DNA from: Marinactinospora thermotolerans DSM 45154
GTDB lineage: Bacteria > Actinomycetota > Actinomycetes > Streptosporangiales > Streptosporangiaceae
Direction of reading: 5' to 3'
Length of the DNA stretch: 64,000 nt
Assembly: GCF_900167435.1 (NCBI RefSeq)
Contig: NZ_FUWS01000004.1
Coordinates: forward strand, 310,001-374,000
This document shows, piece by piece, positions 1-64,000 of the stretch. The position numbers were made by a program, and so were the translations under genes. Positions within the stretch are counted from its first letter, which is position 1, and every line of letters starts with the position of its first letter. The notes under the pieces were generated by a model that was given only the letters and a program-made list of their open reading frames with translations, did not search any database and was not told the origin of the DNA.

Positions 1-629
1 GCCCCTCCCTGGGTGAAACCCTCGGCCAGCGCCCTGCGGTAGGGACGCTCGAACAGCGGGTCGGCGTAGAGCGCGCGGTCGATCTCGGAGGCCGTCTCCA
101 TGACGACCCGCCACATCGTGTCCGCGTCCGTCCCGGTGAACGCATCCTCGAAACCGTCGGGGTCGGTCGCCGCGTGACGCACCAGCGCGAGCACGTCGGG
201 GTCGAGGAGGCCGGTGAAGCGCGGGTGGGCGAGCTCGTCCGTTCCCGACACCACCGCCACCGCGTCGGCACCGCCGAGCGCCGCGCACGCCAAGGCGAAC
301 GGCCCTCCGTTGGAGAAGCCGACCACGCCGAACCCGGACAGTCCCAGTTGCGCGGCGAGCGCGTCGACGTCGGCCGCCCAGTCGTTCAGGGTGCGCCCCG
401 GAGCCGGGTCCGAAGCGCCCACCCCCGGGCGGTCCACGCAGATAAGGCGCGTGTCCAGCCGGTCGAGCACGTCGGCGCCGAACCCCAGGTCGCGTCCCAT
501 GCCCGCGCCGGAGCAGAACACGACCGGTCGTCCCTGGACGGGACCCCACTGCGCCCAGCCGAGTGCCCGCCCATCCGGTGTCCGCACCACGCCGGAGTCC
601 CGTGGCCGGGTGATCGCCTGTCGTCGCAC
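1..629 (-). CDS. alpha/beta hydrolase, C-terminus cut by window edge
   Basis: A serine hydrolase of the alpha/beta fold with unknown substrate. From a GTG start at 629 the frame stays open to the left edge, so about 209 residues are visible and the C-terminal catalytic histidine is outside. Visible are the oxyanion-side strand VVFCSGAG near residue 40, the CVDRPGVGASD loop, and the nucleophile elbow GFSNGG with the serine near residue 106. It follows helR in the same direction after a 74-bp gap, so co-transcription is possible. The start is uncertain because no strong ribosome binding site is visible. Family assignment is secure; the function is not predictable from the part present. Confidence 0.8.
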   Translation of the reverse strand, partial: MRRQAITRPRDSGVVRTPDGRALGWAQWGPVQGRPVVFCSGAGMGRDLGFGADVLDRLDTRLICVDRPGVGASDPAPGRTLNDWAADVDALAAQLGLSGFGVVGFSNGGPFALACAALGGADAVAVVSGTDELAHPRFTGLLDPDVLALVRHAATDPDGFEDAFTGTDADTMWRVVMETASEIDRALYADPLFERPYRRALAEGFTQGG

Positions 630-703
630 AACCGGTCACCCTAGGACGAGTCGCGCGGCCCGGCCAGTGGTTTTCCGGTGGAGTCGCCCCGTCCTGGCCG
701 TCG

Positions 704-2866
704 TCAGGTGCTCGTGAGGACGACGAGGCGCTGGGTCGCCCGGGTCATCGCGACATAGCGGTCGACCGCTCCCTCGATTCCCGTACCGAACCTCTCGGGG
801 TCGACGAGGACGACCAGGTCGAACTCGAGTCCCTTGGCCAGTTGCGGGGTCAGCGACCGGACGCGGGGCGTCGCCGGCAGCGCGGGACCGCCGATGACGC
901 AGGCGACGCCGTCCGCGTGCTCGGCGAGCCAGGCGTCGAGGATCGCGTCCAGCTCCGAGACGGACCCGTGGACCACGGGAACACCGCTGGCGCGGATGGA
1001 GGTCGGCACGTTGGCGTCTGGCAGCGCGGCCCGGATGACGGGCTCGGCCTCCGCCATGACCTCCTCCGGTGTCCGGTAGTTGATGCTCAATGAGGCCAGG
1101 GCGACCTGGTCGAACCCGACCCGTTCGAGCCGGTCCCGCCACGACTCGGTGAACCCGTGCCTGGCCTGGGCGCGGTCCCCGACGATGGTGAAGCTCCGGG
1201 AGGGGCAGCGCAGCAGCAGCATCTGCCACTCCGCGTCGGTCAGTTCCTGGGCCTCGTCCACGACGATGTGCGCGAACGGGCCGGCGAGCGGGTCCGCCTC
1301 GGTTCCGGGCAGCGCGGCGTCGTCGATCAGGCTGTCCTGCAGGTCGCGCCCGCGCAGCATCGTCACCGCGCCCTCGCCGTCGTCGTCGGCCTCCAGGATG
1401 TCGTGGATGACGTGGGACATGCGCTCGCGTTCCACGGCGACGGCGGCCCTGCGCCGGCGCCTGCGCCGTGCCGCCTCGGGGTCACCCAGCCGCCGCCGCG
1501 CCGCGTCCAGGAGCGGCAGGTCGCAGACCGTCCAGGCGTGGGCGTCCTCGCGCTGGAGCTTGCGGATGTCGTCGATGGCGAGCCAGGGGGCGCACTTGCG
1601 CAGGTAGGCGGGGACCGTCCACAGGTCGGCGACGATGTCGGTCGCCTCAAGCAGCGGCCACGCCCGGCCCAGGGCCCTGACCAGTTCCGCGTTGCGCAGC
1701 AGCGACCTGCGGAGCAGGGCGGGGGGAACGTCGTCATCGTCGTTGCGCTCCACCAGGATCGTGACCAGTTCCTCCAGAAGCTGCTCGCGTGCCTCGTTGT
1801 GCGGGGTCCCGGGTTCCAGCGCGTCGAACGCCTCGGCCCAGTCGTCGGCGCTCACCCGGATGTCGGCCCAGTCGGTCGTGACCGTCATCCCCCGGGTGGG
1901 GGGCTGTTCGTAGAACTTGACGGCCTCGTCGACCGCCTTCACCAGGTCCGCGGACGACTTCAGGCGGGCCACCTCCGGATCGGTCTCGGTCCTCGCCGTG
2001 GCCCCCTCGGGAACGAGGTCCCGCAGGGTGCAGATCCGCACGCCCTCCTCGCCGAGGCTGGGCAGGACGTCGGAGACGTAGGCGAGGTAGGGCTGGTGCG
2101 GGCCGACGAACAGCACGCCGCCCCGACGGTGCCCGAGGCGAGGGTCGGAGTAGAGGAGATGGGCGGTGCGGTGCAGGGCGACGACGGTCTTCCCCGTTCC
2201 CGGGCCGCCGTCGACGACGAGGGCGCCACGGGACCCCGCGCGGATGATGGCGTCCTGGTCGGCCTGGATGGTGCCGAGCACATCTCGCATCCGGGCCGAC
2301 CGGTTGGCGCCCAGGCTGGCGATGAAGGCGGACTGGTCGTCGAGCGCGGCGTGCCCCTCGACCCCGTCCGCGGTGAACACCTCGTCCCAGTAGTCGCTGA
2401 TCCGACCCCGGGTCCAGCGGTACCTGCGTCGGCTCACCAGGCCCATCGGGTTGGCGTGGGTCGCCGCGAAGAACGGCTCGGCCGCGGGGGAGCGCCAGTC
2501 GATCAGCAGCCGACGCCCCTCGTCGTCGGTGAGGCCGAGCCGGCCGATGTACACGGGCTCGGGGTCGTCCGCGCTGACGATGCGTCCGAGGCACAGGTCC
2601 AGACCGAAGCGGCGCAGGGTGCGCAGGCGGGCGGACAGCCGGTGGACCTCCATGTCCCGGTCCATCGCCGCCCGGCCCAGCCCGCCGGGCGCCCTGCGCG
2701 CGGCGTCGAGGCGGTCGGTCAGGTCGGCGATCGTCCGCTCAAGGGTTCTCTCGATGGTCGCGAAGTGCCGCTCGTCGTCGGCGATCAACTTCGGGTCGGC
2801 CTTGGGGGAGAGGTGTTCGGGGAGGTCGAACGCGCTGGTCACCAGGTGTTTCACGTCGTCTCCCAT
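704..2866 (-). CDS. helR: HelR-type RNA polymerase recycling motor ATPase (UvrD/Rep-like helicase)
   Basis: A superfamily 1 helicase-like ATPase of about 720 residues. It has Walker A GGPGTGKT near residue 220, Walker B VVDEAQELTDAEW, a GDRAQA motif, and the C-terminal block VAMTRATQRLVVL. The N-terminal stretch DLCLGRIV...GRLGLTDDEG...LLIDWRSPAAEPFF is typical of the HelD/HelR branch. Known members bind stalled RNA polymerase, recycle it and can displace rifamycins, giving rifampin tolerance. The open frame extends further upstream, but that extension runs through the regulatory palindrome. ATG at 2866 is used here; GTG at 2854 is a good alternative because GGGAG lies just upstream of it. 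The rifamycin-associated element upstream supports the assignment. No frameshift is visible. Confidence 0.85.
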   Translation of the reverse strand: MGDDVKHLVTSAFDLPEHLSPKADPKLIADDERHFATIERTLERTIADLTDRLDAARRAPGGLGRAAMDRDMEVHRLSARLRTLRRFGLDLCLGRIVSADDPEPVYIGRLGLTDDEGRRLLIDWRSPAAEPFFAATHANPMGLVSRRRYRWTRGRISDYWDEVFTADGVEGHAALDDQSAFIASLGANRSARMRDVLGTIQADQDAIIRAGSRGALVVDGGPGTGKTVVALHRTAHLLYSDPRLGHRRGGVLFVGPHQPYLAYVSDVLPSLGEEGVRICTLRDLVPEGATARTETDPEVARLKSSADLVKAVDEAVKFYEQPPTRGMTVTTDWADIRVSADDWAEAFDALEPGTPHNEAREQLLEELVTILVERNDDDDVPPALLRRSLLRNAELVRALGRAWPLLEATDIVADLWTVPAYLRKCAPWLAIDDIRKLQREDAHAWTVCDLPLLDAARRRLGDPEAARRRRRRRAAVAVERERMSHVIHDILEADDDGEGAVTMLRGRDLQDSLIDDAALPGTEADPLAGPFAHIVVDEAQELTDAEWQMLLLRCPSRSFTIVGDRAQARHGFTESWRDRLERVGFDQVALASLSINYRTPEEVMAEAEPVIRAALPDANVPTSIRASGVPVVHGSVSELDAILDAWLAEHADGVACVIGGPALPATPRVRSLTPQLAKGLEFDLVVLVDPERFGTGIEGAVDRYVAMTRATQRLVVLTST

Positions 2867-2909
2867 GTCGTGGGTTCCGGTCACGGACGACGATTCTGCG
2901 GCATGACCC

Positions 2910-2927
2910 GGGTCTTGCCGCAAGCCC
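2910..2927 (-). promoter_or_regulatory. Rifamycin-associated element (RAE)-like inverted repeat upstream of helR
   Basis: On the minus strand this reads GGGCTTGCGGCAAGACCC, a CTTGC-G-GCAAG dyad with G and C flanks. It matches the RAE reported upstream of rifamycin-inactivation genes and helR in actinomycetes (recalled, not searched). It lies 44-56 bp before the likely helR starts. An RAE here implies rifamycin-inducible transcription; that is inference. Confidence 0.75.
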
Positions 2928-3803
2928 GGGGGTGCGCTATACGTTAAGAGTGGAGGGGAGTGACCGTCCCCCTCCGCTCCGGTCGTTCATGGTCTTTGAT
3001 CTTCGTCAGCTGACAGCGCGCCACGTAGGGCGACACCGACCCGCGGCCCCTCTACCTGCCCCGTTTCGAACGCGCTCGCCTCCTGGTGGAGGCACGTGTG
3101 GCGCCCCTTCGGATGTGCGCGCGGTGGGCGCCGCCCCGCCGTCGCGGACCCGCTCCTTCAGCCGCTTCGGTGTGAGCGTGGGGGATCCGCCGGGTGGCCA
3201 CCGGGATGTCGCTCCCGCGCCGGGGCCGTGGACGCTGACGGGCTCGGGCACCGCCTTCACACCGGCCTCGATCACCGGATGGACGGTCCGACGGGGCGGG
3301 ACCGGCCCGCTCACGGCCTCGCCAGGCGCCGATGCGGAGGACGACCGGGCGGCACAGGTCCCCGGCGCTCTCCTCGACTCGACGCGGGCGCAAACACCCC
3401 GGCTCCACAGGGCACCCCGCGGCGTGGAGAGACGCGCGTCGCGTGGGACACCGGGAGGGGACACGAACCGTACACCGGGGACGGAGCGGGACTCGTCCTG
3501 CCACAGGGGCGGCGCGCAGCCGACGCGCCGCGCGTCCGTCGTCGGTGCGCCCCCGTGCTCGCAGTCGACACGCCGTCCCTCCCGCACGCCAGGAGTGCGA
3601 GGTCGGAGGACGGGGGCGGCGCCTCGGGCGGGTTCGGTCGCTCGCCCCCGGGCCGGCCCCGCGATCACTCGCGAAATCCAGAGGATCGCCGGGATCACTG
3701 CGAGTAGATTACGCGGAGTCCGTCCCCCTGGCTCCCGCGCAAGGCGGGGCCACAGCGGGGCGGACCGACGGACGTGAGGGATCGAGAGGGAGGAGAGCCG
3801 GGG
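2928..3803. other. Gene-poor interval of about 880 bp
   Basis: Open frames exist on both strands but none shows a recognisable fold, a motif or protein-like composition; they are rich in Arg, Pro and Gly as expected for chance frames in this base composition. The right end holds the ribosome binding site for the next gene (GGGAGGAGA at 3788-3796). No repeat or RNA gene was recognised. Confidence 0.5.
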
Positions 3804-4178
3804 ATGATTCGCAGGCTTCAGGCGGTCGCGTTGGACTGCTCGGACCCCAGGCGGCTCGCGGAGTTCTACGCGGAACTGCTCGGCGGGCAGGTCGTGGCGG
3901 ACCCGGAGGATCCGGCCTGGGTCGAGGTGCACGGCTTCGAGGGAACGCCGCTGGCCTTCCAACGGGTGCGGGACTACCGCCCACCGGAGTGGCCGGGACA
4001 GCAGACGCCCCAGCAGGTGCACCTGGACTTCGAGGTGGACGACATCGAGGCGGCCGAGAAGCGGGTGCTGGAGCTCGGCGCGACCGTGCTGGAACGGGCC
4101 GACCAGGTGCGTCCGGAGGCCAACTGGCGGGTCTACGCGGATCCGGCGGGCCATCCCTTCTGCCTCTGCCTCCACTGA
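3804..4178 (+). CDS. VOC family (glyoxalase-like) protein
   Basis: A 124-residue protein of the vicinal oxygen chelate fold, closest to the Glyoxalase_6-type single-domain proteins. The opening segment VALDCSDPRRLAEFYAELLGG and the C-terminal VYADPAGHPFCLCL are diagnostic; the middle holds QVHLDFEVDDIEAAEKRVLELGA. The family includes dioxygenases, isomerases and antibiotic-binding proteins, so no substrate is proposed. ATG at 3804 is chosen because GGGAGGAGA precedes it by about 8 nt; an upstream in-frame GTG at 3774 lacks such a site. It stands alone between two gene-free stretches. Confidence 0.85.
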   Translation: MIRRLQAVALDCSDPRRLAEFYAELLGGQVVADPEDPAWVEVHGFEGTPLAFQRVRDYRPPEWPGQQTPQQVHLDFEVDDIEAAEKRVLELGATVLERADQVRPEANWRVYADPAGHPFCLCLH

Positions 4179-4620
4179 GGCGGCCGCGCCGCCGAAACGG
4201 CGTCGGAGGTCGCCGGCCGGGCGGGACCTTGACGCCCACCGCGGCCGGGTGCGGCCCGGCGCCACGACGGCGGGAGCGGTAGGAGCCAAGGGGTGGCGAC
4301 CGCGCCGCGCGGCGGCAGACAGGCCGCGGGGACGCGGGACGGCCCACGCGGCCGTTCCGGTCACGGTCGGCCGGCCCCGGCCGGGGCGGGGTCGGACGCC
4401 GTCGAGCGCCGCGCCCGGAGGGGGAGCCCGCGTCTTTCCCTGGGGCCGGCCCCGAGCGCTCCTTGCGAGGCGGTTCGAAGAGCGCGGAGCCGGGGCGCCG
4501 CGCTCCGGGAAGGAGAGGCGGAGCCGGCGGCCAGGGCCGTCCGCCGGTCATCCGCCCTCTCGCCGGGGCGTCGGGACATAATCCCTCGCCCCGCGGCCCG
4601 GGGGCTGGCACACTTCCGGG
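4179..4620. other. Intergenic stretch, 442 bp
   Basis: No convincing gene. The only signal is at the right end, where CACACT sits about 11 nt upstream of the next ATG and could be a -10 element of a nearly leaderless promoter. Confidence 0.4.
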
Positions 4621-5154
4621 ATGAGCTCATCCCGAATCTCCCTGGTGAACCGGCAACTCGACATCGCCTGGGCGCTGCTGGAGCACCACACGCAGGACCT
4701 CGACGACGCGATGTGCCTGTGGGAGCCGGCGCCCGTGTCCTGGAACGTGCGGCCGGACGGCCATGGGCGCTGGGTCGCCGACTGGCGGGTCCCCGAACCG
4801 CAGCCCGTTCCCGCCGTCACGATCGGCTGGGTGACCTGGCACGTCGACTACTGGTGGACGACCACCCTCGAGCACTGCTTCGGCTCCGGGGCGCCCGCGC
4901 GCGAGGAGATCGTCTGGCCCGGCAGCGCCGAGGCGGCGATCGCGCGGCTGGCCGAACTGAAGCGGGCCTGGCAGGCCGAACTCGCGCGGCTCGACGACGC
5001 CGATCTGGACTCCACCTCGCGCACGGCCGGCCTTCCCTGGGGGGAGGGACTTCCGCTCGTCGACGTGGCGGGCTGGGTCAGCGTCGAACTGACCAAGAAC
5101 GTCGCCGAGATCGGTCTGCTGCGCCACCTGTACACCTGGAACGCCGCACGCTGA
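4621..5154 (+). CDS. DinB superfamily protein
   Basis: A 177-residue four-helix-bundle protein of the DinB/YfiT-like superfamily. The second helix carries TIGWVTWHVDYWW, matching the IGWxxWH signature with a metal-ligand histidine, and the C-terminal helix has VELTKNVAEIGLLRHLY. Members bind a divalent metal and several use a low-molecular-weight thiol such as mycothiol or bacillithiol; the reaction here is unknown. The ATG at 4621 has no clear ribosome binding site and may be leaderless. The following gene starts 57 bp downstream in the same direction but probably has its own promoter. Confidence 0.8.
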   Translation: MSSSRISLVNRQLDIAWALLEHHTQDLDDAMCLWEPAPVSWNVRPDGHGRWVADWRVPEPQPVPAVTIGWVTWHVDYWWTTTLEHCFGSGAPAREEIVWPGSAEAAIARLAELKRAWQAELARLDDADLDSTSRTAGLPWGEGLPLVDVAGWVSVELTKNVAEIGLLRHLYTWNAAR

Positions 5155-5211
5155 CCCCGACCGCCGGAAAACCGGTGTTGTCGGCGGGCTCCGCCCCCTA
5201 CCCTCGGCCGC

Positions 5212-6237
5212 ATGCGTGATCTCCTCCGACTGCCGAAGGCCCACCTCCACGTCCACCTGGAGAGCACCATCCGCCCCGGCACGTTGCGCGAGATCGCCGC
5301 GGCCAACGGCGTCCCCCTGCCGCGCCTCCACGCCCCGGCCGGCGCGGGTCCCCTGTTCACCGGCTTCCGCGCCTTCGCCGACCACGGCTCCCTGGTGCGG
5401 TCGTGCCTGCGCCGGCCCGAGGACTTCCACCGGATCGCCGTCGAGTTCTGCGCGGACGAGGCCGCGCAGGGCACCCGCTACGTCGAGGTGACGTTCACCG
5501 CGGCCTCCCACGGGGAGCGGTTGGGCCGGCTCGAAATGCCGCTGGAAGCCGTCCTGGACGGGCTCGCCGAGGGCGCGGCGGCCCATGGGCTGGAGTACGG
5601 GGTCATCCTCGACCACTCACGGCGGCGCTCCGTGGAACGGGCCTGGCGCACGATGAGGCTGGCGGCCCGTTACGCCTCCCACGGGGTGGTCGCCATCGGG
5701 ATGGCGGGGGAGGAGTCCTACCCCCTCGCTCCCTTCGCGCCCGTCATCGACGCGGCCCACGACGCGGGGATACGGCTCGTCCACCACGCAGGTGAGGCCT
5801 GCGGGCCGGCGAGCATCCGTGAGGCGGTCGAGGTGGGCCGGACCCGGCGGATCGGCCATGGCATCAGGATCCTGGACGACGACGAACTGGTCGCCGAGGT
5901 GCGGGAGCGCGGCATCCCGCTGGAGGTGTGCCCGTCCTCCAACGTCGCCCTCGGCTTCGCCGATTCCCTTGCGGCCCATCCGTTGCCGCGGTTGCGCGCC
6001 GCGGGACTGGCCCTGACCCTCAACACCGACGTCCCCTCGGCCACCGGCAGCGGTCTGGCCGGGGAGTACGCGCGGGTGCGTGACGCTTTCGGCTACGACG
6101 ACACCGTCCTGGCCGAATTCGCGCGGGCCTCGATCGAGGCCTCCTTCGCCCCCGCGGACGTCAAGGGGCGCCTGCGCCGCGAGGTGGACGCCTGGCTGGC
6201 CCCGGCGGAGGGGAGACCGTCGCACACGGGGAGGTGA
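5212..6237 (+). CDS. Adenosine deaminase family amidohydrolase
   Basis: A 341-residue TIM-barrel metal-dependent deaminase. Metal and catalytic motifs occur in order: HLHVHLEST near residue 12, VVAIGMAGEE, VHHAGEACGP with the metal His and catalytic Glu, RIGHG, PLEVCPSSNV, and LNTDVPS near residue 265. In classical adenosine deaminases the last motif is usually NTDDP; here the second Asp is Val while the metal-binding first Asp remains, so substrate preference may differ. Family members deaminate adenosine, adenine or aminodeoxyfutalosine; the exact purine is not predicted. TACCCT at 5199-5204 lies about 8 nt before the ATG, compatible with a leaderless transcript. Confidence 0.8.
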   Translation: MRDLLRLPKAHLHVHLESTIRPGTLREIAAANGVPLPRLHAPAGAGPLFTGFRAFADHGSLVRSCLRRPEDFHRIAVEFCADEAAQGTRYVEVTFTAASHGERLGRLEMPLEAVLDGLAEGAAAHGLEYGVILDHSRRRSVERAWRTMRLAARYASHGVVAIGMAGEESYPLAPFAPVIDAAHDAGIRLVHHAGEACGPASIREAVEVGRTRRIGHGIRILDDDELVAEVRERGIPLEVCPSSNVALGFADSLAAHPLPRLRAAGLALTLNTDVPSATGSGLAGEYARVRDAFGYDDTVLAEFARASIEASFAPADVKGRLRREVDAWLAPAEGRPSHTGR

Positions 6238-7082
6238 TCGTTTCCCCGCTCCACTCCTGTGAGCTGGGGATTTCCGGTGGCCCATGCTCCAGCCTGGCCG
6301 GTGAGAGACCGCGCGCCGCCGGCAGGGGACGTCCGACGTGGTGGGCTGAGAACAGGGCCTCTCCCTCTCCACCGTGTCCAGGGCGGTGGTCCGGGCTTCT
6401 GTGGGGAGGGCGGCGCCGCTCTCCCGTGCCTGGTGCCGCGGACGAAGCCGTGCGCTTCTCACCTCGACGCGCGCCACCTCGACGCATTCGGGCGACGCGC
6501 CGCTGTAAGACGACTTGTGCGACTTGTCCGGGAGGGGACACTCGAAGAAGCCCCGTCTTCCCGATCACTTGCGGTGTCCGATCGCACGGTAGTGCTACTG
6601 CCTGGAGTTCCCGGTACCGGGCTGTCTGCCGCCGTGCCTCTGCGAGAGCATCCCGGACGCTTCCGCCTCCCCGGGCTTCCACAGCGCGGCTCCGGCCGCC
6701 GTCACCGTCCGGAGAACACTCGAAAGTCCCTCCCCTGACCTGTTCCCGAAGAGGACGGGCCGTGCCCACAGGTCGACGGCGGTTTCTCGCCCCTGCCCGA
6801 CTTCGGCTCGGCGATGGCGCCGAAGACATCGGTGACGATCAGGGGAGGTGTCACCGGCCGGAAGGCTTCCACGAGCCCGCGCCCCGGCTCCCCGGTCGAC
6901 CGCGTCCCCCCGGGTCATGGCCGCGGCGTCTGATCACGCGCGGGGCGGCCCCCGTCTCCGGGAACCGCCTCGATCTGCGCCCGTCCCACGCGGGGCGAGC
7001 CCGCCTCCCACCGCCGCACCTCCAGGGCGCGGTCCCACATCGGGGCCGGCGACGGGCAGGACGCGACCCGAAGCGGGCCTGG
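6238..7082. other. Gene-poor interval, 845 bp
   Basis: It lies between the convergent ends of the deaminase and esterase genes. Several chance open frames exist on both strands but none has family-like sequence. No clear terminator with a T-run was recognised. Confidence 0.5.
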
Positions 7083-8102
7083 TCAGCCGGTCCGGGCCGG
7101 CTGGGCGGCGGACGCCTGGCGGGGCACCCCGCCCCGCGCCGTTTCGAGCGAGCGGCTCAGGAAGCCGCAGGCCGTTTCCAGCGCGACCTTGTTGGCGCAG
7201 GTCTCGCGCAACAGGTCGACCATGAGGAAGTCGTGCACCATGCCCCCGACACGCACCGCCGTGACCGGGACGCCCGCCTGGCGCAGCTTGGCCGCGTAGG
7301 CCTCGCCCTCGTCGCGCAGCACGTCGGCCTCGTCGGTGATGACCAGCGCCGGCGGAAGGTCGCGAAGCTGGTCGACCGAGGCCCGCAGCGGCGAGGCGGT
7401 GATCTCCGCCCGCTGGTTCTCGTCGGTGGTGTACTGGTCCCAGAACCAGATCATGCCGTCGCGGTTGAGGTAGTACCCCTCGGCGAACTGGTGGTAGGAC
7501 TCGGTGTCGAAGCCGGCGTCGGTCACCGGGTAGAACAGCGCCTGCCCCTTCAGGGTCACGTCGCCGCGCTCCTTGGCCATCAGCGTCAACGCGATGGACA
7601 TGTTCCCGCCGACCGAGTCACCGCAGACCGCCATGCGCGAGGCGTCCAGTCCCCTGCCCCGCCCCTCGCGCATCACCCACTGGGCGGCGGCGTAGTTCTG
7701 TTCGATGGCGGTGGGGTACTTCGCCTCGGGGGAGCGGCCGTACTCGGGGAAGACGACGGCCGCGTTGGCGCGTGTCGCGAGCTCCCGGACGAGCCGGTCG
7801 TGGGTCGCGGCGCTGCCGAACACCCATCCGGCACCGTGGATGTAGAAGATGACGGGAAGCGTCCCGCTCGCCCCCTTGGGGCGGACGATGCGCACGGGGA
7901 CGCTGCCGGTGGGCCCGCCCTGGACGGTGATCCACTCGTCGTCCACATCGGGCTTCTCGACGCCCTCTCCCGATTGAAGGTCCTCGAGGATCTGGCGTCC
8001 CTGTTCCGGGGGGAGCTCGTAGATGAACGGCCGCTTGGAGTTGGCGTCGGCGAACTCTTGGGCGGCCTTCTCCAGGACGACCGCGGGCTTGTTCTGTGCC
8101 AC
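7083..8102 (-). CDS. Alpha/beta hydrolase of the hormone-sensitive-lipase (Aes) family
   Basis: A 339-residue carboxylesterase-type hydrolase. The HSL-family oxyanion motif appears as VIFYIHGAGWVFGS, the nucleophile elbow as GDSVGGN, the acid region as VITDEADVLRDEGEAYA, and the catalytic His in VGGMVHDF. These enzymes hydrolyse short-chain esters, sometimes arylesters or antibiotic esters. The start is GTG at 8102, preceded by GAAGGAG eight bases upstream; an upstream in-frame GTG at 8144 is less well supported. The gene runs divergently from the molybdopterin oxidoreductase genes across about 250 bp. Confidence 0.88.
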   Translation of the reverse strand: MAQNKPAVVLEKAAQEFADANSKRPFIYELPPEQGRQILEDLQSGEGVEKPDVDDEWITVQGGPTGSVPVRIVRPKGASGTLPVIFYIHGAGWVFGSAATHDRLVRELATRANAAVVFPEYGRSPEAKYPTAIEQNYAAAQWVMREGRGRGLDASRMAVCGDSVGGNMSIALTLMAKERGDVTLKGQALFYPVTDAGFDTESYHQFAEGYYLNRDGMIWFWDQYTTDENQRAEITASPLRASVDQLRDLPPALVITDEADVLRDEGEAYAAKLRQAGVPVTAVRVGGMVHDFLMVDLLRETCANKVALETACGFLSRSLETARGGVPRQASAAQPARTG

Positions 8103-8349
8103 GGTTGTGACTCCTTCGCATCGAGACTGTTCAGCGGCGTCCACAGGGACGCCGATGTTCCCCTGGGCCGCTGACCTGAGGACGAGTCAGAGAAACCGGA
8201 TTTACCAAGACAGAAGACCTAAATTGCTCCATCTGCGGACGATACGGGCGGGCCAGGTCGATGTTGGCCCTGGCCCTGCCGTCGCTTGACCGGATCGGGG
8301 GTAGGGCCGCCGCCGACGTGCTCCACATCAGTGAGAGGACAGGGCGCTC

Positions 8350-8945
8350 ATGGGCATCGTGTCGAGGGGATTCCAGGGCCGTCGTGGCGGCGACAGCGAA
8401 CGCCTCCCGCCGGGGCAGTACCTCACCGACGGTTTCCCCGTCCTGACCGCGGGTCCCACCCCGCGCGTGGACACCGGCGAGTGGACGTTCACGATCACCA
8501 CCGAGACCGGCGAGTCGCGGACCTGGTCATGGCGGGAGTTCCAGAATCTGCCCCAGGAGCATCCGCACACCGACATCCACTGTGTGACCCGCTGGTCGAA
8601 GTTCGACACCGACTGGACGGGGGTGTCGCTGGACACGCTCCTGGCCGACGTCGACACCTCCGCCGACTACGCACTGGCCTACTGCTACGGCGGCTACAGC
8701 ACCAACCTGCCGCTCCAGGACCTCCAGGAGGGCCGGGCGTGGGTCGTGCACGAGTTCGAGGGGGAACCGTTGCCCGCCGAGCACGGCGGCCCGGCTGTTC
8801 GTCCCCCACCTGTACTTCTGGAAGTCGGCCAAATGGGTCCGCGGCATCCGGCTGCTCGACCACGACGAACCCGGCTTCTGGGAACAGGCCGGCTACCACG
8901 ACTACGGCGACCCCTGGCGCGAGCAGCGCTATCGGGGGGGACTGA
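8350..8945 (+). pseudogene. Sulfite-oxidase-like molybdopterin oxidoreductase, broken by two indels
   Basis: A small (about 200 aa) soluble member of the sulfite oxidase/YedY-like molybdopterin family. The first 145 codons are intact and include [19 protein letters not shown], in which Cys is the expected molybdenum ligand. Near 8791-8796 the frame breaks; continuing in the +1-shifted frame gives [19 protein letters not shown], the expected family continuation. This fits loss of one copy of a 5-bp CCCGG-type repeat. A second break lies in the seven-G run at 8934-8940: with six Gs the protein would end RGD with TGA at 8943-8945, three bases before the next gene. Two compensable indels suggest either recent decay or assembly error. 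Confidence 0.75.
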
Positions 8946-8948
8946 GGG

Positions 8949-9686
8949 ATGGCCGGCCGCTGGAGGGCGGCCACGGTCGCCGCGCACCGTCCCGAGACCC
9001 CCACGGCGCGCACCCTGGTCCTGCGGGTTCCCGACTGGCCCGGGCACCTGGCGGGCCAGCACGTCGACGTCCGGCTCACCGCCGAGGACGGCTACACCGC
9101 CCAGCGCAGTTACTCGCTGGCCGCGCCCGCCGTCGGCGACCTCATCGAGGTGACCGTGCAGCGCGTCCCCGACGGGGAGGTATCGCCCTACCTCGTCGAG
9201 GTGGCCGACGTCGGCGACCAGATCGAGATCCGCGGCCCTCTCGGCGGCTGGTTCGTCTGGAGGCCCGACGACCCGGCCCCGGTGGTGCTGGTGGCCGGCG
9301 GCGCGGGGATCGTGCCGCTGATGTCGATGGTGCGGACCCGGCGGATGGCGCGCGCCAAGGCGCTGTTCCGGTTGCTGTACTCGCTGCGTTCGCCGGCGGA
9401 GCGCTACTACTCCACGGAGCTGGGCTCCCACCAGGCGGGTGACGGAGGTCTGGACGTCTTCCTCGCCTACACGCGGGAAGCACCCGAGGGGGTGACACGC
9501 CCGCCACAGCGCCTGGCCCTGTCGGAGATCAACACCCACGGCCTACCGCCGGACTCCGCGCCGACCTGCTTCGTCTGCGGCCCCACCGGGTTCGTGGAGA
9601 GCGCTGCCAACGCGCTGGTCGCACTGGGACACGACCCGCGCAGGATCAAGACCGAACGCTTCGGTCCCAGTGGAGGACGACCATGA
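8949..9686 (+). CDS. FAD/NAD(P)-binding oxidoreductase (ferredoxin-reductase type)
   Basis: A 245-residue flavin reductase of the ferredoxin-NADP reductase superfamily without an iron-sulfur domain. FAD-binding RSYSLA lies near residue 57, the pyridine-nucleotide glycine motif [14 protein letters not shown] follows, then CGPTGFVE and the C-terminal ERFG. It starts 3 bp after the expected stop of the sulfite-oxidase-like gene and overlaps the next gene by 4 bp, so the three form one operon. By context it probably passes electrons between NAD(P)H and the molybdenum protein; the physiological substrate is unknown. Confidence 0.88.
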
Positions 9687-9964
9687 CGACACCCTCTGTC
9701 TCCGAGCCCAGCCACCTCGACGGCAACGCGCTGGCCGGCCCACTGTCGGAGGTGTTCCGGGTGGATCTGACCGGTGCGACACGCCGCTGCGCGGTGTGCG
9801 GGATCACCGGGGCCTTCGCCGAGCTTCGGGTCTACGCCGAATGTCCGGGGCTGGTGGTGCGCTGTCCCGGATGCGACACGGTGGTGTTGCGCCTGGTCCA
9901 CGAGGGCGGTGTCCTCTGGCTCGACCTGGGCGGAACCGGCTGCCTGCGGCTGCGGGTGAAGTGA
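9683..9964 (+). CDS. DUF6510 family small zinc-ribbon-like protein
   Basis: A 93-residue protein starting at an ATG that overlaps the upstream TGA (ATGA). It carries two cysteine pairs, CAVC near residue 37 and CPGC near residue 64, as in a zinc ribbon. Sequence and position behind a sulfite-oxidase-like protein and flavin reductase match DUF6510 proteins of actinobacteria (recalled association). Its role is unknown; a subunit or assembly factor of the molybdenum system is a reasonable inference. Confidence 0.75.
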   Translation: MTTPSVSEPSHLDGNALAGPLSEVFRVDLTGATRRCAVCGITGAFAELRVYAECPGLVVRCPGCDTVVLRLVHEGGVLWLDLGGTGCLRLRVK

Positions 9965-10546
9965 CGCCGGTCTTCGCGTCCTCCGCGACGACGGGGTGAC
10001 GCCGGGGCGCGCGAGGCCCGGTCGCGCCCGGGCGCAGTCCGACGGGCGTCCGCGGCCCCTCCCACCGGTCGGTCCGGTTCCGCGTGCGAGACGGCGCCGC
10101 CTTTGGGATGTGAGCCGGGCCTGAAGCCGTTCGGGGCCGGGGAGGATGTCGCCCTTCCGGCCGGGAAGAACCGGGAATCCGCTCTTCCGTCGATCCGGTT
10201 GGAAACCCCTGGTCCCACGCCCCGTTGTGGCTCCCGCGGGCTCAGCCCGGCGACACCGCCGCCCGCCGAGGTCACCGTCCGCACGCTTTCCTCCGCCCCG
10301 TGGGGCGGAGGAAAGCGCCGGGCGTCGACCACCTCCGGCGGAGCATAGGTCCGGGGGCAGCCCTCTCCGCGTTCCCGTATCGGTGGTGGGCGCACAGCGG
10401 GCCGAAATCCCGCCAGCGCCGCCGAAATCCCCTTGCGCCACGCCCCAGATGTCCTGAAACACTCCCGGAACACCGATGGGAACCCGTGGCCGGCCACGGG
10501 CGTTGGAGCCGCGTACGCCACGGGCAGGACGATGGGGGAGAAGTCG
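9965..10546. other. Intergenic stretch, 582 bp, with one strong hairpin
   Basis: No gene recognised. Apart from the 15-bp stem annotated separately, the only feature is GGGGGAG at 10534-10540, the ribosome binding site of the helicase gene. Confidence 0.5.
10285..10316 (+). terminator. Perfect 15-bp hairpin after the molybdenum operon
   Basis: GCTTTCCTCCGCCCC pairs perfectly with its complement across a two-base GT turn. It has no T-run, which is common for actinobacterial terminators. It lies about 320 bp after the DUF6510 stop and before the helicase gene, so it probably ends the upstream transcript. Confidence 0.5.
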
Positions 10547-13354
10547 ATGACGGAGACGTCCGGTTCCCGACCGCGGGAACTCACGGGGTGCGCGGTCGTG
10601 TTCGAACCGGCCGACCCGCCACGGACGGGACACCTGGCCTGGTGGTGTGTCGACGGCTCGAAGCCGCCGGCGCATCTGGGCCAACCGGGAACGCTGACGA
10701 TCGCCGTCCGGGACGGCACGGCGGTGCGGCCCAGGATCCTGCCGGTGGCGCGCACCCCGGTGGGCGCGGCCCTGGCCGACCTGGTCCGGATCCGGCGCGA
10801 CGGGGGCGCCCATCCCGCCGCGTCCTTCTGGGGCGCGGTCGCGATCGAGGCACTGACCTCGGTGGCACGTGGGCGGCTGCTGCCAGGTGTCTCCCCCGAG
10901 GGGTTCGACGCCTGGCGGATCGGTCCGTTGGACGCCGGGACCGTCGACCGGATCCACGCCCTGGCCGCCGCCATGCCGGCCGAGGCCAGAGCTGTCCCGC
11001 TGCCCGGCACGGACCCTCTCGAACTTCCCGCTCCCGAAGACCTGATCCGGGCCTTCATGGACGCGGTGGCCGACACGATGCCGCGTACCCCCGCGGCGGT
11101 CGCGGCGAGCGGTGGCGCTCCGTTCGCCGCGACCGCGCCCCAACAGGTCCCCGAGCTGCGGGCGTGGGCCCATGAGGTGTCCGCCGGGATCGACTCCGGC
11201 GTACGGGTGTCGTTGCGGGTCGAGGTCGCCGACGGGGACTTCGAGGACGGCGTGTTCAGGGCCGTCCTGCAAGTCCACAGCGTGGCCGACCCGGCCCTGG
11301 TCGTCGACGCGGCCGACCTGTGGGAGGGGGCGAGGAGCGGATTCGACGACCGTGCCCGCTTCGACGCCGTCCTCGCGGTGCGACGGGCCGCCCGGGTGTG
11401 GGAACCGCTGGGGCGGCTCCTGGACGTGGCCGTCCCCGACGCGATCACCCTCACCGACGGCGAGGTCGAGGAGCTGCTGGACGGGGCCGCCGCGCCACTG
11501 GCGACCGCGGGCGTGGACGTCCACTGGCCCAAGGGGCTCGTCCACGAGATGACCGCCGGCGCCGTCGTGGGCGCCGGCGACCCACCGCCCTTCGGCGGCC
11601 CGGCGTTCCTCGGCGGCGACCAGTCGTTCTCCCTCGACTGGCGGATCGCCCTGGCCGGCGCTCCGTTGAGCGAGAAGGAGATGGACCTGCTCGCGGAGGC
11701 CCACCGGCCCGTGGTGCGGCTGCGCGACCAGTGGACGCTCGTACCGCCCGCCCTGGCCCGCAAGGCCCGCGACCGGCCGATGAAACCCCTGCCGGCGTTC
11801 GACGCGCTGACCGCGGCGCTCACCGGGAGCACCGAGATCGACGGGGAGCGGGTCACGGTCCTCGCCGACGGGTGGCTGAAGACGCTTCGGGACCGCATCG
11901 CCGACCCCATCACCGGCCACGAACAGGTGCGAACCCCCGCCGGTCTGACCGCGACCCTGCGCGACTATCAGCTGCGCGGCCTGGGCTGGCTCCACCGCAT
12001 GACCTCACTGGGGTTGGGGGGTTGTCTCGCCGACGACATGGGACTGGGCAAGACGATCACGCTCATCGCGCTGCACCTGCGCCGGCAGGCCGACCCCGCG
12101 ACCGCCGGACCGACCCTCGTCGTCTGCCCCGCCTCGCTGCTCGGCAACTGGGAGCGCGAGATCACCCGCTTCGCCCCCGGCACCCCCGTGCGCCGTTTCC
12201 ATGGCGCCGGACGCGCGCTCGACGGTGTCACCGACGGATTCGTGCTCACCACCTACGGCACGATGCGGTTGGACGCCGGACGGCTCGCCGAGGTGGGATG
12301 GCGCCTCGTCGTCGCCGACGAGGCCCAGCACGTGAAGAACCCCCGGTCGGGAACCGCCAGAGCGCTGCGGACCATCCCCGCGCCCGCGCGTGTCGCCCTC
12401 ACCGGCACCCCCATCGAGAACAACCTGACCGAGTTGTGGGCGATCCTCGACTGGACGACGCCCGGCCTGCTCGGCACGCTCACCGCGTTCCGCCGGCGCT
12501 GGGCCGAGACGGTCGAGGGCGGGCGCGACCCCGAGGCCGCCGAACGGCTGTCACGGCTGCTCCGTCCCTTCCTGCTGCGTCGCCGAAAGACCGACCCCGG
12601 CATCGCCCCCGAACTGCCCGCCAAGATCGAGTCCACCCACCCGACCGCGCTCACCCGGGAACAGGCCGCGCTGTACGAGGCGCTGGTCCGCGAGGTCATG
12701 GAGCAGATCGCGGCGAGCGACGGGATGGCCCGGCGCGGACTGGTCATGAGGCTGCTGACCGGTCTCAAGCAGATCTGCAACCACCCCGCGCACTACCTCA
12801 AGGAGGAGCGTCCGTGGCTTCCGGGACGGTCGGGCAAGCTCGACCTGCTCGACGAGCTGGTCACCACCATCACCGCCGAGGACGGTGCCGTGCTCGTGTT
12901 CACCCAGTACGTGGCCATGGCCCGGCTCATCGAGGGCCGTCTGACCGAACGCGGCGTCCCCAGCCTGCTGCTGCACGGCGGCACGCCGATCCGACGGCGT
13001 GAGGAGATGGTGCGCGCCTTCCAGGAGGGGAGCGTCCCGGTGTTCCTGCTGTCGTTGAAAGCCGCCGGGACCGGGCTCAACCTCACCCGCGCCGACCATG
13101 TCGTCCACTACGACCGCTGGTGGAACCCCGCTGTCGAGGAACAGGCCACCGACCGCGCCCACCGCATCGGCCAGACCCGGTCGGTGCAGGTCCACCGCCT
13201 GGTCACCGAGGGAACGATCGAGGACCGCATCGACGCGATGCTGCGCGCCAAGCGGGAGCTCGCCGACGCGGTTCTCACCTCCGGTGAGGCGGCGCTGACC
13301 GAACTGTCCGACACCGAGCTGGCGGAACTCGTCGAGTTGAGGAGCGAGCGATGA
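10547..13354 (+). CDS. SNF2-family DEAD/DEAH-box helicase
   Basis: A 935-residue Swi2/Snf2 ATPase. A long N-terminal region (1-460) precedes the helicase core: LRDYQLRGLGWL, Walker A ADDMGLGKT near residue 500, VVADEAQHVKNP (DEAQ box), ALTGTPIENNL, then the second RecA lobe with VFTQYVAMARLI, LHGGTPIRRREEMV, LKAAGTGLNLTRAD and DRAHRIGQ. Such proteins translocate on duplex DNA and remodel protein-DNA complexes. The start is ATG 10547 with GGGGGAG just upstream. It overlaps the SWIM gene by 4 bp, a widely conserved actinobacterial pair, which implies the two proteins act together, possibly in DNA repair or defence. Exact role unknown. Confidence 0.9.
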   Translation: MTETSGSRPRELTGCAVVFEPADPPRTGHLAWWCVDGSKPPAHLGQPGTLTIAVRDGTAVRPRILPVARTPVGAALADLVRIRRDGGAHPAASFWGAVAIEALTSVARGRLLPGVSPEGFDAWRIGPLDAGTVDRIHALAAAMPAEARAVPLPGTDPLELPAPEDLIRAFMDAVADTMPRTPAAVAASGGAPFAATAPQQVPELRAWAHEVSAGIDSGVRVSLRVEVADGDFEDGVFRAVLQVHSVADPALVVDAADLWEGARSGFDDRARFDAVLAVRRAARVWEPLGRLLDVAVPDAITLTDGEVEELLDGAAAPLATAGVDVHWPKGLVHEMTAGAVVGAGDPPPFGGPAFLGGDQSFSLDWRIALAGAPLSEKEMDLLAEAHRPVVRLRDQWTLVPPALARKARDRPMKPLPAFDALTAALTGSTEIDGERVTVLADGWLKTLRDRIADPITGHEQVRTPAGLTATLRDYQLRGLGWLHRMTSLGLGGCLADDMGLGKTITLIALHLRRQADPATAGPTLVVCPASLLGNWEREITRFAPGTPVRRFHGAGRALDGVTDGFVLTTYGTMRLDAGRLAEVGWRLVVADEAQHVKNPRSGTARALRTIPAPARVALTGTPIENNLTELWAILDWTTPGLLGTLTAFRRRWAETVEGGRDPEAAERLSRLLRPFLLRRRKTDPGIAPELPAKIESTHPTALTREQAALYEALVREVMEQIAASDGMARRGLVMRLLTGLKQICNHPAHYLKEERPWLPGRSGKLDLLDELVTTITAEDGAVLVFTQYVAMARLIEGRLTERGVPSLLLHGGTPIRRREEMVRAFQEGSVPVFLLSLKAAGTGLNLTRADHVVHYDRWWNPAVEEQATDRAHRIGQTRSVQVHRLVTEGTIEDRIDAMLRAKRELADAVLTSGEAALTELSDTELAELVELRSER

Positions 13355-14574
13355 CCACGGGACACGACGACCGCGTCCGCGGCTTTCCCGCGTTCTCGCC
13401 ACAGAAGGGGCGAGGACGCGGACGCTCCTGGTGGGCGCGGGCCTGGACCACGGCGATGGAGGAGAACTCGCTCGACCGCGAGCCGTTGGCCAAGGGGCGC
13501 GCCCACGCCCGTACCGGACACGTCGGCACGATCACCGTCAGCCCCGGCCGGATCGCCGCGCCGGTCTACGGTCCCGGGCACGCCTCGCTCCACCACACCG
13601 CCGTGTTCGTCGAGGAGCTGTCCGACGCCGAGTGGGCGCGCCTGCTCGACCAGGTGGCCGCCGAATCGGGGCACATCGCGGCACTGCTCGAAGGCGAGAT
13701 GCCGCACGCCCTGGTGGACGCGGCCGAGGAGGCCGGCGTGCGGCTGCTTCCGGGCATCGGCGATCTGGAACCCGAATGCGACTGCGACGACTGGGAACTT
13801 CCCTGCATGCACGCCGCGGCCCTGTGCTACCAGGCCGCCTGGCTGCTGGACGACGACCCGTTCGTGCTGCTGCTGATGCGCGGCCGGGGCAGGAGCGAGC
13901 TGTTGGACGAGCTGCGGCACCACGCGGCTCCGGGGAGGAGCGCGGCCCGCGGCCGGGAGGCCACGGCGGCGCGGGGGACCTCCGCCGAGGAGGCCTACGC
14001 CCGCGTTCTCGGCCCGCTGCCCGAGGAGACACCGCCCCCCGGCACGCTCGACGCCCTGCCCGCCCTGACCCCCCTTCCCGGAGGTGAACCCGACGCGCTG
14101 GATCTCCTCGTCGCCGACGCCGCGGCCCGGGCGCGCGACCTCCTCGTCACCGGCGCGCCGCCGCCACGGCTCGACCTGTGGCGCGACACCGTGCGGCTGG
14201 CCGCGGCCTACCACGGGAGGGCCCGGGAACGGTTGGGTCGGGCGAGCGGCCGCGGCGAGGAACTGGAGCGCGCCGCACGGGCGTGGGAGTACGGTGGCCC
14301 GCAAGGACTGGAGGTCCTGGAGTCCCCTTGGGACCCGCCGGAGCACGTGTCGGCCCGGATGGGAGACGCGCTGTCCATGACCTGGGAGGGCGAGCGGGCG
14401 CCGCGGGCGGACGTCCGGCACAATCACTGGACGCTGGTCGAACACGGGATCCAGGTCCGCTACGGACGTGACGGGCGCTGGTACCCCTACCACGAGCGGG
14501 ACGGGCTCTGGTGGCCCGCGGGGCCGCCGTCGCACGACCCCGCGGAGGCGCTCGCCGGACTGCTCGACGGGTGA
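13351..14574 (+). CDS. SWIM zinc-finger protein, partner of the SNF2 helicase
   Basis: A 407-residue protein with the SWIM motif ECDCDDWELPCMHAAAL (CxC...CxH) near residues 143-158. The opening FPAFSPQKGRGRGRSWWARAW is typical of SWIM proteins encoded next to SNF2 helicases. Translation starts at the ATGA overlap with the helicase stop, so the two are translationally coupled. SWIM domains bind DNA or proteins; no catalytic motif is seen in the rest of the chain. The C-terminal part has repeated Trp/Tyr-rich segments of unknown fold. Confidence 0.9.
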   Translation: MTTGHDDRVRGFPAFSPQKGRGRGRSWWARAWTTAMEENSLDREPLAKGRAHARTGHVGTITVSPGRIAAPVYGPGHASLHHTAVFVEELSDAEWARLLDQVAAESGHIAALLEGEMPHALVDAAEEAGVRLLPGIGDLEPECDCDDWELPCMHAAALCYQAAWLLDDDPFVLLLMRGRGRSELLDELRHHAAPGRSAARGREATAARGTSAEEAYARVLGPLPEETPPPGTLDALPALTPLPGGEPDALDLLVADAAARARDLLVTGAPPPRLDLWRDTVRLAAAYHGRARERLGRASGRGEELERAARAWEYGGPQGLEVLESPWDPPEHVSARMGDALSMTWEGERAPRADVRHNHWTLVEHGIQVRYGRDGRWYPYHERDGLWWPAGPPSHDPAEALAGLLDG

Positions 14575-14665
14575 GCGCCCGAAGGCGGGGGTGGTGGGGG
14601 CACCACCCCCGGTCCTCATCCCCGGGGTAGTGCCCTTCCACGTGCCGTTCCGTAACTTCGACTCC

Positions 14666-15310
14666 ATGACAGACCTGCTGCGCCGCCTCGGCACCGACAC
14701 TCGTTGCGTCTTGTTGGGCTTTCCCCTTTCCCTCGTCTCCTTCGTGCTGTCGGTGACCGGGTTGGCGCTGGGTGTGGGAACCGCCGTCACCGTCGTCGGC
14801 GTGCCCATCCTGGCCTTGACCCTGCTCATGGCGCGTGGGTTCGCCACCGCGGAGCGCAGCCTCATGACCGACATACTCGGCCGCCGCTTCCCACCGCCGC
14901 GCTACCGCCGTGCCGCGCCCGGGGCGGGGACCTGGCGCGTGATGACCGCCCCGCTGGCCTGCGCCCAGAGCTGGATGGACCTGCTGCACGCCGTCACGCG
15001 CCTTCCCCTCGCCGTGCTCACGTTCTCGGTCGTGGTGTCCTGGTGGGCGGTGACCCTGCACGGGCTGGCCTTCCCCTTCTACCGCTGGAGCCTGGTGGGG
15101 ATCCCCGGTTACCAGGACCTCAGCGAACTGATCGGCCTGGGGAGCGGGGCCACGACCTCGCTGCTGTTCCACCTGGCGCTCAGCGCGGCGTTCGCGCTGA
15201 CCCTGCCCTTCGTGACGCGCGCCTGCGCGCTGCTCAACGCGGGCCTGGGGATGGCCCTGCTCTCCCCGCAGCCGGTGGCCGACGTCGCGGGGCCCCGCGC
15301 CACCGTCTGA
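14666..15310 (+). CDS. Membrane protein with putative sensor domain
   Basis: A 214-residue integral membrane protein with four hydrophobic segments in two pairs: near residues 15-55 (LLGFPLSLVSFVLSVTGLALG and ITLLAL-like continuation) and near 115-190. This is the layout of the Putative Sensor family that, in other actinobacteria, forms the N-terminus of histidine kinases. Here it stands alone with no kinase or response regulator beside it. The ATG at 14666 follows a short leader without a strong ribosome binding site; a longer upstream frame is unlikely. Function unknown. Confidence 0.65.
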   Translation: MTDLLRRLGTDTRCVLLGFPLSLVSFVLSVTGLALGVGTAVTVVGVPILALTLLMARGFATAERSLMTDILGRRFPPPRYRRAAPGAGTWRVMTAPLACAQSWMDLLHAVTRLPLAVLTFSVVVSWWAVTLHGLAFPFYRWSLVGIPGYQDLSELIGLGSGATTSLLFHLALSAAFALTLPFVTRACALLNAGLGMALLSPQPVADVAGPRATV

Positions 15311-15972
15311 GCCGGACGCCCGCTCTACAGGTCGGCGGGCACCGGCACGCCCCGGGTGGGAGGCCGGACCCACCCGCGCGTCGGACAGGGCGGCGGGACG
15401 GCTCGCGGAGGCGGTCCCGCGACCCCACGGGGAGCACGGGGGAGAAGGCGGCCGCGACTCGGAGGCGACGACCGGGAACGCGACGGCACCGGCGGCCCCT
15501 CCCGGAGCGGGAAGGCCCGACGAGGCGTGGACCGCGCAAGATCCACTCCTGTCCAGCGCTTCTTCCACATCCGGTCACCGCTTCTTCACCCTCTGGACTC
15601 ATACGGGGATCGTGGTTAGCGTCCATGCCGACGTGCTCGCGCCGAGCGCGTCGAAACGCCGGTCACGCCGTACCCCTTCGACGTGGCCGCCCCGACTCGT
15701 CGTCTCGAAGGGCGCCCCGGGACACGGCCGTTCCCCGACGGGCCGGCCACGCATCGACCGGTGTCGTCTGCCATGACCGATCCGACCCCTGCCGTCATCG
15801 GCGGACGAGCCGCCGAGTAGCCGGTTGTACCGCCCGTGCCCCCGATCGCCGAGCACGCGCCGGGCCAAGGCCGTCCCCGCTCCCGTCCCTGTTTTCGGTG
15901 GGCGCGTGGACGCCCACGTGAGTTCCACAAACGGGTGTCATCGTCATCTGGCAAAAGGGGTGGTGATGTTCG
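15311..15972. other. Gene-poor interval, 662 bp
   Basis: No convincing gene in either strand. CAGCGCTTCTTCCACATCCGG and TCACCGCTTCTTCACC near 15550-15595 form a short imperfect direct repeat of no known meaning. Confidence 0.4.
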
Positions 15973-16343
15973 ATGCGACCGTTCCCTAAAGAAAGCGGCA
16001 TCTCAGCCTCGTGGCGGAAACGGTTCACGGAATCGGGCTACCTGGTCCTTCCCGAAAGCCTTCTACGGCGGCTCGAACCCGAGGTGGACCACTGGGTGGA
16101 CGAGGGACTGCGCGCGGTCGATCGCCGCCTGCGTCGATCCCGGCCTCCACGGCCCGCCCCCGCCCCTGGAACTGGAGCTGCCTGCCCACGGTGAACTGCT
16201 CACCTTTCCGCCCCTGATGGGACTGCTCTCCCAGCTGGTGGCATCCTCCTTCGTCTTCCACCACACGCACAGCGACCGGCACGGTCCGCACACGGGCGGA
16301 AAACCCTGGCACCACGACTACGAGCCCGGCGCCGACGAGATGT
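15973..16343 (+). pseudogene. Remnant of a phytanoyl-CoA dioxygenase-like gene
   Basis: The first 50 codons read SWRKRFTESGYLVLPESLL...LEPEVDHWVDEGLRAV, typical of the start of Fe(II)/2-oxoglutarate dioxygenases of the PhyH family. Near 16125-16140 the frame shifts and the family sequence continues as DPGLHGPPPP...GELLTFPPLMGLLSQL, ...FHHTHSDRHGP and GKPWHHDYE, the region that carries the iron ligands. After about 16340 homology-like sequence ends and the rest of the barrel is missing. It is therefore a frameshifted and truncated remnant. The family assignment is from recalled sequence character. Confidence 0.55.
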
Positions 16344-17012
16344 TGGTCCTGGAGTGCGCGGTCCGCCGCGCGCTGCCGCGGTGGCGTTCGCCGGCCGGCC
16401 TGCCCAACGCCTGGGATCCGGTGCGCTGGAGGCACCTCGACGTGCAGGCCCAGGGCCGGGGTGGCGCCCCTTCCCTGCCGTCCTTCCCCATCTCCCGCGC
16501 TCTGGGGAGCGCGGCCGGCCACACCGGGAGGAGAGGAGTGGGGGAGCGGCGCGACGCCCCGCGCGGTCCGAGGACGGTACGGGCGGGGTGGCCGCCCTCC
16601 CACCGCCGGAACCGGCTCTCCCTTCCCGACGCGGCCGGAAAGGCCCGGTCGTGTGCCAGGGATCTCTCCCAGCGCCGGACCAGCGCGTCCCCCTCACCGA
16701 GCCGCTCACCCGCGATCGGCGGTGGCGTGCCGCCGGCCGGGCGGTCGGTCACGCCGGCGTCGACACCGCTCGCCGAGACCGGTATGGCCGGCGGCCACCG
16801 TCGGCCGTCAAGGAAACGGCACGACACAGCCCTCTCCCACGGCTCGTGGTCGGCGCCGGTGATGTTCGGACCGAGTTGCCCTTTATACCCTCCCGGGGTA
16901 TACGCCGGTATACCTGCCCGGGGTATCGAAGACGCATTCGCGGCCGGAGACGGCCTCCCGAACCCCCGGCGACCATCGCGGACCCACCGAACGGCGACGA
17001 GAGGGAGAAGAC
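16344..17012. other. Intergenic stretch ending in an operator region
   Basis: About 540 bp of GC-rich sequence without a recognisable gene, followed by the tandem palindromes at 16884-16926 and by GAGGGAGAAG just before the GTG of the exporter gene. Confidence 0.45.
16884..16926 (+). promoter_or_regulatory. Tandem CsoR-like operators before the exporter gene
   Basis: Two inverted repeats share the plan ATACCY-N5-GGGTAT. The first, TATACCCTCCCGGGGTATA at 16884-16902, has perfect 7-base arms; the second is at 16910-16926. They start 25 bp apart and lie about 90 bp before the exporter start. TACCC/GGGTA dyads with a GC-rich centre resemble Cu(I)-responsive CsoR operators of actinobacteria. No csoR gene is in the window, so the regulator is inferred. 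Confidence 0.6.
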
Positions 17013-18453
17013 GTGACAGCGAGACGGCGTGGCGGCGTGGTACCGCTGCTAGTGATCGCGACCGCGCAGTTGATGCTGGTGCTCGACGACTCGATCGTGA
17101 ACATCGCGCTGCCGAGCATCCAACAGGAGCTCGGCGTGGACGCGGTACACCTGCCCTGGGTCGTCAACGCCTATATCCTCGCGTTCGGGGCGTTGCTGCT
17201 ACTCGGCGGACGGATCGGCGACCTGTGGGGACGCCGCCGCACGCTGCAGCTAGGCATCGCGATCTTCGTGATCGCCTCCCTGGTCGGCGGTCTCGGACAG
17301 AACGCCGCCATGCTCATCACCGCGCGCCGCACAGGGGCTCGGAGCGGCGCTCACCGCACCCAACGCCCTGGCGTTGATCGCCACGACGTTCTCCGACCGC
17401 AAGACGCGCGACACCGCGCTGTCGCTCTACGGTGCGATGTCCGGCCTGGGCATCGTCGTGGGCCTGCTCCTGGGGGGAGTGCTCACCGACGTCCTGGACT
17501 GGCGATGGGTGTTCTTCATCAACGTCCCCATCGGCCTGCTCGTGCTATGGGGCAGCCGCACTCTGGTCACCGCCGACCGCGGCCGGGGCCGACTCGACAC
17601 CCTGGGAGCGACGTTGGGCACCGGCGGCATGGTCGCGCTCGTGTACGCGATCACCAGGTTCGGCGAGGACGGGCTCACCGACCCGGCCGCGTTGCTCCTG
17701 CTGGGCGGGGCCGTCGCGCTGCTCCTCGTGTTCGTCACCTTCCAGGCCCGCAGCTCCAGTCCCCTGGTACCGCTGGCCCTGTTCGGCGACCGCAACCGGG
17801 CCGGCGCCTATGCGACCATGCTGCTGCTGGCCGTCGGCCCCATGGGCTCCTTCTACGTCATCACCCTCTACCTGCAGCAGGTTCAGCACTTCAGTCCACT
17901 GCAGACGGGTACGGCGTGGCTGCCGTTCGCCGCGGGTCTCGTCCTGGGCGCCGGGACCGCTCCCAGGCTCCTGCTGCGCCTCGCGCCGCGGTTCGTCGCC
18001 ACGCTGGGAGCGCTGCTCAGCGCCGCGGCGGCGTTCTGGTTCTCCACGATCACCGTGGACACGGGCTACTGGACACACCTGGCCCCGGCGATGTTCGTCC
18101 TGGGGCTGGGTTTCGGCCTGGGTATCCTCGCGCTCACCCAGGCCGCGGTCTACCGTGTCGATCCGGACAAGGCCGGGATCGCATCGGCCCTGCTCAACTC
18201 CGCCCAGCAGATCGGTGTCGCGCTCGGCCTGGCCATCCTGGCGGGGATCGCCGCCAGCGTCACCGCCCAGCCCGGGAACACGGTCCTGGCCGCCGGCGAA
18301 GCCCTGGCCTCCGGGTACGGCACCGCTCTGGCGGCGGCAGCAGGGCTCCTCGTCGCCGCGGCGGCACTCGCCCTGACCACGCTCGACGCCCGCCCGAACA
18401 CGAGCCAGGACGTGTCCGGCCCGGCCGGCGCGGAGACCGAACCGGTGAGCTGA
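17013..18453 (+). pseudogene. EmrB/QacA (DHA2)-type MFS exporter with one frameshift
   Basis: A 14-helix proton-driven drug or metabolite exporter. From GTG 17013 the frame gives LMLVLDDSIVNIALPSIQ, the DHA2 helix-1 signature, and LGGRIGDLWGRR, the A motif. Near 17322, after MLITAR, the frame breaks; from about 17330 the next frame continues QGLGAALTAPNALALIATTF and runs to 18453 through the remaining helices. The break fits loss of 2 bp in GCGCGC. The rest is intact over about 370 codons, so the lesion is recent or an assembly error. GAGGGAGAAG precedes the start, and the two CsoR-like operators lie upstream, pointing to metal- or thiol-stress control. Confidence 0.8.
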
Positions 18454-18648
18454 CCGGCTCACACCGGGGTTCCGGCGCGGTGGAGACGCCCGGGGGCGGT
18501 GGGGCGGCGGTCCCCCTCCGGGCTTCCCGCAACGTGGCCGGGCCGCGTTGCGGGGAGCCCGCGGGTGATATCTCTGGGAGAACGGCCGTGGGGCCGGCAC
18601 GCTCCGCCGTGGAAGAGCACCCCGGGACCGTCCCCTCCGACGCGGGCG

Positions 18649-18664
18649 TTACCCTGTGGGGGTA
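18649..18664 (+). promoter_or_regulatory. CsoR-like operator overlapping the DUF6153 start
   Basis: TACCC-TGTGGG-GGGTA forms a dyad like those at 16884-16926 but with a 6-base centre. It abuts the ATG at 18664. A repressor bound here would cover the promoter or start of the DUF6153-DUF305 row. Weaker than the upstream tandem pair. Confidence 0.4.
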
Positions 18665-19071
18665 TGAGTCTCCCGGCAGTGCGTTCCCGTCTTCACCCGG
18701 CCATCGCCCGGGTGAACGTCGCGCTGCTGTTGATGGCGGTGCTCGGCCTCGGGCTGATGCACACGCTCGGCCACCTCGGCGAGGGCGGTCATCACGGTTC
18801 CGCGGGGAGCGCGACGATCTCCCACGCGGCGCCCCAGGACACCGAGCCGGCCTCTCTCGGTCCACAGCTCCCCGACCTCGACCCGAGTTCGACCTGCCTG
18901 ACCGACCGCGGCCCCTCCACGACGTCGCCGGGGCCGGCCCTCGCCGCCCTCACACCCGCGCCCGATGGCCACCTGCCACCTCCGGCGCGGCTCCTGTGCC
19001 TTCGGGACGCGGAGGACCTGACACCCGCCTCGCCTCCTTCGCTGGCCCAACTCCAGGTGCTGCGGATCTAG
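18664..19071 (+). CDS. DUF6153-like small membrane-anchored protein
   Basis: A 135-residue protein with one hydrophobic helix near residues 18-33 (VNVALLLMAVLGLGLMHTLGH), a His-rich stretch GHLGEGGHH just after it, and a C-terminus ending PPSLAQLQVLRI. This plan matches DUF6153 proteins of actinobacteria, often found near DUF305 genes. The role is unknown; the His residues and neighbours suggest metal handling at the membrane. The ATG at 18664 overlaps a possible operator; GTG at 18679 is an alternative start. Expected partners are the two downstream lipoprotein genes. Confidence 0.6.
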   Translation: MSLPAVRSRLHPAIARVNVALLLMAVLGLGLMHTLGHLGEGGHHGSAGSATISHAAPQDTEPASLGPQLPDLDPSSTCLTDRGPSTTSPGPALAALTPAPDGHLPPPARLLCLRDAEDLTPASPPSLAQLQVLRI

Positions 19072-19192
19072 ATTCCCTCGGCCGTGACCGCGTCGCGTTC
19101 TGGACGCGGATCACCGGCATGGCATGACCGTCGGCCGCGCCCCGCCCGGGGCCGCGGCGATGTCACCGACCTTTTCGAGGGAATGGACGACC

Positions 19193-19834
19193 ATGTTCGA
19201 GTACAAGCGTGTCCTGATGCTGCCGTCCGCGCTGGTCGCGGCGCTGTCGCTCGCCTCGTGCGGAGGCGCCGACCAGGGTGCGCCCCCGCCGGCCCCCGAG
19301 GCGTCGCAGCAGACCGTCGCCGAATTCAACGACGCCGATGTCATGTTCGCGCGGATGATGATCCCCCACCACGAGCAGGCCGTGGAGATGTCCCGGCTCG
19401 CGGAGGAGCGCGCGGGCGGGGAGGTCCGGGAACTGGCCGCGCAGATCGAGGCCGCCCAGGGACCCGAGATCGAGCACATGAACCGGCTCCTGGAGTCCTG
19501 GGGGGAGGACCCGACGGCGCAGCCCGGCCACATGGACCACGGCGGCATGGACGGGATGCTGTCAAAGGAGCAGATGGCCGATCTCGAACAGGCGTCCGGT
19601 GACGACTTCGACACGTTGTTCCTGCGGTTGATGATCGAGCACCACGAGGGCGCGGTCGACATGGCCGAGGGACAGCTGGCGGAGGGGGTCGACCCCGAGG
19701 CGACACGGCTCGCCCGGGAGATCGTGGACACCCAGGAAGGCGAGATCGCCCAGATGAGCCGGATGCTCGGCGAAGACAGCGGCCGGGACGGCGGTCCGGC
19801 CACCGGCGATGAGGCGTCCCACGGGGATCACTGA
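19193..19834 (+). CDS. DUF305 family lipoprotein
   Basis: A 213-residue exported lipoprotein. The signal peptide ends in the lipobox LSLASC (Cys at about residue 23). Two ferritin-like half domains follow, each with the DUF305 histidine pair: MMIPHHEQAVEMS near residue 60 and LMIEHHEGAVDMA near residue 150, with an acidic, Met- and His-rich linker (GHMDHGGMDGM). DUF305 proteins commonly travel with copper-resistance genes. The start ATG 19193 puts the signal peptide in register; longer frames upstream add non-signal sequence. It lies between the DUF6153 gene and a glycosylhydrolase-like gene, all in one direction. Confidence 0.88.
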   Translation: MFEYKRVLMLPSALVAALSLASCGGADQGAPPPAPEASQQTVAEFNDADVMFARMMIPHHEQAVEMSRLAEERAGGEVRELAAQIEAAQGPEIEHMNRLLESWGEDPTAQPGHMDHGGMDGMLSKEQMADLEQASGDDFDTLFLRLMIEHHEGAVDMAEGQLAEGVDPEATRLAREIVDTQEGEIAQMSRMLGEDSGRDGGPATGDEASHGDH

Positions 19835-19904
19835 CCGGTCCCGACGGGCCGCCACGGTGGCGGCCCGTCCCACCGGTACGACGCAGGCACAGGGCGAGGG
19901 AACA

Positions 19905-20754
19905 GTGAGAACCATGCGGAACGGAAAGACGCGCGGGCCGGTCGGACTCGCGGGAGCGGCCCTCCTGCTGCTCCTGTCGGCGGCGTGCGGCCCCGGCGGG
20001 GCCACGGAGCCCGGCCTCGGGAAGACCGAGGCGACGGGAATCCCCCTTCCCCCGGAGGCGACACACGTCCACGGCGTGGGCGTGGACCCCGGAAGCGGCG
20101 AGATCCTCGTCGCCACCCACGCGGGTCTCTACGTCCTCCCGGCACCGGGCCGGTCATCGACCTGATGGGTTCGCGGTGGCCGGCCCCGGGCGTTTCGTCG
20201 TCAGCGGGCATCCGGGGCCGGGAACCGACATGCCCGACCCGGTCGGGTTGATCGAGACCCGCGACGGCGGCGCCACCTGGCGCGCGCTGTCCCTAGCCGG
20301 GAAGACCGACTTCCACGCCCTGGACGCCGCGGGGGAGCGGGTGATCGGCTTCGACGGCGGTCCGCGCGCCTCCGAGGACGGGAGGCGGTGGGACGACCTG
20401 GACCCGACCGTCCACCCCCTGACCCTGACCATGAGCGACGACGGGCGCACGGTCGTCGCCACGACGCAAAGCGGGGTCATGCGCTCCACCGACGGCGGGG
20501 CCTCCTCCACCCCGGTGGCGGACGCGCCCCTCCTCCTGCTGGTCGACCAGGTGGCGGGGACCGAGACCGGCCACGGCGTGACACCGGAGGGGAAGGTCCA
20601 CCGCAGCGACGACGGTGGGACCTCGTGGACGCCGACCGGCGCGATCAGCGGGGAGCCCGTGGCGCTGCACGCTGACGCGGACCAGCTCGTCGTGGTGGCC
20701 GACCACCACGTCAGCCGCTCCACCGACGGCGGCGTCTCCTCCGCGGGCTGGTGA
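19905..20754 (+). pseudogene. F510_1955-type glycosylhydrolase-like exported protein, frameshifted
   Basis: A lipoprotein-type beta-propeller protein with BNR/Asp-box repeats. GTG 19905, preceded by GAGGG, opens a signal peptide with lipobox LLSAAC, then ATHVHGVGVDPGSGEILVATHAGLYVL. The frame breaks between about 20140 and 20170; the family sequence resumes as FAVAGPGRFVVSGHPGPG and runs to the stop at 20754, with repeats such as ETRDGGATW, RSTDGGAS, RSDDGGTSW and RSTDGGVS. One or two small indels explain the break. The family name and its link to DUF305 neighbours are recalled. Function unknown. Confidence 0.65.
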
Positions 20755-21057
20755 CCCTGGACGGGGTGTCCGCCTCGCACAACCGGGCACCCCGTCGCCC
20801 GTCCGCCTCGCGTCCGGATCCGCGGTGGAGCCGGCCACGAGGGGTCTGCGCGCCGGTGGTCCCGCAGCGGACGCGCGCGGGCCACCGGCGCCTCGCCCCT
20901 CCTGGGGCGGCGATCCCGGTGCCACCGTTTTCGCGTGTTCCTCCCCCACGCGTAGACCGCCGAGCCGACCGCGACCGTCACCGAGCCGCGGCATTCCGGC
21001 GTCCATGCACGTGAGCGGCGCGTCGATCCGCGCCGCCCTCATTCCCGCGGAACCTCC
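20755..21057. other. Intergenic stretch, about 300 bp
   Basis: No gene or clear regulatory signal seen. Confidence 0.35.
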
Positions 21058-21834
21058 ATGTCTTCGCGTTCGCGCGTTCCCTCATACCTGTCTGTTCTCC
21101 ACATTCCTGGCGCGTTCCGGGCATTCGGCGCGGTCCTGCCGGGCCGGCTGGCCTACGGGGTCATGTCGTTCCCTTCTCCTCTCCGTCAGCGACGCCACCG
21201 GCTCCTACACCACCGCCGGAGCCGCTATGGCACTGTTCGGCCTGACGCTCTGTGGGCTCGCGCCCGCGCGGGCCGCCCTGATCGACCGGCACGGCCCACT
21301 CCGGGCGCTGCCCCCGATGGCCGTCGGCTGCGCGCCGAGCCTGCTCATGGCCGCCTTCACCGAGCAACAGGGCAGGCCCGAAGCGGCGGCCTGGATCGAG
21401 GCGGCGGAGGCGGTCGGCAGCGTCGTGGGCGGCCTGGCGCCATCCCGTGGCGGGCCTCGCTGCGGGCACGACTGTGCGTGCTCGCCCTGCTGCTCGGAAC
21501 GGCGATGGCCGCGGCCGGACCGGCGCCCAGCGTGCTGGTCCTGGCCGTACTGTCCTCCGTCGCGGGGCTCTTCATCCCGCCGACGCTGACCAGCGCCTGT
21601 CTTCTGGCGGATGAGACGGCGCCGCCGGAACGGCGCGTCCAGGCGGGTGTCCGGGTGAACACCGCGGTCAACGCCGGCGACTCGGGGGGAGGCGCGGTGG
21701 CGGGAGCCCTGACGGATCGGCTCCCCCTGCCCACCTGCTTCGCGTTGACGGCCGTGGCCGCCGCGGTGGTGGCCCTCGCCCGTTCATCGGGAAGGCGGGG
21801 AGGTGCGGTCCGGGCGGGGGCGTCCTCGGTGTGA
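21058..21834 (+). pseudogene. MFS transporter pseudogene with internal loss
   Basis: The start SYLSVLHIPGAFRAFGAVLPGRLAYGVMSF is a typical first helix of a small-molecule MFS protein. The frame then shifts near 21170, giving LLLSVSDATGSYTTAGAAMALFGLTLCGLAPARAAL-type helices in the next frame. At about 21440 it returns to the first frame and reads WRASLRARLCVLALLLGTAM through the last three or four helices to 21834. Only about 250 codons exist in place of about 400, so helices 5-8 are missing. This is a real deletion plus frameshifts, not a single sequencing slip. Confidence 0.65.
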
Positions 21835-22196
21835 GCGGATGTCCGAGGCGGCGGCGATCGGGGCGCGGCTTCCCCTGAAACGACCTGGGAAAACGGACGT
21901 CGGGGTCCCATGCCACCGATTGGCCGATCTTGGACAGAGTGCGACATTACCCCTACTCTTCGTGATCGACGCTGATAGCTTCACGTCGTCGTGATCGGTC
22001 GGCCGCCCCCGCGGCCGACCCTCCGACCGGGCTCGCCGTCCCCTCAGCCGCCCCCCGTGAGGCCGGGGCGGCGCGCCCGCCCCCGCGGCCGGTACTTACG
22101 CCATCAACCACGCCGAGCCGTACATACCAACGACCTCGACCGGACGCTCCGCGGAGCGCGCAAACCGGTGCCGGGCACCGTGGAGGGAGACAGAGC
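21835..22196. other. Upstream region of the CrtC-prenyl synthase operon
   Basis: 362 bp without a gene. It is slightly AT-richer around 21930-21985 (TTGGACAGAGTGCGACATTACCC is a candidate promoter segment). GGAGGGAGA at 22182-22190 is the ribosome binding site of the next gene. Confidence 0.35.
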
Positions 22197-24398
22197 ATGA
22201 CAGGTGGAACGGGGACGGAGGTCCCACGGGCGCGGTCCGCCCCGGACGCGTGCGACCTCCCACGGCCCGAAGGCACCCGATGGTGGCGGTTCGCCGCCCT
22301 GTTGTACGGCGAGGGCGGCCCCTTCGGCGTCACCTGCCTGTTCCTGCGCCACCACGGTCCCGCCACCGACACGGGCGTTCCCCAAAGCGCCCACGCCCTC
22401 GTCTGGGCCCGCGCCGACGCGGCAACGCGGACCCGCGTCGGGGAATCATGGATGGACCCGGCCGCGGTGGAGCTCATCCGACGTACCGTCGCGGGTGACC
22501 GGCACATGGACCCGCGGGTACGCGACGCCTTCGGCGAGGCGCTGGCACAGGGAAGGCCGCTGGGCCCCGACCGCCCCCTCCCCGGACCGGTCCGGGCCGG
22601 CGCGACAGGACTGGACCTGGATTTCGGCGGTGTCGGCGTGCTGCGCGAGGAGGACGACGGCTCCCACCTCGTCGAGGCGGGAACCGAGGGGAGCGGTCTC
22701 TCCCTGCGGTTCGCCGTCGGCGATCTCGGGTCGGCCTCACCGGAACAGCGGGAGGGCGGGCCGGTCCCGCGCCTGGAGGTCACCGGGGTTCTGCGCCAGG
22801 ACGGCGCTCACACGGCCGTGCGCGGACAGGGCTGGTACGAGCACTTCCACAGCCGCTCCTGGCACCAGGACCCCGCCACCGACCAGGCCCTGCGCGCCGG
22901 GCGCACACGGGTCCGATTGCACCTGGACAACGGCTGGGAGGTCCACGCTTGCGCCACCGGCGGAAGCGACGGCCGGGCCGGCCGCGCCCTCCTGCGCACA
23001 CCCCAGGGGGAGGTGATCGAGGCGCCCATGACCCTGCGCGGATCCTCTCCCTGGACCTCACTGGCCACCCTCAACACCTACGCCACGGTCTATGAGCTGA
23101 CGGTGCCGCGCACCGCCCTGGACCTGCGCGCGCGGGTGTGGTTCCCGAAGCAGGAGAACCGGTCCTCGCTCGTCCTGCCGGGCACGCTGGAGGCGTGGGC
23201 CGACGTCGAGGGCGCCTTCGGCGGAGAGCCGGTACGGGGGTGGGGCACCGTCGACGTCCTCCCCCTCGGCCGGTTCGACGACTTCGAGGAGCACATCACC
23301 CGGATCCGCGACACCACGAGCCAGGAGATCCGCCGGCTGTTCCCCGACGAACCGCGGCGTCGCGAACTCGTCACCGTCGCGGGCCTGGAGGAGCGCCCCG
23401 ACGTCCTGGACGAGCTGGTGGTCCAGACGCTGCACGAATCACTGGTGCGGCCGATACGACACATCACCGACGGCCTGGGCAAGAGCATGCGCTCCTACGT
23501 CACCGCCGCGACCATCGAACTGTTCGGCGTCGACAGCGAGCCGTACCGCTCCCTTCTGGGAGCCGTCGAGATCCTGCACTCGGGCAACCTCACCGTGGAC
23601 GACGTCGAGGACCGCTCGCCCATGCGGCGCGGGCGCCCGGCCGTCCACACGGTCTTCGGCGAGGCGACGGCCATCAACGCGGGGACCGCCGCCTACTTCG
23701 TGCTGGACGGGGTCCTGCGCCGCGTCCTGCCCGACGATGACCGGCTACGGCGGCGGATCTATGAGGTCTACCTCGGCGTGATGCGGGCCGCCCACGCGGG
23801 TCAGGCGCTCGACATCGCCGGCCACCGGGAGGCGATGGACGCGGCGGTGGCCGGCGGGGACGCCGAGGCGGTGCTGCGCCGCGTCCGCGTCACCCACCGG
23901 CTCAAGACGGCCGTCCCTGTCCGGGGCCTCGCCGAGATCGGCGGGATCGTCGCCCGCGCGGAGGAACGTCAGCTCGCGGCGTTGCGCGACTACTTCGAGG
24001 CGGTTGGAATGGCCTACCAGGTCAGCGACGACGTCATGGACCTGCGCGGGCTGTCCGCGCGCGACGAAACCGGCGAGACCGTGGCGACCAAGCACGTCGC
24101 CGAGGACCTGCGGGCGGGCAAGGTCACCATGCCCCTGGGGCACGCCGTCGCCCTCCTGCCGGGACCGCTCATGCGGGAGGTGTGGGCGACCGTACGCGGT
24201 GGTGGGGTCGACGCCGCGACCGCCGCCGAGATCGTGACCCTGCTGGAGGGGCACGGCGTCATCGACGCCTGCCTCGACGAGGCCGAGCGGATGGTCGACC
24301 AGGCGTGGGGGCCTTTCCACGACCTGCTGCCCGGCAACCACCTGGCCGTGATGATCCGCGCCCTGGGCCGCTACGCGGTCCGACGCGAACGCGAGTGA
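22197..24398 (+). CDS. CrtC/AttH-like domain fused to trans-prenyl diphosphate synthase
   Basis: A 733-residue two-domain protein. Residues 1 to about 370 resemble the lipocalin-like CrtC/AttH fold of carotenoid 1,2-hydratases: GQGWYEHFHSRSWH corresponds to the family's conserved W-x-(D/E)-H block, followed by LHLDNGWEVHA, YATVYELTVPRTALDL and GGEPVRGWGTVDVLP. Residues about 380-733 form a trans-isoprenyl diphosphate synthase with both aspartate motifs intact: DDVED at 468-472 followed by RRGRP, and DDVMD at 611-615, plus KHVAEDLRAGK. The C-terminal half should make an allylic diphosphate (GPP to GGPP range); the N-terminal half may hydrate or cyclise it. That coupling is inference. Strong GGAGGGAGA precedes the ATG. 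An ABC transporter follows at 33 bp. Confidence 0.75.
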   Translation: MTGGTGTEVPRARSAPDACDLPRPEGTRWWRFAALLYGEGGPFGVTCLFLRHHGPATDTGVPQSAHALVWARADAATRTRVGESWMDPAAVELIRRTVAGDRHMDPRVRDAFGEALAQGRPLGPDRPLPGPVRAGATGLDLDFGGVGVLREEDDGSHLVEAGTEGSGLSLRFAVGDLGSASPEQREGGPVPRLEVTGVLRQDGAHTAVRGQGWYEHFHSRSWHQDPATDQALRAGRTRVRLHLDNGWEVHACATGGSDGRAGRALLRTPQGEVIEAPMTLRGSSPWTSLATLNTYATVYELTVPRTALDLRARVWFPKQENRSSLVLPGTLEAWADVEGAFGGEPVRGWGTVDVLPLGRFDDFEEHITRIRDTTSQEIRRLFPDEPRRRELVTVAGLEERPDVLDELVVQTLHESLVRPIRHITDGLGKSMRSYVTAATIELFGVDSEPYRSLLGAVEILHSGNLTVDDVEDRSPMRRGRPAVHTVFGEATAINAGTAAYFVLDGVLRRVLPDDDRLRRRIYEVYLGVMRAAHAGQALDIAGHREAMDAAVAGGDAEAVLRRVRVTHRLKTAVPVRGLAEIGGIVARAEERQLAALRDYFEAVGMAYQVSDDVMDLRGLSARDETGETVATKHVAEDLRAGKVTMPLGHAVALLPGPLMREVWATVRGGGVDAATAAEIVTLLEGHGVIDACLDEAERMVDQAWGPFHDLLPGNHLAVMIRALGRYAVRRERE

Positions 24399-24431
24399 AC
24401 CCCTCCCCATCCCCTTCGGAAAGGCTCTGCG

Positions 24432-25088
24432 GTGTCCCTCTCCGGCCCCACCCTCGAAGTCCACGACGTCCACAAGTCCTACGGGAACCGCCCCGTGCTG
24501 CGGGGAGCCGACCTCTCCCTTCCCCCGGGCCGCCTGGCCGGGGTGGTCGGCGAGAACGGTTCCGGCAAGACCACGCTGCTGCGGATCCTCGCCGGGCAGC
24601 TCGCCCCCGACCGGGGCCGGGTCGGCTACCCGGGCGGCCTGGGGTACTGCCCCCAGCACCCGATCCTCAACCCCGCCTTCACCGTCGACCAGCACCTGCG
24701 CTTCTTCCAGGTCGCCTACGACCTGCCCACACTCGACCGCGCGCGCGAGCTGACCGAGATCCTGGGGTTCACCGGCTACGGAGGACACCGTGTCTCCGCG
24801 CTCAGCGGGGGCACCCGGCAGAAGCTCAACCTCACCCTCGCCCTGATGCACGATCCGCCCCTGCTCCTGCTGGACGAGCCCTACCAGGGGTTCGACTGGG
24901 AGACCTACGAGCGGTTCTGGGAGCTGGCCGCCAGCCTGCGCGACCGGGGATGTTCGGTTCTCGTGGTCTCCCACATCGCCTTCGACACCACCCGCTTCGA
25001 CGTCCTGTGGCGCCTGGTGGAGGGCCGGCTGGCCCGTGTCGAGGTGCCCGTGGACGCCGGCGGCGCGGTACGGGCGGAGGGCCGTTGA
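24432..25088 (+). CDS. ABC transporter ATP-binding protein
   Basis: A 218-residue nucleotide-binding subunit with Walker A GENGSGKTT near residue 38, Q-loop YCPQH, signature LSGGTRQK, Walker B LLLLDEP and switch SHIAF (His). It starts at GTG 24432, 33 bp after the prenyl synthase fusion, and ends 2 bp before the permease, so all three genes form one operon. With the permease it makes a small two-component transporter of the ABC-2 export type. By context the cargo would be the product of the upstream enzyme; that is inference. Confidence 0.9.
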   Translation: MSLSGPTLEVHDVHKSYGNRPVLRGADLSLPPGRLAGVVGENGSGKTTLLRILAGQLAPDRGRVGYPGGLGYCPQHPILNPAFTVDQHLRFFQVAYDLPTLDRARELTEILGFTGYGGHRVSALSGGTRQKLNLTLALMHDPPLLLLDEPYQGFDWETYERFWELAASLRDRGCSVLVVSHIAFDTTRFDVLWRLVEGRLARVEVPVDAGGAVRAEGR

Positions 25089-25090
25089 CC

Positions 25091-25915
25091 ATGCGACGTG
25101 CCTGGACCCGCTACTCCACGGCGACCCTCTACGCGCTCACCGAGCACCTGCGCAACCGGTTGGCGCTCGTTCTCGTCGTGTTCTTCGTGCCCGTCTGGAT
25201 CACCCTGGTCTACCTGGTGATCACCGACGTCGATGTGCGCTTCTACCTTCGGGCCTCGGAACAGCAGATCACGGTGGACGGCAACGACGTCAGCAAGATC
25301 TCCGGCGCCGTCAACGCCGTCACCCTGATCGTCGGGTTCATGATGTTCATCGTCACCTTCCGTTCCACCGGGTTCGACCAGCGTCTGGCCATGGCCGGCT
25401 ATCCACGCCTGCACCTGCTCCTGGCCAAGCTCACCGCGCTGCTCGTCGCCTCGGCCCTGGTCTGCGCCTACGCGGTGGCCGTCATCTGCGTCTACTGGGT
25501 GCCCGAGCAGCCGGTGCTGCTGTGGACCGCGCTGCTCGGGGCGGCGCTGGCGTTCGGGGGGCTCGGGGTGGCCCTGGCCGCGGTCCTGCGCGGCGAACTG
25601 GAGGGGATGTTCGCCATCATCATGCTCAGCATCATCGACATGGGGTTGCAGAACCCGGTGTCCAATCCGGCCTCTGACAGCGACATCGTCCGCTATCTGC
25701 CGACCTACGGGGCCATGCAGTCCGGGGTGACCGCCGGCTTCCTCGACACCACCCCGGTGCTCCACCTGTTCCTGGGACCGTTGTGGTTCCTCTGCGCGGT
25801 CGTGGTGGCGGGCACCGCGTTCCGGTTGCGCACCCGCGACCGGCGGATCGGCCTGCCGGCGCCCGGCTTCGGCGGTCGGCGGAGGACACCCCGGGATCCA
25901 CCGCTGGGGACGTGA
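25091..25915 (+). CDS. ABC-2-type transporter permease
   Basis: A 274-residue membrane protein with six predicted helices: around residues 25-50, 75-100, 110-140, 145-165, 170-195 and 225-255. A hydrophilic loop near residues 50-70 may be external. It begins at ATG 25091 directly after the ATPase stop. No substrate motif is recognisable. It has one permease domain, so a functional exporter would be a homodimer with two copies of the ATPase. Last gene of the prenyl synthase operon; the following 460 bp contain no further gene. Confidence 0.88.
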   Translation: MRRAWTRYSTATLYALTEHLRNRLALVLVVFFVPVWITLVYLVITDVDVRFYLRASEQQITVDGNDVSKISGAVNAVTLIVGFMMFIVTFRSTGFDQRLAMAGYPRLHLLLAKLTALLVASALVCAYAVAVICVYWVPEQPVLLWTALLGAALAFGGLGVALAAVLRGELEGMFAIIMLSIIDMGLQNPVSNPASDSDIVRYLPTYGAMQSGVTAGFLDTTPVLHLFLGPLWFLCAVVVAGTAFRLRTRDRRIGLPAPGFGGRRRTPRDPPLGT

Positions 25916-26378
25916 GCCGTCTCGGGCGCACTCCGGCCGCCCCGGCGAGGCGTTCCCGGGAGGACGGCGGGTGCCTCCTGGCCGTACCCGGGCGTCTGGG
26001 ACATCGACGCCGCCGGTCGGGAACTCGAAGTCCTCCTTCAGGTAAGCGTGCCCTTCCGGTCCGGCGGTCCTCACACCAGCCTCACCCCAGGGATGTGGGG
26101 ACTTCGGGATCCGGGGAACTCGGGTGGCGACCGCTCGGCCGGCCGGCGCCGGGCATCGTTCACCGCCTCGGGGTGGTGACCGGCGAGCGTCCGCTCCGGG
26201 CAGCCGGCCGAACGATCCGATCGCGCGGCGACCACCCGCATTCCCTGCTCTGACCACGTCGCCTTCGGTCGGGCGGGGACGATCCCAGCGTTGCCGACGT
26301 GGCCGGCGTTCCCCAGCCCCGGAATACAGAAGACGGCGGTCAACCGTGCGGGTGCCGGGCCGTACGGGCGAGTGCTCA
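25916..26378. other. Intergenic stretch between convergent genes
   Basis: 463 bp. On the minus strand a short frame near 25990-26075 reads PEGHAYLKEDFEFPTGG, which looks more protein-like than its surroundings and may be a gene remnant, but no family was recognised. No terminator with a clear stem was found. Confidence 0.35.
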
Positions 26379-26840
26379 TCACCGCCGTTCGCCGATCCAG
26401 GCGGTAACGGTCGCTTGCGCCCAGGCGGTGACGCGTTCGGGAAAGCCGTCAGCGGGAAACGCGCCGTCCCGGGCGACGTCGTTGATGGTGACACCGAAGG
26501 CCACGGGGGGTGGAGCCGGCGGTGCGGGCGGCGCACCGGGGACGGTCCCGGGCAGGTGAACGTCGCGATTGCGGTGGCTGTTGGCGTGGCGGGCCCCTTC
26601 GGTGAGCCGGATGACCGCGGGGAGACCTTGGCCGAGGTAGGCGTGCAGGATCGCCCAGGGGCGGGCCAGGTCTCCCTGGGGCAGGCGGCTGGGATGCTGG
26701 AGCAGGAAGCAGGCGACCGTGACACCGTGCAAGGGGCCCCAGGGCGGGCGCCGGGAATGATCGAGCGCCAGGACCGTGCCGAACAGCTCCTCGCACGAGT
26801 AGGGACGGGCGGGCGCTCCGCATTCGGGACAGCGTTGCAT
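26379..26840 (-). CDS. DUF5946 family protein
   Basis: A 153-residue protein opening with a zinc-ribbon-like pair MQRCPECGA. It then has SCEELFGTVLALDHSRR, HGVTVACFLLQHPSR and a C-terminal VTAWAQATVTAWI helix. This matches DUF5946 proteins as recalled (a Cys-rich start, then a helical core). Function unknown. GGAGGTGA is ideally placed before the ATG at 26840. A small frame ends 2 bp upstream (TGACCATG), and a MerR-type promoter lies about 220 bp upstream, so both may be controlled by an absent MerR-family activator. Confidence 0.7.
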   Translation of the reverse strand: MQRCPECGAPARPYSCEELFGTVLALDHSRRPPWGPLHGVTVACFLLQHPSRLPQGDLARPWAILHAYLGQGLPAVIRLTEGARHANSHRNRDVHLPGTVPGAPPAPPAPPPVAFGVTINDVARDGAFPADGFPERVTAWAQATVTAWIGERR

Positions 26841-26842
26841 GG

Positions 26843-27049
26843 TCACCTCCGTGACGGACCGGGCGGTCGGTCGCGCCGGAGCGAACGCGGCCCGTACCCG
26901 GTGGGGGATCCGCGGCTCATCCACCAGCGGCCGTTCCACCGGTCCAGGACCACAGCCCTTCCGGCGTCGGGCGGGCCGGCGACGATCCGCTCGCCCCGGA
27001 CCGCGGCGGCCGGGACGTGTTCCCGGGCTTCGCTCCGGGCGGGAGCCAT
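26843..27049 (-). CDS. Possible small protein upstream of DUF5946
   Basis: A 68-residue frame from ATG 27049, preceded by AAGGAGG, ending with a TGA that sits 2 bp before the DUF5946 ATG. It contains RAVVLDRWNGRWWM but no recognised domain, and many Arg and Pro residues. The well-placed ribosome binding site, promoter and stop/start junction argue for reality; the composition argues against. Confidence 0.3.
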   Translation of the reverse strand: MAPARSEAREHVPAAAVRGERIVAGPPDAGRAVVLDRWNGRWWMSRGSPTGYGPRSLRRDRPPGPSRR

Positions 27050-27060
27050 GCCTCCTTGCG

Positions 27061-27091
27061 ACACTAAAGGCTCCAGGGACTGGAGTGGCAA
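27061..27091 (-). promoter_or_regulatory. MerR-type promoter with palindrome in a 19-bp spacer
   Basis: Reading the minus strand: -35 TTGCCA, 19-bp spacer containing CTCCAG-TCC-CTGGAG, and -10 TAGTGT. An over-long spacer with a central dyad is the hallmark of promoters activated by MerR-family regulators. It faces the small frame at 27049 and DUF5946. No merR-like gene is in this part of the window. Confidence 0.6.
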
Positions 27092-27139
27092 CCCGGTCCC
27101 GGCACTGCGCTCCCGCCCGCGTCCGCGGCCCGCCCGGTC

Positions 27140-27892
27140 TCAGCCACGTCGTACGGCGGTGATCCGCAGCCTCCGGTAGTCGGCCCACCAGTCGCCGTCC
27201 CGGTGCAGGGTGGGGCGTAGCCGTTGCTCGACCTCGGCGAGGAGGGCGGCGGGGTCGGCGACGTCCGTCAGCAGGTGGGAGCCGAACATCCGCACCCAGT
27301 TGGCGATCGCGTCGCTCCCCTGGAGGCGGGTGGGACGGTCGAACAGCCGGGCCTCGGTGACCTCGAAACCGGCCTGTTCCAGGACCGTCGCGTACTCGGC
27401 GACGCCGGGGTAGTACCACGGCTGCGCGGGTTCGGGCAGCCCGCGGGCGCGGCGGGCCGCCTGGACCCCGGCGAGCAGGGTGGCGACGTTTCCGGTCCCG
27501 CCGAGTTCGGCGACGAGCCGGCCGCCGGGACGCAGTGCCGCGGCCAGTGACGCGGCGGCGCGGTCGGCCTCCGGTATCCAGTGCAGCACCGCGTTGCTGA
27601 GCACCGCGTCGAACTCCTCGCGCATCCCCAGGTCGCGCAGGTCGGCGAGGCGGACGTCGATGCCGGGAAAACGCGCGCGGGCCCGGGCGACCATCTCGGG
27701 GGCGGCGTCCACTCCCACGGCGATGGCGCCCGCGTCGCGTAGGGCGGCGACGTGGTCGCCGGTGCCGCAGCCGGCGTCGAGGATCCGTTCGCCGGGTCGT
27801 GGGGCCAGCAGGCGGAGCAGTTCGGCCCCGTAGCCGGCGACGAAGGAGTGACGGTCGTCGTAGAGCGCGGCGTCCCAGTGCTGAGTGGCCAT
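27140..27892 (-). CDS. Class I SAM methyltransferase, trans-aconitate methyltransferase-like
   Basis: A 250-residue Rossmann methyltransferase. SAM-binding motif I is RILDAGCGTGDHVAAL near residue 37, motif II is AVGVDAAPEMV, then DAVLSNAVLHWIPEAD (motif IV region) and LRPGGRLVAELGG. The W-x-P block and the overall length match the Tam-like group, which methylates carboxylates of small organic acids; the substrate is only a guess. The ATG at 27892 directly follows the terminator side of the exporter gene, with a short AT-richer region at 27905-27945 that may hold its promoter. Confidence 0.8.
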   Translation of the reverse strand: MATQHWDAALYDDRHSFVAGYGAELLRLLAPRPGERILDAGCGTGDHVAALRDAGAIAVGVDAAPEMVARARARFPGIDVRLADLRDLGMREEFDAVLSNAVLHWIPEADRAAASLAAALRPGGRLVAELGGTGNVATLLAGVQAARRARGLPEPAQPWYYPGVAEYATVLEQAGFEVTEARLFDRPTRLQGSDAIANWVRMFGSHLLTDVADPAALLAEVEQRLRPTLHRDGDWWADYRRLRITAVRRG

Positions 27893-27987
27893 GGACCGAC
27901 CCTAACCGACCGTCTCGTTCAATGAAATGGACGTCTTGCATTGCGAGACATGGGCCGTTCCGGTCCACGCCGACGGGGAGAAGGGGG

Positions 27988-28021
27988 CCGGGGGTGTCGC
28001 CCGATCGGGCGACACCCCCGG
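27988..28021 (-). terminator. 34-bp perfect palindrome after the DHA2 exporter gene
   Basis: A 15-bp stem with a GATC turn, starting 9 bp after the exporter stop on the minus strand. No T-run, but the position and perfect pairing make a terminator the simplest reading. Confidence 0.6.
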
Positions 28022-28030
28022 ATCCGTCCG

Positions 28031-29626
28031 TCAGGACTGTTCGGCCGTCGCCGGCTCGGACTCGTCCGCCGGCTCCGTTCGCGATCCGACGGTGGTCGCC
28101 AACGGCTTCTCCTTGATGAAGCACAGGATGACCGCGCTGAGCACCATCAGTGGCGCGATGTAGAGGAAGACCGGAGTGAGCGCCTCGTTGTAGGAGCTCA
28201 CGATGAACTCCTTCACGGGGGCGTCCATCGCGTTCACCGCGGCGGGGGTGAGCGAGTTCTGGTCGACCGCGCCGTGCGCGCCACCGACCGAAACCGCCTC
28301 CCCGTGCCCGCCGAGGAGGGAGGTCAGCCTGCTGGTGAAGAGCGCGCCCACCACCGCGGACCCCAGGGAGGCGCCGATCTCGCGGAAGAAGTTGTTGGCG
28401 GCGGTGGCGGTACCGACCTCGGAGGCGGGGAAGGCGTTCTGCACCACCAGGACCAGGATCTGCATCCCCATGCCGATGCCCGCGCCCACGACCGCCAGGT
28501 ACAGGCAGATGACCGGCAGCGAGGTGTCGACGGTCATCGTCGACATCAGCAGCAGACCGCCGGTCACGACGAGCATGCCGACGATCGGCAGCCACTTGTA
28601 CCGGCCGGTGGCGCTCACCAGGAAGCCGGAACCCGTGGAGGTGATGAGGACCGCGGCCATCATGGGCAGCATGAGGAAACCGGCGTTGGTCGCGTCCAGG
28701 CCCGACACCATCTGGAGGTAGGTCGGCAGGTAGCCGACCGCGCCGAACATGGCCAGCGCGATGAACAGGCCCGCGATGGTGGAGAGGTTGAAGTTGCGGT
28801 CGGCGAACAGGTGCAGCGGGATGATGGGCTCCGCCGCACGGCGCTCGACCAGGACGAAGGCCGCGCCGGCGACGACGAAGGCCACCCCCAGGCCGATGAT
28901 GACCGGGGAGTCCCACTCGTACTCCGTGCCTCCCCAGGAGGTGAAGAGGACGACCGAGGTCACCGCGATCGCCATGGTCACCAGGCCGGCGACGTCGAGG
29001 CGGGGACGCTCCTCGGGGGCGGGGGAGGGGCGCAGGAAGACCACGGCCGCCAAAACCGCGAGCGCGCCCAGGGGGATGTTGATCCAAAAGGCCCAGCGCC
29101 AGCCGATGCCCTCGGTGAACCAGCCTCCCAGGATCGGGCCGAGGACGGAGGAGACCGCGAACACCGATCCCATGACCCCCATGTAGCGGCCGCGCTCCCT
29201 GGCCGGGATGATGTCGGCGATGATCGCCTGGGACAGGATCATCAGTCCGCCGCCCCCCAGCCCCTGCACCGCGCGCCCGGCGATCAGGCCGGTCATGCCC
29301 GAGGCCGCCCCGCCGATGACCGAACCGGCGAGGAACAGCAGGAGGGAGAGGATGAAGAGGTTCTTGCGGCCGACGAGGTCACCGAGCTTGCCGTAGACCG
29401 GCATCGTGATCGTGGCCGCGAGGATGTAGGCGGTGGTGACCCACAGCATGTGGTTGACCCCGCCGAGCTCGCCGACGATGGTCGGCAGGGCCGTGCTCAG
29501 GATGGTCTGGTCCAGCGACCCTAGAAGCATGGCGACCATGAGGGCCGCGAAAACGGCGTAGATCGTACGCCGATCGGCCGGCTCCGCCGCCGGTCCGTCC
29601 TTGTGCACTGTCGTCGGAGCGCTCAC
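28031..29626 (-). CDS. DHA2-family MFS drug exporter
   Basis: A 531-residue, 14-helix exporter. Helix 1 has LLGSLDQTILSTALPTIVGEL, motif A is GKLGDLVGRKN, and motif C in helix 5 reads SSVLGPILGGWF. The chain is complete with a periplasmic loop before the last helix (VSVGGAHGAVDQNSL). Start GTG 29626 has GAAGGAAAC upstream. The TetR-family gene is divergent, the usual repressor arrangement for such pumps. Likely role is export of a toxic compound; the substrate cannot be read from sequence. Confidence 0.92.
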   Translation of the reverse strand: MSAPTTVHKDGPAAEPADRRTIYAVFAALMVAMLLGSLDQTILSTALPTIVGELGGVNHMLWVTTAYILAATITMPVYGKLGDLVGRKNLFILSLLLFLAGSVIGGAASGMTGLIAGRAVQGLGGGGLMILSQAIIADIIPARERGRYMGVMGSVFAVSSVLGPILGGWFTEGIGWRWAFWINIPLGALAVLAAVVFLRPSPAPEERPRLDVAGLVTMAIAVTSVVLFTSWGGTEYEWDSPVIIGLGVAFVVAGAAFVLVERRAAEPIIPLHLFADRNFNLSTIAGLFIALAMFGAVGYLPTYLQMVSGLDATNAGFLMLPMMAAVLITSTGSGFLVSATGRYKWLPIVGMLVVTGGLLLMSTMTVDTSLPVICLYLAVVGAGIGMGMQILVLVVQNAFPASEVGTATAANNFFREIGASLGSAVVGALFTSRLTSLLGGHGEAVSVGGAHGAVDQNSLTPAAVNAMDAPVKEFIVSSYNEALTPVFLYIAPLMVLSAVILCFIKEKPLATTVGSRTEPADESEPATAEQS

Positions 29627-29864
29627 GTTTCCTTCTCGCCGAGGTGGGGCGCCCGGTTCGCGGATCGCGTCGGGCGGATGGGGTGGACTGCGCGGCCCGC
29701 CGATGAGCATGTCCTCCACGCCCGATGTGGACGTCACGGGACCGAGGGCCCGTGGTGGGAGGGGGGAGATGGGCGGCGCGCGGCGGGGGATGGGTGCCGG
29801 GGTGCGGCGGGGGGCGGACCGGGAATCCGGAGACGCCCCTCCAGGCAACGACCCTAGCAGAAGC

Positions 29865-29900
29865 GGAGGATTCACCTCCACTTACGTTTAGACTGCTCGT
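29865..29900. promoter_or_regulatory. Candidate TetR operator and promoter region
   Basis: GGAGG-ATTCA-CCTCC at 29865-29879 is a short dyad, and TACG...CGTA flanks TTTAGACT at 29883-29901 just before the TetR ATG. Either could be the operator of the divergent pair. The TetR transcript may have almost no leader. Confidence 0.35.
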
Positions 29901-30563
29901 ATGAGCTCCGCTACACCGTCGTCGCCGGACTGCCGTCCGCTGCGCAGGGACGCCGAGGAGAACCGGCTGCGCATCCTGCGCTCCGCCCGCGAGGTGTTCG
30001 CCGAACGGGGGGTGGAGGTGAGTCTGGACGACATCGCGCGGCACGCCGGGGTCGGCGTCGGCACCGTCTACCGGCGCTTCTCGGGCAAGCGGGAGCTGAT
30101 CGAGACGCTGTTGCGGGAACAGGTCGAGGACCTCGCGGCGGTGGAGGCGCGCTCGCTGGCCTGCGAGGACCCCTGGGAGGGGTTCGTCCACTACGTCATG
30201 GGCATCAGCGAGCTCTTCGTCCGTGACCGCGGCCTGCGCGAGGTCACGTTGATGGGCACCTTCGGCGATATCACGGCGTCCGCCCGTGACCGCTTCCTTC
30301 CCACCATCAGCCGCATGATGGAACGGGCCCAGGAGAGCGGCCGGATGCGCCCCGACGTCACCCCGACCGACCTGCCGGTCATCGGGCTGATGCTCGGCAC
30401 CGCCGGAGAGTACGCCCACGCGCTCCGGCCCGACCTGTGGCGGCGCTACCTCCTGATCATCCTCGACGGCCTGCGTTCCCCCGTCCCCAGTCCGCTGCCC
30501 GAGCCGTTGAGCGGGCAGGAGGTGGACCGGCTCATCCACGCCGCCCGGCACCGCAAGGGCTGA
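29901..30563 (+). CDS. TetR family transcriptional regulator
   Basis: A 220-residue regulator with an N-terminal HTH: ILRSAREVFAERGVEVSLDDIARHAGVGVGTVYRRFSGKRELI spans about residues 26-68, the standard TetR layout, followed by a helical ligand-binding domain. It is divergent from the DHA2 exporter across about 275 bp and is probably its local repressor, released by a pump substrate. ATG 29901 is chosen; the basic tail ends HAARHRKG. Confidence 0.92.
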   Translation: MSSATPSSPDCRPLRRDAEENRLRILRSAREVFAERGVEVSLDDIARHAGVGVGTVYRRFSGKRELIETLLREQVEDLAAVEARSLACEDPWEGFVHYVMGISELFVRDRGLREVTLMGTFGDITASARDRFLPTISRMMERAQESGRMRPDVTPTDLPVIGLMLGTAGEYAHALRPDLWRRYLLIILDGLRSPVPSPLPEPLSGQEVDRLIHAARHRKG

Positions 30564-30982
30564 CCGCGCGCCCTCGCCGGTCCGCCCGCTGATGACCGGA
30601 CAGGCGGACGACCCGGGAGGGGCCCCTCCAGGAAGGGCGGCGCGCCGCGTCCGGGCTCCGTCCGGCCCGTTTCCCACGACGGTCCCGCGCGTTCTCCCGG
30701 TCACCGTTTCCGCGATCGCCGCGGAAGAGGGGGAAAACGTCCCGAAACAAGGGGACACCGCTCCTCCGTCCGACACCGCGCCCGAGGAGGAACCACGCGG
30801 CGGCGATCCCTTCTCCGGGATTTCGTCACAGTTCCGCCCGGCTCCGCCCACCCCGCCCGGTGCGGTGCGCACGGTCCACCACTTCCGCCTGATGGGGCGA
30901 TGACCCCGATTCCGACCTGCCATCTCCTCATCTGCGTCTTTTTCCGTGACCGAATGATTACGTTGGGCTATCGTTGCTGTTC
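30564..30982. other. Intergenic stretch, 419 bp
   Basis: No gene found. The last 40 bp are AT-richer (TGATTACGTTGGGCTATCG) and probably hold the promoter of the acetyltransferase gene. Confidence 0.4.
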
Positions 30983-31573
30983 GTGAACAACGAAACCGAC
31001 GTGCTGCGCGTGGGGCACGCCGTGCTGCTGCGCGAACTCCGTCCCACCGACCTCACCCCCCTCGTCCACATCTGGAGCGACCCCGATGTGATGCGCAACG
31101 TCTACGAGCAGGCGTGGACGCCGCAGGAGTGCGCCGACATGCTCGCCAGGGCCAGGCGCGAGGCGGCCGAACGTCCGCGCAGGGTCTACCGGATGGGGAT
31201 CGTGCGCCGGCAGGACGACACCCTGGTCGGGACCATCACCGTCGAGCTGGAACGCTACTCCGGCGCCTACGTGCGCGCCGCCGCCATCGCGCCCTCGGCC
31301 CGCAGGCAGCGCCTGGGCCTGGAGGCGTTCCACCTGGTCTCGTGCCTGGTCTTCGAGGATCTCGGGTTGCACCGGCTCTGGTGCGCCTGTCTCACCGACA
31401 ACCTCCCCGCCCAAAAAGGCGTGCTGCGTTACGGGGCGCGTCGCGAGGGCACGATCCGCGAGTTCGTGAACCTGGACGGAACCTGGCGCGACGCCGAGAT
31501 CTTCGGCCTGCTCGACCACGAGTGGCGCACCCGCCAGGACGAGGACGCGGGCCTCCTCGCCACCCCGGCCTAG
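30983..31573 (+). CDS. GNAT family N-acetyltransferase (RimJ/RimL type)
   Basis: A 196-residue acetyl-CoA-dependent transferase. The N-terminal strand VLLRELRPTDLTPLVHIWSDPDVM is typical of the RimJ/RimL branch. The acetyl-CoA loop appears as IAPSARRQRLGLEAF near residue 110, then HRLWCACLTDNLPAQKGVLRYGARREGTIREFV, which is the usual C-terminal pattern of this branch. Substrate may be a protein N-terminus or a small amine. GTG 30983 is chosen over a TTG three codons earlier; no ribosome binding site is evident, suggesting a leaderless start. Confidence 0.85.
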   Translation: MNNETDVLRVGHAVLLRELRPTDLTPLVHIWSDPDVMRNVYEQAWTPQECADMLARARREAAERPRRVYRMGIVRRQDDTLVGTITVELERYSGAYVRAAAIAPSARRQRLGLEAFHLVSCLVFEDLGLHRLWCACLTDNLPAQKGVLRYGARREGTIREFVNLDGTWRDAEIFGLLDHEWRTRQDEDAGLLATPA

Positions 31574-31605
31574 GACACCGGCGACCTCGGACACGGGACG
31601 GCGGC

Positions 31606-32502
31606 TCAGGGGACCAGGCGGACGACGCCGCCCGCCTCCAGCGCCGTCCACACGGCCCCGTCAGGCCCCACGGCGATCCCGTGGGGTTCCGAGGCGGGCC
31701 GTGGCAGCGCGTACCGGGTGATCTCGCCGTCGGGAGCAATGTGGCCGATCCGGCCCGCCCCCCACTCGCTGAACCAGCACCCCCCGTCGGAGGCGGCGGT
31801 GATGGCGTGCGGTCGGGCCGCGCGATCGGGCAGCGGGAACTCGCGGATGCGACCGTCGGGGTCGATCCGTCCCACCTGCCCGGCCGCGATCTCGACGAAC
31901 CACACGGCTCCGTCACCGCCGCGGGTGATGCCCACGGGACCGGCATCGGCGGTCGGCAACGGGTGCACCGTCACCGCTCCGTCGAGGCTGATGCGTCCCA
32001 GGGCGTTCGCCTGGTGCAGCGTGAACCACATCGCCCCGTCCGGGCCCTCGGTGATCGCCGAGGGGAAGGCCCTCTCGACGGGAAGCGGGAAGTCGACCGT
32101 CTCCCCCGCGGGGGAGATCCGGCCGATCCGGTCGACGTTGGGTTCGGTGAACCAGATGGCCCCGTCGGGGCCGGCCGCGATCCCGTAGGGACCGCTATCG
32201 GGCGTGGGCGTCTCGAACAGAAGCGCCGACCCGTCGGTCGCGATCCGGCCGATCCGGTGGTCGCGGAACCGGGTGAACCACAGCGCCCCGTCGGGGCCGG
32301 GGGTGATGACCGTCGGCCCGCAGCCGGGCGCGTCAAGGGAGTGGACGTCGATCCGGCCGTCCAGGGAGAGCCGCGCGATCTCCCCGGAGTTGACCAGGGT
32401 GAGCCACATGGCCCCGTCGGGGCCGGCCGTGATCCCGTAGGGGCCGGCCTCCGGGCCCGCGACCGCGAATTCGTGGAGGGAGGACGGGGGAATGGTGGGC
32501 AT
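31606..32502 (-). CDS. vgb: Virginiamycin B lyase (Vgb-like)
   Basis: A 298-residue seven-bladed beta-propeller, matching the usual 295-300 residue length. Blades repeat GPYGITAGPDGAMWLT, DGALWFTRFRDHRIGRI, DGAIWFTEPNVDRIGRI and so on. Known Vgb catalysis uses two His and a Glu near 229, 270 and 284 (staphylococcal numbering, recalled); equivalents here are H232 (RPHAI), H274 (EPHGI) and E289 (ALEAGG). The enzyme linearises streptogramin B antibiotics by beta-elimination. ATG 32502 has AAGGA upstream. Actinomycete homologues are often intrinsic, so resistance is plausible but not shown. Confidence 0.82.
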   Translation of the reverse strand: MPTIPPSSLHEFAVAGPEAGPYGITAGPDGAMWLTLVNSGEIARLSLDGRIDVHSLDAPGCGPTVITPGPDGALWFTRFRDHRIGRIATDGSALLFETPTPDSGPYGIAAGPDGAIWFTEPNVDRIGRISPAGETVDFPLPVERAFPSAITEGPDGAMWFTLHQANALGRISLDGAVTVHPLPTADAGPVGITRGGDGAVWFVEIAAGQVGRIDPDGRIREFPLPDRAARPHAITAASDGGCWFSEWGAGRIGHIAPDGEITRYALPRPASEPHGIAVGPDGAVWTALEAGGVVRLVP

Positions 32503-32628
32503 GTCGGTCCTTCGCATCGGCTGGTGGGGGGCAAGGGTCCGATCTCGCGGATCGGGGGAGGGGCGCAGGTGGACGGTCGGCCACGGGCGTCCACCCGTCT
32601 CCTCCCGTCTCCGCGCACGTACCGTTTC

Positions 32629-33546
32629 TCAGTCCCCTCCCGGGTATCCGCGCCGTCCTGCGCGGTGGGCGGCGTGGACGACGTCGAGGAGGATCGCGGC
32701 GAGCTCGGCCGGACGGGTCATGGGCACGTTGTGCCCCGAGTCGATCTCCACCAGCCGGCGTCCGGGGGCGGCGTCGACCACGGCCTGCACCTCAAAGCGC
32801 CGCTCGGCGTAGAACCCGGCGTCGGCGAGCACGATCGTCAGCGGCACCCGGATCCGCTCGTAGACGTCGACGCTGGGAAGGACGGAATCGTCCGGCGAGA
32901 TGTCGCTGACGACGGCGATCTCCTCGGTCGAGGGCCTGCGCCACCGGTTCCCGTCGTGACGGGCGAAGGAGCGCCGCGCGACCTCGCGGACCAGGTCCGG
33001 GCGCGCGCCGGCGTCCAAGGGGTCCTCCGGGGCCGTGCGGACCCTCCGCTCGACCTCGGCGCGCACTCCCTCGTCGTCGGTCACCAGGCCGTAGCCGAAG
33101 GTGGCGCGCAGCCGTCGCGCGGATTCGGGGGTGCGCCACACCGCGTGGGCGGCCGCCGATGTCACGCGGTCGTCCAGCACCACTCCGTCGACCACGCACA
33201 GCGCGGCGGGCTCGACCAGTCCGCTCGCGGTCACCGCCGTCATCGCGTAGCCGCCCGTGGAGTGGCCGACGAGGACGGGCCGCTCCCACCCCAGCCGGGC
33301 GACGACGGCGGCGATATCCCGCCAGTACTGGTCGGGGGAGGTGGAGGCGGCCGTGCTCTGGCCGTGTCCGCGCAGGTCGAAGGCGACCGGATGGCAGTGC
33401 GCCACCAGGTGTGCCGCGGCGTCCCGCCAGGCCGCGGCGTTGTGCCCGCTGCCGTGGACGAGCAGGACCGGCGGCCCGTCGCCGCCGAAGTCCACTCCCG
33501 CCAGGACGCCGCCTTCGACGGCGACCTCGAACTCCCGTGTGCTCAC
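32629..33546 (-). CDS. Alpha/beta hydrolase
   Basis: A 305-residue hydrolase. Oxyanion motif VLLVHGSGHNAAAW near residue 30, FDLRGHGQS, nucleophile elbow VLVGHSTGGYA, and catalytic His in IDSGHNVPMTRP. The layout is that of epoxide-hydrolase or esterase-type single-domain members with a small lid. GTG 33546 begins STREFEVAVEGG; a GTG nine bases upstream is equally possible. Located between vgb and a peptidase gene, same direction, with separate gaps of about 90-130 bp. Confidence 0.85.
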   Translation of the reverse strand: MSTREFEVAVEGGVLAGVDFGGDGPPVLLVHGSGHNAAAWRDAAAHLVAHCHPVAFDLRGHGQSTAASTSPDQYWRDIAAVVARLGWERPVLVGHSTGGYAMTAVTASGLVEPAALCVVDGVVLDDRVTSAAAHAVWRTPESARRLRATFGYGLVTDDEGVRAEVERRVRTAPEDPLDAGARPDLVREVARRSFARHDGNRWRRPSTEEIAVVSDISPDDSVLPSVDVYERIRVPLTIVLADAGFYAERRFEVQAVVDAAPGRRLVEIDSGHNVPMTRPAELAAILLDVVHAAHRAGRRGYPGGD

Positions 33547-33636
33547 TGGTGACACTGTGGCCCATGGGTCTCGTGAGCACAACGGATTTTCGGCGCCGTG
33601 GCCCGCTGCGGCGCCGCCCCCGCCCGGCGCGAGCGC

Positions 33637-34929
33637 TCAGACCCGGCCGTGGACCATGGCCATCAACCGGTCCAGGACCGCGCCGCCGCTGACCCGCAGG
33701 CCGTCGTGCTCGTACTCGTTGGTGACCCAGGCGCGCAGGCCGTTGACGGTGCGGGCGGTCTCCAGGGACAGGTCACGGTCGACGTACATGTCGTCGTGGT
33801 AGACGGCGGCGGCGACCGGCACCTCGTTGGCGCGCAACCGGGCCGGGTCGTAGAGCCGCGGCCAGGTCTCACGGGCGGCGATGAGCTCGGCGGCCTCGCG
33901 CAGGGGACGCAGGACGGGGTCGGCCTCGAACATCCACGGGTAGATCATCTCCCCGGTGAACAGCACCGGTTCGCCCTGCGCCAGGGCCGTGTCGGCGTCG
34001 AAGCGCGGGAACTCCGCCCGGATCCGCTGCGCCGACCAGGCCGTGGCACCGTGGCCCTGCGCGTAGCACGGCTCGTGCAGGAGCGCGTACAGGGGCGTCG
34101 CGGCGAACGACAGGTGGGCCTCGGCCTGGGCGAGGAAGCCGTCCGAGGGACGGGACGTGCCGTCGGCGGAGGCGTCCTCGATCAGGTAGTGCAGCGCGTG
34201 GCTGCCCGAGCCGCTGCCCAGCATCCGCCCCAGGGCCTGGAGCGCCTCCACCGTGAACCTCGCGCCGTTCGGCAGCCGGACGTCGTGGTCGCGCAGGTGG
34301 GCCGCCAGCTCCCGGACACGTTCGACGTCGTGGGGGTAGCGGCGGTAGTGCGCGTCGTTCTTCTCCTCGACGCGGCGGTAGGTGGCGCGGTAGACGTCGT
34401 CGGGGGTGGCGGACAGGCCCGGAAGCCCGCCGGTGATGAACACCTCACGCAGTCCCTCGGGGGCGAAGGACAGGTAGGTCACCGCGCAGAACCCGCCGAA
34501 GCTCTGCCCCAGCACGCTCCACGGGGCGTCGCCGATCAGCTCCCGGCGGATGAGCTCGGCGTCGAGCACGATCGAGTCCGCGCGAAAGTGCGCCAGGTAG
34601 GCCGCCTGGTCCCGAGGGTCGGCGAAGCGGGCGAGCGTGGCGCGGTTGGCCGGTGTGGAGCGACCGGTTCCCCGCTGGTCCAGCAGCAGGACCCGGTAGT
34701 CGCGCAGGGCCCGGTCCAGCCAGTCCTGGCGGCCGATGGGGCGGGGCGAGCCGATCCCCGGACCACCCTGGAAGTACAGCAGCCACGGCAGGTCGTCCTC
34801 GGCCCGCTCCGCCGCGACGACCTCCCGGGCGTAGAGCTCGATCCGCTCGCCGTCGGGTGCCCCGTGGTCGAGGGGGACGGAGAAGACGTGGTCGGTCAGG
34901 ACGGTGCCGGGTTGGCGGTAGGTGCTCAT
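33637..34929 (-). CDS. Prolyl aminopeptidase-like S33 family peptidase
   Basis: A 430-residue alpha/beta hydrolase of peptidase family S33. YFQGGPGIGS is the proline iminopeptidase-type HGGPG variant, LLLDQRGTGRST follows, and the nucleophile elbow is GQSFGGFCAVTY. The long helical cap and the C-terminal VYHDDMYVDRDLS match bacterial prolyl aminopeptidases, with a His expected near the C-terminus (EYEHDGLR). It would release N-terminal proline from peptides. ATG 34929. Confidence 0.85.
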   Translation of the reverse strand: MSTYRQPGTVLTDHVFSVPLDHGAPDGERIELYAREVVAAERAEDDLPWLLYFQGGPGIGSPRPIGRQDWLDRALRDYRVLLLDQRGTGRSTPANRATLARFADPRDQAAYLAHFRADSIVLDAELIRRELIGDAPWSVLGQSFGGFCAVTYLSFAPEGLREVFITGGLPGLSATPDDVYRATYRRVEEKNDAHYRRYPHDVERVRELAAHLRDHDVRLPNGARFTVEALQALGRMLGSGSGSHALHYLIEDASADGTSRPSDGFLAQAEAHLSFAATPLYALLHEPCYAQGHGATAWSAQRIRAEFPRFDADTALAQGEPVLFTGEMIYPWMFEADPVLRPLREAAELIAARETWPRLYDPARLRANEVPVAAAVYHDDMYVDRDLSLETARTVNGLRAWVTNEYEHDGLRVSGGAVLDRLMAMVHGRV

Positions 34930-34952
34930 GCGGCGACCGTACCGGGCCGGGA

Positions 34953-34976
34953 GGGGCGCCGCCGCGGCGGCGCCCC
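34953..34976 (-). terminator. 24-bp perfect palindrome after the AbgT/M20 operon
   Basis: A fully self-complementary GC-only hairpin starting 5 bp after the M20 stop and lying 24 bp before the next gene on the same strand. Probably ends the abgT-M20 transcript. Confidence 0.5.
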
Positions 34977-34981
34977 CAAGG

Positions 34982-36148
34982 TCAGCCGCGCGCGATCCGT
35001 TCCATCAAGCCGGCGACCAGCGCGACCTGGTGGGGGGTGCCGTCGATCCGGACGTGCTCGTCACGTGAGTGCGGTCCGGCGCCGACGGCGCCCAGCCCGT
35101 CCAGGACGGGCAGGCCCAGCGCCGACAGGAAGTTGGCGTCGCTGGCGCCGCCCACCGCGACCGCGTCCAGGGAGGAGCCCAGCCCCTCGGCGACCTCCCG
35201 GGCGAGCCCCAGCAGCTCCCGTGAGGCGGGGCCGGGGTTCATCGGAGGGCGGTTCCAGCCGCCGGTGATCTCGATCTTGACCCTGGGATCGGCGGCGACC
35301 AGCGCGGCCAGGCCCGCGTCGACGCGCGGCATCTCGGCGGGGTCTTGGACCCGCACGTCGACCTCGCAGGTGGCGCGGCCGGCGACGACGTTGCGGCCGG
35401 TCCCCCCGGCGATGACGCCGACGTTGACGGTGGTGCCGCGCTCGGGCGCGGCCAGGGCGGTGATCTCGGGAACGAGCAGGGCCAGCGCGTGGATGGCGCT
35501 CGCCCCCGCCTCGGGGTCGAGCCCGGCGTGGGCCTCGACCCCGTGCACGGTGACGTCGAACAGGCCCATGCCCTTGCGCCGGTCCTTGGCGGCGCCGTCC
35601 CGGCTCGGCTCCAGCACGAGCGTCGCCGCGGCGCCGGTGCCGGCGCGCTCGATGTGGGGGCGTGAGGCGGGGCTGCCGATCTCCTCGTCGCCGGTGAGCA
35701 GCAGGCGCACGGTGGGCCGGGGCAGGTCGAGTTCGCGCAGGGCGCGCAGTGCCCACACCCCTTGGACGATGCCGGCCTTCATGTCGAAGCAGCCGGGGCC
35801 GCTGAACCGCTCGCCGTCGACGGTGACCGGCCACCAGGCGAGGGTGCCACGCGGCCACACCGTGTCGTAGTGGCACAGCAGCACGACCTCGCGCGCCATG
35901 GTGCCGGGGTAGGCGACGTCGAGGACGTCGCCGAAGGCCCCACCGTCGTGGCGGACGCGCGTGGCGGGCACGCCGAGGCGTTCCCCCAGCCACGTCTCGA
36001 TGCCGTCGAGCCCCAGGTCCAGCAGTTCCTTGTCGTTGCTGGGGGTCTCCAGCTCCACCAGGCGACGCAGGTCGGCCAGGACGTCGGGCAGATCGCGACG
36101 GGCCAGGTCGGCGAGGGCGTTGAGGGGGGACGGCGCAGGGGCGTTCAC
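34982..36148 (-). CDS. M20 family metallopeptidase, carboxypeptidase G2-like
   Basis: A 388-residue dinuclear zinc amidohydrolase. Metal ligands are visible in LLCHYDTVWPRG (His, Asp), PGCFDMKAG (bridging Asp), TGDEEIGS (catalytic and ligand Glu) and the late HSRDEHV (His). A dimerisation domain with GVEAHAG sits in the middle. This arrangement fits carboxypeptidase G2/AbgB-like enzymes that cleave C-terminal glutamate or acylated amino acids. It follows the AbgT transporter gene after 55 bp, suggesting import and hydrolysis of p-aminobenzoyl-glutamate or a similar acyl-amino acid. Start GTG 36148, preceded by GAAGGTG. Confidence 0.88.
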   Translation of the reverse strand: MNAPAPSPLNALADLARRDLPDVLADLRRLVELETPSNDKELLDLGLDGIETWLGERLGVPATRVRHDGGAFGDVLDVAYPGTMAREVVLLCHYDTVWPRGTLAWWPVTVDGERFSGPGCFDMKAGIVQGVWALRALRELDLPRPTVRLLLTGDEEIGSPASRPHIERAGTGAAATLVLEPSRDGAAKDRRKGMGLFDVTVHGVEAHAGLDPEAGASAIHALALLVPEITALAAPERGTTVNVGVIAGGTGRNVVAGRATCEVDVRVQDPAEMPRVDAGLAALVAADPRVKIEITGGWNRPPMNPGPASRELLGLAREVAEGLGSSLDAVAVGGASDANFLSALGLPVLDGLGAVGAGPHSRDEHVRIDGTPHQVALVAGLMERIARG

Positions 36149-36203
36149 GTGACACCTTCTCGGAATCGTCGGGAGCCGGCCCGGGACCGGGCCGGCGTCG
36201 GGG

Positions 36204-37748
36204 TCAGCGCACCGGCACACCGGGGCCGAGCGGGATGCCCAGCGCCCACCAGGCGATGAAGAACAGCGACCAGCCGATGAGCAGGGTGATGGAGAGCGGC
36301 AGGGTGAGGGACATGAGCGTGCCGATGCCGGCGTCCTTGCGGTAGCGCTGGAGCAGGCCGAGCGCCATGACGAAGTAGGGGCTCATCGGGCTGATGACGT
36401 TGGTGGTGGAGTCGGCGATCCGGAAGAGCGCCTGGGTGGTCTCCGGCGGCACCTCCAGCAGCATGAACATGGGCACGAAGATCGGGGCGATGAGCGTCCA
36501 CTGCGCCGATCCGCTCGTGATGAGCAGGTTCATGATGGCGACCACGACGAGGAAGCCGACGAACAGGGCGACCGGGTGGACCCCCGCGGCGTCCAACAGG
36601 TCGGCGCCACGGATCGCGATGATCTCGCCGATCCCGGTCCACTTGAAGTAGGCGAGGAACTGCGAGGCGGCGAAGAAGAGGACGATGACGGGGGCCAGGT
36701 CGCGCACGCCGGCCGCCATCGCCGGGGGGACGTCGCGGGGCGCGCGGATCGTCCCGACCGCCCGGCCGTAGACGACACCGGCCAGCAGGAACAGGATGCC
36801 CAGGACGTAGGCGACGCCGGTGATGACGGGGGAGTCGAGGATGCCGCCCTCGGGGCCGCGCAGCGGGGATCCGGAGGGGGCCAGCGCCAGCGCGATCACG
36901 GCGATGGCCGCGAGCACGACCAGGCCGGCGTTGCGCAGGCCGCGCCGCTCGTCGGCGCTCAGCTCCATCGCGCCGAGCTCGTTCTCGGCGTCCTCCCCGT
37001 CGGCGACCATGCCCGCGGTGCGCCGGGTGAGCACGAACTCGGTGACGACGGTGATCAACGCGGCCAGGAAGACCGCGGAGGCCGCGGAGAAGAAGTAGTT
37101 GGACAGCGGGGTGACCACGTAGCCGGGGTCGATGAACTGGGCCGCGCTGGTGGTGAGGCCGGCGAGGATCGCGTCGGTGGGCGTGATCAACAGCGAGGCG
37201 TCGTAGCCGGCGGAGATCGACGCGAAGGCGACGACCAGGCCGAGGATCGGGCTGCGGCCGACGGCCTTGAAGACGAGCGCCCCCAGGGGGATCAGCACGA
37301 CGTAGGCGGCGTCGGAGGCGACGCTGCCGGTGATGCCGGCCAGCGCGAGGACGAAGGTGAGCCAACGCGCCGGGACCCGGGTGACGCTGCCGCGCAGCAT
37401 GGCGTTGAGCAGGCCGCTGCGCTCGGCGACGGAGACGCCCAGCATGACCGCGATGATCAGCGCGAGGGGCGGGAAGGTGGCGAAGTTGTCGATGGCGTCG
37501 CCGACGATGACCTGCACGCCCTCGGCGGACAGCAGGCTGCGGGCCTCGATGCGCTCACCATCGGCGGGGGAGATCGCGAACGCGCCGAGCGCCTGGAGGA
37601 GCACGCTGAGCGCGATGACGATCCCGGCCATGATCGTGAACAGCCAGAACGGGTGGGGCAGTTTGTTGCCCGCCCGTTCCACCGCTTGGAGGACCCCTAG
37701 AAGGACCCTCATCGACCGCTTGGGACGCATGGTTTCGGACGTGGTCAC
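36204..37748 (-). CDS. AbgT family transporter
   Basis: A 514-residue secondary transporter with about 11-13 helices. Family-specific blocks are GSVASDAAYVVLIPLGAL, GYDASLLITPTDAILAG, APIFVPMFM and DSTTNVISPMSPYF with the following RYRKDAGIGTLMSLTLP. AbgT proteins import p-aminobenzoyl-glutamate; some members export sulfonamides. Start GTG 37748 is chosen because GAGGAGCGACG lies upstream; the frame extends further but without a site. First gene of the operon with the M20 peptidase and divergent from an Lrp-type regulator. Confidence 0.9.
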   Translation of the reverse strand: MTTSETMRPKRSMRVLLGVLQAVERAGNKLPHPFWLFTIMAGIVIALSVLLQALGAFAISPADGERIEARSLLSAEGVQVIVGDAIDNFATFPPLALIIAVMLGVSVAERSGLLNAMLRGSVTRVPARWLTFVLALAGITGSVASDAAYVVLIPLGALVFKAVGRSPILGLVVAFASISAGYDASLLITPTDAILAGLTTSAAQFIDPGYVVTPLSNYFFSAASAVFLAALITVVTEFVLTRRTAGMVADGEDAENELGAMELSADERRGLRNAGLVVLAAIAVIALALAPSGSPLRGPEGGILDSPVITGVAYVLGILFLLAGVVYGRAVGTIRAPRDVPPAMAAGVRDLAPVIVLFFAASQFLAYFKWTGIGEIIAIRGADLLDAAGVHPVALFVGFLVVVAIMNLLITSGSAQWTLIAPIFVPMFMLLEVPPETTQALFRIADSTTNVISPMSPYFVMALGLLQRYRKDAGIGTLMSLTLPLSITLLIGWSLFFIAWWALGIPLGPGVPVR

Positions 37749-37837
37749 CGTCGCTCCTCGCTCGGCTGCCTGCTTCGAGCGGATCGCCTCCCTGCCCGCT
37801 CCCGATTCGTACATCTCAGACGTCGTGGGCGGATATG

Positions 37838-37854
37838 TCAATAGCTAAGATTGA
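37838..37854. promoter_or_regulatory. TCAAT-N7-ATTGA dyad in the abgT/lrp divergent region
   Basis: An AT-rich inverted repeat in a locally AT-rich stretch between abgT and the Lrp-type regulator. Size and composition fit an Lrp/AsnC binding site, suggesting autoregulation and control of the transporter operon. Confidence 0.5.
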
Positions 37855-37906
37855 AATGGGCGAATCATTCACGAAGTTACGGTTGGATGACGGCTACCAT
37901 CAGGGC

Positions 37907-38944
37907 GTGACGGTACAGACGAATCTGGACGATCTCGACCTCGATCTCATCGCCGCCCTCCAACAGGCGCCCCGGGCCCCGGTCAACGTCCTGGCCGAGG
38001 CGCTGGGCAGTTCGCCCAGCACGGTCGGACGGCGGTTGCAGCGCCTGCACGACGACCGGCTGGTGCGCGTCATCGGACAGGTCGACTGGCCCCTGTTCTC
38101 CGGGGCCCACCCCCGTCACGTCTGGATCACCACCGTCCCCGGCCGGCTCCAGGAGGTCGCCCGCGCCCTCGCCGAACGCCCCGAGACCCAGTTCGTGGCG
38201 ATGACCGCCGGCCACGCCGACATCTACTGCGTCGTCCTGCCGGCGGGCCGGGACCATGTGCGCGACCTGCTCACCCACGAGATCCCGTCGGTCCCGGGCG
38301 TCGTCTCCACCCAGTCGGACCTGGTGTTGCGCCCGGTGATCCGGGCCGACGCCTGGCGACTGGACCGGCTGCCCCCCGACCGGCTCGCCGCGCTCGGCTC
38401 CCACCGTGACGACGGGGAGGAGGGGAGCGGGTGGGCGGTGCCGACCCCCCAGGAGATGGCGGCGGTGCGGCTGCTGCACCACAACGCCAGGACCGGCTCC
38501 AGCGAGGTGGCCCGGGAACTCGGGGTGAGCCAGTCCACGGCCTACCGGCTCATCCAGTCGCTGCTGGAACGCCGGATCGTGCGCCCCCGGGTCGAGGTGG
38601 AACCCGCCCTGCTGGGCATGGGCCTGGAGGCGGTCGTGTCGCTGGGGGTGACGCCGGGCGCGATCGCCGACGTCGCCGGGCTGCTGGGCGCCCACCCCTC
38701 GGCCCGCTACGTCTCGGTCGTGGCGGGCGGGGCCTCGATCATCCACCACGGCGTGTTCCGCGACGAGGCCGCGCTCGCCGACTTCCTCTCCGTCGACCTC
38801 GCCCGCGGCTCCGGCGTCACCGACCTGCGGGTGTCGGTGGTGCTCGACGTGTTGCGCCGCTACTGGATACGGCGTGACGGGGTGTTCCTGGGCGACCCCC
38901 GGCTGCCGCTGCCCTATGGGAGCGAGGAGGGCGCCACCGGCTGA
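37907..38944 (+). CDS. Two-module Lrp/AsnC family regulator
   Basis: A 345-residue protein made of two Lrp-like units. Each has an HTH: LAEALGSSPSTVGRRLQRL near residue 28 and VARELGVSQSTAYRLIQSLL near residue 200, each followed by a ligand-binding-like alpha/beta segment. Classical Lrp proteins are about 150 residues, so this is a tandem form known in actinobacteria. Position suggests it senses an amino acid or pABA-glutamate-type ligand and controls abgT-M20. GTG 37907 follows TACCAT at 37895 by 7 nt, suggesting a leaderless mRNA. Confidence 0.88.
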   Translation: MTVQTNLDDLDLDLIAALQQAPRAPVNVLAEALGSSPSTVGRRLQRLHDDRLVRVIGQVDWPLFSGAHPRHVWITTVPGRLQEVARALAERPETQFVAMTAGHADIYCVVLPAGRDHVRDLLTHEIPSVPGVVSTQSDLVLRPVIRADAWRLDRLPPDRLAALGSHRDDGEEGSGWAVPTPQEMAAVRLLHHNARTGSSEVARELGVSQSTAYRLIQSLLERRIVRPRVEVEPALLGMGLEAVVSLGVTPGAIADVAGLLGAHPSARYVSVVAGGASIIHHGVFRDEAALADFLSVDLARGSGVTDLRVSVVLDVLRRYWIRRDGVFLGDPRLPLPYGSEEGATG

Positions 38945-39180
38945 CGCCGGCCCGCGGAGCACCCCGGGGCCGCGAGACGGGGACCGGCGCGTCACCGCGG
39001 GGGAGGGACCGGAAGGAATCGGAAGAGCCGGGCGAACCCCATCCGGCCGGACGGCGGTCTCCCGGTGAATCCTCGGTGACATCGGCCGCGCGCGAGCGGT
39101 CGCGACGGCGCGGGGCACCAGCATGGGGATCCCGAGCGGCCTGGCCCCTCCGCCGCCCCGACCCGCCTGGACTGGTTCCC

Positions 39181-41247
39181 GTGACGACCCCCACCGCCTC
39201 CGTGTCGGCCGTCCCCGCCACCGCGGCCACCGGTGTTCACCGCTTCCGCCCCGAGGTGCAGGGACTACGCGCCCTCGCCGTCCTGCTCGTGGTCGTGTAC
39301 CACCTCGACGCCGACCTGATGCCGGGCGGTTACGTCGGCGTGGACGTGTTCTTCGTGATATCCGGCTTCCTCATCACCACGTTGCTGGTACGCGAGGCCG
39401 AGCGTGAGGGCCGGATCTCCCTGGCCGGCTTCTACGCGCGGCGCATCCGCCGGATCCTGCCTGCGGCCACGCTGGTGCTGGTCGTGACCGGGGTGGCCGC
39501 GGTCCTCCTGTTGCCCGCCACCCGGCTGGAGGACACCGCCCGCCAGCTCATCGCGAGCGCGCTGTACGTCGAGAACCTGTACCTGGCCGGGCAGGCCGTG
39601 GACTACCTGGCGGCCGAGACCGTCCCCTCACCCGTCCAGCACTTCTGGTCGCTGGCCGTGGAGGAGCAGTTCTACCTGGTGTGGCCGCTGCTGTTCCTCG
39701 CCTGGGCGGGGTGGGGCCGGCGGACACGTCGCGCCGGCCGCCTGCTCGTGGCCGCGGTGGCCGTGATCGTGGTGGCGTCGTTCGGTTGCTCCCTGTGGCT
39801 GACGGCCACCGACACGGCACGGGCCTACTTCCTGCCGCACACGCGGATGTGGGAGCTGGCCGCGGGCGGGCTGCTGGCGCTGCTCCTGCTGCGCGCGGAG
39901 GTGCCCGAGCGGGCGCGCGGCGCGCTCGGCGTGCTGGGGCTCGCCGCGATCCTGGCCGCGGCGCTGGGGTACGACGACGCGACCTCCTTCCCGGGCCACG
40001 CGGCGGCGCTGCCCGTGCTGGGCGCCTGTGCGATCATCGCCGCCGGGCACGACGGTTCGCGCCGTTCCGTCGGGGCGCTGTTGGCGAGCGCGCCGGCCCG
40101 TCTCGTCGGCGACCTCTCCTACGCGCTGTACCTGTGGCACTGGCCGATCATCGTGATCGCGGTCGGCTGGAGCGGACGCTCGCTCACCCCCGTGTCGGCC
40201 GCCGCGGTGCTGGCGCTGTCGTTCGCCCTGGCGTGGGCGACCAAGGTCGCGGTGGAGGATCCGATACGCACCGGGGGCGCGCTGCGCCGGCTGCGTCCGG
40301 GCCTGGCGTTCGCCGTGGCGGGTGCCCTGACGGTGGGCGTGATCGGCGGCGGGCAGCTCGCCCACGCCCAGCGGTTGCGCGCGGTGGAGTTCGACCCGTC
40401 CGTGCACACGGGGCCCCGCGCGCTGGAGGCGGGGGACACTCCGCAGCGGGTCACCGAGCCGATCTTCCCCGCGCCATTGGCGGCGACGGACGACCTGCCC
40501 GACCTCTACGCCGACGACTGCCAGACCTCGGCCATCGAGAGCGTGCCACGCCACTGCGTCTACGGCCCGGAGGGGGCGGCGACCGAGGTGGCCCTGGTCG
40601 GCGACTCCCACGCCGCGCACTGGCTGCCGACCGTGCAGGAGCTGGCCGGAGAGCGCGGCTGGCGGGTTCACGTGTTCACGAAGGCGTCGTGCGTGTTCAC
40701 CGCGACGCTCATCGAGGATCCTCAGGGGCGCCCCTACCACCAGTGCCGGGAGTGGGGCGAGGCGGTGGTGTCCGAGCTGTCCGGGCGGATCCGGCCGGAC
40801 ATGGTGTTCACCTCCTCCAACACCATCGCCGAGGCGCACGGCGCGGGTTCGCGGGGGGAGGGGCGGGATCTGATCGCCGAGGGGATGGCCCGGTTGTGGA
40901 CCGAGCTGGAGGCGGGCGGGGCCGAGGTCGTCGCGATCCGGGACACCCCGCAGTCACGCCCCGGGATCGCCGAATGCGTCGAGCGGGGCGCCGGCGTGCT
41001 CACCGCGTGCACCCGGACCCGGGAGGACGCGCTGGACCCCGACCCCCAGTTCGCCGCGGCCGAGCTGGTGGGCGGCCGGGCCCGGGTGGTGGACCTGAGC
41101 GATCTCTTCTGCACGTCGGAGCAGTGTCCTCCGGTGGTGGGCAACGTGCTGGTCTACCGCGACGGTCACCACATCACCGCGACCTACGCGCGGCTGCTCG
41201 CGCCCTACTTCGCCGAGCTGCTGGACGAGGACCGGATCCGGGGGTGA
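39181..41247 (+). CDS. OafA/YrhL-type acyltransferase with SGNH domain
   Basis: A 688-residue membrane acyltransferase. Residues about 20-370 form the acyltransferase-3 domain with some ten helices, including the catalytic-His segment VYHLDADL, GGYVGVDVFFVISGFLIT and RRIRRILPAA. The C-terminal extracytoplasmic SGNH domain carries VALVGDSHAAHW near residue 478 and RDGHHIT near residue 660 (block I and the Asp/His pair). Such enzymes transfer acetyl or other acyl groups to cell-surface polysaccharides or secondary metabolites. GTG 39181 starts VTTPTASVSA. A strong terminator follows. Confidence 0.9.
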   Translation: MTTPTASVSAVPATAATGVHRFRPEVQGLRALAVLLVVVYHLDADLMPGGYVGVDVFFVISGFLITTLLVREAEREGRISLAGFYARRIRRILPAATLVLVVTGVAAVLLLPATRLEDTARQLIASALYVENLYLAGQAVDYLAAETVPSPVQHFWSLAVEEQFYLVWPLLFLAWAGWGRRTRRAGRLLVAAVAVIVVASFGCSLWLTATDTARAYFLPHTRMWELAAGGLLALLLLRAEVPERARGALGVLGLAAILAAALGYDDATSFPGHAAALPVLGACAIIAAGHDGSRRSVGALLASAPARLVGDLSYALYLWHWPIIVIAVGWSGRSLTPVSAAAVLALSFALAWATKVAVEDPIRTGGALRRLRPGLAFAVAGALTVGVIGGGQLAHAQRLRAVEFDPSVHTGPRALEAGDTPQRVTEPIFPAPLAATDDLPDLYADDCQTSAIESVPRHCVYGPEGAATEVALVGDSHAAHWLPTVQELAGERGWRVHVFTKASCVFTATLIEDPQGRPYHQCREWGEAVVSELSGRIRPDMVFTSSNTIAEAHGAGSRGEGRDLIAEGMARLWTELEAGGAEVVAIRDTPQSRPGIAECVERGAGVLTACTRTREDALDPDPQFAAAELVGGRARVVDLSDLFCTSEQCPPVVGNVLVYRDGHHITATYARLLAPYFAELLDEDRIRG

Positions 41248-41260
41248 CGACGGGGACACC

Positions 41261-41293
41261 GCGGCCCGGAAGAACGACGTCCGGGCCGCTTTT
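41261..41293 (+). terminator. Intrinsic terminator after the acyltransferase gene
   Basis: A perfect 10-bp GCGGCCCGGA stem, 9-base loop, then TTTT. It starts 13 bp after the stop codon. The clearest rho-independent terminator in the window. Confidence 0.88.
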
Positions 41294-41621
41294 GCATAAC
41301 CGGAGTAAACAGGTTCAAGCGCGGACTGCTTCCATTTCGGCCGCCTGAAAACGGGGGATATCTGGTTGCCCAATTCCCCTTTCCGGCATTCCCGGTTCCG
41401 TTTCCCCTTGATACCGACAGCGAGGGGCGATCCATCTCATCTTTCCCCACCCTTCATGTCATGAAGCCCTCGGAACAGGGGTGACGCCACTACGATCCCG
41501 CGATATGACACCCCCTCTCCCTCCAGCGCACCTCTCTTCACTCCGCGAACCGATAGAAATCACACCGGATCGCCTGTCTATTGCTTGTAGATAGATGAAT
41601 CACTCAAGGAGGATTCGGGTA
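41294..41621. promoter_or_regulatory. AT-richer control region upstream of the PKS
   Basis: 328 bp with lower GC than the surroundings and no gene. A TCTAT-N9-ATAGA dyad lies at 41576-41594 (around TTGCTTGTAG). AAGGAGG at 41607-41613 precedes the leader frame. This is the likely promoter and operator region of the polyketide synthase. Confidence 0.45.
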
Positions 41622-41663
41622 ATGACCGTTTGGTCCGTGTTGTCCGTTCCCTTGACCTCGTAA
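41622..41663 (+). CDS. Possible 13-residue leader peptide before the PKS
   Basis: ATG at 41622, nine bases after AAGGAGG, encodes MTVWSVLSVPLTS then TAA. It ends 22 bp before the PKS start. The good ribosome binding site belongs to this frame rather than to the PKS gene, so it may be a translated leader that couples or attenuates PKS expression. Could also be chance. Confidence 0.35.
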   Translation: MTVWSVLSVPLTS

Positions 41664-41685
41664 CGGCCGGATGAGGAGCAATCCC

Positions 41686-44685
41686 ATGCACGCGTCCCCC
41701 CAAGACGGCCGGACAGAGAGTGAGCACCTTCCTATGACGTTTCCCCCCGCAGCCTCGGTGGTCCCCGACAGGACCGTCGCGATCGTCGGCATCGGAACCC
41801 GTTTCCCCGGCGGCCTCCACGGTCCCGACACGTTCTGGCAGGCCCTGCTGGAACGCCGCGATGCCACCGTCGAGATCCCCGAACAGCGCTGGAAGACCAT
41901 GGTCGACCAGATCGCGGAGGAACAGCGGCCACAACAGCCCTACCGGGCCGGCGTGGTCGAGGACATCGACGCATTCGACCACGAGTTCTTCGGGATCACC
42001 GCCACCGAGGCGGCCGAGATGGACCCCCAGCAGCGCATGCTGCTGGAGACGGTCGTGGAGGCTCTCACCGACGCCGGCATCGCCCCGGGTTCCCTGGGCG
42101 GCACCGCCACCGGCGTCTACGTCGGCGCGGTCTGCTTCGACCAGGCGACCCTCGCGTTCACCCCCGGCCGGCGCACCACGATGAGCAACCTGTCGGGCAC
42201 GGCTCTGTCCATCCTCGCCAACCGGGTCTCCTACTTCCTCGACCTGCGCGGCCCGTCGCTGACCATCGACACCGCCTGTTCCTCCTCCCTGACCGCGCTG
42301 CACTACGCCCGTCAGGCCCTGGAGAACGGCGAGATCGACACCGCGATCGTGGGCGGCGTCAACATCCTGCTCAACGGCGCCATGATGGCCGCCTTCCACG
42401 AGGGCGGCGTGCTGGGGGCGACCGGAGCCACCCGCCCCTTCGACGCCGACGGAGACGGCTATGTCCGCGGCGAGGGAGCGGGGGTCGTCGTCCTCAGGCG
42501 CCACGCCGACGCGCAGGCCGCGGGCGACCGGATCTACGCCCTGGTGCGCTCGACCGCGGTCAACTCCGACGGTCGCACCCATGGGATGTTCGCTCCCAGC
42601 TCCCAGGCCCAGGCCGACATGCTGCGCACCGCGTGCGCGCGGGCCGGGGTCGACCCTCGCGACGTCGACTACATCCAGGCCCACGGCACCGGCACCGCCG
42701 CGGGCGACCGGATCGAGGCCAAGGCCCTGTCGGAGGTGCTCGGAGCCGGACGTGACTCCGATGACCCCGTCCTGGTCGGCTCGGTCAAGGCCAACATCGG
42801 GCATCTGGAGGGGGGCGCCGGGGTGGCCGGTGTCATCACCGCCGCGCTCGCCCTCCACCACGGGATCATCCCGGGCACCATCCACCACGACCGGATGCGC
42901 CCGAACCTCGTCAGGTTCCCCATCCGCGTCCCCACCACCGCCGAGCCCTGGCCCGAGCGGGCCCGTGGCCGGGCCCGCCTCGCCGGGGTGAGCGGATTCG
43001 GTTTCGGCGGGACGAACGCCCACGCCCTCCTCCAAGGGGTCGAGGAGGTCCCCGCCGAACCGCTCCCGACCTTCATCCCGCTGTCCGCGCACTCCGAGAC
43101 CTCACTGCGGGCCACCGCCGCCCGCTGGGCGCCGGTCGTCGCCTCCGCTGAGGACCTGACGGCGGTCGCCTCCACCGCCGTGCACCGCCGCGACCACAAC
43201 GGCCCCCTGTACGGAACCCGTACCCGACAGCACGCCGCGGTCCTGGCCGCCACCCGTGAGGAGGCCGCCGCCGCCCTGGAGGCGCTGGGCGAGGGCCGGC
43301 CCCATCCGGCCCTGTTCGGTCCGGGCAGCGCGCCGGCCCGTCCGCCGCGCCGTGTGTGGGTCTTCTCCGGCCATGGTTCCCAGTGGGCGGGCATGGGCCG
43401 GGACCTCTACGCCCGGATTCCGGCGTTCGCCGCGGCCGTCGACGAGGTCCGCGCCGTCCTGGGCGCCGGAATGGACCGGGCGCCGTGGGCGCCGGGTGAT
43501 CCGGTCGACGACTTCGTCTCCGCCCAGCACGCGATCTTCACAGTACAGGTCGCCCTTGCCCGGACCTGGGAGTCATGGGGCATCACCCCCGAGGCGGTGA
43601 TCGGGCACAGCCTGGGCGAGGCGGCCGCCGCGCACATCGCCGGGGCGCTCTCTCTGGAGGACGCCGCCCTGCTGGTGCGGGTCCGCTCGGAGTTGCTGAA
43701 CGAGACCGAGGGAACGGGCGGGCTGCTGGCCACCGACCTGGACGCCGAGCACGCTCGTCTCATACTCGACGGCCGGGAGGGGAGGTTGGCCGTGGCCGTC
43801 GTCAACGGTCCCTCGTCCACGGTCATCTCGGGGGAGAACGAGGCCCTGGACAGGTTGCAGGCCGAGCTGGACGCGGCGGGGGCCTGGACCCGTCGGGTCG
43901 ACAGCGGTGTTCCCGGCCACAGCCCGATCCTGGACCCGCTGGTGCCGCGTATGCGCACGGCTCTGGCCGGTCTGGAACCGCGGGAGGGCCGGATCCCCTT
44001 CTACTCGACCCTGTCCGCCACGCTGGCGGCGGGAACGGATCTGGACGGCGACTACTGGGCTCGCCAGATGCGTTCCACCGTGCAGCTGTACGACACTCTC
44101 ACGGCCGTCGCCGGTGAGAAGCACAGCGTGTTCGTCGAGATCGCGCCCCGTTCCGTGCTGGCGCACGCCATCTCGGCCACGCTGGAGGCACGCGGCGTTC
44201 CCCTCGACGTCGTTCCCGCAGGCCTTCCGGAGCGGGACGAGACCGGGGAACTGCTCGCCGCGGTGGCACGTCTCTCGACTCACGGTCACATCGCCTCGGG
44301 GCTGGTGCCCTCCGGTCTGACGCCGGTCGCCCTTCCTGCCGCTGCCTGGGACCGTGGGCCGGGCTCCGAGCCCCATGCGGCCCCCACGGAGCTGGGCAGC
44401 CTGCTGGCGGCGGCGAACGGTCCGCAGGAGCGGCGGGCCGCCATCGTGGAGGTCCTGCGGGTCATGGTCGGCGAGATCACCCGGACCGATCCGGCGGACC
44501 TCCCGCTGGACGAGGAGCTGGGCTTCCTCGGAGTCACCTCGGTCGCGCTGATCGAGATCCGCAACCGGCTCCAGCAGGCCCACCCCTCCCTCATCGGGCT
44601 GCCCGTGGCGATCATCCACGCCGAGCCGACCATCGACCGTATCTCCGAGGAGATCGAACGGCACCTGGCCGCGCAGGCCCTGTGA
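41686..44685 (+). CDS. Single-module type I polyketide synthase, KS-AT-ACP
   Basis: A 999-residue PKS. KS: C198 in TACSSS, H333 in AHGTGT, H373 in NIGHLEGG, the canonical triad spacing. AT: VFSGHGSQWAGMG near 560, catalytic S642 in GHSLGE, and VPGHSP (H745) at the position that is HAFH or YASH in malonyl or methylmalonyl enzymes. ACP: FLGVTSVALIEI, with S952 as the phosphopantetheine site and Thr in place of the usual Asp before it. No KR, DH, ER, MT or TE domain is present. It could act iteratively to give a pyrone or short unreduced chain, or as one loading/extension unit. ATG 41686 has GAGGAG upstream. It converges on a methyltransferase, a flavin monooxygenase and a regulator gene. Confidence 0.9.
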   Translation: MHASPQDGRTESEHLPMTFPPAASVVPDRTVAIVGIGTRFPGGLHGPDTFWQALLERRDATVEIPEQRWKTMVDQIAEEQRPQQPYRAGVVEDIDAFDHEFFGITATEAAEMDPQQRMLLETVVEALTDAGIAPGSLGGTATGVYVGAVCFDQATLAFTPGRRTTMSNLSGTALSILANRVSYFLDLRGPSLTIDTACSSSLTALHYARQALENGEIDTAIVGGVNILLNGAMMAAFHEGGVLGATGATRPFDADGDGYVRGEGAGVVVLRRHADAQAAGDRIYALVRSTAVNSDGRTHGMFAPSSQAQADMLRTACARAGVDPRDVDYIQAHGTGTAAGDRIEAKALSEVLGAGRDSDDPVLVGSVKANIGHLEGGAGVAGVITAALALHHGIIPGTIHHDRMRPNLVRFPIRVPTTAEPWPERARGRARLAGVSGFGFGGTNAHALLQGVEEVPAEPLPTFIPLSAHSETSLRATAARWAPVVASAEDLTAVASTAVHRRDHNGPLYGTRTRQHAAVLAATREEAAAALEALGEGRPHPALFGPGSAPARPPRRVWVFSGHGSQWAGMGRDLYARIPAFAAAVDEVRAVLGAGMDRAPWAPGDPVDDFVSAQHAIFTVQVALARTWESWGITPEAVIGHSLGEAAAAHIAGALSLEDAALLVRVRSELLNETEGTGGLLATDLDAEHARLILDGREGRLAVAVVNGPSSTVISGENEALDRLQAELDAAGAWTRRVDSGVPGHSPILDPLVPRMRTALAGLEPREGRIPFYSTLSATLAAGTDLDGDYWARQMRSTVQLYDTLTAVAGEKHSVFVEIAPRSVLAHAISATLEARGVPLDVVPAGLPERDETGELLAAVARLSTHGHIASGLVPSGLTPVALPAAAWDRGPGSEPHAAPTELGSLLAAANGPQERRAAIVEVLRVMVGEITRTDPADLPLDEELGFLGVTSVALIEIRNRLQQAHPSLIGLPVAIIHAEPTIDRISEEIERHLAAQAL

Positions 44686-44707
44686 GACAGGGAAGGTCAG
44701 CCCCATA

Positions 44708-44753
44708 ACACCGCGCCCCCTCTCCCGGGTCCTCGGGAGAGGGGGCGCGGTGT
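44708..44753. terminator. Bidirectional terminator with a perfect 20-bp stem
   Basis: Arms 44708-44727 and 44734-44753 are perfectly complementary around a 6-base loop. It lies between the convergent PKS and methyltransferase genes, 22 bp from one stop and 14 bp from the other, and should end both transcripts. Confidence 0.85.
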
Positions 44754-44767
44754 GTGCGGGGCTTGGA

Positions 44768-45469
44768 CTAGCGGGCGCTGGCCTGCCAGAGCCCGACGGA
44801 TCCGTGTACGGTCACGGAGACGTCGTCGAAACGCTTCTCCAGCTCAGACCGCAGATCGGCCAGGGAGTCACCCAGGTTGCAGAAGACCTGCTTGTCGTTG
44901 ACCTTGCGCAGACTGAGCCGTCCGAACCAGTTCATGGGCACATCACGCGCCAAAACGGTGCAGCCGAAGAACCTCCCACCGGGTGTGAGGACCCGGGCGA
45001 CGTTGTCGAAGACCACGGCCTTGGCGGTGATGCTGTCACCGGGGAGGCAGTGCAACATCATCCCCGCGGCCACCGAGTCGACGCTGTCCTCCGCCAAGGG
45101 GAAGGGCTGGAAGACGTCCCCTTGGAGCTTGACCGGCTGGAACCGGGCCAGACGCCGCGCGCTCACCTCCAAGGGACCCTCGTGCAGGTCGAGCAGGTGC
45201 AGCCGCGGCGTCTCGCTGGGCATGCCGACGCGGTTGAGCAGGTAACCGGTCCCGGGAGCGAGTTCCAGGTGGTTACCGCTGACATTGGCCCGGTACAGCT
45301 CCGCGATGACCGGCCAGCGCACCCCCCACATGGCCCAGTAGGTACCGTGCACGACCAGCAGGTCGTAGAGAGCGGCCATGTTGCGCTCGCTCCACAGGCG
45401 CGGCCGGGGGGTGGCGACCGGTGCGGAGGAGTTGTCCGGGACACCGGGGGGATGGTGAGGGGAGGTCAT
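44768..45469 (-). CDS. SAM-dependent methyltransferase of the PKS locus
   Basis: A 233-residue class I methyltransferase. Motif I is LELAPGTGYLLNRVG near residue 69, then HLLDLHEGPLEVSARRL (motif II acid), GDVFQPFPLAEDSVDSVAAGMMLHCLPG and LTPGGRFFGCTVLARDV. It is the last gene of an operon with the flavin monooxygenase and pseudo-GTPase genes. Together with a non-reducing KS-AT-ACP PKS it is a candidate O- or C-methyltransferase for a pyrone-type product, as proposed for pyrones of Nocardiopsis (recalled). The target is not shown by sequence. ATG 45469. Confidence 0.82.
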   Translation of the reverse strand: MTSPHHPPGVPDNSSAPVATPRPRLWSERNMAALYDLLVVHGTYWAMWGVRWPVIAELYRANVSGNHLELAPGTGYLLNRVGMPSETPRLHLLDLHEGPLEVSARRLARFQPVKLQGDVFQPFPLAEDSVDSVAAGMMLHCLPGDSITAKAVVFDNVARVLTPGGRFFGCTVLARDVPMNWFGRLSLRKVNDKQVFCNLGDSLADLRSELEKRFDDVSVTVHGSVGLWQASAR

Positions 45470-45495
45470 CGAGGGGGATACCTTTCTTGATGGGT

Positions 45496-46761
45496 TCAGC
45501 CGTGAGCCGCCGCCACCTGTTCGAGGTAGGCGCGGGCTCCGTACTCGTCAAGGAACCAGGCTCGGTAGTCCTTGGGGTCGTCCAGTCCGTGCACCCAGCG
45601 GTCGGCGACCTCGGGGAAGGTCAGCGCGGCGCCGACGATCTCCTGGAAGTAGGCGGGGAGCTCGTTGTCCCACAGAGAGTGCAGCATCGCGCTGAGCGCG
45701 GCGCTGTGCACCCCCTCCTCGGCGTAGAAGGTGTCGAAGGTCTCGCGCATCCAAGCGTCGTCGAACGGCTTGTCTCCGTGCTCGATGATGCGCTGCAGGT
45801 AGGTGGCGGCGCACAGCGTCGAGACGTTCCACCCCTGTCCGGAGATCGGGTCGGTCGTCACGACCACGTCGGAGCTGCCCAGAACAGACCCGCCCGAGGG
45901 CAGGACGGCCACCGGCTTGCGGACCTGCGGGGTGAGGTGGGAGATCACCGCGGCGTTGCCGTCGACCGGCTCCACCTCCTTCAGGCGGGCGGCGTAGTCG
46001 GGGAAACGGCCGGCGATGGAGCTGACGATCCAGTCGGTGACCTCCTGGGCCGTCGCCCGGTGCCGGCTGCTGGGCTGGAGGTGGGAGCCGTCCAGGGCCC
46101 CGCCCGGCTCGTCCAGGACGCAGATGGCGTTGGCCGGCCCGTCGGCGGTGAGGACCGGGGCGATGATGACGCGGCCGGCCGGCGCCGAGATGGCGTCGGC
46201 GAACCCGGGGCCACTGGGGCCGTCCTCGACGCCGTAGACGATGGACTGGGTGATGACACGGGGGTGCGCGCCACTGAACCGGGTGGGGTCGGGGTCGAAG
46301 AGGGCCCCCAGCTCACCACTGCCCACCGCCACGACGACGAGGTCGTAGTTGCGGGAGAACCAGTCGAGGTCGGACACCGACAGCCCGGCGATGGTCACCC
46401 GGCCGCCCTTGTCCTCGAAGTACTCCAGCCAGTCGGCCATCTTCAGGCGCGGGTCCACCGCGATGCCGTATCCCTGGAACCGGCCCTCGATGACCAGCGG
46501 GTCAGAGGTGCCCGGAAGGTACAGGGGCTGGCGCACACCCTCCAGGTGCGGTGCCCGCGCCGACCACCAGTCCAGACTCAGCCGGCGCTCCATCTCCAGA
46601 GCCCGGGGCATGGTGAACTGGGTCACATTCGGACGGTTCGCCCGGATCTCCGGCGAGGATTTCCCCGTCACCAGGGTGACATCGTAACCCCCGTGGGCGA
46701 GCAGCCCGTTCGCCAGGCACAATCCGCTCTGCCCGGCACCGACGATCAGGATCTTACGCAA
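45496..46761 (-). CDS. Styrene/indole monooxygenase-type FAD oxygenase (StyA-like)
   Basis: A 421-residue single-component-reductase-dependent flavoprotein. The FAD dinucleotide fold opens the chain (ILIVGAGQSGLCLANGLL), the second glycine-rich region is DLVVVAVGSGELGALF, and GQGWNVSTLCAATYL is the late FAD contact. The middle resembles the SMO substrate-binding domain. StyA enzymes epoxidise styrene or indole with FADH2 supplied by a separate reductase; none is nearby. In this locus it probably oxidises the polyketide or its precursor. TTG start at 46761, preceded by AGAAGAGAG; 13 bp after the upstream gene. Confidence 0.8.
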   Translation of the reverse strand: MRKILIVGAGQSGLCLANGLLAHGGYDVTLVTGKSSPEIRANRPNVTQFTMPRALEMERRLSLDWWSARAPHLEGVRQPLYLPGTSDPLVIEGRFQGYGIAVDPRLKMADWLEYFEDKGGRVTIAGLSVSDLDWFSRNYDLVVVAVGSGELGALFDPDPTRFSGAHPRVITQSIVYGVEDGPSGPGFADAISAPAGRVIIAPVLTADGPANAICVLDEPGGALDGSHLQPSSRHRATAQEVTDWIVSSIAGRFPDYAARLKEVEPVDGNAAVISHLTPQVRKPVAVLPSGGSVLGSSDVVVTTDPISGQGWNVSTLCAATYLQRIIEHGDKPFDDAWMRETFDTFYAEEGVHSAALSAMLHSLWDNELPAYFQEIVGAALTFPEVADRWVHGLDDPKDYRAWFLDEYGARAYLEQVAAAHG

Positions 46762-46774
46762 CGTCTCTCTTCTC

Positions 46775-47596
46775 TCAACTGGTCGCTTCAGAGGTCAGGG
46801 TCCGGGCGTGACCGACCAGGGCGCGCAGCACCCCGGTGACGGAATCATGATCACGGACATCACACGCCAGGACAGGGGTCCCCGGCGTGATCTGGAGCGC
46901 ATACCGCGCCCAGTGCCGCGCCGCCGACGTGACCACACGCAGGCCCGGTCCGTGTTCGGCCACCAACACGTGCGGTAGTCCGTGCTGGTGACAGGAGGCC
47001 AGGGCGACTTCGGCCGCGTCGGGGAAACGGGGATCCGCGAGGATCACCATTCCGAGCGCACCGCGGATCTCGTCGTCCCACAAGGGGCGGAAATTCCAGT
47101 GTTTCGGCGATCCGGCCATGAATATGGACAGGCCCTCGCCGCGAATAATCGTCCGCCCGAAAAAGGATTCAATGGTCGCGGTCTCCCTGGGCGCCACCGG
47201 AATCCGGACCCGCATGGGAATCGGTTCCCCGACGGCGGCAATGAAGGACCGCTCCGTCTCAAGCGTGGCGGCCGCGACGACCACCTTGACCGTCCCCGAG
47301 GCGATCCCCTCGTCCCCATGGCTGTCCACGCGCATGAAGCCCGCCGATATCAGGCGCTGTACGACGCAGCGCACCGCGCTGACCGGAGCGCCGACGCGGG
47401 CGGCGAGTTCGGCCACGGTGACCGGTGCCACGGCGCCCTTGAGGATGGCGCGCGTGCAGGGATCCGGTACCGCCACTTCGGCCGCAGGCCCGTCCGCGTG
47501 AGTCGCCACGACCACCGCGTGGGCGAGAAGCGGCCGGGCTCCCCATCGCCACGTCATTTCAGTGGCATCGAGGGGGAAATCAGGGGAAAGCACCAT
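46775..47596 (-). CDS. DUF742-like winged helix fused to a degenerate CvnD-type GTPase domain
   Basis: A 273-residue regulator-like protein. Residues about 20-105 resemble DUF742 (CvnC) with a winged helix: VTVAELAARVGAPVSAVRCVVQRLISAGF. Residues about 110-273 follow the CvnD small-GTPase plan: strand VKVVVAAA, later FRPLWDDEIRGALGMVILADPR and a C-terminal ARHWARYALQI. The nucleotide loop is lost: where CvnD has GxFGVGKT this protein has AATLETERSF, and the G3 block TPGQ-like is replaced by AGSPKHW. It is thus a pseudo-GTPase fused to its usual separate partner. It heads the operon with the monooxygenase and methyltransferase genes. CAGGAG precedes ATG 47596. Likely a regulatory or scaffolding role; inference. 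Confidence 0.65.
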   Translation of the reverse strand: MVLSPDFPLDATEMTWRWGARPLLAHAVVVATHADGPAAEVAVPDPCTRAILKGAVAPVTVAELAARVGAPVSAVRCVVQRLISAGFMRVDSHGDEGIASGTVKVVVAAATLETERSFIAAVGEPIPMRVRIPVAPRETATIESFFGRTIIRGEGLSIFMAGSPKHWNFRPLWDDEIRGALGMVILADPRFPDAAEVALASCHQHGLPHVLVAEHGPGLRVVTSAARHWARYALQITPGTPVLACDVRDHDSVTGVLRALVGHARTLTSEATS

Positions 47597-47952
47597 TACT
47601 CCTGTTCACGTGCCCGTTGTGGGGGTGCGTGGCCACCCCCGGACCGGCGGCCATCTTCGCAGCAACCGAAGAGGACCGCGCTCCGTTCCGGGGAACCGAC
47701 CCGGGGGAGGGTGCCGGAGCTTTGCGTGACTGGACAGGATCATTGCCCGGATTCCCGTGGTGGATTTAGCCGTACTTCGGGCCCAATTACAGTTTCCACG
47801 CGCTTTCGGACGGTCATTATGCCACGAAGATGATCATGATGCGCGGCCCCCGGACTCCGATATCCCGAGTGACGTCGACCGCTGCGACGGGACGACGGAC
47901 CATGCCGCCCCCGCGCCCCGCGGAAGGAGATCCCGGCGCTAGCCTTGACCTC
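47597..47952. other. Divergent upstream region, 356 bp
   Basis: Holds the promoters of the pseudo-GTPase operon and of the kinase gene. The stretch 47760-47835 is AT-richer (GGATTTAGCCG, CAATTACAG, TCATTATGCC). No gene found. TAGCCT at 47940 lies about 8 nt before the kinase GTG, so that transcript may be leaderless. Confidence 0.4.
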
Positions 47953-48750
47953 GTGTTCTCCTCGGCTCCCGCGACCCTGCCCGCGCCCCTGCGCCGCCGC
48001 TACCGGCGGCACGAATGGCGGCGGGTGCGGACCGGGGCCTCCGGTGCCGGGGTGTGGCGCCTGTCCGGGCGGACCTCGCTGTATGTGAAACTGGCCGACC
48101 GCGACGAGCTGACCGCCGAGGCCGACCGCTGCGCCTGGTTGGGACGGGCAGGGATCGGCGCGCCCGAGGTCGTCGACCTGGACGACGACGGGGAGCGGGC
48201 GTGGCTGGTGACGACCGAGGTCCCCGGCCGCCCCCTGAGCGGGGAATGGCCCGCCCACCACAGGGCCCCCATCGTCGCCGCCCTCGCCCGGTTCACCCGC
48301 CACCTGCACGACCTGCCCGTCGCCGACTGCCCCTTCGACCGTCGGCTGTCCATCACCCTTCCACTGGCCCGGCAACGGGTCGAGGCCGGGCTGGTCGACG
48401 CGGCGGACTTCGACGCCGAACGTCGCGGTCGCACCGCCGGGGAGCTGTTGCCCCTGCTGGAGGAGGGCGCCCCCGAAGGGGAGGACGCCGTGATCTGCCA
48501 CGGCGACCTGACCCTCGACAACGTCCTCGTCGATCCGGTCACGCTCGACTGGAGCGGTGTCGTGGACGTGGGCCGGCTGGGCGTGGCCGACCGTCACCAA
48601 GACCTCGCCCTGGCCTGCCGGGAGCTGGCCGCGGACGCCGCCGGCCGGTTCGGCCCGCCCTTCGTCCGGGCCTTCCTGGAACACTACGGTTCCCACCTGG
48701 TCGATCCCGACCGGCTCGACTACTACCGGCTGCTCGACGAGTTCTTCTGA
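47953..48750 (+). CDS. APH(3')-like phosphotransferase
   Basis: A 265-residue aminoglycoside-phosphotransferase-type kinase, the usual length for APH(3') enzymes. N-terminal nucleotide lobe: RTGASGAGVWRLSGRTSLYVKLADRDEL with the conserved Lys. Catalytic loop CHGDLTLDNVLVD (HGDxxxxN) near residue 182, then the metal Asp in VVDVGRLGVADRHQDLALACREL. The RHQDLA block is typical of the APH(3') group that phosphorylates kanamycin/neomycin. Substrate and resistance remain inference. GTG 47953 is chosen to match the family length. Confidence 0.85.
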   Translation: MFSSAPATLPAPLRRRYRRHEWRRVRTGASGAGVWRLSGRTSLYVKLADRDELTAEADRCAWLGRAGIGAPEVVDLDDDGERAWLVTTEVPGRPLSGEWPAHHRAPIVAALARFTRHLHDLPVADCPFDRRLSITLPLARQRVEAGLVDAADFDAERRGRTAGELLPLLEEGAPEGEDAVICHGDLTLDNVLVDPVTLDWSGVVDVGRLGVADRHQDLALACRELAADAAGRFGPPFVRAFLEHYGSHLVDPDRLDYYRLLDEFF

Positions 48751-48835
48751 GCCGGTCCCATCGGCCGGGTCGATCGCCGCGGGGGAGGGATCCCTCCCGG
48801 TCCCGGGATGCCCGCTCCTGGAACCCGACGGGGAG

Positions 48836-49090
48836 CTAGAGGGCGGGTTCGATGTGCTTCATCGTGAAGTGCGACGTGATGCTCCGAATCCGCGGGATGG
48901 TCATGACGTGCCGGCTCGGGAAGGTCTCGTCAGCGGCCAGGTCGGCCACCGCCACACGGGCGAAGTAGTCGGGGCCGCCGGAGAGGCGACGCGGTTCGAC
49001 GACCTCCGGCGCTCGGCCGAGGGCCTGTTCGAAGGTCTCGACGCTCCGCGCGTCCTGGGCCTCCAGGGTCAGGTCGATCAGCACCGCGAA
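48836..49090 (-). pseudogene. C-terminal fragment of an Lrp/AsnC regulator
   Basis: About 84 codons match the ligand-binding half of an Lrp-type regulator: FAVLIDLTLEAQDARSVETFEQAL, RRLSGGPDYFARVAVADLAADE and RHVMTIPRIRSITSHFTMKHI. The HTH half should precede it but the upstream sequence (49091-49400) has none in any frame. It is a 5'-truncated remnant. Confidence 0.65.
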
Positions 49091-49611
49091 GGAACCGCGG
49101 ACGCCCCTCGGCCCCAGTCGTGCCGGCCCGCCCGCTGCCCCTGGGGGGAGGCTGAGGGCCGTTCTGCCGGCGGCGGTGGCAGCGCCCCCGGGGCAGGGGG
49201 ATCCGCCGCCATCACCATCGCCGCGTTCGCCTGCCCTCCCGCGGCCGGCCCGGGCGGCGCTGTACAGCGCGGCGCCCGACACGGTGGGGCGGATTCCGCG
49301 ACCGGCCGGCACCGGCGATCCGCGCGGTGACCCGGCGTCGGTCCGGATGGGCGGGCCGCGGGCCCCATCCACGTTCCCGCGCTCCAAGCGGCCGGCCCGC
49401 CTCCGCGCGGTGCGGGCCGTCACCGGTCCCCGGCCGCAGCGGCCCTGCCGGGACGGCCCCATACGGTCCCGGCGAGCCCTGACAGAGGGGACGCTGCGCG
49501 GCGCGGCGAGGTCCCCGCGGCCCTCGACGTCCTGCCGGACAGGCTCGCCCCTGGGACCGGTCGGGGAAGCCGGGGGAGGGGAACGGTGACGGCGCCGTTC
49601 CCCCTGCGGGG
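49091..49611. other. Gene-poor interval, 521 bp
   Basis: Sequence where the missing Lrp N-terminus would be, plus GC-rich spacer. No recognisable gene or repeat; possibly the scar of a rearrangement. Confidence 0.4.
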
Positions 49612-50574
49612 TCAGTTCCCCTTCCTCAGCTCCGGCAACACCTCGGCGGCGTAGAAGTCGAAGAACTCGTCCTGGCGGTGGCCCACCTGGGAGACGTAGA
49701 CCTCGTCGACGCCGGCCTCCAGGTACTCCCGGATCGCGTCGAGGTGCACGTCGGGGTCGGGACCGCACGGCATCATCGAGCCGACGCGCTCCGGGGTGAT
49801 CAGCTCGGCGAGCTGCTCGAAGTGGCGAGGGAGCGGCAGCAGCTGGGCCGCCTCACCCGGCAGCGCGTCGTTGGGCCACCTCTCGCAGGCGTAGCGGGCC
49901 GCCTCGTCGGCGTCGCGCCCCCAGCTGACCTTCAGGCCGGCCTGGACGGGCTTGCCCTCGCCGCCGTTCTCGCGGAAGGTCTGGATGGTCGAGGCCTCGG
50001 GGCCCATCATGACCAGACCGTCCCCGATGCGTCCGGCAAGTTCCGCGGCCTTGCGCCCGAACGCCGAGACGTACACCTCGGGGGTGCGTTCGGGCAGCGT
50101 GTACAGTCGCGCGGTGTCCACCGTGTAGTGGGGGCCGTTGTGGGTGACGAGCTTGCCGGTCCACAGCTTGCGCATCACCTCGACGGCCTCCTCCAGCATC
50201 TCCCGCCGTTCGGCCGCCGGCGGCCAGCGGTCGCCGAGGATGTGCTCGTTGAGGGCCTCCCCGGTGCCCACGCCCAGCGTGAACCCGCCGCGCGCCAGCG
50301 CCGCCGAGGTCGCCGTGGCCTGCGCGACGATCGCCGGATGGGTGCGCACCATCGGGCAGGTCACCGCGGTGGTGATCGGCAGGGAGGTGGCCTCGCCGAT
50401 CGCGCCGATCACCGACCAGACGAACGGGCTCTCCCCCTGCACGTCCAACCAGGGGTGGTAGTGGTCGGAGATCCACAGCGCCTCGAAGCCGGCCTCCTCG
50501 GCCCGGCGCGCCTGGCGGACGAGCTCGCGGGGACCGTGCTCCTCGCAGGACAGGAAGTAACCGATACGCGCCAC
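49612..50574 (-). CDS. LLM-class F420-dependent oxidoreductase (TIGR03557-type)
   Basis: A 320-residue bacterial-luciferase-fold enzyme. The opening IGYFLSCEEHGPRELVRQARRAEEAGFEALWISDHYHPW and later AAVTCP, GGFTLGVGTGEALNEHI and YVSAFGRKAAELAGRIGDGL are characteristic of the F420-dependent glucose-6-phosphate-dehydrogenase-like group. It would use coenzyme F420 for hydride transfer to an unknown alcohol or aldehyde. GTG 50574 has GGAGGAG upstream. The next gene on the same strand starts 80 bp before it but is probably separate. Confidence 0.88.
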   Translation of the reverse strand: MARIGYFLSCEEHGPRELVRQARRAEEAGFEALWISDHYHPWLDVQGESPFVWSVIGAIGEATSLPITTAVTCPMVRTHPAIVAQATATSAALARGGFTLGVGTGEALNEHILGDRWPPAAERREMLEEAVEVMRKLWTGKLVTHNGPHYTVDTARLYTLPERTPEVYVSAFGRKAAELAGRIGDGLVMMGPEASTIQTFRENGGEGKPVQAGLKVSWGRDADEAARYACERWPNDALPGEAAQLLPLPRHFEQLAELITPERVGSMMPCGPDPDVHLDAIREYLEAGVDEVYVSQVGHRQDEFFDFYAAEVLPELRKGN

Positions 50575-50653
50575 GAAGCAGCACTCTCCTCCGGTGTCGA
50601 AACGCGGTACGCCCCTCCGCCTAACCCCCGTGGCGCGGGTCTAACCCCCGGTC

Positions 50654-51214
50654 CTAGGGGCGTCGTCCGGTGAGCGCGAGCAGCCGGGTCTGGGCGTCGG
50701 CGTCCGCCGGCGTCTCCACCGGCGGGTCGAACAGGGCGCCCCCGGAGAAGTCCTGGTCGCGCGCCCACTCCAGGACGGCGCCGGTCAGGTCGGGGGCGAG
50801 TTCGGTGTCCGCGCCGATCGCGCGGGCGAGGTCCCAGGCGTGCACGGTCAGGTCGAACGTCATCTGCCACAGGTACACCGAGGCGGGGGTGTCCCCGAAC
50901 GACAGGTGCACGACGCTCTGCGTCGCTCCCGGTTGCAGCCACGCCGTGCGGGCCTCCCGAGCGGCGATCTCCCAGGTGGCGATGGGTTCTTCTCCCAGGC
51001 GGTCTCCGTCGAAACGCCCGTCCGCGTCCTCGATCGTGCCGCCGGCGAGCAGGTGCGGGACCCACAGCTGCTCGCTCACCAGGTGGTTGACCAGGTCGTG
51101 GACGTCCCAGTCGGAGCAGGGTGTGGGCAGCGCCCACTGGTCGAGCCGGACCTCGCGGACCCGGCGGTCGAACTCGCCCATCGCCTGGCCGTGAAGGTCG
51201 AGAAGGTCGGACAT
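50654..51214 (-). CDS. TIGR03086-type metal-binding protein (mycothiol/DinB-like fold)
   Basis: A 186-residue DinB-like protein. PTPCSDWDVHDLVNHLVSEQLW near residue 40 carries the first metal His, and FDLTVHAWDLARAIG near residue 125 the second pair; both are typical of TIGR03086 proteins, relatives of mycothiol-dependent maleylpyruvate isomerase. The reaction is unknown. ATG 51214 is preceded by GAAGGGG; an in-frame ATG ten codons upstream has no site. Divergent from the sugar porter gene. Confidence 0.85.
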   Translation of the reverse strand: MSDLLDLHGQAMGEFDRRVREVRLDQWALPTPCSDWDVHDLVNHLVSEQLWVPHLLAGGTIEDADGRFDGDRLGEEPIATWEIAAREARTAWLQPGATQSVVHLSFGDTPASVYLWQMTFDLTVHAWDLARAIGADTELAPDLTGAVLEWARDQDFSGGALFDPPVETPADADAQTRLLALTGRRP

Positions 51215-51464
51215 CGAAGCCCCTTCCGTCGTGATCGTCGGCATGACTGCCCATCCCTACCCGATGCGACGCGCTCGCAACACGGCCGGCGATCCGAATC
51301 GGCGGAAGTGTAAAGACCGGATTTCCCGGAAGGAAACCGATGTCACGGCGAGGCCGCACCACGGCCCTCACCCATGGTGACGATCATTGGAAAGGCCAGC
51401 ACAACGACACGGGCCCGATCCGGGCGGCACGGATCCGGGGGGCGGGTCCGGCTAGGAGTGATTC

Positions 51465-52880
51465 GTGTCAACAGCAGACCCGGAGCGGGCGCGGGCGAGC
51501 GGGGAGATGAACATCGTCCACGTGGCGATGATCGCCGGCGCCGCCGCCATGGGCGGCTTCCTCTTCGGCTATGACAGCTCGGTGATCAACGGCGCCGTCG
51601 CCGCGATCGAGGAGCACTTCCAGGTCGGCGCGACCGAGACCGGGTTCACGGTCGCCGCCGCGCTGCTCGGCTCCGCGGTCGGTGCCGCCATCGCCGGCGG
51701 ACTGGCCGACCGGTTCGGCCGTATCCGCGTGATGCAGGTCGCCGCGGTCCTGTTCGGGATCAGCGCCATCGGTTCGGCACTGCCGTTCGCCATCTGGGAC
51801 CTCGCTCTCTGGCGGGTCGTCGGCGGTATCGCCATCGGCATCGCCTCGGTCATCGCGCCCACCTACATCGCGGAGGTCTCACCTCCCGCCTACCGGGGAC
51901 GGCTGGCCTCGCTGCAACAGCTCGCGATCGTCCTGGGCATCGCGGTCTCCCAGCTCGTCAACTACGCGCTGGCCTCCGTGGCCGGGGGGAGCGCGCTGGA
52001 CCAGCTCGGCCCGTTGCAGGCGTGGCAGTGGATGCTCGGCGCCGCGCTGGTGCCGGCCGTCATCTACTTCCTGCTGACCCTGTCGATCCCGGAGTCACCG
52101 CGCTACCTGGTGCGCGTGGGCAAGACCGAACGCGCCCGCCGGGTCCTGAACGAGGTCGAGGGCGGAGACGTCGACGAGCGTATCCGCGAGATCAGGCGGG
52201 CGCTCGGCTCCGAGGTCAAGCCGAAGCTGAGCGACCTGCGCGGGGGCCGCTTCGGACTGCTGCCGATCGTGTGGATCGGCATGGCGCTGTCGGCGTTCCA
52301 GCAGCTCGTCGGCATCAACGTGATCTTCTACTACTCGGCGTCGCTGTGGCAGTCGGTGGGCATCCAGGAGAGCGACTCGCTGCTGTTGTCGCTGTTCACC
52401 TCGATCGTCAACATCATCGGCACCTTCATCGCGATCGGCCTGGTGGACCGCATCGGCCGCAAGCCGCTGCTGCTGACCGGCTCCATCGGCATGGCCGTGT
52501 CGCTGGCGGCGACCGCGTTCGCCTTCAGCCACGCCGAGGTCGTCGGCGAGCAGGCGAACCTCCCGTTCATGTGGGGCGCGGTCGCGCTCACCTCGGCCAG
52601 CGCCTTCGTGCTGTTCTTCGCCCTGTCGTGGGGTGTGGTGACATGGGTGCTGCTGGGGGAGATGTTCCCGCTGCGCATCCGCGCCGCCGCCATGGCGGTC
52701 GCGACGGCCACACAGTGGATCGCCAACTGGCTGGTCACCATCACGTTCCCGGCTCTGCGCGACTGGAACCTGACCGGCACCTACCTGATCTACACGGCGT
52801 TCGCGGTGCTGTCGCTGCTCTTCGTGTGGCGCTTCATCAGCGAGACGAAGGGGCGCACCCTGGAGTCGATGGGGACATAG
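51465..52880 (+). CDS. MFS sugar porter, GlcP/XylE-like
   Basis: A 471-residue, 12-helix sugar:proton symporter. Sugar-porter signatures are FLFGYDSSVINGAV in helix 1, GLADRFGRIRV, PTYIAEVSPPAYRGRL, PESPRYLVRVGK, FQQLVGINVIFYYSA in helix 7, DRIGRKPLLL and the terminal ETKGRTLESMG. Closest in kind to actinobacterial glucose permeases. GTG 51465 gives the expected short cytoplasmic start. No linked kinase or regulator of sugar use is visible. Confidence 0.92.
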   Translation: MSTADPERARASGEMNIVHVAMIAGAAAMGGFLFGYDSSVINGAVAAIEEHFQVGATETGFTVAAALLGSAVGAAIAGGLADRFGRIRVMQVAAVLFGISAIGSALPFAIWDLALWRVVGGIAIGIASVIAPTYIAEVSPPAYRGRLASLQQLAIVLGIAVSQLVNYALASVAGGSALDQLGPLQAWQWMLGAALVPAVIYFLLTLSIPESPRYLVRVGKTERARRVLNEVEGGDVDERIREIRRALGSEVKPKLSDLRGGRFGLLPIVWIGMALSAFQQLVGINVIFYYSASLWQSVGIQESDSLLLSLFTSIVNIIGTFIAIGLVDRIGRKPLLLTGSIGMAVSLAATAFAFSHAEVVGEQANLPFMWGAVALTSASAFVLFFALSWGVVTWVLLGEMFPLRIRAAAMAVATATQWIANWLVTITFPALRDWNLTGTYLIYTAFAVLSLLFVWRFISETKGRTLESMGT

Positions 52881-52944
52881 CCGGCTCAGGCGCCCTTTTC
52901 CGCCTCCCGGTCGGGTTGTCCAGCCCCCGACCGGGGGGCGAATG

Positions 52945-52960
52945 GGGGGCACGCGCCCCC
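52945..52960. terminator. Candidate hairpin between convergent genes
   Basis: GGGGGC-ACGC-GCCCCC, placed between the sugar porter stop (65 bp away) and the stop of the minus-strand regulator. Short and without a T-run. Confidence 0.4.
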
Positions 52961-52961
52961 T

Positions 52962-53426
52962 CTATGGCCGGTCGGAACCACGACCGCGCGCGGCGGCCTC
53001 CACCGCTTGGATGAGGCGGGGAAGATGACGGCCGGCCTCGTTGTAGCGGGTCGCCTGATAAGCCGCGTAGGCGCGGTCGACCTCGGCGCGCAACCGGGAG
53101 ATGTCTACGGCAAGGCCCTCCCCGGCGTCCTCGATGATGGTCTCCAGGCTGGTGTAACGCATCATGGCGCGCTCGATCTCGCGGGCGGCCGCGTACTTCA
53201 TATCGGCCTCCTCGGGGCTGTCGTCCCCGGTCAGGTCGGTGATGCTCACCCGTGGGACTTCGGCCAGCCGGGTGAGGACGGCATGGGAGTCCACGTCGCG
53301 CTTACCTCGCTCGACCTGGGACAGTCATGACTCCGAGCGGCCGAGGTGGCCGGTGAGAACGGATTGGGAGTAGCCGCGGCGCTTGCGGCTGCGGCGGATG
53401 ATCTGGCCCCGCGTGGTGGCGTCCAC
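52962..53426 (-). pseudogene. XRE-family regulator with in-frame stop and lost C-terminus
   Basis: GTG 53426 opens TTRGQIIRRSRKRRGYSQ, an XRE helix-turn-helix. At 53325-53327 a TGA follows GRSES; without any frame change the same protein continues LSQVERGKRDVDSHAVLTRLAEV. The expected residue at the stop is Trp (SWLSQ is the usual HTH sequence), so a single TGG to TGA change explains it. The remaining helical segment ends after about 110 more codons (ARGRGSDRP), well short of the 270-400 residues usual for such regulators. Both lesions indicate a pseudogene. It lies 16 bp after the flavoprotein gene in the same operon. Confidence 0.7.
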
Positions 53427-53442
53427 GACGGCCTCCTCCTCA

Positions 53443-53963
53443 TCAGTGGGGGACGACGGAGCGCAAAGCGGTGGCGATCTCCCCCCAAGAGGGCATGCGC
53501 CGTTCGTAGGGGGCGTCGGGATCGTGCAGCAAGGTGACGGCCGGCATCGACTCCAGTGTCTCCAGGCTCCGATGGAAGGCCGGGTGGCTCGCAAGCTGGG
53601 GTTTGCAATGCGGCACCACGACCGTGGGCACCCCGTAGCCGACCATCTCGCACAGCAGGCCGATCGCGAAGCAGTCCGCGATGCCCTGGGCGAACTTGTT
53701 GGTGGAGTTGAAGGTGAGCGGGCAGGCCAGCACCGCGTCCGCGGGCGGCAGGGGCGCGCCGGTACCCGGCATCCGGTACTCCACCCGGACCCGCTCGCCG
53801 GTCAGCTCGGCAAGCCGCCCCAGGTCGTGGAATCGGGCGCCGTTGGGAGTGGACGACGCGGCGACCCGCCAGCCATCGTCTTGGAGCAACTCCACCAGCT
53901 CCGGGACACCCTCGGGAGCGGGGACGCCGGAGAGGACGAGGTAGAGCGTCGGGGGTTCGCCAT
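53443..53963 (-). pseudogene. Flavoprotein (PF02441-type), frameshifted at a C-run near the start
   Basis: An FMN-binding Cys-decarboxylase-like flavoprotein of about 173 residues. The body is intact: DDGWRVAASSTPNGARFHD, VLACPLTFNSTNKFAQGIAD, GYGVPTVVVPHCKP. The N-terminal strand LYLVLSGVPAPEGVPEL is in the same frame but has no start codon; the only good ATG (53963) is one base out of frame. Adding one C to the five-C run (plus-strand GGGGG at 53951-53955) gives MANPPTLYLVLSG. So a single homopolymer indel breaks the gene; a GTG at 53895 would otherwise yield an N-truncated protein. Paired with the XRE gene, a common actinomycete duo. Confidence 0.65.
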
Positions 53964-53967
53964 GGGG

Positions 53968-54144
53968 TCAGTGTAGGAGGCGGACCTCTACCGGCACGGG
54001 CACAACAGGTTCTGCGCCGTCGCCAGGACAGGCCGTGCACCCGCCGTCGTGCATGCACGGCCCCGGCGGATTCCGCCGCTTCCTTACACCGTGCCGTCCG
54101 TCGACCAACAGCAGCAGCCCGCGCAGGTGCCCGTAGGACGCCAC
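53968..54144 (-). CDS. Possible small Cys-containing protein before the flavoprotein gene
   Basis: A 58-residue frame from GTG 54144 that ends 4 bp before the flavoprotein ATG. It includes GPCMHDGGCTACPGDGAEP, a compact cysteine cluster that could bind metal. The closeness to the next start argues for an operon member; the lack of a known family and of a good ribosome binding site argues against. Confidence 0.3.
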   Translation of the reverse strand: MASYGHLRGLLLLVDGRHGVRKRRNPPGPCMHDGGCTACPGDGAEPVVPVPVEVRLLH

Positions 54145-54438
54145 TTGGCGACCGGTCGTCCCCACGCGCGTGGGGGAGCAGCATGTTGGCGTCCCCACGC
54201 CGGGTTTGTGAGGGGCCGGACGGGGTTTCCACGGTGGGGTGAGCGACCTGTCGACCTCGTGATAGGCCGGGCACCGACTCGCGCCCGTCCTTTGGAGCGA
54301 CGCGGTGGATCCGGCCGGGGGTCGTGTCCGCCCTGGCGGCAGGCAGGCACCCGCGTGCCGGGAAGGCACGGCCCGAAATGAGAACGGTTGGAATGCCAGC
54401 GGCTCCGCGCCAGCGTGGTGACGTCGGGGAACGCTCCT

Positions 54439-54687
54439 TCAGGCGACGAGGGAGGCCTTCCCGCGCCTCCGGACGCCGGCCGTGAGCCGGCGCGCCAGCT
54501 CCTCCAGCGCGGCCGGGGTGAACACGACCCCTTCGGCGAGAAGCCGGGCCTGGGAGTAGACGACCGTATCGCCCGCGGCCTCGTGCCTGCGGACGATACG
54601 CACCCGCCCCTCGGGGCGCACCGTGATGATGGCGTCAGTGGGGGCGTGCATCAGCGCGAGAATGTGCCGGGGCAGGATGTCGCACAC
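54439..54687 (-). CDS. Hypothetical protein, 82 aa
   Basis: GTG 54687 is preceded by GAGAAGG eight bases upstream and gives VCDILPRHILALMHAPTDAI, ITVRPEGRVRIVRRHEAAGD, then TVVYSQARLLAEG and a C-terminal helix TPAALEELARRLTAGVRRRGK. The segment has a protein-like mix of beta-prone and helical parts, unlike the Arg/Pro-rich chance frames around it. No family was recognised. It stands alone. Confidence 0.5.
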   Translation of the reverse strand: MCDILPRHILALMHAPTDAIITVRPEGRVRIVRRHEAAGDTVVYSQARLLAEGVVFTPAALEELARRLTAGVRRRGKASLVA

Positions 54688-55183
54688 GGGACGGACCTTC
54701 TCGTCGGGAGGTTCGGGACCGTTCCGCCCGCCGTTTCGAAGCGGCCGGGGCGGAGGCTCATGCCCTACCCCGGACCAGGGGTTTATTCCGCCTGGTCCGG
54801 TGAGGACGGTGGGGGTGGAATACCAGCCGCGGACATCGGGCCGCGAGCGCCCCGGTCCCGGATGACACCTTGGCGCCTCTCGACTGGAACGTCGCTTCTC
54901 GAGCGGAATGACCGATTCCAAGTCCGGAGATGGATATGACGGAGAAGTAACACCGGGGCGCGCCGGTTTCCCGAACCGTATTCTCCTGGCCGATACCGGC
55001 CCCACGGACATACACGGACATCACCTGACGTTCTTTTCAAACGTTAGAAAAGGTTCCATGACCACGCCGGGCACCTCGGACAGCACCGTCAGAGGACATC
55101 TGTTATCACAATAGTTGCAACTGTAACTTTCCAACTGTCTGCTGTATTGTTCCGACGCGATCACCGTGAAAGGGGGCGATTCA
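54688..55183. promoter_or_regulatory. AT-richer region with palindrome and direct repeats
   Basis: 496 bp, clearly lower in GC from 54900 on. It contains a perfect 10-bp palindrome AGTTGCAACT at 55113-55122 and two CAACTGT heptamers 14 bp apart (55118 and 55132) before the frame at 55184. A 68-codon plus-strand frame (54908-55114) and an inner ATG at 55058 with AAAGG upstream are possible but weak. Likely a promoter/operator region for the genes to its right. Confidence 0.4.
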
Positions 55184-55336
55184 GTGAACGCACTCAAGGA
55201 ATTTCACGACCTGCGGCGGGAGTACGGCTCCAGCCTCTGGGACCGTGCCGGCCGTGTGCCAACGGACGGCGTGAAAACCCACCCGCCGGACCGCCGACGG
55301 AGGCCGTCACCAGCGGGGCGGGCGTGTCGCGGATGA
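55184..55336 (+). CDS. Possible short ORF or truncated gene start
   Basis: GTG 55184, seven bases after AAGGGGG, starts VNALKEFHDLRREYGSSLWD, which reads like real coding sequence for about 28 codons, then becomes Arg/Pro-rich and stops at 55336. Either a small protein or the intact start of a gene whose remainder is lost. No family recognised. Confidence 0.3.
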   Translation: MNALKEFHDLRREYGSSLWDRAGRVPTDGVKTHPPDRRRRPSPAGRACRG

Positions 55337-55775
55337 CGCTCCACCGTCTTCTCCCGGCCGAGTTCCCCCTCTGGTCCCTGCCGGCGGAGCGCAGCGCGCG
55401 GACGCGGTGGCCCGCCGTCTCCCGAGAGGGAGCGGTCGCCTTCCCCGAACGCGGCCTTGAGGCCGTCAGGGTTCTCCAGCCGGCCCGCCGGGAAACACGA
55501 ATGGCGGCCTACCGGACCGGGGTCTCGCCCTCCTCTTTCGGGAAACGATGGATCGCGTTGCCCACCTCCAGAGGTGAGGACATCTCCTCGGTCTCTCAAC
55601 GGATCGTTCCCGCGCCGCGCGGCATCCCGATCGAGCGTTTGCGCGAACGCGTCGGTATGCGTCCAGCCGGCGCCGGTTCCCGTTTCCATAGCCACGACGA
55701 ATACGGAACTCTTGCCGGTCGTACCGAGATTCGGACACGGGCGGTGGAGCCGGTTACCGAGACCTTAGGTTTACT
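55337..55775. other. Gap before the P450 gene, about 440 bp
   Basis: An open frame crosses it on the plus strand but has no recognisable protein features. TTAGGTTTACTGTGACC at the right end places a GTG for the P450 gene without a clear ribosome binding site. Confidence 0.35.
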
Positions 55776-57179
55776 GTGACCGAAAACACCCGGCCATGGA
55801 TACGACAGGCGGTGAAAACGACGAATGAAAGCGATGTGATGTTCCCCCCGGAACCAAGGAACGCGACAAGAAGATGTCCGCTGCGCTCCACCGAGGCAGA
55901 GCCGTTGCCCCGGCCGGATCCACAACACACGCCAGGCCGGAATTCCCCCTGGGAGTGGTTACGCCGTCTCCACGGCCCCCTCGCCCCCGTCGAGATCGCC
56001 CCCGGTGTCCGTGTCTGGCTCACCCTCACCTACGAGGCCACCGCGCAGGCCCTGTGCAGTCCCACGTTGTCCAACGACCCCCGGCACTGGGAGGAGTTCC
56101 ACTCCGGACGGGTGGGCGAAGCCGGTCTGCTTCCGCTCACGGCACCGCGCGACAACGCCCTGACCTCGGACGGGGAGACCCACCGGCGGCGCCGCGCGCC
56201 CCTCGTGGACGGACTCGCCAAGCTCACCGCGCGGGGGATGGGCCAGGAGATCACCGCCATCACCGACCGCCTCATCGACTCCTTCATCGAACGCGGTCAC
56301 GCCGACCTGATCGGCGAGTTCGCCACGCGCCTGCCGATCCTCGTGCTCAGTCGCGCCTATGGGCTCTCGGACGGGAACGGGCTGCGTCTGGCCGAACTCG
56401 CCTCCCGGTTCTGGGACTGCGACCCCGCCACGGCGGACCCGGCCGCCGCCGAACTGGAGGCGTTCTTCGCGGAACTGACCGCCCGCGCCCGACGCTGGCC
56501 CGGCGAGGACCTGGCGAGCTGGATGATCACCCATCCCTCGCGGCTCAGCGAGACCGAGATCCGGCACGGCCTGATGTCCTACATCGCCGCCGGAAACGAT
56601 CTCACGGCCCATCTCATCGCCAACACCCTGGTCGAGCTGCTGGCGGACCCCGCTCCCGAGCGGGGTCCGGTCCTCTCGCACGTCGACGTCGGAAGGGCGG
56701 TCCGGCGCGCGTGCCGGGTGCGCCCCCCGTTGCGGGTGTGGCCGGCGCGCTACGCCATCCAGGACACCGACATCGCCGGGGTTCGCATAGGCGCGGGCGA
56801 GGGGGTGGCCATCGGTTTCGAACCCGCCCACGAGGACCCGGCCCTCGCCCACCACGTCGAGGACGCCGAACACACCCTTCTGACCTGGGGGGCGGGAACG
56901 CACACCTGCCCGGCCCGCTCCCTCGCGTGGGAGATCACCGAGCAGGGCGTCACCGCCGTGCTGCGCCGCCTGCGAGAACCCCGCCTGGCCCTGCGGGTGG
57001 AGGAACTCCGGCCCCGGCCGGGGCCCCTCCTCAACGCCTTCGACGCGCTGCCCGTGCGCTTCGTCCCCGGCCGTCCCGCCTCCGCCACCCGGGCTCTGGG
57101 CCCCGGCCGGCCCGCACGGCCGAGGCCACGCCGTAGGGGAAAGGGGAGGGCCTGGCTGACACGCTGGTGGTGCCACTGA
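55776..57179 (+). CDS. Cytochrome P450 lacking the ExxR glutamate
   Basis: A 467-residue bacterial P450. I-helix SYIAAGNDLTAHL, heme-binding loop TWGAGTHTCPARSLAWEIT with C378. The K-helix, normally EALR-type (ExxR), reads AVRRACRVRPPLR, so the Glu is Arg. As recalled, only the CYP157 group, encoded in conservons of Streptomyces, similarly departs from ExxR. The I-helix also has Leu where the first Thr usually is. A TTA leucine codon occurs at codon 62 (55959-55961), rare in this composition and a mark of bldA control. The long Arg/Pro-rich C-terminal tail after residue 440 may not be native. GTG 55776 start is tentative. Confidence 0.8.
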   Translation: MTENTRPWIRQAVKTTNESDVMFPPEPRNATRRCPLRSTEAEPLPRPDPQHTPGRNSPWEWLRRLHGPLAPVEIAPGVRVWLTLTYEATAQALCSPTLSNDPRHWEEFHSGRVGEAGLLPLTAPRDNALTSDGETHRRRRAPLVDGLAKLTARGMGQEITAITDRLIDSFIERGHADLIGEFATRLPILVLSRAYGLSDGNGLRLAELASRFWDCDPATADPAAAELEAFFAELTARARRWPGEDLASWMITHPSRLSETEIRHGLMSYIAAGNDLTAHLIANTLVELLADPAPERGPVLSHVDVGRAVRRACRVRPPLRVWPARYAIQDTDIAGVRIGAGEGVAIGFEPAHEDPALAHHVEDAEHTLLTWGAGTHTCPARSLAWEITEQGVTAVLRRLREPRLALRVEELRPRPGPLLNAFDALPVRFVPGRPASATRALGPGRPARPRPRRRGKGRAWLTRWWCH

Positions 57180-57424
57180 GGGCGGACGAGGGGCGCTGCG
57201 CGTGGCCGTGGACCTCGACGCCGCGGGCGGGCCGCGTCCCCTCCCGTTCCGGCGGGCGGTGAACGCGCGAGGTCCATGGCGCCCACCGCCGCGGCCCCCG
57301 GCCCGGGCGGGCCAGCGAGAGCGTGCCGGGCTCCCGCCGAGGCGGGCGGCCGTGCCGTCCACGGGGACGCGGATTCTCGGGGAAACCCGCTCGAACCGTC
57401 CCCGGCCTGCCCTAGGGTCCTCGT

Positions 57425-57865
57425 GTGCTGACCCGTGTGACAGGCGTCCTCGTCGAGGACGACCGCCTTCTGCTGGTGGAGCAGGAGGGCGGTGGAGCCC
57501 GCCGGTGGCACCTGCCCGGCGGGAAGGTCGAGGAGGGGGAGTCCCTCGCCGACTCCATGACGCGCGAGATGCGCGAGGAGACCGGACTCCGGGTGGAGGT
57601 CGTCAGGCTGCTGTACCTGTGCGACCACCTCGTGCCGGCCGAGGGCCTGCACGTCCTCCACATCACCTTCGAGGTGCGCCGGCTGGGCGGGCGCCTCGGC
57701 GACATCGCGCCCGGCGCCGACTTCCGGCCGATCCTCGGCGTGGAGTTCGTGCCGTTCCATGAACTGGGCGAACGCGGGTTCGGTGAGCGGTTCGTCGAGC
57801 TCGTGGCGGAAGGGTTCCCCGGCGCCGGGCGCTACGCGGGTCCCAAGTCCGCTCTCGGACTGTGA
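57425..57865 (+). CDS. NUDIX hydrolase
   Basis: A 146-residue nucleoside-diphosphate-X hydrolase. The Nudix box is complete: GGKVEEGESLADSMTREMREETGL (positions about 37-60, with REMREE carrying the metal ligands). Substrate unknown; small Nudix proteins clean oxidised or non-canonical nucleotides. GTG 57425 lies 7-8 nt after TAGGGT, so the transcript is probably leaderless. Confidence 0.9.
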   Translation: MLTRVTGVLVEDDRLLLVEQEGGGARRWHLPGGKVEEGESLADSMTREMREETGLRVEVVRLLYLCDHLVPAEGLHVLHITFEVRRLGGRLGDIAPGADFRPILGVEFVPFHELGERGFGERFVELVAEGFPGAGRYAGPKSALGL

Positions 57866-57955
57866 GCCCGCGCTCCCCGGCCGCTCCCACCCCGCGCCGG
57901 TGCCCGGCACGCCGGCGGCCCCGGGACCGCCTCTCCCGTCGGAGGTCACCGCCTC

Positions 57956-57987
57956 GCGTGGGCCGCCCGCGTGCGGGCGGCCCACGC
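57956..57987. terminator. Bidirectional 15-bp hairpin
   Basis: GCGTGGGCCGCCCGC pairs perfectly with its complement around a GT turn. It sits between the convergent Nudix and ArsR-type genes, 90 bp from one stop and 17 bp from the other. Confidence 0.65.
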
Positions 57988-58004
57988 CGCAGAGGTGGGG
58001 AGTG

Positions 58005-58973
58005 TCAGGAGGGTGGGTGGAGCAGGTCCAACCCCAGTGGGGTGAGGACGTGACGGACCGTGGCCCCGTGTCGTTCGCTGGCCACCAGGCCGGCGTCGCG
58101 CAGCAGCGAGGTGTGCTCGCTGGCCGAGGACAGCGAGATGTCCAGACTGCGCGCGAGTTCGCCGGTGGTGTGCTCGCTGGTGAGCGCGCGCAGGACCGCG
58201 GCGCGGGTGCGTCCGAGCAGCCGGGCCAGCGTGTCCCCCGCCGGCCGTTGCCTCTCGGAGGCCCTGGCCAGGAAGGACAGCGGCTCGTGGCGCACCGGGT
58301 AGAGCAGCACCGGCGGCAGGGCGGGGTCCAGGAAGGTCACCGGGTTGGTCGCACAGAAGAACGCCGGAATCAGGAGCAGGCCACGGCCTCCCAGGTGCAT
58401 GTCCTGGTCGACACCGTAGTCGAGCTCGATCGTGCTCATCCGGCTCGGCGGCGTCTTCGCCGCGCGCGTGATCGGCGCCACCGCCCCGCCGGGGGCGGCG
58501 GCCTCTCGCGCGCCGTGCTGGGCCTTGTGAGAGATGTAGTCCCAGTAGGGGCGCAGGGCGATCTCGAAATAGCAGGTCACCGCACGCGACAGCAGGCGCA
58601 TGGCGCCCGCCTCCTTGCGGACGAGGCCGCTGGTCCAGGCCGGACGTGGACCACCCGCGAACCTCAGGTCGAGGTCACGGGCGATCTGCCGGCGTGGGGT
58701 GGCGAGGAGCGCTTCGAGGCCGTCGGACAGGTCCGGCCCCGCGACGGGGCTGAGGAAGTCCGGGGCGTAGCCCTGGGCCGGCACGAGGTCGAGCAGCGCG
58801 CGACCGGCGGGGGGCAGCCGGGTGAGGACACGCCGTCGCCATGGTCCGAAGACCAGTTCGTCGGACGCCTCGGCCAGCATGTACAGGCTGAGCAGGATCT
58901 CCCACATGGGGTCGGGTCGGGGGAGGACCCGCACCTTCTCCCAGTCGGTGGAAGAGAAATGGATGCGCAACAT
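58005..58973 (-). CDS. ArsR-type winged-helix regulator with DUF5937-like N-terminus
   Basis: A 322-residue regulator. The N-terminal 220 residues start MLRIHFSSTDWEKVRVLPRPDPMWE, typical of the DUF5937/ArsR proteins of actinomycetes, and include a block around YGVDQDMHLGGRGLLLIPAFF. The winged helix is C-terminal: RAAVLRALTSEHTTGELARSLDISLSSASEHTSLLRDAGLVASERHGATVRHVLT. No metal-binding Cys cluster is visible, so the inducer is probably not a metal. ATG 58973. No target gene is adjacent in the same direction. Confidence 0.85.
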   Translation of the reverse strand: MLRIHFSSTDWEKVRVLPRPDPMWEILLSLYMLAEASDELVFGPWRRRVLTRLPPAGRALLDLVPAQGYAPDFLSPVAGPDLSDGLEALLATPRRQIARDLDLRFAGGPRPAWTSGLVRKEAGAMRLLSRAVTCYFEIALRPYWDYISHKAQHGAREAAAPGGAVAPITRAAKTPPSRMSTIELDYGVDQDMHLGGRGLLLIPAFFCATNPVTFLDPALPPVLLYPVRHEPLSFLARASERQRPAGDTLARLLGRTRAAVLRALTSEHTTGELARSLDISLSSASEHTSLLRDAGLVASERHGATVRHVLTPLGLDLLHPPS

Positions 58974-59800
58974 CGGGATCCGTTCCGCTGTTTCTCGAAC
59001 GGCGCGAGTACAGGACAGGTCGGGAGGCCGCGCCGGCGCGGAAATATCCTCCGTCGGCCGAGTCGGCCTCCCCGACACCGCCCAGAGTAGGGAACCCCCG
59101 CAGGGCGCCCCGCCGGCGGTTCCACGCGGTTGCGGCCCCGAGCATTCCCGCCGCGGGTGGCCGGTCTCGGGGCGCACCACACCGACCTGGTGGTTTCGGC
59201 GGACACCGAAAGGTAGCGCGCGGGTCTGTACCGGGCCGGTGGGGGCGGCTAGCGTTGGCGACGCGATCGACGGGGGATCCACACGAAACGGTCGAGGAAG
59301 ACAGGGTGGAGACCGGCGCCGCGACGCTTGTCACGGGGGTGATGTCGGCGGGCGGGGCGACGACGGCGGACGCCCGCGGCGGGACGGGACAACGGAGCAG
59401 GAGGCGTCGACGGCGAGATCCTCGTCGGCGTGATCGCCCGATGTCGCGCCCGGTGCCTCCAGCGACCGCCACCACGCGGGTCGGGCCGCGGCGCCGTGGA
59501 CGGTGCGGCACCACGGCCCGATCTCGCGCCGGACCGGCCCTCAGCGTGAAGGGACGTCCGAAACCCCCATATGGCCTACGCCGCTTTCCCGCAGCCATCC
59601 GGGAACAGCCCGGTCCGGCGACGCAGCGTCCCGGCGCGTAGGCCCCGCCTGCCCCCGTCGGGGAGGGTTGAGCCCCCTTCCCCTCCCCGACGAGGATGCA
59701 ACACCCCACGTGAAGCCGGTCCGACACGAGCGCGCTAAGGGCACCTCGCGGGGACGGCCCCTCTTTTCCCGAGGGGCTGTCGCCGTGCCGATCCCCTCGG
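58974..59800. other. Gene-poor interval, 827 bp
   Basis: Several Arg-rich chance frames. A hairpin at 59657-59691 is annotated separately. AGCGTTGG at 59248-59256 could be part of a plus-strand promoter but no gene follows. Confidence 0.4.
59657..59691 (-). terminator. Candidate terminator after the STAS gene
   Basis: GTCGGGGAGG pairs with CCTCCCCGAC across a 15-base loop, about 110 bp beyond the STAS stop on the minus strand. No T-run. Confidence 0.45.
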
Positions 59801-60142
59801 CTACGTGGCGGCGGAGCCTCCACGCAGGGCGGTGTCGAGGTCGTGGTGGATGGGAACGAGCAGGTCCAGGCCGACCAGCGAGAGGACGCGACGGACCTGC
59901 GCATCAGGGACGGCCAGCACCAGGGCCGGCCCCTCCGGGCCCGCCTGGCCGAGCGCGGCCATGATCGCGGCGATGCCGGAGGAGTCACAGAAGACCGTGC
60001 GGGACATGTCCACGACGACACAGGCCGGGCCCGTGGCGACCGCGTCGCTCAGGGCTTCGGCGAAGTCGTCGGCGACGGTCATGTCGATCTCGACCGGGGC
60101 GGGGACCACGAGGGGGGCGTCGCGTGCGCAGGGGGCGTGCAT
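59801..60142 (-). CDS. STAS-domain anti-sigma factor antagonist
   Basis: A 113-residue SpoIIAA/RsbV-like protein. The phosphorylation loop is VVVDMSRTVFCDSSGIAAI (DSSGI, serine near residue 57), and PVEIDMTVADDF is the usual first helix. It would bind an anti-sigma kinase in its dephosphorylated form. ATG 60142 is chosen so that the chain begins just before the domain. No anti-sigma factor or sigma factor gene lies next to it, so it is an orphan, as in many actinomycetes. Confidence 0.85.
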   Translation of the reverse strand: MHAPCARDAPLVVPAPVEIDMTVADDFAEALSDAVATGPACVVVDMSRTVFCDSSGIAAIMAALGQAGPEGPALVLAVPDAQVRRVLSLVGLDLLVPIHHDLDTALRGGSAAT

Positions 60143-60844
60143 GGCAGCGGAGACCTTCCATCTCCAGGAGACACATGACGGCGAGAGCGCCGAAACGTGG
60201 TGGACCATCGTCGCATCCCGACCCGAGCAGGGGCAACGTGACTGGACGATCCGGGGACCGACCGGACGCGTCCCGGCTGTGGCCTCTGGTTCCGGCCGTC
60301 CGGGGCGGACGAGAACGGCCGGAGCCTCCGCGGACGGACGGACCGGTTCGGCCGGCCCGGCGGGATCGGGTGCGGGAGGACGGCCACCCCGGCATCGCCG
60401 CCCGGGGCCGACCTCGTTGCGTTTTCCCAGGGCCTGCGCACCGATACCACGCCGTTGCCGGGCGGGCTCGCTTCGGCCGGGCGCGGCGGATCCTCTCCGT
60501 CCTGTCCCGGGCGGGTGACATCGCGACGCTCACGGTGACCGGGCTCGTCCCTCTCGACGGTGTGGCCGTGCGCGGCCCGCGCACCGGCACGCCCCGATCC
60601 AGGGCTGATGACAGGCGTCCGTCCCCGCGGCGGGGCCTCGGGGCAGGGGCGAGAACCGGGCACGACGCTGCCGGGCCGTCGCCCGGGTCGCGGCCGTACC
60701 ACCATCCCGCGCCGGCCCTTCCCGGCATCGGACACGCCTCGCACGCGGGAAGACCGCGTGGCTCGGGCTGCGCCTCAGGGTGAGGTGGGCCGGTGCCGGA
60801 GGTGGACATGACGAGAAGACCGGGATGTGGGTACACCACCCGGT
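60143..60844. other. Gene-poor interval, 702 bp
   Basis: Only chance frames rich in Arg and Pro. The last 40 bp before the DUF397 gene (GGGTACACC) may hold its promoter. Confidence 0.4.
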
Positions 60845-61069
60845 ATGAGCGATCCCCTCTTCCTCACGTCCAGCCACAGCGCGAACGTCGACAACCGCGT
60901 CGAGGCCGCCTTCCCCGGCTCCGGTCGCTCCACCCGTCCGGAGGCCCCGGCAAAGTCCCGCCATAGCGCGCCGGTCCGCGACTCCGAGGGTTTCGGGCGC
61001 GGCCGTCCCGCCGTCGTCCCCGCCGAGTGGGCCGTCTTCCTGCGCGACGTCCGCGGCGAACTCCTGTGA
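60845..61069 (+). CDS. DUF397 domain protein
   Basis: A 74-residue protein with the DUF397 hallmarks TSSHSANVDNRVEAAF at the start and HSAPVRDSEGF...VVPAEWAVFLRDVRGELL at the end. The middle (SGRSTRPEAPAKSR) is longer than usual, and the CVEV-type Cys is Arg. DUF397 proteins are normally encoded beside an XRE regulator (as in WhiJ/BldB-like systems of Streptomyces), but none is adjacent. ATG 60845. Confidence 0.8.
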   Translation: MSDPLFLTSSHSANVDNRVEAAFPGSGRSTRPEAPAKSRHSAPVRDSEGFGRGRPAVVPAEWAVFLRDVRGELL

Positions 61070-61390
61070 CACCGGACCGGTCCGGCGGCGCGGTCGCGGC
61101 CTCCAACAGGACGGCCGGCGCGCTTCGCCGGGCCGGCGTGGTGCCCGTCCAACGGTGAGAACTCCGGCGGATCGCCGTCCCGTCCTCGGGACGGCGCATC
61201 GGCGTGGGCGGCGCACACCAGGACACGGGTTCCAGCACCGGAGGTGGCACCGAGCCCCCAGGCGATGCCTGGCACCGCCGCCGGCCCCGAGGACGGCGCA
61301 CAGATCCGGACGTGCCCCTCCCGGCCGAGGGGAGGGGCATGTCCAGGGACAGAGCGGGCCGCAGGACGACGGCGGCCCTCGTCCTCGTCG
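61070..61390. other. Intergenic stretch, 321 bp
   Basis: No gene seen. It separates the DUF397 stop from the convergent stop of argG. Confidence 0.4.
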
Positions 61391-63321
<1,931 letters not shown>

Positions 63322-64000
63322 ATGCGCGCTGTGAGGATGCACGCGGACGAGGCCGATATCGACGAAACCCTCGTGCACCGGCTGGTCGCCGAGCAGTTCC
63401 CCGACTGGTCGGGCCTATCGGTCGAACCGGTGGAGTCCAGCGGGACCGACAACGCCATGTACCGGCTGGGGGAGGAGATGGTCGTACGGCTGCCGCGCAT
63501 CCCCGGAGCCGTGAACGGTGTCGCGCACGAACTGCGCTGGCTTCCCCGGCTGGCCGCGCACCTCCCCGTCCCCGTTCCCCGGCCACTGAGGGAGGGACGT
63601 CCCACCCCGGCCTACCCCTGGCCCTGGTCGGTCTATCAGTGGCTGGAGGGGACCAACCCGCGGGTGGACTCCCTCGCCGATCCGGACGGACTGGCCGAGG
63701 ACCTGGCGGAGTTCGTCGCGGCACTGCGCGCGGTCGACCCCATCGGTGGCCCGGCCGCGGAGCGCGGCGTGCCCCTGGCCGAACGGGACGCGCCCACGCG
63801 CGCGGCGCTCGCGCAGCTGGAAGGGGAGATCGACGTCGCGGCGGCGACCGCGGTGTGGGAGGAGGCCCTGCGCGTCCCCGAACGGCGAGGGCCGGCCGTG
63901 TGGATGCACGCGGATCTGTCCCCGGGCAACCTGCTGACCGTGGACGGCAGGCTCGGCGCCGTCATCGACTTCGCCGCCGCGGGCACGGGCGACCCCACGG
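63322..64000 (+). CDS. Aminoglycoside phosphotransferase family protein, C-terminus cut by edge
   Basis: At least 226 residues of an APH-fold kinase. TDNAMYRLGEEMVVRLPR gives the nucleotide-lobe strands, WPWSVYQWLEG the hinge, MHADLSPGNLLTVDG the catalytic loop (HADxxxxN), and IDFAAAGTGDPT the metal Asp. The opening DETLVHRLVAEQFPDW fits actinobacterial APH-family kinases of unassigned substrate. ATG 63322 has GAAGG six bases upstream; ATG 63337 (MHADEADID) is the alternative. The last roughly 60-80 residues are beyond the window. Confidence 0.85.
   Translation, partial: MRAVRMHADEADIDETLVHRLVAEQFPDWSGLSVEPVESSGTDNAMYRLGEEMVVRLPRIPGAVNGVAHELRWLPRLAAHLPVPVPRPLREGRPTPAYPWPWSVYQWLEGTNPRVDSLADPDGLAEDLAEFVAALRAVDPIGGPAAERGVPLAERDAPTRAALAQLEGEIDVAAATAVWEEALRVPERRGPAVWMHADLSPGNLLTVDGRLGAVIDFAAAGTGDPT

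Follow-up and report, generated by a model that had tools for sequence, protein, structure and literature searches.

A CrtC/AttH-like double lipocalin domain joined in one polypeptide to a trans-prenyl diphosphate synthase appears, from the sequence comparisons described below, to constitute a so far uncharacterised enzyme that is old and has been inherited widely, in several bacterial phyla and Thermoplasmatota. The two halves are known families and their combination is widespread; no description of the fusion was found in the open-access literature searched. Judging from sequences, structure models and analogy with characterised enzymes, we put the probability at slightly below one half (about 0.48) that these proteins are bifunctional isoprenoid enzymes, which would make a prenyl diphosphate and then hydrate or cyclise its far end, served by a dedicated exporter. 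The two-step role is less certain for the copy in the window, the whole stretch of 64,000 nt from Marinactinospora thermotolerans DSM 45154 that was analyzed (NZ_FUWS01000004.1, 310,001 to 374,000 of the forward strand; all coordinates below are those of the window); this copy may only bind the chain and hand it over. The fusion may be the hallmark of a lipid or terpenoid pathway of a type not yet described, and, if its N-terminal domain acts on the chain, genome mining could use it directly to find new isoprenoid lipids.

The fusion gene occupies positions 22197..24398 of the + strand and encodes 733 aa without an internal stop codon; a Shine-Dalgarno-like GGAGGG (22182..22187, +), read directly from the sequence, lies 5' of the ATG. 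It is followed on the same strand by genes for an ABC transporter ATPase (24432..25088; 218 aa; PF00005, E 1.7e-24) and an ABC-2 type permease (25091..25915; 274 aa; PF12698, E 7.9e-7, slightly below the cut-off), both assignments being backed by relatives. The ATG of the permease at 25091 is two bases past the ATPase stop codon. Scans for promoters and terminators yielded nothing clearly above chance. This is the arrangement described in the original prediction, with a fused polypeptide that carries two intact DDxxD motifs and a two-gene ABC transporter in the same operon.

The C-terminal half (residues 388-733; 23358..24395, +) is a trans-prenyl diphosphate synthase, as judged by profile, motifs and predicted fold. 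PF00348 clearly matches residues 414-652 (E 5.8e-39, 134 bits versus a cut-off of 27), and the model has the all-alpha synthase fold of 1wy0 (Z 35.1, 2.7 Å, 327 residues). The Asp-rich motifs are DDVED (residues 468-472; 23598..23612, +) and DDVMD (residues 611-615; 24027..24041, +). Asp 468, 469, 472, 611 and 612 are kept in 81/81 aligned members, and the non-actinomycetes shown have N as the fifth residue of that second motif. The best NCBIfam match of this half is the polyprenyl transferase that is a cargo of Family 2 encapsulins (NF041169); membership in that family was rejected, given a score of 106 bits versus a cut-off of 450 and a separate clade in the tree. The same genome has three further prenyl synthase genes. 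Five positions before the first Asp-rich motif, where a small residue permits long chains in some synthases, the residue is small (G in the window protein), and the surroundings of this motif also resemble those of eukaryotic GGPP synthases.

For the N-terminal domain (residues 26-360; 22272..23276, +), the window protein alone gave a sub-threshold match to PF17186 (Lipocalin_9; residues 234-323, E 7.7e-4, 20-21 bits, below the Pfam cut-off of 26.2). Among 29 diverse members of the fusion family, PF17186 matches all 29 (best E 9.9e-27) and PF07143 (CrtC) matches 26 (best E 2.7e-24), each at E≤0.001, and at the level of profiles the CrtC/AttH assignment is secure among the family members. The AlphaFold model of the whole fusion protein reached a pLDDT of 86.8 and a pTM of 0.87; the N-terminal half was folded and searched separately (pLDDT 82.5, pTM 0.82) because the structure matches of the whole protein were filled by the synthase half. 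The beta strands of this model form the two-barrel lipocalin fold of the CrtC/AttH family, as originally proposed. The closest solved structure is AttH NE1406, a stand-alone protein (2ich; Foldseek E 1.9e-17; Z 27.2, 3.4 Å, 283 residues), and further matches are kievitone hydratase (7a0q/7a0t; Z 24.9), 25-phosphosteroid lyase (Z 19.6; 19-20 over 9g4c and 9fzn) and the pericyclases CghA, Fsa2 and Phm7 (Z about 19-20).

Both CrtC and kievitone hydratase hydrate the terminal isoprenoid unit, the latter as a secreted, stand-alone fungal enzyme that acts on prenylated flavonoids. The 25-phosphosteroid lyase, likewise stand-alone, acts on the same unit in the sterol side chain, where it eliminates phosphate and leaves an alkene after C25 phosphorylation. 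That the nearest solved enzymes by fold, as well as CrtC, target the terminal isoprenoid unit is counted in favor of a two-step enzyme. Against it, the fold alone does not fix the reaction, as illustrated by the three pericyclases.

A chance or assembly join, the objection foreseen in the original prediction, is ruled out because other genomes contain the same fused ORF and the same order of three genes. In a survey of 299 genomes of the window's taxonomic order, the N-terminal domain was found in 30, as the fusion type in 22 and solely as a distant stand-alone type in eight. Twenty full-length fusions were alignable end to end, in one Nocardiopsis genome the two halves are separated by a frameshift, and one match, on a short contig, comprises the N-terminal part only. 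BLAST with the window's synthase half recognised no prenyl synthase adjoining the stand-alone AttH-like proteins (L058-L065, L088-L100). When wider genome contigs were searched for the N-terminal domain, the window sequence alone found nothing and the family alignment found 452 relatives, the best 80 of which were retained. These 80 include actinomycetes (Streptomyces, Lentzea, Glycomyces, Nocardiopsis, Nonomuraea and Microtetraspora) as well as Flavobacterium, Spirosoma, Telluribacter, Myxococcota, Legionella, cyanobacteria, Acidobacteriota and Clostridia MAGs, and Thermoplasmata. Among the phyla with full-length relatives are Bacteroidota, Myxococcota, Cyanobacteriota, Pseudomonadota and Thermoplasmatota, and the distribution is patchy, with a clear fusion-type match in 3 of 198 Bacteroidota sample genomes. 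In an unrooted tree built from 29 fused prenyl synthases and 31 unfused ones, the latter a limited sample, all fused synthases lie on one side of a 100/100 branch. Within the fusions, the actinomycetes form one 100/100 group. The simplest reading is one fusion event followed by vertical and lateral spread, and the separation of a single fused group from the 31 unfused synthases is counted for the two-step enzyme.

The active site of the N-terminal domain can be compared with that of the carotenoid 1,2-hydratase CrtC (PF07143/PF17186), which shares the double lipocalin family and differs in that it carries no prenyl diphosphate synthase. For CrtC of R. gelatinosus, D268 has been proposed to donate the proton, and hydration needs W110, W283 and W285, probably for cation stabilisation; substitution of these Trp residues by F or A, or of D268 by L, N or A, is detrimental (PMC12402844). 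Alanine mutants of H239, W241, Y266 and D268 are inactive (PMC4717167). CrtC residues were matched to the fusion columns by motif spacing rather than by an alignment made here; for AttH and kievitone hydratase (WYD...WxW), the Asp and the W-x-W fall on fusion-family columns in a profile alignment. E28, W29, W30, D215, W236, W238, W286 and E320 are invariant in 53/53 non-actinomycete fusions, all of which have the CrtC-type set of the Asp and the three Trp residues; the acid and Trp cluster is matched in most of the family. The strict retention of these residues, E28 aside, and the shared columns of AttH and kievitone hydratase are counted in favor of the two-step enzyme.

The window protein departs from this set. 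It has R28 for E, E215 (codon 22839..22841, +) where CrtC and kievitone hydratase have their catalytic Asp, and Arg236-Thr237-Arg238 (22902..22910, +) in the place of the W-x-W motif (W283/W285 in CrtC); it lacks the FYYF stretch and keeps W29, W30, W213, Y214, H216, W286 and E320. Position 215 is also E in 9/9 other ABC-linked actinomycete fusions, four of which (4/9) have W at position 238. In the clade linked to MMPL transporters, position 215 is R, Q or E (R or Q in 8/10) and position 236 is R or H. These alignments indicate that the hydratase motif is eroded in actinomycetes, and the synthase motifs are fixed. The replacements in the window and the R or Q at the acid position of the MMPL clade are counted against the two-step enzyme, as is the harm that changes at the matching residues do to CrtC. 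With the W-x-W pair and further conserved positions altered, it is uncertain whether the window's N-terminal domain is catalytic. The original proposal that the fused domain transforms the prenyl chain thus draws its support from the wider family and is uncertain for the very copy on which it was based.

These replacements, together with the faster divergence of the N-terminal than of the C-terminal half, might suggest that the window's N-terminal domain is a non-functional remnant in the process of being lost, which would leave an ordinary extra prenyl synthase. We regard this as very improbable, as the ORF is intact, the fold is confidently predicted, and the seven residues listed above as kept, from W29 to E320, are in place. 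Moreover, the N-terminal domain is under purifying selection in every pair tested, with rough dN/dS values of 0.29-0.48 for six actinomycete pairs and 0.04-0.08 for four non-actinomycete pairs (Nei-Gojobori, a method that is biased in high-GC genomes). This selection is also counted for the two-step enzyme.

For the window protein, which has lost the W-x-W pair, real alternatives are that the reaction has changed or that the role is one of hand-over only. In the latter case, the lipocalin pair would perform no chemistry; it would take the hydrophobic chain from the site of the synthase, speed up turnover, and present the chain to a membrane partner or exporter. A precedent exists in plants, where the lipocalin-type Fibrillin5 has been proposed to work with the trans-prenyl synthase solanesyl diphosphate synthase (PMC5507956), although the two are separate plastid proteins and FBN5 is proposed as a binder only. 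Hand-over is likewise favored by the actinomycete branch linked to exporters, in which the hydratase motif has eroded and the synthase motifs have not changed. However, such a role leaves the invariance of the acid/Trp set elsewhere in the family unexplained, and we consider it possible but rather unlikely. An active site that is intact in most phyla versus eroded in actinomycetes offers a ready-made test of enzyme versus carrier.

In the two-step reading, which we prefer, the synthase half would build an all-trans prenyl diphosphate, and the N-terminal domain would bind the far (omega) end of the chain between its two barrels. That the acid-chemistry relatives of this domain act on the terminal isoprenoid unit suggests that it protonates the far end: an acidic residue would protonate the terminal double bond, leading either to a tertiary alcohol (hydration) or to the start of a cyclisation, and the diphosphate head would be left free to be transferred or hydrolysed later. 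The adjoining ABC-2 or MMPL transporter would then export the lipid product in actinomycetes. With a Glu as the acid and R-x-R instead of W-x-W, the chemistry in the window's branch is probably shifted or weakened. The complete picture, of prokaryotic chimeric isoprenoid enzymes of a single origin and in multiple phyla, whose lipocalin pair cyclises or omega-hydrates the prenyl diphosphate made in cis and whose products are an undescribed family of terpenoid lipids, subject to export in actinomycetes and to glycosylation or methylation in other groups, falls somewhat short of an even chance.

The order fusion-ATPase-permease, for which a survey had been proposed at the outset, is present in the window and at nine other loci of the same taxonomic order, where the ATPase relatives are 73-87% and the permease relatives 71-82% identical, as well as in Streptomyces scopuliridis, S. 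rubellomurinus and Lentzea. In Nonomuraea, Microtetraspora, S. griseocarneus and S. triculaminicus, an MMPL transporter adjoins the fusion instead (PF03176, E 2.6e-65), and some actinomycete loci have neither transporter, although an exporter of one kind or the other usually accompanies the fusion in actinomycetes. The ABC-linked and MMPL-linked fusions separate on the tree. The pairing with an exporter in two forms is counted for the two-step enzyme; the exporter is an actinomycete feature outside the core of the family.

CrtC homology would also be consistent with a carotenoid hydratase fused to the GGPP synthase of a carotenoid pathway. This is hardly credible, as the genome's only phytoene/squalene synthase match is on a different contig, adjoining its own prenyl synthase, and none of the neighbours checked in the window or in relatives was recognised as a crt gene; a carotenoid cluster was therefore rejected.

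A sub-case of the two-step enzyme is a protonation-initiated (class II-like) terpene cyclase, in which the N-terminal domain would cyclise the prenyl diphosphate made by its partner. The CrtC mechanism has been likened to that of squalene-hopene cyclase in the literature, and the layout is that of the fungal chimeric terpene synthases (PTTS, e.g., variediene synthase), which likewise have a chain-modifying N-terminal domain and a C-terminal prenyl synthase. The N-terminal part of PTTS is an alpha-helical class I cyclase; the window protein is not a PTTS, because by model and fold match its N-terminal half is a beta double barrel. Chimeric terpene synthases of this type have been described as restricted to fungi (PMC8307374). 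If the N-terminal domain acts on the adjoining chain, the fusion would be their bacterial and archaeal counterpart with an unrelated fold, and the cyclase sub-case would matter most if true. Nevertheless, it is quite unlikely: no known prenyl diphosphate cyclase was among the CrtC/AttH-fold matches of our searches, and most loci lack a terpene cluster, in spite of the P450s and the methyltransferase that adjoin the fusion in Spirosomaceae.

Outside actinomycetes, no obvious pathway was found among the neighbours at most loci (e.g., Flavobacterium and Myxococcota), which is counted against the two-step enzyme. The absence of P450s noted in the original prediction, and that of tailoring enzymes, is borne out by the genes checked around the window's fusion (about 17-35 kb), whereas some relatives in other phyla do have such neighbours. 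At the Spirosomaceae loci, the fusion is accompanied by an LMF1-like protein, an FkbM methyltransferase, a P450 and a GT28-like glycosyltransferase, and FkbM methyltransferases and glycosyltransferases (GT28-like or UDPGT) are repeatedly seen near the cyanobacterial fusions. Glycosyltransferase and FkbM neighbours in several phyla would fit a newly made hydroxyl, which is counted for the two-step enzyme, and such tailoring would resemble the CruF/CruG and CrtC/CrtF logic of carotenoid tailoring. Members of the Spirosomaceae and cyanobacterial neighbour clusters are also present in one Clostridia and one Acidobacteriota MAG.

In several other actinomycetes (Nonomuraea, Microtetraspora and two Streptomyces), the gene adjoining the fusion of the CrtC/AttH-like double lipocalin with the trans-prenyl diphosphate synthase encodes a large MMPL/RND transporter, on the strand opposite to the fusion, that replaces the ABC ATPase and ABC-2 permease pair (loci L046, L048-L050, L053-L056, L119 and L120). 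In one Nocardiopsis genome (L047, 7929-10320, identical with L113), a frameshift close to the domain boundary puts the lipocalin part and the synthase part of the fusion into separate frames.

Outside the actinomycetes, a conserved gene cluster in Spirosomaceae combines the fusion with genes for an LMF1-like membrane protein, an FkbM methyltransferase, a P450 and a GT28-like glycosyltransferase (L139, 8725-16815; also L142, L146 and L149), and has the appearance of an uncharacterised biosynthetic cluster. The fusion is also present in four archaeal MAGs of Thermoplasmata (L148, L159, L166 and L172), two of which (L148 and L159) have conserved neighbours in common; by eye, one of these resembles a 3-hydroxyacyl-CoA dehydrogenase. 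The fusion of a MAG labelled Klebsiella pneumoniae (L157) groups with those of Myxococcota, and this MAG is most likely a mislabelled bin.

Elsewhere in the window, an MFS transporter gene is split between two frames (17013-17372 and 17374-18453, both on the plus strand), with PF07690 in both parts; this is a frameshift through mutation or assembly error. The minus-strand gene at 31606-32517, whose product matches PF24684 with E = 5e-140 and belongs to the Virginiamycin B lyase family, is likely to be of the streptogramin-resistance type.
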